Shown one piece after another: positions 1-29,454 of a stretch of 29,454 nucleotides of DNA; the stretch's first letter is position 1; each line of letters opens with the position of its first letter. This DNA comes from a virus. The stretch is taken from the IMG/VR virus record IMGVR_UViG_3300029448_007917, positions 1,409-30,862 of that record. The stretch is one strand, 5' to 3'. A model generated the notes under the pieces. That model saw only the letters and a program-made list of their open reading frames with translations, did not search any database and was not told the origin of the DNA. A program made the position numbers and the translations under genes.

Positions 1-127
1 AATTATCAAATTCTCTGTATAGTTTTATAGGTCGTTCGTACACTTTTTCATATCTCCGTTCGAGGCCGTCTGTGTGCATTTGCACATCGAGTTCATTGTT
101 GAGAATGTATCCAGTAACATATTGCAT
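1..127 (-). CDS. Partial probable virion structural protein (N-terminal 42 residues)
   Basis: The frame opens with ATG at 127 and stays open to the window edge, so only the first 42 residues are visible. The product begins MQYVTGYILNNELDVQ and contains GLERRYEKVYERPIKLY. From memory, short proteins opening in this style occur among structural genes of T4-like marine phages; I could not verify this. Support comes from the perfect T4-type late promoter box just upstream at 147-140, as expected for a virion gene. No catalytic motif is visible. I am sure it is coding and only moderately sure of the structural role. Confidence 0.6.
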   Translation of the reverse strand, partial: MQYVTGYILNNELDVQMHTDGLERRYEKVYERPIKLYREFDN

Positions 128-139
128 AGCATTTGTGAG

Positions 140-147
140 TATTTATA
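140..147 (-). promoter_or_regulatory. T4-type late promoter box TATAAATA
   Basis: The minus strand reads TATAAATA, the exact consensus used by the gp55 sigma factor of T4-like phages. In T4 this box sits at about -13 to -6, so transcription would start near 134, a few bases before the ATG at 127. It is the only perfect copy I found in the window, which fits most genes here being early or middle genes. Confidence 0.7.
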
Positions 148-193
148 GGCCAGACCGTCTGCTACCTGCTAACTTGTCTGGTAATTAATAGCA

Positions 194-568
194 ATGAAAC
201 TGGATGTCGAAGAAATTAAACAAAATTACCCATTTCTCTCACTTGTACAAGTAGGGAAAATAGAACAAGTTGGCATCATTCAAAATGCTGATCTCAAAGT
301 TTTAAGCATTTACAGCCTAGATGCTGTTCCAAAAACTATGATTGAAGATTTCTTACAGCATGGACAAACTTGGTGGTGGGAATCAAATAGAAAACTGCCT
401 ATCAACATATTCATAGGAAAAGATTTTTACAAATTTAAAGATGCATTGAAAACGTTTTCGGCAAAAGATTGTACAGTGCTTTTTGGTCCTATAACACGAT
501 TAACAGATCTTACCAAAGACAAACGTATCAGACGCAAAACTATTCAACTAGTTCGAAGAGTCAAGTAA
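194..568 (+). CDS. Hypothetical protein, 124 residues
   Basis: I do not recognise this family. The protein is soluble and mixed alpha/beta, with a WWWES segment near residue 60 and a basic C-terminal tail (DKRIRRKTIQLVRRVK) that could contact nucleic acid. It lies alone on the plus strand, divergent from the partial gene at the left edge, and its last 21 bases overlap the end of the DnaE-like gene on the other strand. ATG at 194 is the first start after a stop. I see no strong Shine-Dalgarno sequence or promoter in the 66 bp upstream. Confidence 0.65.
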   Translation: MKLDVEEIKQNYPFLSLVQVGKIEQVGIIQNADLKVLSIYSLDAVPKTMIEDFLQHGQTWWWESNRKLPINIFIGKDFYKFKDALKTFSAKDCTVLFGPITRLTDLTKDKRIRRKTIQLVRRVK

Positions 569-1111
569 ATTCATATTAACTATTACAGCACCAGCATAAC
601 CAAAAGCATGTGCCTTCTTAAAAAAGTATCGGTCATCTTTTGGCTTTACCCAAACTTCTTCTAATATCTCCGGCCAAGTTTTTTCTATCAAATAATACTT
701 GGCAGGCCGTATCACTGCTAGTGTTGCCGCTAGTTGTTCTAAGTTGGCAGGCATAAGTTTAGATACTACATTATGGTGTCCGTTAAGATGAAACAGTTGA
801 TCGACAAACTCTTTGTCATCAAGCCTGTGCCATGGAGGTTCACGATCAAACATTTCTTGTAAGTGTTCACGTGATTTAATTTGTGAATACAAGTTTACAT
901 TCAACACGTCAATTTTAAAGTATCCTAATTGATCCATAACTTTATAATCAATTGAACATTGTTCTGTGTTTGGAATGCGTGGTGCTTCTGTAAAATACAC
1001 GCCGGTGTTGTGTGGCTTAGTGCCTTTGTCGTCAATGATGGTGGCTCTTGTGTGCTTCACATGTTTCAGCAAGTCATTTCTGTCTGCAACATCGATATCT
1101 ATATCAGGCAT
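548..1111 (-). CDS. Miniature DnaE-like (C-family) DNA polymerase palm protein
   Basis: The 187-residue product keeps the signature blocks of bacterial DNA polymerase III alpha in order. PDIDIDV (residues 2-8) matches the PDFDIDF palm motif, with D5 and D7 as the metal-binding pair. HNTGV (34-38) resembles the H-A-G-V block. KIDVLN (66-71) matches KFDFLG with the third acidic residue at D68. HLNGHHNVVSKLMPANLEQL (108-127) followed by IRP matches the FQLES...RPG region. FFKKAHAFGYA (163-173) matches FNKSHAxAY. True DnaE is about 1100 residues; the PHP domain, much of the thumb and finger regions and the C-terminal parts are missing. I chose ATG 1111 because a perfect promoter places +1 there; the frame is open further upstream to 1183. 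Activity is uncertain: it may be a reduced polymerase, a decoy or a DNA-binding relic. Confidence 0.7.
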   Translation of the reverse strand: MPDIDIDVADRNDLLKHVKHTRATIIDDKGTKPHNTGVYFTEAPRIPNTEQCSIDYKVMDQLGYFKIDVLNVNLYSQIKSREHLQEMFDREPPWHRLDDKEFVDQLFHLNGHHNVVSKLMPANLEQLAATLAVIRPAKYYLIEKTWPEILEEVWVKPKDDRYFFKKAHAFGYAGAVIVNMNLLDSSN

Positions 1112-1117
1112 AGTAGT

Positions 1118-1146
1118 ATTATAAATTGATATGTTGGTTATGTCAA
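1118..1146 (-). promoter_or_regulatory. Sigma-70 promoter for the DnaE-like gene (TTGACA-17-TATAAT)
   Basis: On the minus strand TTGACA lies at 1146-1141 and TATAAT at 1123-1118 with a 17-bp spacer, both hexamers perfect. Exactly six bases separate the -10 box from ATG 1111, so the expected +1 is the A of the start codon and the mRNA would be leaderless. The TGA stop of the preceding gene (1145-1143) sits inside the -35 box. Confidence 0.8.
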
Positions 1147-1442
1147 TCGTCGCCGTACACAAGCATGAATAAAGTTGCATCAAGTTTACGTGCGAATGTG
1201 ACCACTGCTATTTGATTTTCGTAAAAGTCATATTGGTGATTTGTGTCAGGCTTTGGAATAAAGTGCCAACCAAATTTACCTTTACAGTTATCCTTCATCC
1301 ATGATACTCTGTCAGTACCTACGCCCCAAGTGTTAAGTTTTATTTGATATTTGTATTCGAAACGGTAACCACAACCTTCGGGTACATATTCTTCATTAGA
1401 CAAGATGCCTATCCCGTTGTCAAGAGTTGTCGTTAAGGGCAT
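1143..1442 (-). CDS. Hypothetical protein, 99 residues
   Basis: I do not recognise a named family. The sequence has an aromatic-rich core, including KGKFGWHF (about residues 54-61), and a C-terminal block ITFARK-like (VVTFARKLDATLFMLVYG) that suggests a small alpha/beta fold. It overlaps the end of speD by 23 bp and its TGA stop is buried in the promoter of the next gene. It is therefore the last gene of the long unit that starts at 6211. Small proteins of this kind are common in marine T4-like phages, but I cannot assign a role. Confidence 0.6.
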   Translation of the reverse strand: MPLTTTLDNGIGILSNEEYVPEGCGYRFEYKYQIKLNTWGVGTDRVSWMKDNCKGKFGWHFIPKPDTNHQYDFYENQIAVVTFARKLDATLFMLVYGDD

Positions 1443-1806
1443 ACTCTCTGTCTAAAAATTTTGTCTCTATTCCTACAGGCTCGAACTGTTCTAATGCTTT
1501 CATTACCACACTGGTATCTAAAGATGAACATGTGTAAACATCTAATTGTATCAAAGCAGGATCAAGTTCGTCCCAAACGTGCATAGCGATATGGCTTGTT
1601 TCAATTATCCCAGCAATGGTCAATCCTGAGTTACCAGGTGTGTCAACATAACCACAAATAGGATTATGTTCTACATCTAATTTCTTCATACCAATGTCTA
1701 CGACTAGTTTGTTCCACCATGCTATGGCATCATCTGGCCACATAGGAGGGTTATTACATTCTGCTCTTATTATAATATGTTTGTGTTGTATTGCTTGGTG
1801 TTCCAT
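1420..1806 (-). CDS. speD: S-adenosylmethionine decarboxylase-like protein (SpeD)
   Basis: AdoMet decarboxylase makes decarboxylated SAM, the aminopropyl donor for spermidine, and matures by self-cleavage at a serine that becomes the pyruvoyl cofactor. The product has IIETSHIAMHVW (residues 67-78) and LDVYTCSS (88-95), matching the family blocks SESHLxIHT and VDVFTCG. By that alignment S71 is the cleavage serine, H76 the processing histidine and C93 the catalytic cysteine. The residue before the serine is Thr70 instead of the usual Glu. Length (128) fits the small prokaryotic class. speD is a known auxiliary gene in marine cyanophages, and polyamines help condense phage DNA. The gene lies 19 bp after the glycosyltransferase-like gene, across a palindrome. 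Confidence 0.85.
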   Translation of the reverse strand: MEHQAIQHKHIIIRAECNNPPMWPDDAIAWWNKLVVDIGMKKLDVEHNPICGYVDTPGNSGLTIAGIIETSHIAMHVWDELDPALIQLDVYTCSSLDTSVVMKALEQFEPVGIETKFLDREYALNDNS

Positions 1807-1811
1807 TATGT

Positions 1812-1826
1812 GTGTATTTAATACAC
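1812..1826. repeat. 15-bp palindrome upstream of speD
   Basis: GTGTATT-T-AATACAC forms two perfect 7-bp arms around one central base. It occupies most of the 19 bp between the end of the upstream gene and the speD start at 1806. It could be an operator, an RNA hairpin in the spacer, or chance in AT-rich DNA. Confidence 0.4.
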
Positions 1827-2833
1827 TACATAATTTGATGGGTAGTTTTTATGTCTTGTACCCATTGTTTTAGAAAGGCATCCGCAGTTTTGTTGAGATA
1901 TTTGTCTTGCAATAATTTTTGATTATGTAATGTATCTTGTAAAGTAGCATCATAAAATTGCTGTGGTGTATGACTATCTAATATTCCTTGTAGTTCTATT
2001 ATTGCTTTGTTGACCCTTATTATGTCATCTGGTTCATTATCATAATCATGATTGATCACACTGTCGTACATTTTGAATCCTAAGTCTCGCAGTGCTTGTA
2101 CATAGCCATGACCGGCAACATAGATTGCAGGAATACCAACAGTCATTGGTCTAACACTTTTTTCTGTAATAAAAATTATGTTATCAATGAATGCTTCGCT
2201 GACTAACTCTATCATTACATCATTATACAAAGGTGTATCTGTAATGTGTCCTTTGTATGTTTCTTTGTCTACTTCACGAGTATCAGCAAATAATTCTTGT
2301 TCTAGTAAGCCAGGCACATCGAATGTTCGTTGATGATATACCACATTACCTCTGTTCATTAGCCATCGGTGATGCAAATTCAACAGTGTCTGATCTCTGT
2401 GTTCTCTATGATTGTTCATCAAACAAACATATCTTGGCTCAGTGGTATTTGGTTTTGTAGGCTGTATGATTTGTCCTGAAAACTCTGCTACAAAATTACT
2501 TGGGATAGAATATGTTTGATCAACACACCGATGTACATCATCTTGTATAAAACCATCTGTATACCAAAATAGATTTTTGTGTTCAAGAATCTTAGCACCC
2601 AGATCGTTTGCATGTCTAAGACGTCTATAGATTAAACAAGCGTCACAAAACGGTGCCACAAACAATCGATTGCTATGCAACAGTTCAGATAGCCTGTCGT
2701 AGTGTTCTTTTGACTCGTTTGCATCATCACTCGTGATTGGACTAAAATGTCTAGGAGATAATATTATGTCTTCGTTTTGATAACCAGAAAATAACGGACC
2801 ACCTTCTGGTAATGCTTCTTCATCTATAATCAT
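1826..2833 (-). CDS. Glycosyltransferase-like protein (GT10-like C-terminal motif), paralogue 1
   Basis: The 335-residue protein carries, in its second half, IIFITEKSVRPMTVGIPAIY followed by ALRDLGFKMYD. This resembles the donor-binding region of fucosyltransferase-like GT-B enzymes (ITEKxxxPxxxGxPxI...LRxLGFxxF). The same block occurs in the two tandem plus-strand proteins at 9333-11227, so the window carries three paralogues. The N-terminal half is divergent. I infer sugar transfer to a surface glycan or to phage DNA; the substrate is unknown. Its ATG at 2833 overlaps the TGA of the 52-residue gene upstream (ATGA), which implies translational coupling. Confidence 0.55.
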   Translation of the reverse strand: MIIDEEALPEGGPLFSGYQNEDIILSPRHFSPITSDDANESKEHYDRLSELLHSNRLFVAPFCDACLIYRRLRHANDLGAKILEHKNLFWYTDGFIQDDVHRCVDQTYSIPSNFVAEFSGQIIQPTKPNTTEPRYVCLMNNHREHRDQTLLNLHHRWLMNRGNVVYHQRTFDVPGLLEQELFADTREVDKETYKGHITDTPLYNDVMIELVSEAFIDNIIFITEKSVRPMTVGIPAIYVAGHGYVQALRDLGFKMYDSVINHDYDNEPDDIIRVNKAIIELQGILDSHTPQQFYDATLQDTLHNQKLLQDKYLNKTADAFLKQWVQDIKTTHQIM

Positions 2834-2988
2834 TTGTCTTTATCAATTTGCTCTAAAAACTGTTTTGTGGTTTGCGGAGAAAGTGCATTTAATTCTTTCT
2901 TAGATATTTTTTTCTTTTTACCAAAAATAGAATCATAATTTTCTCTATATTTTTTTGTTGGTAAATGTGTTCCATCTTTAATTGCCAT
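2830..2988 (-). CDS. Small basic hypothetical protein, 52 residues
   Basis: A complete frame from ATG 2988 to TGA 2832-2830 fills what would otherwise be a gap. It has a strong Shine-Dalgarno sequence, AGGAG, six to eight bases upstream. The product starts MAIKDGTHLPTKKYRENYD, has a lysine-rich middle (GKKKKISKKEL) and ends EQIDKDK. It overlaps the gene before it by 11 bp and the gene after it by 4 bp (ATGA), which supports real expression. Function unknown; the charge suggests nucleic-acid or protein binding. Confidence 0.75.
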   Translation of the reverse strand: MAIKDGTHLPTKKYRENYDSIFGKKKKISKKELNALSPQTTKQFLEQIDKDK

Positions 2989-3220
2989 TTTTATTCTCCT
3001 GATATTTTATCGCCGCGTCCATTCGTTTGCGTTCAGCAAACTTTTCTTTAATAAATTCTGCCCCATGAAACTTCCCATCATATGCTACCCACATTTCATG
3101 CAGTTCCATATTTACTGACTCATCATTAAACCAATGCACAAGTTCGATTGGATCATCTGTCCTATAGACTTCACGGAACGTATCAACATGATGTATTGTG
3201 AAATATTTTTTCTTTGCCAT
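2978..3220 (-). CDS. Hypothetical protein, 80 residues
   Basis: A compact protein with a start well supported by AGGAGG located nine to ten bases before ATG 3220. It contains FREVYRTDDPIELVHWFND (about 14-32) and a charged C-terminal helix (KEKFAERKRMDAAIKYQE). I do not recognise the family. It starts one base after the mazG-like gene and belongs to the same transcription unit; no catalytic motif is visible. Confidence 0.7.
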   Translation of the reverse strand: MAKKKYFTIHHVDTFREVYRTDDPIELVHWFNDESVNMELHEMWVAYDGKFHGAEFIKEKFAERKRMDAAIKYQENKNGN

Positions 3221-3221
3221 T

Positions 3222-3566
3222 CTAATTTTTTTTACCTCCTAAACCTTTTGGTATTGGATCTCCTTTAGGCACCTCTTTGACAAATATTCCATCTACCATT
3301 TTGCCTTTTCTGTCTTTAATAGAATTGTATGCTTTTTGCAAACACACATCAATTGTTAATTCGTTCCTATACATAATGTTTAACATCACAACCATCATGT
3401 CGCCTAAATCATCTGCTATAAGCATTGGATGATTATTTTTACACACATTATCACTTAGTTCGCCTAACTCTTGTGCAAGTTTCAAAACTTGATCTTTGTC
3501 AGTGCTACCTTCGATTAAATTACGATCTTTGTGCCACTGTATTATTTGGTTAACGATGTTTTGCAT
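3222..3566 (-). CDS. mazG: MazG-like nucleoside triphosphate pyrophosphohydrolase
   Basis: All-alpha NTP pyrophosphatases hydrolyse (d)NTPs to monophosphates and pyrophosphate. The family motif is visible: E33 and E36 in KLAQELGEL and D53 and D56 in ADDLGDMMVVML provide the Mg2+ ligands, and the C-terminal KDRKGKMVDGIFVKE is typical of phage MazG-like proteins. At 114 residues it is the short single-domain type. Phage MazG proteins are thought to tune nucleotide pools or alarmones; here it sits close to thyX, which fits a nucleotide role. It overlaps the sufE end by 25 bp. Confidence 0.85.
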   Translation of the reverse strand: MQNIVNQIIQWHKDRNLIEGSTDKDQVLKLAQELGELSDNVCKNNHPMLIADDLGDMMVVMLNIMYRNELTIDVCLQKAYNSIKDRKGKMVDGIFVKEVPKGDPIPKGLGGKKN

Positions 3567-3973
3567 TGTTCCGCATACTCCTTTATTTTTTTAATCATGT
3601 TGTAAGCACCATTACGTCTATTCATAGACAGTATGTTGCCAAAATTTAATTCTTCAGTAATATCACGTGTGTTTGCTGTTACTTCCCATGGCACTCTGCC
3701 ACTATAGATATCACATAACACTTTCACTACACCTTTTGTAATCAATGCATCCGAGTCAGCCATGAACGTTAAGATGCCATTTTGCATTCTTGGCACTAAC
3801 CATACTTGACTTACACACCCGGTAACTTTAAATTCATCAATCATGAATTCATCAGGTAATGCTTCTCCTAGATCGGATTGGTCCATTAGGAATTGGTATC
3901 GATCCAACGGTTCTATGAACACGTCTAATTTTTCTTTATACATGTCAATTTTATCATCTATCGTCATATTCAT
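3542..3973 (-). CDS. sufE: SufE-like sulfur acceptor for Fe-S cluster assembly
   Basis: SufE takes persulfide sulfur from the cysteine desulfurase SufS and passes it to the Suf scaffold. Family features are in order: LDRYQFL (about 23-29), LPDE (39-42), VTGCVSQVWLV (50-60) with sulfur-accepting C53, FMADSDALITKG, a helical VLCDIYSGRVP block, and the C-terminal LSMNRRNGAYNMIKKIKEY. Length (143) matches bacterial SufE, so it looks functional. ATG 3973 is preferred; ATG 3967 and an upstream GTG at 3982 are also in frame. It overlaps the zf-CHCC gene by 20 bp. No sufS is visible, so it would use the host desulfurase. Confidence 0.87.
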   Translation of the reverse strand: MNMTIDDKIDMYKEKLDVFIEPLDRYQFLMDQSDLGEALPDEFMIDEFKVTGCVSQVWLVPRMQNGILTFMADSDALITKGVVKVLCDIYSGRVPWEVTANTRDITEELNFGNILSMNRRNGAYNMIKKIKEYAEQCKTSLTK

Positions 3974-4121
3974 ACACAGCACTGCAATATGGACACACCA
4001 TTTCAGTCTCCTCCTCTTTCATTGTTAGATATATTAATGGATGGCCATCAGCAACACTCATGCCTTCTACAATCAAGCCATCGCAGGTAAACGTTCTAGA
4101 TTTAGTTTTTAGTCTTATCAT
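3954..4121 (-). CDS. zf-CHCC (NDUFS6-like) zinc-finger mini-protein, 55 residues
   Basis: ATG 4121 overlaps the TGA of the gene before it (ATGA) and the frame runs to TGA 3956-3954. The 55-residue product has the zf-CHCC pattern: C13 in FTCDG, H27 in DGHPLIYL, then C43 and C46 in VCPYCSAVYEY, four ligands for one zinc. This is the small domain related to the complex I accessory subunit NDUFS6 and widespread in alphaproteobacteria. Its direct overlap with sufE suggests a joint role in Fe-S or respiratory maturation; that is inference. It is easily missed because of its length. Confidence 0.8.
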   Translation of the reverse strand: MIRLKTKSRTFTCDGLIVEGMSVADGHPLIYLTMKEEETEMVCPYCSAVYEYDDR

Positions 4122-4792
4122 TCTATGCCTGCTTCTTTTAATGTGTTTGTTACAAAGTCTTTATCTTCATCACGTTTTTTAAATGTGCGTTTCCAATATT
4201 CTGGATCTATAATTTCGTATATAATTTTTATTTGATCGTCATGCATGATAGTCAACATGTCTTTTCCTGTTTCACAATTCAGCAACACCCATGGAGATAT
4301 TCTACCATTTGCAATCATCTGTGTCACTCGATTCAAATTTACATATTTGAAAAAGTCTTCCAATCTTGCATCTTCTTCTCCTGCCCATTCACCCATTGCA
4401 ATAATTGTTCTATTCAGTGCCTGTGGAACTGCTTCTGTTCTTACTAATTGTTTTATATACGAATCCACTGTGCCTTGCTTTGCCCATGAGTCAACTCTAA
4501 TCTTTGATGTACACAGCCAGTCAATGAATGCTCCTATTTCTACAGGGGTGTTGGCTGTAATAAAATCTGCTGTCTTTATGAATGCGTTATAATATTGAGA
4601 TTGTGCAAAGTCTGTAAATTGTTTTGATTTTTGGTTTGCAAAGTTTATTTCATAAAATCTACGAAAGATTTCAAATGCTAACACATGGACTTTGTTGTCC
4701 TTTTGACTCCAACGTCTCTTTGGTTCACACATATGCACATCCATTGTTTTTTGTCGTGCGAACGATTTGTTGCAATATTCACAAGTTGGCAT
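4118..4792 (-). CDS. Zinc-finger-containing hypothetical phage protein, 224 residues
   Basis: The N-terminus holds a C2HC-type zinc-finger pattern: C4 and C7, then H20 and C22, followed by the basic stretch EPKRRW. The remaining 200 residues are mainly helical, without a catalytic motif I recognise. Proteins with this layout occur in marine T4-like phages without known function; nucleic-acid binding is a reasonable guess. It is translationally coupled to the zf-CHCC gene and follows the small membrane-protein gene by 5 bp. Confidence 0.65.
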   Translation of the reverse strand: MPTCEYCNKSFARQKTMDVHMCEPKRRWSQKDNKVHVLAFEIFRRFYEINFANQKSKQFTDFAQSQYYNAFIKTADFITANTPVEIGAFIDWLCTSKIRVDSWAKQGTVDSYIKQLVRTEAVPQALNRTIIAMGEWAGEEDARLEDFFKYVNLNRVTQMIANGRISPWVLLNCETGKDMLTIMHDDQIKIIYEIIDPEYWKRTFKKRDEDKDFVTNTLKEAGIE

Positions 4793-4797
4793 AATGT

Positions 4798-4995
4798 TTA
4801 TTTTAACATCTTTTCTAAGTTCTTGTAAAATGTATAATCACCTCCTATAAACAAACAGGCCATCAAAAAGGTAGATGGCATTACCCCTGCAAATATCATC
4901 ATAAAACCAACAAGGAAAATTTGTTGATGTATATGATAGAATATGTAGGCTTTAACTAATTTTGGTGGGACAGCATAAGTGAGATAATCATTCAC
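4798..4995 (-). CDS. Small membrane protein, 65 residues
   Basis: Two hydrophobic segments are visible: IFLVGFMMIFAGVMP (about 26-40) and STFLMACLFIGG (about 41-52), joined by a short Pro-containing turn, with a Lys-rich C-terminus. It overlaps the end of thyX by 8 bp. Function is unknown; it could be a two-span hairpin in the inner membrane. Holin-like roles are possible but nothing in the context supports one. Confidence 0.6.
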   Translation of the reverse strand: MNDYLTYAVPPKLVKAYIFYHIHQQIFLVGFMMIFAGVMPSTFLMACLFIGGDYTFYKNLEKMLK

Positions 4996-5677
4996 CGATT
5001 AGATCCTCTGCCATTGGAAATATTTTTGCAATCACTTCAGCACAAGCATGAGCAATATCCATGTGTTCTTTTTGTGTGCCGTGTCCACCTCTTAGTTCAA
5101 TATAATGGATCCAACTTCTCAATGTGCCGTTCATGTACAATCTTGTTTTGGTTAATCCTTCGGGCAATACAACTCTTGCTTGTTCCTTTGCAATACCTTT
5201 TTCAATTGCATTGTTATATGTGCTTTTTGCTATTTCTATCACGTGTTTTTGTTGTGCGTCCCACCACAGTTGTAAGTCAATATCGGCAGTGGCAACACTG
5301 TTTTGTCTATTGGTTGGATCTTGCATTCTTGCTTCTCTAACTTCAAACGTGTCGTCCATGTCTTGTGGATCTGCATATCTTTGTGAAAACTCTTGAAAAG
5401 AAAATGATCTGTGTCTTACAATCTGATGTGCAATATCTCTTGTGGTGTTGATTTCTAAACAAGCAGATACCATTTCAAGTGGTGACCAATGTTGGTGTTT
5501 GATCAAATATCTAATTAATTTTTCTGATGTATCACTGTTCATTTGGTTTGAAGGATTACTTACTCTTGCACAGTAGGCAATTAAGTCTTGGCAGTCCATA
5601 GGCATTTTGCTCACAGCATTCATTCCTAAAAATGTTGTATCGCCAACTTGCGAATATGAAATAAGTTTTGCTATCAA
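4988..5677 (-). CDS. thyX: Flavin-dependent thymidylate synthase ThyX
   Basis: ThyX converts dUMP to dTMP using methylene-tetrahydrofolate and FADH2/NADPH. The signature RHRSFSFQEFSQRY (residues 88-101) fits RHR-x7-S with S98, and ARVS (37-40) and the C-terminal substrate-binding block LRSWIHYIELR are present. Length (229) is normal, so the enzyme should be active. Phages carry thyX to secure dTTP for replication, which suits this AT-rich genome. It overlaps the preceding 84-residue gene by 4 bp. Confidence 0.95.
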   Translation of the reverse strand: MIAKLISYSQVGDTTFLGMNAVSKMPMDCQDLIAYCARVSNPSNQMNSDTSEKLIRYLIKHQHWSPLEMVSACLEINTTRDIAHQIVRHRSFSFQEFSQRYADPQDMDDTFEVREARMQDPTNRQNSVATADIDLQLWWDAQQKHVIEIAKSTYNNAIEKGIAKEQARVVLPEGLTKTRLYMNGTLRSWIHYIELRGGHGTQKEHMDIAHACAEVIAKIFPMAEDLIGE

Positions 5678-5928
5678 TGTTTGCTCCCAGAATGCATTTC
5701 TTGAACCTGATCAGTCAACTCATACATTGTGTCACAAAAGGCTTTATACTCATCGTCTGAAAGCGATGTCTTGTATAACCTTAATGCTGAATTAAGCATG
5801 TTGGCCGCTATTATCATTGAATCATATTTCTTAATCCAATCTAATGTTTGTGACCAAACTATTTCATTTGCTTCTACTATAAGTTCTTTATCATCTGGCT
5901 CAAGATCAAATTCAAATTGATCACTCAT
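5674..5928 (-). CDS. Acidic hypothetical protein, 84 residues
   Basis: Start is taken as ATG 5928, with a GGTGA sequence just upstream; a GTG at 5940 is also in frame. The product opens MSDQFEFDLEPDDKELIVEA and is acidic and helical throughout, with no motif I recognise. It overlaps the end of the membrane-protein gene before it by 8 bp and thyX by 4 bp. This places it in the same operon as thyX, directly before it. A regulator or adaptor role would be speculation. Confidence 0.65.
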   Translation of the reverse strand: MSDQFEFDLEPDDKELIVEANEIVWSQTLDWIKKYDSMIIAANMLNSALRLYKTSLSDDEYKAFCDTMYELTDQVQEMHSGSKH

Positions 5929-6211
5929 GTTCACCGCCACGTCCTCGTGTTAGTATGCCGTCTATTCTTTGTTTGCGTACTTGTCTGAAATAAATTGCAG
6001 TCAATACAGTCATGGTTATAAACAATGCGTGTGCTATCGCAGAGATGCCAAATGCGTATATGCTCTCAACAATGTAAATGCCAAATACAGCAGACCACAT
6101 CCATGCCAGTATTTGCATAGACATAAATTTGACTTGGAACGGAAGACCTTTAAGTGCATTGACCTTGGGGTCCATAATAGCATCATAAGATTCTTTTATA
6201 TCTTTTTTCAT
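5921..6211 (-). CDS. Two-span membrane protein, 96 residues
   Basis: Two hydrophobic segments, roughly residues 32-55 (MQILAWMWSAVFGIYIVES) and 57-75 (FGISAIAHALFITMTVLTA), are followed by a basic tail (RQVRKQRIDG). The basic tail predicts a cytoplasmic C-terminus. It is the first gene after a perfect sigma-70 promoter, with AAGGAG placed well before ATG 6211. Being first in the long unit that includes thyX, mazG and speD, it is probably expressed early. Function unknown. Confidence 0.7.
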   Translation of the reverse strand: MKKDIKESYDAIMDPKVNALKGLPFQVKFMSMQILAWMWSAVFGIYIVESIYAFGISAIAHALFITMTVLTAIYFRQVRKQRIDGILTRGRGGEHE

Positions 6212-6234
6212 GTAAATCTCCTTGTTAAAATTAT

Positions 6235-6262
6235 ATTATACAACAAATACCACAGTTGTCAA
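6235..6262 (-). promoter_or_regulatory. Sigma-70 promoter of the thyX-speD unit (TTGACA-16-TATAAT)
   Basis: The minus strand carries TTGACA at 6262-6257 and TATAAT at 6240-6235, 16 bp apart, both perfect. The leader of about 17 nt to ATG 6211 contains AAGGAG. It likely drives the contiguous genes from 6211 down to 1143, since no other promoter of this strength appears between them. Confidence 0.85.
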
Positions 6263-6263
6263 C

Positions 6264-6797
6264 TTAATATTGTACAAGATTACTAATGTCAGCAGTGCCA
6301 AACAATTCAATTTTGAATGTGTCATAATCAAACTGTTCCAACGTTGATGCGACATATTTTTGTATTGAACTTTGCCAAAAGCCAATGTCAGCATGATCAA
6401 CATCAATTACAAACTTAGAATTGTGTCCTAAGTAATTGTTTTTTGTGAGTATTTCTCCGTCTTCTAATATTGTTGGAAAAAGATATAATTCATTTTCTAA
6501 TGCTGAATCATTCAATATAATTCTGTTTATAGCAACTCCCTTGTCGTCCAAGATCATACCATTGTCTGCAACCTTTGTATCATTTGGTTGTTTGTCGTAA
6601 TGCTCTATTGTTAGTTTGTTTGGAAATAGTACGTGAGTGTTGATAACAATCTGTTGTAATCCTGGCTTTGACAGTTGTTCATCGTAGATTACTTTTTCAT
6701 CATCATATACTTTTATTTTTGGACCACCGTTGAATGCTTTTACATCTACGTCAATAACCATTTGTAATGGTGGATAATTATGAGTACTTTTGGTCAT
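6264..6797 (-). CDS. Beta-rich hypothetical protein, possibly carbohydrate-binding
   Basis: The 177-residue protein is dominated by short beta-type segments: VIDVDVKAFNGGPKIKVYDD near the N-terminus, LTIEHYDKQPNDT (about 63-75), a DDKGVAINRI stretch and a C-terminal FVIDVD. The layout recalls compact beta-sandwich glycan-binding domains in marine phage proteins, but I see no decisive signature. It overlaps the radical SAM gene by 20 bp and is last in its unit, so it may assist that enzyme or bind its product. Its TAA stop lies one base from the next unit's -35 box. Confidence 0.55.
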   Translation of the reverse strand: MTKSTHNYPPLQMVIDVDVKAFNGGPKIKVYDDEKVIYDEQLSKPGLQQIVINTHVLFPNKLTIEHYDKQPNDTKVADNGMILDDKGVAINRIILNDSALENELYLFPTILEDGEILTKNNYLGHNSKFVIDVDHADIGFWQSSIQKYVASTLEQFDYDTFKIELFGTADISNLVQY

Positions 6798-8268
6798 TTA
6801 TACTTGATGTGTTTAGATCAACCACTGCTTGTGATTGTTGTTTTTGATTTACGTTCCATAAGAAGTGTAATAGTTTTAAATGGTTGTCGTCACTACCAAT
6901 TGTGTATCCCATCTTCTTAAGTTCTTCTCCTGCAATAATTCTTCTCTTAATTCTTTCTTTGAAAGTTAGAGTTGGATTCTTATCATACACCCAAAAATTT
7001 TCACCATTATTCAATTCTAATTCATGCGTGTGTTCTGTTGCTAACGGAGTACCTGGTAGTACTCCGAGTGTTGAACCTAAGTACACTTTCGATACTAGGT
7101 TATCATATTTTTTATATCGTTTGAACATCCTAAGTGTTTCTAAAAAGTCTTCGTGTGTTTCTGTTGGATACCCTATGATCATTAAAAATTGTAACGTGAC
7201 TCCGTTTTTGTGTGCTTCATGTACAAACTCATCTAAGTCTTGATTTGAAAATTGTTTCTTCATATGGTCTCTTACTCTTTCACTACCAGACTCAACACCA
7301 CTTGCTAAATCATCTGCACCAGACAATGCTGTAAGGCGCCAGTCTTCAGCAGTCATAGCCTTGATACCTCTGGTAATAATTTGTCCGTCCCAACTTATCT
7401 TGTTTTCTGCAGTTGAATTATATTCGGCCAATTTGGTTACAAAGTCTCTGTATGCTTTCATAGAGCCATTCACTAAACTATCTGTAAATGAAAAATGATA
7501 TATGCCATATCTTTCACTTTGTGAAATCATTTCATTTGCTATTGAGTCTCCGCTTCTAAAAACAAATCTCTGCCAATGATTGTGTATGTCGCAGAATGTA
7601 CATCTTCGAACACAACCTCTACTGCCAGTTATCATCAAGATTTTTTCTCTATACAATTCAAACTTGTAATCTGTGTAATCTGGAAATGCATTTGCATCCA
7701 TGTTGAGTTGTTGTTCCCATTCAAGATTGTCCACACCTTTGCCTTTGCCTTCAGTAAGGAGTTGTACTATTGCATTCTCGCCTTCAGATATTATGTAATG
7801 ATCGATCAAATTATTTCTTTTAAGTAGATTCACCCATTCATCATTTGAGCCTAAGCCTTGTGATAATAATCCTTGTCCGCCTAAAATAATTTGAATGTAG
7901 GGCGATCTTAATTTAAGTTTTTCACAAAACATTTTTGTAAAGTGTTGACATTGATAAGAAAACACACTGATTCCTATGTAGTTGAAATCATATGTGTCTA
8001 GCAGTTGATTAACAACTTCATCTACATATGCTTCTATGATTGTTAGGTTTTCAGAATCTATAACAGTGCCAAATGAAAAATAATTTTTCAGTAGGTTCCA
8101 CTTGTCAGTATCATCGTCTTTCATTCTTTGGAAATCGATATTAACATCATATGTATGTGCAGTAAATTGATGTTTCTCTAGTGCGGCCTTAAGAACTGCT
8201 GGAGCCTGTAAGGGCAGTAAGGTATCAGTATCTGGTACTGTGATTAATAAAACATCGCACTTTTTCAT
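6778..8268 (-). CDS. B12-binding-type radical SAM enzyme
   Basis: Radical SAM enzymes use a [4Fe-4S] cluster to cleave SAM and start radical chemistry. The cluster motif is GCVRRCTFC (C219, C223, C226). The first 200 residues have the Rossmann-like layout of cobalamin-binding domains (VLLITVPD; YIGISVFSYQCQHF; IILGGQG), although the classical DxHxxG is absent, as in many class B members. Later blocks DDLASGVESGSERV and LQFLMIIGYPTETHEDF fit the TIM barrel. Length (496) is normal for B12-binding methylase or oxidoreductase subfamilies. The substrate is unknown. A seven-iron ferredoxin gene is 8 bp upstream and could supply electrons. Confidence 0.85.
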   Translation of the reverse strand: MKKCDVLLITVPDTDTLLPLQAPAVLKAALEKHQFTAHTYDVNIDFQRMKDDDTDKWNLLKNYFSFGTVIDSENLTIIEAYVDEVVNQLLDTYDFNYIGISVFSYQCQHFTKMFCEKLKLRSPYIQIILGGQGLLSQGLGSNDEWVNLLKRNNLIDHYIISEGENAIVQLLTEGKGKGVDNLEWEQQLNMDANAFPDYTDYKFELYREKILMITGSRGCVRRCTFCDIHNHWQRFVFRSGDSIANEMISQSERYGIYHFSFTDSLVNGSMKAYRDFVTKLAEYNSTAENKISWDGQIITRGIKAMTAEDWRLTALSGADDLASGVESGSERVRDHMKKQFSNQDLDEFVHEAHKNGVTLQFLMIIGYPTETHEDFLETLRMFKRYKKYDNLVSKVYLGSTLGVLPGTPLATEHTHELELNNGENFWVYDKNPTLTFKERIKRRIIAGEELKKMGYTIGSDDNHLKLLHFLWNVNQKQQSQAVVDLNTSSINDQKYS

Positions 8269-8276
8269 CTAAATAT

Positions 8277-8612
8277 TTACTGTTCATAGTCACTGCCGTC
8301 GAACAAATCTGTCTTGTCTGGTATTTTACTTGCTTCTTCATGGCCTGGCATAGGGTCTTTTTGATCTACTATTTGGTTGTTGTACCATTTTTCTGAGTAT
8401 TCTTTATTGATGTTAGTCCAATGGATTATGCTGTCTGAGTCTGGTTTGATAGCATCTTCTGGACATTCTGGTTCACAAACACCACAGTCAATGCATTCGT
8501 CTGGGTTGATGACAAGCATGTTCGGTCCTTCGTAGAAACAATCTACAGGGCAGACCGAAACACAAGTGGTATGTTTGCACATAATACATTTGTCATCAAC
8601 CACATAAGTCAT
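8277..8612 (-). CDS. fdxA: Seven-iron (3Fe-4S/4Fe-4S) ferredoxin, FdxA type
   Basis: FdxA-type ferredoxins carry one 3Fe-4S and one 4Fe-4S cluster and move electrons between reductases and redox enzymes. All ligands of the Azotobacter FdI pattern are present: C9, C17 and C50 for the 3Fe-4S cluster, and C21, C40, C43 and C46 for the 4Fe-4S cluster, within [15 protein letters not shown] and [14 protein letters not shown]. The helical C-terminal extension ([16 protein letters not shown], then KDPMPG) is typical, and 111 residues is full length. It lies between a small membrane protein and the radical SAM enzyme in one unit. Confidence 0.95.
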
Positions 8613-8620
8613 TAGTGTAT

Positions 8621-8803
8621 TTAGATTTTCTTCCTTAAATGATCTATGTCAGTAGATACACTGCGGAGATCATCTTGCATTTGTGTAAAACGTATTCTTA
8701 TCATTTTTATATTCTCTCTTATTCTACCTAGCAAATATGCTAGATATAACATCAATAAAAACGTAATAAACAATGTTACAAATTCTATTATTTCTGATCC
8801 CAT
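8621..8803 (-). CDS. Small membrane-anchored coiled-coil protein, 60 residues
   Basis: An N-terminal hydrophobic helix ([20 protein letters not shown], residues 7-26) is followed by a basic, heptad-like helix ending DIDHLRKKI. The layout fits a single-span protein with a cytoplasmic coiled coil. AGGAGG is well placed before ATG 8803 and the gene is first after a perfect promoter, so translation should be strong. Function unknown. Its position before fdxA could mean it tethers a partner at the membrane, which is speculation. Confidence 0.7.
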
Positions 8804-8834
8804 ACAAACCTCCTACGGATAATGGTTATAACTT

Positions 8835-8862
8835 ATTATACACTGGCGTGGTAAAATGTCAA
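8835..8862 (-). promoter_or_regulatory. Sigma-70 promoter of the fdxA-radical SAM unit (TTGACA-16-TATAAT)
   Basis: TTGACA at 8862-8857 and TATAAT at 8840-8835 on the minus strand, 16 bp apart, are both perfect. The TGA stop of the preceding gene (8861-8859) is part of the -35 box. An 8-bp palindrome, GTTATAAC (8832-8825), lies where transcription should begin, followed by a leader with AGGAGG. Confidence 0.85.
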
Positions 8863-9305
8863 GTAATGCCGTGATCTTTTTTCAGTGCTGTAAACTCTTT
8901 GGTGCTCATAGTTGCGTCTAATAAATCGAGATCTACCTGTTTAGCAGTTGGATATAACTCTTGTAATTCTTTCATTTTAGATTTTGTAGATCCTGCTTTC
9001 TTTTTAGGATATATCCATTTGTGAAACAACACGAAAGTTGATCCACACATAGCACTTAGTTTCCATAACAGTCCTTTATGGTTTTTAGAAAGAGTCCATA
9101 GATGTTTATTGATATTCGAGTTGGCTTCTTCGATATAAAACTCTTGCACAGCACGGTCTTTGTGTTCAACTGACGCAGTCCATTTCAAAGTCATATACGG
9201 TGAATATAATTTTTTGTCTTCTTCTGACAAATTTTGAAACCAGTTTTTATCTCTTGTATCAACTGCTCTCATCATTTGTTTTATATCTAAAAACTTACCA
9301 GCCAT
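8859..9305 (-). CDS. Probable clamp-loader small subunit (T4 gp62-like)
   Basis: The 148-residue protein has the general layout I associate with gp62-like proteins of marine T4-type phages: an N-terminal WFQNLSEEDKKLYSPYMTLK, a central NKHLWTLSKNHKGLLWKLSA, and a C-terminal block ELYPTAKQVDLDLLDATMST followed by LKKDHGI. In T4, gp62 partners with gp44 to load the sliding clamp. The match is by pattern only and overall identity would be low, so alternatives remain. It is a single-gene unit with its own promoter and a start codon five bases past the -10 box. Confidence 0.5.
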   Translation of the reverse strand: MAGKFLDIKQMMRAVDTRDKNWFQNLSEEDKKLYSPYMTLKWTASVEHKDRAVQEFYIEEANSNINKHLWTLSKNHKGLLWKLSAMCGSTFVLFHKWIYPKKKAGSTKSKMKELQELYPTAKQVDLDLLDATMSTKEFTALKKDHGIT

Positions 9306-9310
9306 ACACT

Positions 9311-9339
9311 ATTATAACATAATTACTTGCCTATGCCAA
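9311..9339 (-). promoter_or_regulatory. Sigma-70 promoter for the gp62-like gene (TTGGCA-17-TATAAT)
   Basis: On the minus strand TTGGCA (9339-9334, one mismatch to consensus) and TATAAT (9316-9311) are 17 bp apart. Only five bases separate the -10 box from ATG 9305, so the transcript is predicted to be leaderless. The -35 box overlaps the start of the divergent plus-strand gene. Confidence 0.7.
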
Positions 9340-10250
9340 TCATTTCTAAGCATCCTATCAATTATACAACATGGGAGTTGGTTTCACAAGTTTACAATGA
9401 ATTTGCCTCTGACAAAGTTACTGTAATAGACACTATGTGGACCGAACCAGAGGACCTTTCGGCATTAGTCGAAACAGCATTAGAACAAAATCACAAAGTG
9501 GTTGTGATGAATTGGTTGGATGAATTGCGTGGTGAATTTAGAGATCCTTTGTTCAGCAATAATGATGTTATGGTTGTAGAAAATTTATGGCCATTGTTAA
9601 CAACGTGTGAAAAACATTTTCAAAAAGTTACGTGGGAACAAGTGTATCCTACAAATTTTAATTACGACTTTATGTGCTATATGTTTAAAGTAAAACCTTG
9701 GCGTACAGAATTGTATAACAAACTGCAGGGCAAAAACGGATTGTTATCATTAATGGATGAAAAAAATTTTACTGAACAAATAGAATACACTTGGGGCAAT
9801 AAAAACACAGAACCTAGCAGTGAAGGTGCACCCACAACTGTAGACATCTATTCATTTGGCGATATGAATTTGTGGCGATCACATTTTCTAAACATTGTAT
9901 CAGAAGGCCAACATGGAGTATATTATCCTGTATGGATAACTGAAAAAACGTTTAAGCCTATAATGGGAGCAAGACCTTTCATTGTATATGGGCATCCAGA
10001 GACAAGTGATTGTCTTAGAAAAATTGGATTTGAAACATTTGATGAAGAATTTAATCATACACCTTCAGATCACTACAATGATCACAGTGTTGAAATTGCA
10101 AGAATTGTAGACACATTAGGTGGACAAAATTTTTCTACCTGGTATCAAAAACTGTTACCTAAAATAGAACACAATTTTCATAACTGGACTACATATGCAC
10201 AACGTGAACACAATAAAATGATATTGCGTGTACAGGAATTTTTATGTTAG
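9333..10250 (+). CDS. Glycosyltransferase-like protein, paralogue 2
   Basis: Residues around the last third show YPVWITEKTFKPIMGARPFI and then LRKIGFETFDEEF, the same GT10-like block as in paralogues 1 and 3. The N-terminal half (LVSQVYNEF, VIDTMWTEP, KVVVMNWLDEL) aligns closely with paralogue 3 but not with paralogue 1. ATG 9333 is chosen over an in-frame TTG at 9327. It is transcribed opposite to its neighbours and overlaps the next gene by 7 bp. A surface-glycan or nucleotide-modifying transferase is plausible; donor and acceptor are unknown. Confidence 0.6.
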   Translation: MPIISKHPINYTTWELVSQVYNEFASDKVTVIDTMWTEPEDLSALVETALEQNHKVVVMNWLDELRGEFRDPLFSNNDVMVVENLWPLLTTCEKHFQKVTWEQVYPTNFNYDFMCYMFKVKPWRTELYNKLQGKNGLLSLMDEKNFTEQIEYTWGNKNTEPSSEGAPTTVDIYSFGDMNLWRSHFLNIVSEGQHGVYYPVWITEKTFKPIMGARPFIVYGHPETSDCLRKIGFETFDEEFNHTPSDHYNDHSVEIARIVDTLGGQNFSTWYQKLLPKIEHNFHNWTTYAQREHNKMILRVQEFLC

Positions 10251-11227
10251 CATTATCCAAATATCCTACTCATTGGGCATCATACCCTATGGTCAAACAA
10301 GTATACAATGATATTGTGGATGCGAAAACTTTACTTGTAGACACTACATGGACACAGGATCCTACAGAAGTACAAGACAATGTTGAACGTTGGTTGAATA
10401 ACGATCATCACAAAGTTGTGTTTATGAATTGGTGGGATGACTTTGGTGGGTATAATGACTATGTGTCAAAATACAGCAATAATGATAGAGTGTTAGTGTT
10501 AGATTATCAAGCAAGTTGGTTCAATATCTGTGATAGCAAATTTGTTCAGTACACATGGGAAGAAGTACAACCTAAATCTTTTGAACATTTATTTTTGTGC
10601 TATCAAGGCAAATGGCGATACAATCGCGATGCTATGTACACAATGTTGGATGAATGGAATAACGAAAGGGCAAAGACAGGAATCGTTACACTGCAAGGAA
10701 TAAATTCTTACAAAGATAATATTCCACCACATGAAGGTGATGCTAGTATCGATAATAATCCTGATGTGCAAGATAAAAATTATTATCCAAATGACATTTA
10801 TTCTTTAGGCGATATTAACATATGGAATAATCATTTTTTAAATATCGTAACTGAAACTTTAGATGAACCAAGTGGACTTACTTGGGTTACTGAAAAAACA
10901 TTAAAACCAATAATTGGTTCACGGCCTTTTGTATTGTATGGCGATGAAAAGGTCTATGACTTACTTGAATCATTTGGCTTAGAAAACTTTCAACAAGAAT
11001 TAAATTTTCCTGCTGTGGAAATTTTAGATCCAGCATTTCCATCTTACCATTGGCAAAAAAGAACAATAAGACAAGGTTTGAAAAATTTACTTGATGCAGA
11101 TCTTGATAATTTATATAAACAGTGTGTGCCTAAATTGAAACACAACTTTCACACTTGGCGTAAAGTTGCAAAAAATCAATATGTTTCTATGATAGAGGCT
11201 GTGTCTGAATTTAAAAGCCGTTCGTAG
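10244..11227 (+). CDS. Glycosyltransferase-like protein, paralogue 3
   Basis: This 327-residue protein is a tandem duplicate of the gene before it. Shared blocks are QVYNDIVDAKTLLVDTTWTQ, HKVVFMNWWDD, YTWEEVQP, DIYSLGDINIWNNHFLNIVT and TWVTEKTLKPIIGSRPFVLY. The last is the GT10-like donor-site region. An internal insert near residues 150-185 (NIPPHEGDASIDNNPDVQ) distinguishes it. The end overlaps convergently with the sulfotransferase-like gene on the other strand by 52 bp, leaving no room for a terminator between them. Confidence 0.6.
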   Translation: MLALSKYPTHWASYPMVKQVYNDIVDAKTLLVDTTWTQDPTEVQDNVERWLNNDHHKVVFMNWWDDFGGYNDYVSKYSNNDRVLVLDYQASWFNICDSKFVQYTWEEVQPKSFEHLFLCYQGKWRYNRDAMYTMLDEWNNERAKTGIVTLQGINSYKDNIPPHEGDASIDNNPDVQDKNYYPNDIYSLGDINIWNNHFLNIVTETLDEPSGLTWVTEKTLKPIIGSRPFVLYGDEKVYDLLESFGLENFQQELNFPAVEILDPAFPSYHWQKRTIRQGLKNLLDADLDNLYKQCVPKLKHNFHTWRKVAKNQYVSMIEAVSEFKSRS

Positions 11228-11787
11228 ATTTTATAGTCTCTACTATATTTGTTCCTGCACCATCCTGACAGCCACATAGGTTCACGTGTGTATCCAGTGT
11301 CTCCTTGCCATAATGCAACTATAGGCGGTGGATAATCGGCAGACACATTCATTGGTGGAGTATTATTAAACGGTATGCCTGTTGCATCAAACATCATTAA
11401 TTCTATCGCTTCAAAAGGATATACATTTAATTCTGATTGATTAGGCATAATATCCACGCATGTATCATATTGCGAAATTGCATGATCCAGTTCTTCTATG
11501 TACTTTTGATTATTAGACCATTGTATCATTTGTTCGTCAATGGCCGCATGTACTCTGTGTAAATTATTATCGTATACTCCACATAGTTCACGTTGTAGAA
11601 CACTTATTAATCTTTCATATGGGTTTCGCCAAACAGTGTAATAGGTCCAACTGTTATCCGTCCTTCTCTCTTTTGTAATAGTAAAGTTATGTTGTTGTAA
11701 GACATATTCTAACATTGATGATGCATTTCTCATGATAGGTATTACAGCAACTTTAGTCTCTTCATTTATTAGATATGATTGTGTCAA
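11176..11787 (-). CDS. Sulfotransferase-like protein
   Basis: Sulfotransferases move sulfate from PAPS to sugars or small molecules. The loop AVIPIMRNASSMLEYV fits the 5'-phosphosulfate loop (IPKxASTS), and YTVWRNPYERLISVL fits the 3'-phosphate motif RxPxERxxS. The C-terminal half is divergent. I choose TTG 11787 as the start: AGGAG lies seven bases upstream and TTGA overlaps the TGA of the gene before it. This gives 203 residues; an in-frame ATG at 11817 lies inside the preceding gene. It ends a unit with oxygenase-like, PLP-like and kdsA genes, suggesting decoration of a glycan. Confidence 0.6.
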   Translation of the reverse strand: MTQSYLINEETKVAVIPIMRNASSMLEYVLQQHNFTITKERRTDNSWTYYTVWRNPYERLISVLQRELCGVYDNNLHRVHAAIDEQMIQWSNNQKYIEELDHAISQYDTCVDIMPNQSELNVYPFEAIELMMFDATGIPFNNTPPMNVSADYPPPIVALWQGDTGYTREPMWLSGWCRNKYSRDYKIYERLLNSDTASIIETY

Positions 11788-12404
11788 TGTAATACTCCTG
11801 TCACGTTGCAAGTCCATTTGTCAGTAAACCCAGCATTGATTGCCACATGTCTCACAGTTGGATGCCATACATATACATCGCCTTGTTTCCAATGTGATAG
11901 CCAACTGTCACCTACCTGCAACACATGACCATCTTGCCAGTCTTTCATGAAAATTAAAAAACGCAAAATGTTTGCATCTTCGCCTGCCTTCTTTTTCAAG
12001 TATACAAAATTGTCTACGTGCATAGGCATAATATTGCCTGGCTGTTGCAGTGTCGGAGTGACTACTGCATTATTAATAGGCAGTTGTGCCACAATATCTG
12101 TTTCCCATGGGAACGTAATTTTAGGTTGAGTCATTGTAGTTTTCCATACTCTTGTGTTAGTCTCGCGATATCCTGCTAGTCTGTATATCTCCATGTTATC
12201 TAATATCAATTGATAATCTGCGTTCCAGACTTCGCTGTCGTCTTTGGTCTTTACATTATGGTCCCAGTGCGTTGGATTTTCTGTGACAGCCAGATCACAC
12301 TCTGTAATATATTTTTCCCATGGCAGCTCTATGTTGCCATAATGCATATAATTTACTGTGGCTAATTTATCCAACAAGTGCTTTGCTGATACATACTCGA
12401 ACAT
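11784..12404 (-). CDS. 2-oxoglutarate/Fe(II) oxygenase-like protein (aspartyl hydroxylase type)
   Basis: A double-stranded beta-helix dioxygenase is suggested by the facial triad: H129 and D131 in MPMHVDNF and H186 in VRHVAINAG. Between them are a FLIFMKDWQDGHVLQVG core and WKQGDVYVW (about 172-180), as in aspartyl/asparaginyl hydroxylase-like families. Length is 206. AGAGG precedes ATG 12404. It overlaps the PLP-like gene by 38 bp and the sulfotransferase-like gene by 4 bp. The substrate is unknown; protein or glycan hydroxylation are both possible. Confidence 0.7.
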   Translation of the reverse strand: MFEYVSAKHLLDKLATVNYMHYGNIELPWEKYITECDLAVTENPTHWDHNVKTKDDSEVWNADYQLILDNMEIYRLAGYRETNTRVWKTTMTQPKITFPWETDIVAQLPINNAVVTPTLQQPGNIMPMHVDNFVYLKKKAGEDANILRFLIFMKDWQDGHVLQVGDSWLSHWKQGDVYVWHPTVRHVAINAGFTDKWTCNVTGVLH

Positions 12405-13218
12405 AAGAACCTCTTTGGAATTTTTTATCCTTGCCTATGGCAAGTGTGATTGTATTAGTAGGAGTCAAATTATTTGTCTCACAAATTTTCCAGTATTTAA
12501 AGAAATATTTGTTTATGATATAATCTGCTGAGTATTGTTTCATAAGATTAATACCTATACAAGCACCTAGTTTGTTATGACAGTCGCCCATCTGCACAGG
12601 CACATTTAAGGCATCGTCTATAAAATGTTTGCTAAATCTTATACCTATTCGTAAGTCTTGAACACCAAAGTTTTTACTATGACTTGTTGTAAATTCTTGT
12701 ATGCATTTCCTATCAAGCGGATATGTTATGCCTTTGGCTATTCCAAAATAGGCACCATCAATCAAGACAGGCACATCGTGTTTGTCACATTGATCTAATA
12801 ACTGATCAAATTGTGGATGCATACTGCCGTTGCCTGTAAAAGGCACACTTGTTACAACACAATCGTTCTTGCCTATTTTTCCGTCTTCTATATATTTTAA
12901 TTTGTGCTGGTACGTTCTTGATAAAATTTTTGTTAGCAAGAAATCATCTTTAAACATTCTTAATGTTCTAGAATTATTTCTATGGATAAATTCTGCTATG
13001 GCAGTTGTCGTACCATAGGAAAAGTTTGCATATTTGAATTCGTCCAATCCTTTAATAACATTTTCTTTAGATGATTTTAACCATTTTCTATATTGTGAAA
13101 CATATTGTGAATGTTTTGTTTGGTTAAAAGTTTTTCTGTGTTTGTTTAGGATTTGCTCGACACTTCTAGAAATTGTTTTGTCGTATAGCGGCCAATGTCC
13201 TTTTGTAAATTTTTTCAT
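12367..13218 (-). CDS. PLP-dependent aminotransferase-like protein (fold type I, short)
   Basis: The core of fold type I PLP enzymes is visible. FSYGTTTAIAEFI (66-78) is the phosphate-binding region, and VLIDGAYFG (151-159) carries D154 for the pyridine nitrogen and Y157. TTSHSKNFGVQDLRIGIRF (177-195) carries K182 as the likely Schiff-base lysine and R190. At 283 residues it lacks about 100 residues of a usual aminotransferase, mostly the C-terminal small domain. Amino-sugar synthesis is a fair guess given kdsA next door; the genes overlap by one base (TAATG). Activity is not certain. Confidence 0.65.
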   Translation of the reverse strand: MKKFTKGHWPLYDKTISRSVEQILNKHRKTFNQTKHSQYVSQYRKWLKSSKENVIKGLDEFKYANFSYGTTTAIAEFIHRNNSRTLRMFKDDFLLTKILSRTYQHKLKYIEDGKIGKNDCVVTSVPFTGNGSMHPQFDQLLDQCDKHDVPVLIDGAYFGIAKGITYPLDRKCIQEFTTSHSKNFGVQDLRIGIRFSKHFIDDALNVPVQMGDCHNKLGACIGINLMKQYSADYIINKYFFKYWKICETNNLTPTNTITLAIGKDKKFQRGSYVRVCISKALVG

Positions 13219-14033
13219 TAGTCACTTTTGACAAACTGGTCAAGATCGTATAATTTTTTAACCAAGTCCTCAAAATCTCCTAGGTGTAATGCATTAGGGC
13301 CATCTGATGGAGCATTGTTTGGATCATCGTGTACTTCTAAAAATACTCCTGCGATAGATTGTGCCACAGCACTCATGCACAGTGGTTCAACCATAGTTCT
13401 ATCACCGCCTGATGATTGTCCTTGGCCTCCTGGATGTTGAACAGAATGCGTTGCGTCAAATATGATTGGCGTATCATTTCTTTTATGATGTTCAAAGCCA
13501 CGCATATCAACAATTAAATTTCCGTAACCAAATGAAGTGCCTCGCTCTATGATTACACTTTGAGAATTGCCAGTCTCGGAAACTTTTCTACAAATATTAT
13601 TAGTGTCTGTGTAAGAAAGAAACTGTCCTTTTTTTACTGTGATAATTTTGCCTGTGTTTGCCGCCGCAACAATTAAATCTGTTTGTCTACACAAAAAAGC
13701 AGGAATCTGCAATACATCTACAACTTCAGCAACAGGTTGTGCTTGGTCTGGTAAATGTATATCAGTAGTGACTGACACACCCAATTCAGTTTTTATTGTT
13801 TGAAGTATTTTTAATCCTTCATCCATACCTATACCACGTTTGCCACTCATCGATGATCTATTTGCTTTATCAAAACTTGCTTTGAACAATAATGGCACAC
13901 CTAGTTTATCACAGGCCTTTGTAACATGTTCAGCAATCATGATAGCATGGTCACGAGTTTCAATCTGGCACGGTCCTGATATAACCATCAGTGGTGTATC
14001 GTTATAAAAATTTTCGTAATTAATTGAGGCCAT
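13218..14033 (-). CDS. kdsA: 3-deoxy-8-phosphooctulonate (KDO8P) synthase
   Basis: KdsA condenses phosphoenolpyruvate with arabinose 5-phosphate to make KDO 8-phosphate, the precursor of the inner-core LPS sugar KDO. Diagnostic blocks are GPCQIE (20-25), KASFDKANRSS (51-61), LQIPAFLCRQTDL (108-120), KKGQFL, SFGYGNLIVDMR, FDATHSVQ (192-199) and SDGPNALHL (243-251). C22, H196, E233 and D244 match the four metal ligands, so this is the metal-dependent class. Length (271) is complete. In a phage it may feed KDO into modified host LPS or capsule together with neighbouring sugar genes. Confidence 0.95.
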   Translation of the reverse strand: MASINYENFYNDTPLMVISGPCQIETRDHAIMIAEHVTKACDKLGVPLLFKASFDKANRSSMSGKRGIGMDEGLKILQTIKTELGVSVTTDIHLPDQAQPVAEVVDVLQIPAFLCRQTDLIVAAANTGKIITVKKGQFLSYTDTNNICRKVSETGNSQSVIIERGTSFGYGNLIVDMRGFEHHKRNDTPIIFDATHSVQHPGGQGQSSGGDRTMVEPLCMSAVAQSIAGVFLEVHDDPNNAPSDGPNALHLGDFEDLVKKLYDLDQFVKSD

Positions 14034-14538
14034 TCCAGAATAGTTTGTTTAGATGCACACAGTCATTGTTTCTGTTTATGTCTTTTATGAAGTAAGCACA
14101 CTGTGGTTCAGGTTCTAAATCTAACGGTACAGCAATTAATTGATTATTTCTTACTCTTGGAAAAAACCATTCTACTTCATTGTAGATATTTGTTATTTGT
14201 ACATCATGGTATTTAGGTAATAAGCCACTGATAGGATTGAAACAAAATGATTGGAACGATCTATCATTCAATGATGTCAAAGGTACAATTTCTAATTCAC
14301 CCACTTCAGAATCGCCTAATAGTATATGCCAATCTAATGGCATTTGAATTAAACTATTTGCTATTTTTAAAGTAACAGATGGTGATGAAAATGATTCCAA
14401 ATAGACTAGAGGCATGAAGAAAAAGTCTGGCTCGTTAGGATCTGAATTGTCTAACACAGAAAATCTTAAATCTTCATCTATTTGATCTGGAATTTTGTTG
14501 AGTACAAAGCACTCATTATCTACTGTAAGTATTTGCAT
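14020..14538 (-). CDS. Hypothetical protein, 172 residues
   Basis: No family recognised. The protein is beta-rich with several Pro-containing turns (FFFMPLVYLESFSSPSVTLK; VEWFFPRVRNNQLIAVPLDL) and no catalytic signature or membrane segment. The promoter for this unit ends eight bases before its ATG, so it is the first gene and nearly leaderless. It overlaps kdsA by 14 bp. A structural or binding role would be a guess. Confidence 0.6.
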   Translation of the reverse strand: MQILTVDNECFVLNKIPDQIDEDLRFSVLDNSDPNEPDFFFMPLVYLESFSSPSVTLKIANSLIQMPLDWHILLGDSEVGELEIVPLTSLNDRSFQSFCFNPISGLLPKYHDVQITNIYNEVEWFFPRVRNNQLIAVPLDLEPEPQCAYFIKDINRNNDCVHLNKLFWNGLN

Positions 14539-14546
14539 ATAGTACT

Positions 14547-14576
14547 ATTATATGCTTTAAGGTTGTTGGTAGTCAA
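14547..14576 (-). promoter_or_regulatory. Sigma-70 promoter of the kdsA unit (TTGACT-18-TATAAT)
   Basis: TTGACT at 14576-14571 and TATAAT at 14552-14547 on the minus strand are 18 bp apart, slightly longer than optimal. The -35 box lies within the last codons of uvsW. Eight bases separate the -10 box from ATG 14538, giving a leader of only one or two bases. Confidence 0.65.
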
Positions 14577-16014
14577 CCTTTGTGATATTAAAAGGATATT
14601 CTGCTTCTCGATAAAACTTTTTGCGTTCTGTAAGATGTCTTTTAGAAAATTTGGCTGTTGAACAAATATCCCAAACTTGCACAAAGTCTTTATCTTTGGC
14701 TTTACGTATCCCTCTACCAATTGACTGTATGACTCGCACAAATGACTTGCCTGGCTCTAACAGCACAAGATTGAATATGCGTGGTAAGTTGATACCTACA
14801 GCCGCTACACCATAAGTTGCAATTATAATTTTACCTTCACTTTCTTTTACTTCATCATATGTTTCTTTTCGGTCATCGGCCTTGGTTGCACCGCTGACAA
14901 ATGTTGAGTCTGGGATTGCTTCTTGCAATAATTCGCCAGTCTTTATGCGGTCAATTAAAACAAGTGTGTTGCCGCTTTTTGCCATTTGTTCTACAAGTTT
15001 GCCAATGTAATCTATCCTGTGTTGTTTAGTAACAAGATGAGTTTGTTCTTCTCTGTAATTTTTATATTCAACAAAGTCTACCATTTGCATAATTTCGATA
15101 TTTAAATTTGCTAGTAGACCTTTGTCTTGTAATTCTTTTGCACTTACTTTGTTAATCACATCACCTAGTGATACGTGCAAAGATTTAAATTCATAATCTT
15201 TTTTTGGTATAGTGCCAGTAAGTCCCCAACGTATAGGAACAAATCCAAACACGTTGCTCAGCAGTCTTCTCAAAACATCTGCTTTGGCCATGTGTACTTC
15301 ATCTACTATCACACAGACTAAGTTGCGTTTGAATTCTTCAATTAAATTATCTTCGGCATTCAATCTTTTCTTTTCGAGTATGTTAAGTGATTGCCATGTA
15401 GCAATAGTGTGTGTATGGCCAATTTGTTTTCGATCACCAAAGTATACACCAACATCAAGCCCCATGTTAATATAATCTTCTTCAGTCTGTGTAACCAAAG
15501 ATTTGTTTGGCACAATAATGATGCTTCTACCATAAGGCTCAATCAGTTTACTTAGAGCCGCAGTAATGATAGTTTTTCCTGCCGCAGTCGCAACTTCCTG
15601 TAAACATTGTGGGTTGTTCACAAAGTTGTTAATTACTTCAACTTGATGATCACGTAATTCTATAGGTTCACCTGCGTTGTTATGGCCAACTGGCCATTTG
15701 ACATGTTTGAATGTGTCAGCATTTACGGGTTCGAACTTCAGATCATAATGCTCACGTTCATCTTGTAGATCAAATGTATAATTCATTTGTTCTAGTATAG
15801 GCATTATGTCATTCAATAAATTTACATATGTCAGTCCGCCCTGTGTAAAAAATGACACAGTACCATCCCATCTGCCTAGTCTGACAGCAGGCATATACCT
15901 TGCTCCGGGTATTTCATATTTGAATGTGTTGGTAAGTTTACGTCTAGTGACTAGATCTAGTCCCTCTAGTTTAACATTTACTTCATCTTTTATGACTATA
16001 TTACAGTGAGGCAT
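14557..16014 (-). CDS. uvsW: UvsW-like SF2 DNA/RNA helicase
   Basis: UvsW of T4 unwinds D-loops, R-loops and branched DNA and helps switch from origin- to recombination-dependent replication. Motifs in order: Walker A AAGKT (144-148), DEVH box (238-241), LTGT motif III (265-268) and motif VI QSIGRGIRK (430-438). The N-terminal segment (FKYEIPGARYMPAVRLGRWD, 31-50) matches the small substrate-binding domain of phage UvsW. Length 485 is close to T4 UvsW. The start follows the -10 box of its own promoter by exactly six bases. Confidence 0.93.
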   Translation of the reverse strand: MPHCNIVIKDEVNVKLEGLDLVTRRKLTNTFKYEIPGARYMPAVRLGRWDGTVSFFTQGGLTYVNLLNDIMPILEQMNYTFDLQDEREHYDLKFEPVNADTFKHVKWPVGHNNAGEPIELRDHQVEVINNFVNNPQCLQEVATAAGKTIITAALSKLIEPYGRSIIIVPNKSLVTQTEEDYINMGLDVGVYFGDRKQIGHTHTIATWQSLNILEKKRLNAEDNLIEEFKRNLVCVIVDEVHMAKADVLRRLLSNVFGFVPIRWGLTGTIPKKDYEFKSLHVSLGDVINKVSAKELQDKGLLANLNIEIMQMVDFVEYKNYREEQTHLVTKQHRIDYIGKLVEQMAKSGNTLVLIDRIKTGELLQEAIPDSTFVSGATKADDRKETYDEVKESEGKIIIATYGVAAVGINLPRIFNLVLLEPGKSFVRVIQSIGRGIRKAKDKDFVQVWDICSTAKFSKRHLTERKKFYREAEYPFNITKVDYQQP

Positions 16015-16020
16015 CCGTTT

Positions 16021-16049
16021 ATTATAATTGGAAACCTGTGTTCAGTCAA
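16021..16049 (-). promoter_or_regulatory. Sigma-70 promoter for uvsW (TTGACT-17-TATAAT), leaderless design
   Basis: TTGACT at 16049-16044 and TATAAT at 16026-16021 on the minus strand are 17 bp apart. Six bases follow the -10 box before ATG 16014, so +1 should be the start codon. The TGA stop of the 50-residue gene (16048-16046) is inside the -35 box. Confidence 0.75.
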
Positions 16050-16198
16050 CGATAGTTGCTTAAATGTTTTCGTACCAGTGACTCGCGAACATTGGTCCAA
16101 AACCGTGTTTGCCATTCGGTCTTTGCGGTCAGGACCATCTGTTCTGCGTTTGATATCCGTAGGTCGGATAACTTAAACTGCGATAGCAATTTCTTCAT
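16046..16198 (-). CDS. Small basic hypothetical protein, 50 residues, between uvsW and a conserved phage gene
   Basis: ATG 16198 starts inside the end of the preceding gene (26-bp overlap) and the frame runs to TGA 16048-16046, filling an otherwise empty 158-bp gap. The product opens MKKLLSQFKLSDLRISNAEQ and continues with TEWQTRFWTNVRESLVRKHL: an amphipathic, basic, helical protein that looks like real coding sequence. The other five frames of this interval give no better product. T4 also has a small gene next to uvsW (uvsW.1), but I cannot claim homology. Confidence 0.65.
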   Translation of the reverse strand: MKKLLSQFKLSDLRISNAEQMVLTAKTEWQTRFWTNVRESLVRKHLSNYR

Positions 16199-16508
16199 TC
16201 ACTTGCTCTTCGGCAACTACTTCTGCTTGTGATTGTACATCAGCAGTAATTTGGTTTGTAGTTTTAGTTGCGATTCCTGTAAATCTTGTTACAGTACCAT
16301 CTACTAATACTTTGAACGAACCAGCAGTCTTCCAAGTTACTGATGCATCTTCGCCTGTGTGCATTTTCTTTACAACACCGTTGATTGTGCCTTCAGCAGT
16401 TGTTTTGCCTGTGATGAATTTAAATGAACCTGAACGACCGTTATAAGTTGTTCCTTCGGTACATATAGTTTCTTGTATTTTATCTAATACTAATTGTGCG
16501 TTTGTCAT
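16173..16508 (-). CDS. Conserved phage hypothetical protein, 111 residues
   Basis: The N-terminal 80 residues form a Gly/Thr-rich beta pattern: TYNGRSGSFKFITGKTTAEG, then GVVKKMHTGEDASVTW and AGSFKVLVDGTVTRFTG, followed by a low-complexity Glu/Val/Ala tail. A similar small domain, as I recall it, occurs in marine T4-like phages without known function. It is first in a unit with a near-consensus promoter; a GAGGG sequence lies about 11 bases before ATG 16508. It could be a small nucleic-acid or virion-associated protein. Confidence 0.65.
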   Translation of the reverse strand: MTNAQLVLDKIQETICTEGTTYNGRSGSFKFITGKTTAEGTINGVVKKMHTGEDASVTWKTAGSFKVLVDGTVTRFTGIATKTTNQITADVQSQAEVVAEEQVNEEIAIAV

Positions 16509-16544
16509 TTGTTATTACCCTCATAGTTGGTTATTAATAATACT

Positions 16545-16573
16545 ATTATATGGTATTTTGACAAATGCGTCAA
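16545..16573 (-). promoter_or_regulatory. Sigma-70 promoter (TTGACG-17-TATAAT)
   Basis: TTGACG at 16573-16568 and TATAAT at 16550-16545 on the minus strand are 17 bp apart. It has a conventional leader of about 30 nt to ATG 16508, in contrast to the leaderless promoters nearby. The -35 region lies in a short inverted repeat, TTGACAAATGCGTCAA (16558-16573). Confidence 0.75.
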
Positions 16574-16584
16574 CCAGTGCTAAG

Positions 16585-17127
16585 TCATTGATTTAGAAAG
16601 TGAAAACCGCAGTAAAGACTTAATCTTTTCTCATTCGTGGTATTTTTTTCAGCACCGTGTCTTTGTTGTAAATGATTTTTCATTACATAGCCACTGTTGA
16701 TTTTGTATGGAAATTCATAACGTATAGATTCATCCATGTTGTAAAATGTTGTTCCCGGTTGTCCTTTTGCTTCTGATAGATAAATTTGAATCGCTCCATG
16801 CGGTGAAATATGTCCCGCTGATTCGTCACCGTCTATGTGCCACCCTTCCATATGAAAGTCAGGTTCGTCAAACCATATCCTTGGTTCTTGTACAATAATA
16901 TCAGTCCCAAAATGTTTACCCCAATATTCTTCTTGTGATTGTAAGTGCTGTCGCATTTTGTAAAAAACATGTGACTGGTCAACCTCAATGGTTTCTATCA
17001 TTTGTCTTGGATAGTCTGAAACGTCTTGCCATGGTAGATTTTCTAGATCTATATCTAACAATTCTGTAGGAAAAATATCTTCAACTAAAAATAAGTCCTT
17101 AGCAGAATCAACGGCTGTGACTTTCAT
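16585..17127 (-). CDS. 2-oxoglutarate/Fe(II)-dependent oxygenase-like protein
   Basis: The non-haem iron triad is visible: H97 and D99 in GWHIDGDE and H157 in LQQRHGAEK, with R168 (EKRLSLY) placed to bind 2-oxoglutarate. IQIYLSEAKGQPGTTFYN (113-130) fits the beta-helix core. Length (180) is typical of the compact phage 2OG oxygenases that are abundant in marine viruses. The substrate is unknown. It follows the metallopeptidase gene by one base and is unlike the second oxygenase at 11784 apart from the triad. Confidence 0.8.
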   Translation of the reverse strand: MKVTAVDSAKDLFLVEDIFPTELLDIDLENLPWQDVSDYPRQMIETIEVDQSHVFYKMRQHLQSQEEYWGKHFGTDIIVQEPRIWFDEPDFHMEGWHIDGDESAGHISPHGAIQIYLSEAKGQPGTTFYNMDESIRYEFPYKINSGYVMKNHLQQRHGAEKNTTNEKRLSLYCGFHFLNQ

Positions 17128-17128
17128 T

Positions 17129-17485
17129 TTATTTTTTTATTTTTTTAGATATGTTTTGTTTGAGGAAATCTAAAAACCACGGGTTGTCTTTGAACACGCC
17201 TATCAGCCAATTTGACATAGAGTTTGTAGTTTGTTCTTCAGCATCATCATCTTTTAAAGGACCACCAGGTTGGTTAAGAGACGAATGATACACAATGGCA
17301 TGCATGACTTCGTGTAGCATTGTGTTTGCAAGATCTTCGCCATCTATTTCTTGTTGTAGTTCTATCTTGTTTTCCCTATTGAGATATTGTCCATAGCAAT
17401 CTGTGTTGTCTTTTTTGAATGAGGCTTTGACATATTCTATGTTAATGTCTTTCCAGCCTACTTTTACTCTTGTTGGTTTGGTCAT
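17129..17485 (-). CDS. Zincin-like metallopeptidase-fold protein, 118 residues
   Basis: A zinc-protease motif HEVMH (58-62) lies in TMLHEVMHAIVYHSSL. A downstream acidic stretch (DDDAEEQTTNSM, about 79-90) could give the third ligand. The protein is about 118 residues, similar to small phage zincin domains related to SprT/ImmA-type peptidases. A role in protein processing or repressor cleavage is possible; the sequence does not decide. It overlaps the gene before it by 4 bp and has a candidate internal promoter. Confidence 0.7.
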   Translation of the reverse strand: MTKPTRVKVGWKDINIEYVKASFKKDNTDCYGQYLNRENKIELQQEIDGEDLANTMLHEVMHAIVYHSSLNQPGGPLKDDDAEEQTTNSMSNWLIGVFKDNPWFLDFLKQNISKKIKK

Positions 17486-18150
17486 GTTATATATGTATTT
17501 AATTCATTGTACGTGATTGACTTCACATTGTCAAGATCCAATATTTCTTTTGGTACATCTCCTTCAACAAATGTCCAGTTTACTTGAGGATTTTTACTAA
17601 TAAATTCTTTGATCTGTCTTCCCCACACAGTTTGGTGAACAACTGTCTCAGCATCGTTATAAGCATTAGTGCCTGTGTACACATTAGAATTGGGGCCATC
17701 TTTGGCACAATCAAAACCTAAACATATTAGATTTGTATGACCATCATGAATAGCAATATGCATAGCCGTGGTGCCTGCTCCCATGTGCGGATTTGCAGGA
17801 ATCAAATGTGCCTCTCCGCCCAATCTACTAATATTAAAATGATTGGTGTACACAATATTTTTTCCAATGTATTCTGAGTCTTTAATTTCGGTATACATTC
17901 TTCTGTCCACACAAATTAAAAAGTCTGGTTCATAATCTCTGTACAATGCATTACAACCATATGAATCTTGTGGCAATGAATACAGATCGAAATCTATTCT
18001 TGATGGACCGTTACCAATAATGTAAGCGTCTTTGCCGGCAGGATCATTATGCACTGTGCGAGGCATCCATTCTCTCTCCTCAGTTTTCTTCCCACCTTTG
18101 ATTATGATTTTGGCGATTATCTCTTCGCCTTTGTATTCACTTAGAGCCAT
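17482..18150 (-). CDS. Rossmann-type glycosyltransferase-like protein (MptE/DUF115-like or GT42-like)
   Basis: AYIIGNGPSRIDFDLYSL (42-59) matches the nucleotide-binding start of DUF115/MptE-like and sialyltransferase-like GT42 proteins. YGCNALYRDYEPDFLICVD (64-82) fits the second strand of that fold, and GAGTTAMHIAIHDGHTNLIC followed by GFDC fits the typical downstream block. The N-terminal 40 residues are a variable lead. Given the glycan genes upstream, sugar transfer is more likely than pterin metabolism. Its start overlaps the peroxiredoxin stop by one base. Confidence 0.65.
   Translation of the reverse strand: MALSEYKGEEIIAKIIIKGGKKTEEREWMPRTVHNDPAGKDAYIIGNGPSRIDFDLYSLPQDSYGCNALYRDYEPDFLICVDRRMYTEIKDSEYIGKNIVYTNHFNISRLGGEAHLIPANPHMGAGTTAMHIAIHDGHTNLICLGFDCAKDGPNSNVYTGTNAYNDAETVVHQTVWGRQIKEFISKNPQVNWTFVEGDVPKEILDLDNVKSITYNELNTYIT
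17506..17534 (-). promoter_or_regulatory. Candidate sigma-70 promoter (TTGACA-17-TACAAT)
   Basis: TTGACA at 17534-17529 and TACAAT at 17511-17506 on the minus strand are 17 bp apart, 11 of 12 consensus bases. It lies inside the 3' end of the 17482-18150 gene and would serve the metallopeptidase and oxygenase genes with a 14- to 20-nt leader. Confidence 0.55.
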
Positions 18151-18659
18151 TATAAACTTTTTAATATATTTTCTGCAGATGATTTGTCTATTCCTTTTTC
18201 ATCTACAAACATTGTTGTAATCTTTTGATTTTCTACTACTGCCGCAAATCGTTTGCAACGTTTGCCTAAATGTTCGTTATCTTTTATTAGGCCTAGTTGT
18301 TCAGCAACTTCGCCATATGGATCAGCCGCCATTGTAATTTCTGAACCGTCTGCATTTATGTAATCGTCGAAAGCAATCATTACGAAAGGATCATTTACAC
18401 TTAAACAAATTATTTCTTGTATGCCTTTACGATACAAATTTCTTTCTTCCCTTACAAATCCCGGAAGATGCTTCTCTGTACAACCAGGAGTAAATGCTCC
18501 CGGAATTCCAATTAAGATCACTTTTCTATCACCTATGTATTGATCGATATTATGACCTTCAAATGTTGATGGCAGTTCGTGGCCTTCAGCTTCTTCAATT
18601 GTTGGTATGAATACTTCGCCTGTAGGCATACCATAATTCTTGAATTCAAATAGAGACAT
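18150..18659 (-). CDS. Peroxiredoxin, Prx5 type
   Basis: Peroxiredoxins reduce H2O2 and organic peroxides with a reactive cysteine. GIPGAFTPGCTEKHLPGF (51-68) matches the Prx5 active site, with C60 as peroxidatic cysteine after the conserved T-P. ICLSVNDPFVMIAF and AADPYGEVAEQLGL fit later blocks. ATG 18659 (AAAGGAT about 11 bases upstream) gives 169 residues, the normal length; an in-frame TTG-type start at 18719 would add an unlikely tail. In the phage it may protect against oxidative stress during infection. Redox partners would come from the host. Confidence 0.92.
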   Translation of the reverse strand: MSLFEFKNYGMPTGEVFIPTIEEAEGHELPSTFEGHNIDQYIGDRKVILIGIPGAFTPGCTEKHLPGFVREERNLYRKGIQEIICLSVNDPFVMIAFDDYINADGSEITMAADPYGEVAEQLGLIKDNEHLGKRCKRFAAVVENQKITTMFVDEKGIDKSSAENILKSL

Positions 18660-18667
18660 ACTATAAT

Positions 18668-19129
18668 TTATCCTTTCTGTCTTAACCTGATGTATTTTTT
18701 CTTGGTAACAGCTTCCCATTTACCCGATCTTGTAAGTTGTTCTTTAATGATCTTAGGTACTACTTTTCCTACATCTTTTATATGTGCGGCACCCTTAAAG
18801 TTTTCACGTACATATTTCATCAATGTATTTTTTGTGTATGTGCTGTTGGCCGTGATTACTTCATCCATGATTCTTTTTACTTGCTCTAGTGTTTCGTATT
18901 TGTCGCCTTTGCCGTCATTCTTTCTTGCTCTAGCAAACCCAAGCCAAGACATTTCTCCTCTTTCAGCTGCCTGTAATTGATATATTAACAGTCGTTTGAC
19001 AAACAGTTTACCGTCTTTTACAGCATGTTCTTCTACTGGAATTTCTTTTGGATTCTCCAATTCTGCTTTTGTGAATTTTGTATCAGGGGAATCTACTCTG
19101 ATATAGATGTCTTCGTTCCAATTACCCAT
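18668..19129 (-). CDS. Hypothetical protein with possible winged-helix C-terminus, 153 residues
   Basis: Start is ATG 19129, which overlaps the TAA of the previous gene (TAATG). The C-terminal half (TLMKYVRENFKGAAHIKDVG, then IIKEQLTRSGKWEAVTKKKY) looks like a small helix-turn-helix with a basic wing. The N-terminal half contains KLFVKRLLIYQLQAAERGEM. I do not recognise the family; DNA binding is a guess. It sits between the glycan cassette and the peroxiredoxin gene. Confidence 0.6.
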   Translation of the reverse strand: MGNWNEDIYIRVDSPDTKFTKAELENPKEIPVEEHAVKDGKLFVKRLLIYQLQAAERGEMSWLGFARARKNDGKGDKYETLEQVKRIMDEVITANSTYTKNTLMKYVRENFKGAAHIKDVGKVVPKIIKEQLTRSGKWEAVTKKKYIRLRQKG

Positions 19130-19812
19130 TATCGCCAATGCTCCATCACAACAGGATCATGTTTTATTTCACCAGGATCAGGCTTACCATGAAAAACTGC
19201 AACACAACAATCATTGTGTATAGGAGAGTTTCTTATCTTATCATTGGGTCTTCGCTGATCTTCTTTCATTAAACCTATTTCCCATTTATAACTCATTATC
19301 CATTCATATGGCCATATACAACAATTCTTGCGTTCTGCTGTGACATAGTTTTGATCACCTTGATAACTGCTTTGTATTTTGCCTGAATTGTCTTTAAACT
19401 TGTCCCACATATCTACTTCGTTGCCTGCATAAAATTTCATAACAGATGAATTGCGTACATGATAATCTTTTATTCTACATCTGTTAAAATCTTGTATGAT
19501 TACAAATGCATCACCCTCAAACTCCCATAAATGATCAATGTTTTTTAAAATGACAACATCTAGGTCCATAAAAATTACTGTTCCTTCAAGACCAATATCG
19601 TTCCGGAACATATGAACTTTATTCCACCATGATTTATATAATGGAGTTACAACAATTTGTTTTATGTTTTCGTTGAAGCCAGGTTTGATAGAATCTGTAA
19701 TTACATTAAATTTCACATCAGTGGAATTACGTTCAACCATGTTGTACAATGTGTTCACATAACTTGGTGGATATTTGTTCCCGGTACAAACACAAACAAA
19801 TGACTTGATCAT
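19129..19812 (-). CDS. GT-A glycosyltransferase (GT8-like)
   Basis: The nucleotide-sugar and metal-binding DxD is DLD at 83-85 within VIFMDLDVVILKN, preceded by WWNKVHMFR (62-70), the usual helix before the DxD strand in GT8-like enzymes. SSYQGDQNYV and AVFHGKPDP are typical acceptor- and metal-site blocks near the C-terminus. Start is ATG 19812, which overlaps the preceding TGA (ATGA); a GTG at 19824 is also in frame. It probably adds one sugar in a phage-directed glycan. Confidence 0.8.
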   Translation of the reverse strand: MIKSFVCVCTGNKYPPSYVNTLYNMVERNSTDVKFNVITDSIKPGFNENIKQIVVTPLYKSWWNKVHMFRNDIGLEGTVIFMDLDVVILKNIDHLWEFEGDAFVIIQDFNRCRIKDYHVRNSSVMKFYAGNEVDMWDKFKDNSGKIQSSYQGDQNYVTAERKNCCIWPYEWIMSYKWEIGLMKEDQRRPNDKIRNSPIHNDCCVAVFHGKPDPGEIKHDPVVMEHWR

Positions 19813-20702
19813 ATGTGTGACCACTGACTAGTCAATCCATCTTGTAATCTTTTGCGTAGTCTTTTCCATGGTATTCCTAGTCTAATCTCATCAACAAACC
19901 ATTCACAATAACTTAATTTGTTTAACCAGTGTTGTCTGTCGTAATGTCGTAATACACTAAGATCGGCATCAAGTGGATTTCCTACCTCATAGCATAACGA
20001 ACTTTCATGCACCAATACCGGTACACCAGACATAATTGCTTCAATGGCTGGATTGGAATTATAATTTATAACGCAGTATGCTGTGGCCAATCGTTTATCA
20101 AAGTCAACAATATCACCTGATACAAAATTTGGAATATCTTCTTTTACATTTGGATATTTTGTTAATAAAAGTTTTATGTTAGATTTGTGTCTCGGATGTT
20201 GCCTTACAATTATTGGTCTGTGACTTTGTGATCTTACATGTTCTAAAGTATCTTGCAACCATACTTCAATAGGGCCTCCAGTCCAGGCTTCTGATTTTGT
20301 ATTTTGCAAACAAATAACAATAGGTCCACCACCACCCATTTCACGCCACGGCTTTAATTTCAATCCTAGTTTTCTTACTCTTGAATCATCTACATGGTCG
20401 ACATCCTGGTTACCAAAATCTGCCTTAGCATTTATTCCGCCAATACCAATTCTCCATGTTTCATTTCTAATTAATCCTCCGACTTCAATCACAATTATTT
20501 TTGCTTTGTCTTTATAGTAATCGTAAATTGGCTCACGGCCATACATATTCAACAGCACTGACCATATTACCACAACATCAACTTCAGGTCTTTTGTCATT
20601 TGTGCATACAACATAATCCTCACCTTCAAGTGATTGTATGAATGCATCCATGACAGGTTTACCTGCTTTTGCGGCTGTGTCTTTGAATACTGCTATTTTC
20701 AT
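19809..20702 (-). CDS. Capsule-synthesis-like GT-B transferase (KpsS/KpsC-like)
   Basis: IIVRQHPRHKSN (about 163-174) and NYNSNPAIEAIMSGVPVLVH (213-232) match the C-terminal blocks of capsule polysaccharide transferases of the KpsC/KpsS type. KpsS-related enzymes attach KDO units, which is notable with kdsA encoded in the same window. GPIVICLQNT (about 126-135) marks the second Rossmann half. Length 297. It is coupled by ATGA overlaps on both sides. The exact acceptor is unknown. Confidence 0.65.
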   Translation of the reverse strand: MKIAVFKDTAAKAGKPVMDAFIQSLEGEDYVVCTNDKRPEVDVVVIWSVLLNMYGREPIYDYYKDKAKIIVIEVGGLIRNETWRIGIGGINAKADFGNQDVDHVDDSRVRKLGLKLKPWREMGGGGPIVICLQNTKSEAWTGGPIEVWLQDTLEHVRSQSHRPIIVRQHPRHKSNIKLLLTKYPNVKEDIPNFVSGDIVDFDKRLATAYCVINYNSNPAIEAIMSGVPVLVHESSLCYEVGNPLDADLSVLRHYDRQHWLNKLSYCEWFVDEIRLGIPWKRLRKRLQDGLTSQWSHI

Positions 20703-21490
20703 TTCCAGTGATCATGCTCCCATTTTACTTTTAACGACTCTTTACTATTTTTAGCATCTTTTCTGTCACCTTTCAAGTGATCCATATATTCACCCAATTC
20801 TGAATTGACGAAAGGATGCTTTGATCCGCGATATCCTAAAAATCTTCCATCATTAAGATCGTTGTCCAAATACCTTGGTGTTGTGTCTACCCTGGCCGCA
20901 TCGTAAGTAAAAGAATCTGTAAAGCCTTTAAGATCCATCCAAAGATCTTTGTCATAATATTCTTGCCATCTGTCAAAGAATTTTTGTGCATGTGGCAGTT
21001 CAAGATTGAATGTAATAAATCCTGTTTCGGAGAATCCTTTTTTTGGTCTGCCCAAAAACGTTGAAAATTTATTGCCAGGTGCTATATGTTCTAACCAACT
21101 CATAGGAATGTCCTTGTATGTTACTGTGTCAGCATCTACAAAAATTAATCTATCTGTCTTACATTTACTTGCCGCGTCTATCATACAAAACACTTTCCAT
21201 GAAAATCTTACAGCATCATATTCAAATGCTGAGCGTAAAGGTTTATCCATACGTTCTTTTATATATTCACTGTTTTTATTGCGGTCAATAAACTCCTGCA
21301 ATTTTGGTTGTGTTTCTTTAAGTGTGTAATATTCAGTGTTTGGTGCTTCAATAGATTGCACTAGATCATCAGGATAAAATATTTTTTTTACTTCTTTCGG
21401 CCAATATTTTTCAATTGACTCAATACATCTACGTCCATACACGTCCCAATGTTTTGATCCCCATGTTGTTGTTACTGTAAAACTAGTCAT
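20699..21490 (-). CDS. GT-A glycosyltransferase-like protein
   Basis: RLIFVDADTVTYKD (114-127) contains the metal-binding DAD at 119-121. RFSWKVFCMIDAAS precedes it as in GT8-like transferases, and TGFITFNL is a typical later strand. The C-terminus is charged (KGDRKDAKNSKESLK). Length 263. It is a second DxD enzyme in the cassette and is not a close copy of the one at 19129. It overlaps its neighbours by 8 bp upstream and 4 bp downstream. Confidence 0.7.
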   Translation of the reverse strand: MTSFTVTTTWGSKHWDVYGRRCIESIEKYWPKEVKKIFYPDDLVQSIEAPNTEYYTLKETQPKLQEFIDRNKNSEYIKERMDKPLRSAFEYDAVRFSWKVFCMIDAASKCKTDRLIFVDADTVTYKDIPMSWLEHIAPGNKFSTFLGRPKKGFSETGFITFNLELPHAQKFFDRWQEYYDKDLWMDLKGFTDSFTYDAARVDTTPRYLDNDLNDGRFLGYRGSKHPFVNSELGEYMDHLKGDRKDAKNSKESLKVKWEHDHWK

Positions 21491-22112
21491 TCTTTTTTAT
21501 AAAATCATGCAAATTTTTTGCAATTAATTCATGTCCTCTTTGATTTGGATGATATTTGTTAGGTTTAATATATTCATTGTCTTGAAACTTTGTAAGTTCT
21601 AAAGTATTACTATTTGTCTTTGCTCCAAACATTTCGGTTGCACTTTGCGGCAAAAATTTCGTTGTGTCGATACCATAATATTTCCAATCAATATTTGTCC
21701 AGCCTTCCATATAGTAATCTTTATATCCTTTTTGTTGACACATTCTCTGCAGTGCTAGGATTGATATGTTTGCTTTGTGATAGTCCAAGGCATCTGATTG
21801 CACTTCACCGAAGTAAAATTTTGTTAATGCACTTTTATCTCCTGTTGGTCTTAAAATTTTTGCTTTGTTGTTTTCAAAATACAAATACCTTGCAGGATTA
21901 GTGATAAAAAATACACATATACAATCCTCTATTTTTTTCTTCATGAAATCATGTAATTGAATAACCAAAGAATCTATTGTGCTTCCTTGTTCAGCACAAT
22001 TAAAAAAATTGTTAGTGTTCAATCTTTCATGTAATAAATCACCAAACGCAAGTTCATGTGATTGTAATTCGGTACCTACTGGCCAACTATCACCAAATAC
22101 TGCTAGATTCAT
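21483..22112 (-). CDS. SGNH-hydrolase-like protein with altered catalytic Asp
   Basis: SGNH hydrolases remove or transfer acyl groups, for example O-acetyl on sugars. Block I is VFGDSWPVG (5-13) with S9 as nucleophile, and block V is NKYHPNQRGH (185-194) with H188. The position of the usual Asp in DxxH is N185, so the triad is incomplete or reduced to a dyad. GSTIDSL and ITNPARYLYF resemble blocks II and III. ATG 22112 overlaps the previous TGA. Acyl editing of the glycan is likely but not shown. Confidence 0.65.
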   Translation of the reverse strand: MNLAVFGDSWPVGTELQSHELAFGDLLHERLNTNNFFNCAEQGSTIDSLVIQLHDFMKKKIEDCICVFFITNPARYLYFENNKAKILRPTGDKSALTKFYFGEVQSDALDYHKANISILALQRMCQQKGYKDYYMEGWTNIDWKYYGIDTTKFLPQSATEMFGAKTNSNTLELTKFQDNEYIKPNKYHPNQRGHELIAKNLHDFIKKND

Positions 22113-22792
22113 TGCATTGCCTTTCTTAATCTTTTTACATCATCTGGAAAGAAACATTCTTTAGTTTTGTTATATAACCATTCGTCTCTTAATTGCACTG
22201 ATGATGTTCTTATTCTTTTTGCTGTTGAGTCTTGTGTAATTTTTTTTACTTTAACCATAACATCTTCTAAAAATATATATCTGTTGACTGCCACAGCAAG
22301 ATCTTTTGTGTAAGAATCAAGACACCAATGGTGGAATTGTGGCGGCCAAAAATAGCCTAGTGCATCACGCCACTGTCTTGCAATAGTAGGATGTGGACAA
22401 GTTTGATGTTCCATTCCGTGCTTTTTGCCAGTTGCTGTGCCAATTGCAAATATTCCATCTGGGTGTTGAGACAGTTGATCTAAAAATATTTGATCCCAAG
22501 AAGTTGTTATAAACTGTGCATCGTCACCTACCATTTTGTACATCTTACTGTGTTCGCTTTCAGCCAACACATTCCAACTCATCACTGTGCTTCTGTCAGG
22601 GCCGATGTCGACATGACGTAGATTGTGTTTTTTATACTCACCTAATGTAGAATCATCATCGTTGAGATAAAATTTTACTTTTATTTTGTCAGGCCACTTG
22701 GCTGTGTCATACGCAGACTCTTCCATTCTTTTTGCAAGATCGGGACGTCCTCTGCTGGGGCAACATATGGTTATATTAGTTTCTTTGTCCAT
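22109..22792 (-). CDS. GT2-like glycosyltransferase
   Basis: ITICCPSRGRPDLAKRMEES (7-26) is the N-terminal nucleotide-binding strand and helix of GT-A family 2 enzymes, and MVGDDAQFIT near residue 90 supplies a DxD-like metal site. WDQIFLDQLSQHPDGIFAIG fits the segment after it. Length 227 is short but includes the whole catalytic domain. It overlaps the epimerase gene by 22 bp and the SGNH gene by 4 bp. Confidence 0.7.
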   Translation of the reverse strand: MDKETNITICCPSRGRPDLAKRMEESAYDTAKWPDKIKVKFYLNDDDSTLGEYKKHNLRHVDIGPDRSTVMSWNVLAESEHSKMYKMVGDDAQFITTSWDQIFLDQLSQHPDGIFAIGTATGKKHGMEHQTCPHPTIARQWRDALGYFWPPQFHHWCLDSYTKDLAVAVNRYIFLEDVMVKVKKITQDSTAKRIRTSSVQLRDEWLYNKTKECFFPDDVKRLRKAMQ

Positions 22793-23775
22793 GTGGTTGG
22801 CGTATGCTCGTTGTCAATTTCTATAGGCAAGGAGTAATTAAATTTTCTTATACCTCTTGTCCTAATGTATTGTAACGTATTTTGTATGCCTTCTGCAATA
22901 GAAACTTTGGTTTCGTAATTAAAAAATTTTCTGATCTTGTCAGATGAACACGTTGCATATTTTACTTCTTTGGGTCTGCCTGGCATGTATTCATGTTCTC
23001 CATTGAAACCAGTCGCATTGGCAGTAAGGTTAGCAAGTTCGTTGATAGTAACGTAATCCTCATCTGGTCCTATGTTAAAAATTTGGCCTATCGCAGACTC
23101 ATCAAAACAGACTTTATCAAACACCTGTAAAGTATCATCTATATATGAGAAACATCTTTTCTGTTCACCGTCGCCGTATATTATGCAAGGTTTTCCCTGC
23201 AAGTTTCTGTGTAAGAATATCGATACCACATTTCTAAATGGATCATCATACACTTGATTAGGCCCATAGATATTATGCGGAACCACAATAGTCCAGTCTA
23301 TTCCGTTTACATCACACAAACATTTCACAGTGTCCTCGGCCGCAACTTTGGCAATGCCGTATGGGTCTTCTGGTTCTGGTTTCATATCTTCTGTAAACGG
23401 TGGTTCTTGCTTCCCATAACGAGCCATAGAACTCATGTATACAAAACGGTTAATCTTGTGCTTTATGGATGCGGATAACACGTTTACAGTAGCATCAAAT
23501 GTGTTTCGTGTTACTAGTACCGGCGACACAACACTTAGGCCTTCATATGCTGTGCAGGCCGCATGAATTACAAGTTCAAATTTTTCTTTAGCAAACAGCT
23601 GATCGAGTGCTGATTGATCACAGCAATCTATTCTTAGTGTTTGAACTTCTGTAAGATTATCGTCATACCCTCCTACGCCATTGTCAATACCAATTACTGT
23701 GTGGCCTTGATTATGATATCTCTTAGCAAGATGCGAACCTACAAAACCTAAAGATCCTGTAACTAATATCTTCAT
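22771..23775 (-). CDS. NAD-dependent nucleotide-sugar epimerase/dehydratase (extended SDR)
   Basis: The Rossmann dinucleotide motif is TGSLGFVGSH (6-15), and the catalytic pair Y139 and K143 (PYGIAKVAAE) follows YMSSMARYG (113-121). DNIYGPNQ-like VPHNIYGPNQVYDD and the GDGEQKRCFSYIDD block are typical of UDP/GDP-sugar epimerases and dehydratases. Length 334 is complete. It should make or interconvert an activated sugar for the transferases around it. The exact reaction cannot be told from sequence alone. Confidence 0.88.
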   Translation of the reverse strand: MKILVTGSLGFVGSHLAKRYHNQGHTVIGIDNGVGGYDDNLTEVQTLRIDCCDQSALDQLFAKEKFELVIHAACTAYEGLSVVSPVLVTRNTFDATVNVLSASIKHKINRFVYMSSMARYGKQEPPFTEDMKPEPEDPYGIAKVAAEDTVKCLCDVNGIDWTIVVPHNIYGPNQVYDDPFRNVVSIFLHRNLQGKPCIIYGDGEQKRCFSYIDDTLQVFDKVCFDESAIGQIFNIGPDEDYVTINELANLTANATGFNGEHEYMPGRPKEVKYATCSSDKIRKFFNYETKVSIAEGIQNTLQYIRTRGIRKFNYSLPIEIDNEHTPTTWTKKLI

Positions 23776-24317
23776 TCATATACCCCAATTGATCCAACTT
23801 TGTGTTTTGGGGGTCCTAATATTTCTTCGACCGCTTTTTGTACGCCTGTATTTCTATGGAAAAAATCGTGGAACACAATTTTACCTTCTGACAATATATG
23901 CACATTCTTTGTTAACAATTTCATCCATTCATACGTATGATTTGCATCAATAAAAATTAGATCGTAAAATTCAGGCAAAGGCTTTTGATTCAATTCCATC
24001 ACATAATTGATTGCATCAGCAGTGACATAATTTATATTGATGTCTACTTTTATATTTTGTTTTGTTTGTAAAATGTTTTCTTCGAACACATCCAAAGTTG
24101 TGATTGACCCTTTATTGCCTGCGTCGTATTTTGCTTGAGCCATTATACTTGTAGACAGGCCGTGGTAACAACCAAGTTCTAGTATAGTGGACGATTGATA
24201 TGCACACTCATACAAATAATGTGCTTCTATAGGTTGCAACCAACCTTTTATATCTGATTTGATTACACCATTTTCTGTTGGCAAGTGTAATAGGCTGTCA
24301 TGATATTCATTTAACAT
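23772..24317 (-). CDS. Class I SAM-dependent methyltransferase (Methyltransf_24-like)
   Basis: ILELGCYHGLSTSIMA (45-60) is the SAM-binding motif I, and DLIFIDANHTYEWM (about 118-131) is the conserved strand with the Asp-x-x-His characteristic of this group. HDFFHRNTGVQKAV follows. Length 181. Such enzymes commonly O-methylate sugars in surface polysaccharides. It overlaps the FkbM gene by 11 bp and the epimerase gene by 4 bp. Confidence 0.82.
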   Translation of the reverse strand: MLNEYHDSLLHLPTENGVIKSDIKGWLQPIEAHYLYECAYQSSTILELGCYHGLSTSIMAQAKYDAGNKGSITTLDVFEENILQTKQNIKVDININYVTADAINYVMELNQKPLPEFYDLIFIDANHTYEWMKLLTKNVHILSEGKIVFHDFFHRNTGVQKAVEEILGPPKHKVGSIGVYE

Positions 24318-24939
24318 AGATACAGTCTCTAGTAACTTTCACTGCTCTTTGATATCCAAGTTCAACTAATAAGTTGTGACTGTCATTTTTGGTGTAACCA
24401 TATGCTTCTGAATTAAGCACACATCTTTCTATTATTATGACAGGCGAACAACGTTCTAGTGTTTTCCTTGCTCCGTTAAGTACAGGGATTTCAAGTCCCT
24501 CTACATCTATCTTTAAAACATCAATTACATCATAGTTGTGTTCGTCCATTGTTTTCAAAACAATATCGCCTTCTTCGCCGGGCCATACTCTTGTAGAGCC
24601 TAGATGTTCCTCTATTGCAACTGCAAGTTTACCTTTGCCTGGTTTGTCTGCAAGTCCATATTCATTAAGAGTAATGTTTGTTTTGTTTTTTGTGTTTATT
24701 TTAAAACATTCTATATTGTAATCAGCAGGCTCAAATGCAGTGACTTGATCAAAAATATCAGCATAATAATTTGCCCATCTTCCAACGTTTCCGCCAACGT
24801 CTATCATGTGTGTTCTTCCGTTTGTTCGTTTCAATACCTCTTCATGTATTTTGTTGTCGTGCTCTTTTACATTGCCGCCAACATGATGTACCGGGTCGTC
24901 TCCGTCCGGAATATAATAACCGTCCTCTAGAAGTTTCAT
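24307..24939 (-). CDS. FkbM family methyltransferase
   Basis: MIDVGGNVGRWANYYADIF (45-63) is motif I of FkbM enzymes, VTAFEPADYNIECF the acidic-loop strand, and VLKIDVEGLEIPVLNGA the hallmark DxEG block. Length 210 from ATG 24939, which overlaps the preceding TGA as ATGA; the longer in-frame start at 24978 would lie inside the epimerase gene. FkbM proteins methylate hydroxyls of sugars or polyketides; here glycan methylation is likely. Confidence 0.88.
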   Translation of the reverse strand: MKLLEDGYYIPDGDDPVHHVGGNVKEHDNKIHEEVLKRTNGRTHMIDVGGNVGRWANYYADIFDQVTAFEPADYNIECFKINTKNKTNITLNEYGLADKPGKGKLAVAIEEHLGSTRVWPGEEGDIVLKTMDEHNYDVIDVLKIDVEGLEIPVLNGARKTLERCSPVIIIERCVLNSEAYGYTKNDSHNLLVELGYQRAVKVTRDCIYVK

Positions 24940-25658
24940 CTCAATTTTGTTTCCATTACGTTTACTTTTGGCTCCCATCCTAAAGATCGTAATCTACTTG
25001 ATGGCAATACATTTGATTCAAGTTCAAAATCTTCGCCATCTGTCACTGGCACATCAAATCCATTTTTTGCCACAAGTTGATCGACCTTAAATGCAATACC
25101 GCATCCACATTCAAAGACACCCTGTTCATCAGGATTATCGATTATGGTTTGTATGGCACTTACAACATCGGCAACATTAATAAAATCGCGAGTATGTGTT
25201 GTTGCATATTTTACTATGCCCAATTTGATTTTTGATATCAACATTGTATCTCTTGCACCATCTCCCCATACAGTTGAAAAACGTAATCCTACTGAATTTT
25301 TTGGAGCCATAAATTCATCAACATATTTTGAGAGTGCATATGGATTTCGATGCCATTCTAAACAAGCAGAAGAAGAAGCATATATGACTCTAATATTATT
25401 GTCTTTGCATTGTTCGAAAACTGTTCTGCATTTGACAACATTTTCATCCCAATATAAATCAGGATTTGTAAAACTTTCTCTGATGTCTGCCTTAGCCGCT
25501 AAGTGAATACACAAATCTGATTTAGGGTCTATTGTAAAATTCACTATGTCTTTGTTAATTAACAGATCCCAACAGTCTACTGTATGTCCATTTGCTTCTA
25601 AATGATTACGCAGATGTGTGCCAATAAAACCATGTGAACCTGTAAGTGTGATGTGCAT
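24936..25658 (-). CDS. Short NAD-dependent sugar epimerase/reductase
   Basis: TGSHGFIGTHL (6-16) is the NAD(P)-binding glycine motif, YASSSACLEW (93-102) holds the catalytic serine region and NPYALSKYVDEF (105-116) gives Y107 and K111. At 240 residues it is about 70 shorter than typical extended SDRs, mainly in the C-terminal substrate domain. It is not a close copy of the epimerase at 22771. The spacing to the upstream GT25 gene is 4 bp. The substrate is unknown. Confidence 0.82.
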   Translation of the reverse strand: MHITLTGSHGFIGTHLRNHLEANGHTVDCWDLLINKDIVNFTIDPKSDLCIHLAAKADIRESFTNPDLYWDENVVKCRTVFEQCKDNNIRVIYASSSACLEWHRNPYALSKYVDEFMAPKNSVGLRFSTVWGDGARDTMLISKIKLGIVKYATTHTRDFINVADVVSAIQTIIDNPDEQGVFECGCGIAFKVDQLVAKNGFDVPVTDGEDFELESNVLPSSRLRSLGWEPKVNVMETKLR

Positions 25659-25662
25659 ACGT

Positions 25663-26295
25663 CTATATATAGAAGTTTCTGTTGGACGTTAATGATTCTT
25701 GATTGTTCACTTTGACTGCTCTTGGAGTCACCACTTGTATGTTACAGTATAGATCTTTCACAAACATGTCAGCGGCAGTTAATCCTTCTTCATATGCTCC
25801 ACGTATCAAACGTTTTGCAGTTTCAGGTTTGACCACATATCCATATGTGCCTTGCAGTTGTTGTTGTCCTTTGCGATAGTGTTCTAATTTTTCAACAGCA
25901 GGTACTTTGCCTAAATCAGGATCTGGCTCAACAAATCTGTGTTTGTCTAAATGCAATAATTTATCAAAAGGAGTTTTGTATGAGTCTGACACCACAATAG
26001 AATCATGTTCTAGAATCACAACTGTTTCATCCAGTGCAACACATTTTTTCCACATTTCTAAATGTGAAATCATACATCCACGCACTCCGCCTTTCTTCCA
26101 TTTGATGTCATACAGTTTTGGTCCTGGAGAATATGGCCTAAGATTTTCACGTTGAATATATTCATCTGCACGTGATGGTGTATAACCTTCAAACATTTCA
26201 GCATCCAGTCCGTGTGCTTTGGCACTTATCATGGCTTCGATAGCAGGTTGGTGTGTGCTTTCTACTTCTTTAAGAAATAATACAAATGCTTTCAT
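25663..26295 (-). CDS. GT25-like LPS glycosyltransferase
   Basis: GGVRGCMISHLEMWKKCV (69-86) and VVILEHDSIVV (92-102) are the two hallmark blocks of family 25 LPS glycosyltransferases, followed by QGTYGYVVKPETAKRLI (148-164). The usual LEDD is LEHD here. Length 210. GT25 enzymes add galactose or glucose to LPS core. ATG 26295 overlaps the preceding TGA. This is one of the clearest signs that the cassette acts on a cell-surface glycan. Confidence 0.85.
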   Translation of the reverse strand: MKAFVLFLKEVESTHQPAIEAMISAKAHGLDAEMFEGYTPSRADEYIQRENLRPYSPGPKLYDIKWKKGGVRGCMISHLEMWKKCVALDETVVILEHDSIVVSDSYKTPFDKLLHLDKHRFVEPDPDLGKVPAVEKLEHYRKGQQQLQGTYGYVVKPETAKRLIRGAYEEGLTAADMFVKDLYCNIQVVTPRAVKVNNQESLTSNRNFYI

Positions 26296-26921
26296 GCTAT
26301 TTTTCCTGCCGCCTGTAAAAATTCATTACGGGAAAAAAATTGTATGTTTCGACCCCATTCTTTACACGCCAACAATTCATGGTTCCATACATTTTCCCAT
26401 TTGGCCAAATCAGCACGTTCAAATGCATGTATTTGTCCAAACACTATTATAGTATCATTTGTAATTTTGTCATCTAATGCATTCAAAATTTGTTTGGCTG
26501 ATCTATAGTAATTAGAATCTATATGTAAAAAACTTATTGACTCGTTGTGTTGTGCCTTAAACTTTGGCAATGTATCTTCAAACAACCCACTCCAAAATAT
26601 TTGTGTGTCATCTGATTCAGGTATTGTCTTTGCGGCAAGATGCGGTCCGGTTTTTTCTGGTTCCACTAGTCTTGCTAGTTGTAGTGGCCATGGCAGTCCG
26701 GTCCAAGAATCAAATCCATGCACTACTTCTGCATATTCTTTGATAACGTTAAACGTTCTTCGATCTCTTACACCAAACTCTAAAAATAAATTTTTTGTTG
26801 TTACTTGTTCTAGTGCATATCTTAAATGTTGCACAACATCTTTGTTGGGAAAAATTTTTATATTGTTTATGCTGTGATCTGCAAACCAAGTGTCTGCATC
26901 ATTTTTTGATAATGGACCCAT
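26292..26921 (-). CDS. TylF-like SAM-dependent methyltransferase
   Basis: LFLEFGVRDRRTFNVI (45-60), VHGFDSWTGLPW (67-78) and ISFLHIDSNYYRSAKQIL (129-146) match the macrocin O-methyltransferase (TylF) family, which methylates sugar hydroxyls with a divalent metal. The LEFG-V-x-G motif has Arg-Asp-Arg in place of the usual glycine-rich end, so SAM binding may differ. Length 209. It overlaps the GIY-YIG gene by 23 bp. Confidence 0.75.
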   Translation of the reverse strand: MGPLSKNDADTWFADHSINNIKIFPNKDVVQHLRYALEQVTTKNLFLEFGVRDRRTFNVIKEYAEVVHGFDSWTGLPWPLQLARLVEPEKTGPHLAAKTIPESDDTQIFWSGLFEDTLPKFKAQHNESISFLHIDSNYYRSAKQILNALDDKITNDTIIVFGQIHAFERADLAKWENVWNHELLACKEWGRNIQFFSRNEFLQAAGKIA

Positions 26922-27312
26922 GTACTCTTACCCTTATATGGCCGTTGTAGTAATCGTCTGATTCAAGTACGCCTCTAGCAAACTGCTCTTTGGCTTCTAA
27001 ATAATTGCACTCACCTTTTGACCTGCAAAAATATAATATTTCTCTTTTGAATTTTTCTTTGCCTAGTTTGTTTACATCTTCTGTTAGCAAATCACTTGAT
27101 CCATAATAATCTTGCCAGTCACTTTCTACTGTGTGTCTGCGTTTATTTTTCCTGCCTTTGAGAGGCGGTCTTGATCTTTTAAATTTTGCCAGTTTTTTGC
27201 CCACGTACATTCTACCTGTTTTGGTGTTAGTAATGAGATACACAAACCCAACACATTCTTCTGGTAATGTATCTAGTGGCTTGCCTTGATATGTCCAATT
27301 GACTTTTGTCAT
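26899..27312 (-). CDS. GIY-YIG nuclease-domain protein (SegE-like)
   Basis: GFVYLITNTKTGRMYVGKK (22-40) is a clear GIY-YIG motif (FVY and YVG). It is followed by a basic RSRPPLKGRKNKRR stretch and by YLEAKEQ (104-110), with E106 or E109 as the metal-binding glutamate. Length 137. In T4-like phages such proteins are homing or structure-specific endonucleases of the Seg type. It stands first in the long glycan-side unit, which fits a homing role at a junction of gene modules. A -10-like TATAAT lies at 27328-27323, but with no good -35. Confidence 0.82.
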   Translation of the reverse strand: MTKVNWTYQGKPLDTLPEECVGFVYLITNTKTGRMYVGKKLAKFKRSRPPLKGRKNKRRHTVESDWQDYYGSSDLLTEDVNKLGKEKFKREILYFCRSKGECNYLEAKEQFARGVLESDDYYNGHIRVRVHGSIIKK

Positions 27313-27327
27313 GCTTTATTTTATTAT
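27299..27327 (+). promoter_or_regulatory. Candidate plus-strand promoter (TTGACT-17-TATTAT)
   Basis: TTGACT at 27299-27304 and TATTAT at 27322-27327 are 17 bp apart. Seven bases follow before ATG 27335, so this too would give a leaderless or nearly leaderless message. Its -35 box lies in the start of the divergent GIY-YIG gene. Confidence 0.45.
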
Positions 27328-27334
27328 ATACTAT

Positions 27335-27868
27335 ATGCATGATGCCACACAACCAGTAATCGATAGTATTCTCCAGTGGATGGAAAAGTTCGTAGAAGTA
27401 CCACATCCATCATTTGGTAACATGCCTCCATGTCCTTATGCACGGCAATACAGGGTGCAAGACAAGATTAAAATTGTACAAGCACCTTTAAATGCCAAAG
27501 GCGATCCGCCCGATATTTGGGAAACTGCTGAACAAGTGTTTGATACATGGAACGATGACTTTGAAGCCATCATTGTGGCACGTGAACACGTGGCCCGTCG
27601 ATATAATAGTGCAGAAGCAGTATCGGCTCAAATTAAAGAATTGAATGACAAATACAAATCAAAGGATTTAGTGGCCCTGGAAGATCATCCAATGGACCCC
27701 GAAGAGATTGACGGCGTACGAATGAACCATGGCGGTTTGATTCTTGTTGTGATACAACGTTTGAGCAAGATAAACAAACACTCAGAGATGCTTAAAGGTG
27801 GAGAATACTACGATAAATGGTCGCAAGAAAATTTAGATGATGTTGTGAATTGGCGATTTAAGAAATAG
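27335..27868 (+). CDS. Hypothetical protein with conserved PPCPYA motif, 177 residues
   Basis: The strongest feature is FGNMPPCPYARQYRVQDKIK (about 27-46), a Cys-Pro block that looks functionally constrained and might bind a metal or be redox active. The rest is helical, with EAIIVAREHVARRY and a C-terminal GGEYYDKWSQENLDD. I do not recognise the family name. ATG 27335 is preferred to an in-frame TTG at 27299, on promoter placement. It converges on a small minus-strand gene with an 11-bp overlap. Confidence 0.6.
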   Translation: MHDATQPVIDSILQWMEKFVEVPHPSFGNMPPCPYARQYRVQDKIKIVQAPLNAKGDPPDIWETAEQVFDTWNDDFEAIIVAREHVARRYNSAEAVSAQIKELNDKYKSKDLVALEDHPMDPEEIDGVRMNHGGLILVVIQRLSKINKHSEMLKGGEYYDKWSQENLDDVVNWRFKK

Positions 27869-28046
27869 ACTTTAATGCTTCTAACTTGTCCATAGCTGTT
27901 GCCAACACATCTAGTTTTTTCTCTGCAGTAGCAACATAGTCAATGTGTTCTGCAACTCCTATTTGCTTTTCTAAAAAAATATTTAGATCTGCTTTGGCAA
28001 CTTCTATATCACCTTCTAGTTTTTTTATCAGTGCTTGGTAAATCAT
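27858..28046 (-). CDS. Small helical hypothetical protein, 62 residues
   Basis: The whole protein is predicted to be helical with heptad-like spacing (MIYQALIKKLEGDIEVAKAD; AEKKLDVLATAMDKLEAL), so it may form a coiled coil. AAGGAG lies well before ATG 28046. Similar short coiled-coil proteins are common and unassigned in phages. It is isolated on its strand, separated from the next minus gene by a hairpin. Confidence 0.65.
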   Translation of the reverse strand: MIYQALIKKLEGDIEVAKADLNIFLEKQIGVAEHIDYVATAEKKLDVLATAMDKLEALKSIS

Positions 28047-28091
28047 TTTATCTCCTTATTGCTATTGCTAACTATTTGCAATACGTTATTC

Positions 28092-28119
28092 ACAAGAAAA
28101 GGAAACACAAGGTTTCCTT
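28092..28119 (-). terminator. Likely intrinsic terminator after the arginyltransferase-like gene
   Basis: On the minus strand AAGGAAAC and GTTTCCTT form an 8-bp perfect stem (28119-28112 with 28106-28099) around a 5-base loop. A T-rich run (TTTTCTT, including the end of the stem) follows. It lies 17 bp past the stop at 28136. The stem has only three G-C pairs, so strength is moderate. Confidence 0.55.
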
Positions 28120-28135
28120 CTTACTGTTACTTATA

Positions 28136-28813
28136 TTAGAATACTATCTTAAAGTCAATATCTTTTTGTATTGCAGAATTGTATGCATCTTTATCATCAC
28201 TCCACTTAGATCCAGTCCACCATTCAAATCCTGGGATACTACTTTTCCATTTGCAGGACCGGTCATAACTGGCCCCTAGATAGAACCAATCATATTTCAT
28301 TTGAGATGCTTGGTGTACTTCATGCCACAAACTGTATTTTCCTAGTTGTAATTTGAAGTCAGCATAGTTCCAAGCCATTTGCCAATTGTCTAAACATTTT
28401 CCATACACACTCCATATAGAAAATCCAATCAGATCTTCATGTAACCTGTATAACCAAACGACATCGGTAGCATCTATTTCATTTAACGGATTAGGATCCA
28501 GCATAGTAAAGCCGTGATGTTTGATGTAAGAGTCGTACACCAAAGCCAGTTGATCCATTAGTGCCTTTGCTTCTGTGCCTGTGATTTTTTCTGCTGTAAT
28601 ATCAGGATCGGTTTTTGGTTCTTTTGCTTTGTCAATAAATTTTGATATGTTGATTCTCACAGCACGAACTTGTTGCCACCCTTCATCCAATTGTACAAAT
28701 CCTTGTGCAAGTGCATCTTCATATTCTTGTGGTTGTGGATCTGCCCAAACTTTTACTACTTGAATATCTTGTTTGTCTAGTTTGCCAAATAAATGTTCAT
28801 ACCAAATTTTCAT
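28136..28813 (-). CDS. GNAT-fold protein resembling arginyl-tRNA--protein transferase
   Basis: The C-terminal half resembles the ATE catalytic domain: LGKYSLWHEVHQASQ followed by YDWFYLGASYDRSCKWK and a late WWTGSKW. This compares with SLG...E...A...Y.YLGYYI...MxYK and the PxExLxxxxW end in ATE. VVWLYRLHEDLIGFSIW fits the beta hairpin before it. The N-terminal Cys-rich ATE domain is absent at 225 residues. ATG 28813 is chosen because further upstream the frame overlaps the divergent DUF6614-like gene. Aminoacyl transfer to a protein N-terminus is a possible role, unproven. Confidence 0.5.
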   Translation of the reverse strand: MKIWYEHLFGKLDKQDIQVVKVWADPQPQEYEDALAQGFVQLDEGWQQVRAVRINISKFIDKAKEPKTDPDITAEKITGTEAKALMDQLALVYDSYIKHHGFTMLDPNPLNEIDATDVVWLYRLHEDLIGFSIWSVYGKCLDNWQMAWNYADFKLQLGKYSLWHEVHQASQMKYDWFYLGASYDRSCKWKSSIPGFEWWTGSKWSDDKDAYNSAIQKDIDFKIVF

Positions 28814-28830
28814 ATGTAAGTACTCTGTAT

Positions 28831-29163
28831 ATGGATATCTATCATATTTTTGCCGATCACCACCCTGATGTGAATGCTCATGATTTTGCTCACAAAATGA
28901 AAGCATTCTTAGATGGACTTGTGGATATGGGTAAGATGCAGAACTACAGATTAACAAGAGCCAAGTTAGGATTCAGATCAATGGATCTTCCTGAGTTTCA
29001 TGTTATGATGGAATTCAATAATATGCAACAACTAGATGATGCTATGACTTCTGTAATACGCAATGAAGAAAGCATAGATGAAAAACATGTCAATTTTAAT
29101 CAACTAGTAGACAGCGAAACCATACAGCATTTTTTATACAGAGATTTTCCAGATCAATTGTAG
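28831..29163 (+). CDS. DUF6614-like protein, 110 residues
   Basis: MDIYHIFADHHPDVNAHDF at the start, YRLTRAKLGFR (about 40-50), LPEFHVMMEF and the C-terminal FLYRDFPD match the pattern I associate with the DUF6614 family, small ferredoxin-like-fold proteins seen in marine and other bacteria. The function of the family is unknown to me. ATG 28831 gives a normal length; frames reaching further upstream lie within the divergent gene. It overlaps convergently with the amidinotransferase gene by 10 bp. Confidence 0.65.
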   Translation: MDIYHIFADHHPDVNAHDFAHKMKAFLDGLVDMGKMQNYRLTRAKLGFRSMDLPEFHVMMEFNNMQQLDDAMTSVIRNEESIDEKHVNFNQLVDSETIQHFLYRDFPDQL

Positions 29164-29454
29164 TTGATCACAGATTGTTGATCACCTATTCTGTGTATGT
29201 CGCAAGATGAACAATGTAATCCACCATCCCAAAAATATCTGTGTCTCAAAGGCACAATTATAGGTTCAATGTTGTGTTTTTTAAAATAGTCAAAAACTTC
29301 TTTGTGATATCCTGTCACACAAGCAGTATGATCATTGATCATGATTATGTTAATATCAAACACAGTCTCTTCAACATATCCTAACCATTCATCTAACCAT
29401 GTGTTTACAAACTCTGTCATCTGCTTGTTATTTTCTTCGCCAGGCATCCACCAC
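29154..29454 (-). CDS. Partial amidinotransferase (AGAT-type), C-terminal end
   Basis: The frame is open through the right edge, so at least the last 99 residues are present and the N-terminus lies outside. FWDGGLHCSSCDIHRIGDQQ close to the C-terminus matches the catalytic-cysteine block of arginine:glycine amidinotransferases (GGGFHCWTCDVRRRG). The segment before it (YFKKHNIEPIIVPLRHR) fits the last strand of the barrel. AGAT moves an amidino group from arginine to an amine such as glycine. No start codon should be assigned; the internal ATG at 29447 is not the true start. Confidence 0.82.
   Translation of the reverse strand, partial: WWMPGEENNKQMTEFVNTWLDEWLGYVEETVFDINIIMINDHTACVTGYHKEVFDYFKKHNIEPIIVPLRHRYFWDGGLHCSSCDIHRIGDQQSVINYN

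Follow-up and report, generated by a model that had tools for sequence, protein, structure and literature searches.

A predicted C-terminal half of a split minimal DNA polymerase III α in a marine phage, and the linkage of its relatives to a contiguous mini-DnaE

A 187-residue protein encoded on the minus strand of a 29,454-nucleotide stretch of viral DNA (hereafter the window) is identified by profile comparisons and a structure model as a C-family (DnaE/PolC) polymerase core. Its sequence places it in the split minimal DNA polymerase III α of group 2.2 jumbo phages, of which it would be the C-terminal component (PHROG 11778; half B). Together with the separately encoded N-terminal component (PHROG 11127; half A), half B probably constitutes a two-polypeptide minimal C-family nucleotidyltransferase serving as an auxiliary polymerase. 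The new observation is that in marine phages, including the nearest relatives of the window, half B is linked with a contiguous mini-DnaE. The source is an uncultured marine virus of bacteria, and its half B is 33–50% identical to that of most cultured members of the family.

The open reading frame of half B (MPDIDIDV...LLDSSN) runs from position 1111 down to 548. An earlier reading made from the letters alone (hereafter the sequence-only reading) had given the same interval and length, and its numbering of the catalytic aspartates as D5, D7 and D68 fits the minus-strand translation; a plus-strand reading of 548–1111 was rejected, as it contains stops throughout. The gene has its own σ70 consensus promoter (1118–1146, minus strand), whose TTGA shares bases with the stop codon of the gene upstream. 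This promoter, already described as perfect in the sequence-only reading, scores 12/12 against the TTGACA/TATAAT consensus with an N17 spacer and is kept in four relatives with ~80% DNA identity. Only 6 nt separate it from the ATG, so the half-B mRNA would have almost no leader, or none. Perfect TTGACA-N16–18-TATAAT sites occur three times in the window (1118–1146, 6235–6262 and 8835–8862, all on the minus strand), against 0.06 expected by chance. Comparison of half B in the window with its nearest relatives gave a dN/dS of 0.04–0.09, a rough ratio as dS is near saturation; half B is under purifying selection, in agreement with the earlier view that this is not a decaying gene.

Profile and fold comparisons were decisive for the family of half B, where single-sequence searches were blank or insignificant. 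Phmmer with the single sequence returned no significant match in the PDB, and the sole Pfam match, Rpb1 domain 6, was below threshold and was taken as chance. With hmmscan, residues 3–184 matched positions 8–192 of the 197-position profile of PHROG 11778, annotated as 'DNA polymerase' (E = 3.1e-55), and the PHROG 405 (DnaE) profile was matched at 7e-4. Profile–profile alignment by hhalign against DnaE and mini-DnaE gave an E value of 1.9e-6 and paired D68 with the third catalytic aspartate and K66 with the lysine preceding it. An AlphaFold model built from a 47-row alignment (pLDDT 93.1, pTM 0.81) had Taq and other C-family polymerases as its best Foldseek matches in the PDB, and its top 15 structural matches were all C-family polymerases, over the full length. 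VIA-align superposed the model on the Taq ternary complex with Z 10.1 (3.3 Å over 185 residues) and on E. coli DnaE 400–779 with Z 9.3, compared to Z 3.4 for the best row outside the C family. The model thus spans E. coli DnaE 400–779, Taq DnaE 461–836 and M. tuberculosis 419–807, and both the structural and the profile comparison with the DnaE palm, which had been suggested as a check, came out in favour of the C-family assignment. Half B is labelled 'putative membrane protein' in MT708547, MK773491, JN882285 and MT939487, an apparent misannotation.

Five DnaE blocks occur in half B in the correct order with all three catalytic aspartates, as the sequence-only reading had noticed and as hhalign, the structural alignment and the conservation of the triad now confirm. 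The DIDID motif (residues 3–7; 1091–1105, minus strand) corresponds to the E. coli 401–405 region, with D5 and D7 at the positions of the metal ligands D401 and D403. H34-x-x-G37 corresponds to KHAGG 510–514, and FKID at 65–68 to KFD 553–555; within the latter, K66-I-D68 (908–916, minus strand) places the lysine at K553 and the third catalytic aspartate at D555. IRP at 134–136 matches RP at 639, and KKAH at 165–168, which contains K166-A-H168 (608–616, minus strand), matches KSH 758–760. H168 is structurally aligned with H760, the steric gate of E. coli DnaE (PMC8485763). Nine residues (D3, D5, D7, H34, G37, P44, K66, D68 and L70) are identical in all 90 homologues, and R135, P136, K138, H168 and Y172 are present in 89 of the 90, the exception being one gapped row.

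Between and beyond these blocks, much of DnaE is missing. The thumb is deleted (27 residues from D7 to H34, versus 108 in E. coli), and the fingers are cut by ~88–90 residues (33 from R135 to H168, versus 121), with loss of the dNTP-contacting segment (E. coli RRAMGK at 709). The PHP domain is absent, and the protein ends at the position matching E. coli residue 779, which leaves neither an OB nor a C-terminal domain. The GS motif also falls outside half B, whose chain starts at PDID and whose model aligns with E. coli DnaE no earlier than residue 400. The OB and C-terminal region of DnaE holds the clamp- and τ-binding sites. Half B might conceivably be a decoy of host DNA polymerase III that titrates the clamp, the clamp loader or the primer–template, as had been proposed from the sequence, given its resemblance to host DnaE and its own strong consensus promoter; it stops before the clamp- and τ-binding region, however, a search of half B for a QLxLF-like clamp-binding motif found none, its active-site residues do not vary, and in cultured phages half A is inherited along with it. 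The decoy proposal is weakened by these findings, and we consider it highly improbable.

The counterpart of half B was found in all seven reference phages that carry it: each has a second DnaE piece of ~170–180 aa with GRGS and a PF07733 match at positions ~16–98, and no full DnaE was found in any of the seven genomes. Across loci, half A measures ~160–185 aa and ends at or near ...EFLN/K, where half B begins (MPDIDID). It matches the DnaE profile with E = 2.5e-11, the alignment ending at FLN directly before PDID, and residues 60–161 of its model align to E. coli 276–393, M. tuberculosis 304–413 and Taq 293–455. On DnaE structures, the two halves therefore abut, with a gap of ~6 residues and zero overlap. 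GVGRGS is present in 160/160 half-A loci, and 144 of these have the same distance from the motif to the end. By tblastn, half A was found in 57 of 60 listed half-B phage records; the remaining three comprise Slicko01, which is positive by profile, its sister phage and one 110-kb record. RAS14 and CM1 have both halves, as do the marine contigs G003 and G005, and half A accompanies half B in practically every phage record checked. The halves lie 11–224 kb apart in phage records, and none were fused or adjacent among the loci and records checked. The sequence-only reading had taken the protein for a stripped C-family palm that could be a minimal polymerase; the stripped palm stands, but a stand-alone polymerase does not, as the GRGS half is a separate, accompanying gene. 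In RaK2, PA5oct and Atu_ph07 (L019, L017 and L018, respectively), inspection of translated open reading frames showed a small GroES-like ORF after half A, with a gene for an RFC-like clamp-loader ATPase next in order.

From this complementarity and co-occurrence, we infer that the halves associate physically and are catalytic. Half A would contribute the initial portion of the palm, whose GRGS holds the triphosphate of the incoming nucleotide, and half B would contribute the aspartate triad for the two metals, K66, the finger base and the steric-gate histidine; upon association, the two would form one Pol-β-like active site. Such an enzyme should be slow and non-processive, because it has no thumb, most of the fingers are missing and PHP, OB and clamp-binding parts are absent. 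Its most likely role is an auxiliary one beside the family B replicase, for example, extending primers over short distances or filling gaps at the primosome, or acting in repair; the primosome role is a tentative suggestion.

The same deletions can be read against DNA synthesis. Loss of the thumb and of ~88 residues of the fingers, including the RRAMGK segment, may make it impossible, and the triad might then serve another kind of nucleotidyl transfer. Half B, with half A, could accordingly be a non-polymerising descendant, either a nucleotide-, metal- or DNA-binding scaffold or a different nucleotidyltransferase, in phages that already have a family B replicase. Because the triad, K66 and the sugar-discriminating histidine of half B are kept along with GRGS in half A, not all of which a pure scaffold would need, we regard this as unlikely. 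A second objection to the split enzyme concerns the clade of the window, where half A was seen neither on the 31-kb fragment, which is part of a genome (best hmmsearch match E = 0.47, taken as chance), nor on any of the searched partial contigs that combine half B with mini-DnaE. It was also not detected on G004 (222 kb, with half B and a family B polymerase), in which a weak candidate was discarded as a chance match once translated.

A family B polymerase is encoded by all seven reference phages (7/7) and by the marine contigs G003–G005; a family A polymerase was found in 0/7 reference phages. The sequence-only reading had considered a C-family palm unexpected in such a phage. Iyer et al. 2021 had already described a minimal Pol III α that is specific to phages and occurs in group 2.2 jumbo phages alongside the family B polymerase; two genes far from each other encode its N-terminal, NTP-binding protein and its C-terminal, Mg2+/template-binding protein (PMC7824862). 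They suggested that it cooperates with the family B enzyme in the synthesis of one strand or in repair, and put it forward as a model for an ancestral bacterial replicase; active assembly of the two halves is a prediction in that work as well (PMC7824862). A literature search found no experimental study on half A or half B. The window protein agrees with that split enzyme (PHROG 11127/11778) in family by profile, neighbourhood, residues and usual occurrence beside a family B polymerase, but comes from an uncultured marine lineage whose closest relatives add a contiguous mini-DnaE by the primase–helicase cluster. Compared to DnaE/PolC and full-length phage DnaE (PHROG 405), half B has the same palm fold, triad, lysine before the third aspartate and steric-gate histidine, whereas PHP, thumb, full fingers, OB and the C-terminal domain are missing and the palm half with GRGS is encoded separately. 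Cyanobacterial DnaE is likewise made from two genes, its halves being rejoined by split inteins. The phage halves, unlike the cyanobacterial ones (mentioned in PMC3919608), lack the length for an intein, and their break falls directly before PDID.

Half B is embedded in a replication neighbourhood. Tail to tail with it lies a 124-aa gene of PHROG 11637 (194–568, plus strand), overlapping it by 21 bp at the 3′ end, and this convergent pair recurs in most half-B phages. The PHROG 11637 product was considered as the missing fingers or thumb, and its alignment contained no DnaE motif; it could represent an additional subunit. The next genes of the cluster in relatives encode a virion protein, a gp61-like primase and a gp41-like DnaB helicase, and half B is located beside primase, DnaB helicase and UvsW genes. 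The source record (31,272 bases) begins inside this cluster, its first base corresponding to position 10525 of the relative L131 (79% DNA identity). Elsewhere on the minus strand of the window, an S-adenosylmethionine decarboxylase-like gene (1420–1806) lies two genes upstream of half B, a PHROG 11058 protein (4118–4792) has, at its N terminus, a C2H2 zinc-finger-like motif that scores below the Pfam cut-off, and a 496-aa radical SAM protein, unusual in phage, has a weak B12-binding-like N-terminal match (6778–8268).

A contiguous, PHP-less mini-DnaE of 547–575 aa was found on 29 distinct marine contigs that also bear half B, all of them partial and up to 108 kb. The two genes lie 4.3–9.4 kb apart in nearly all cases, with a constant spacing of ~5.38 kb in the closest contigs; given this constancy and the number of contigs, mis-assembly was rejected as the source. 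Mini-DnaE is encoded beside the DnaB helicase gene (L131:5390-7081; L037:1435-3126; also in L122, L123 and L125). The L131 protein (563 aa), like other mini-DnaE proteins, differs from half B in being a single chain with complete palm and fingers, which contains the GS motif, the triad and thumb-region residues and has an additional region at the C terminus. A C-family core and a replication neighbourhood are shared by half B and mini-DnaE (L037, L122, L125 and LR756508). Mini-DnaE occurs with and without half B: the partial contig G023 and the 484-kb megaphage LR756508, whose mini-DnaE is a distant copy (38% identity), have it together with a family B polymerase and lack half B. On the half-B tree, the window belongs to a clade (support 100/99) in which 8/8 other members have mini-DnaE, so the window phage very probably carries it too, ~3.4 kb beyond the fragment. 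A family B polymerase was not seen on the partial contigs of this clade.

This linkage raises the alternative that, in the marine clade, half A has been lost and half B partners mini-DnaE as an accessory or exchange subunit. Close spacing and the uniform presence of mini-DnaE in the clade are consistent with such a partnership, as is the mutual exclusion in the contigs searched, where half A was on none of those with mini-DnaE and half B, and mini-DnaE was on 0/43 half-A contigs. Half A is mostly missing, however, from half-B partial contigs without mini-DnaE as well, so its absence carries little weight, all the more as the contigs are partial and the halves lie far apart in reference phages; the statement that mini-DnaE clades lack half A was therefore dropped. 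The mini-DnaE label also needs 13 changes on the half-B tree, and the half-A-bearing G005 (L118) pairs with the mini-DnaE-bearing L187 among mini-DnaE rows, which argues that mini-DnaE is easily gained or lost while half B persists. Having its own triad, GS motif and fingers, mini-DnaE does not need half B for its chemistry. We accordingly judge the partnership unlikely, and it is more doubtful still that the marine half-palm has left half A to serve mini-DnaE in a C-family replisome that perhaps even replaces the family B polymerase. On our reading of the sequences, mini-DnaE would be a second C-family polymerase, gained and lost independently, and probably no replacement for half A.

Should half A and half B prove active together, the split polymerase would rank as an exceptionally small C-family core among natural ones and would reveal how much of DnaE is dispensable for catalysis. 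Another question is why a second, two-piece polymerase of bacterial type is kept by phages that already have a full family B replicase. Given its abundance, with at least 595 contigs in viral metagenomes, and the linkage with mini-DnaE, this question is testable in cultured phages such as RaK2, 121Q or PA5oct.
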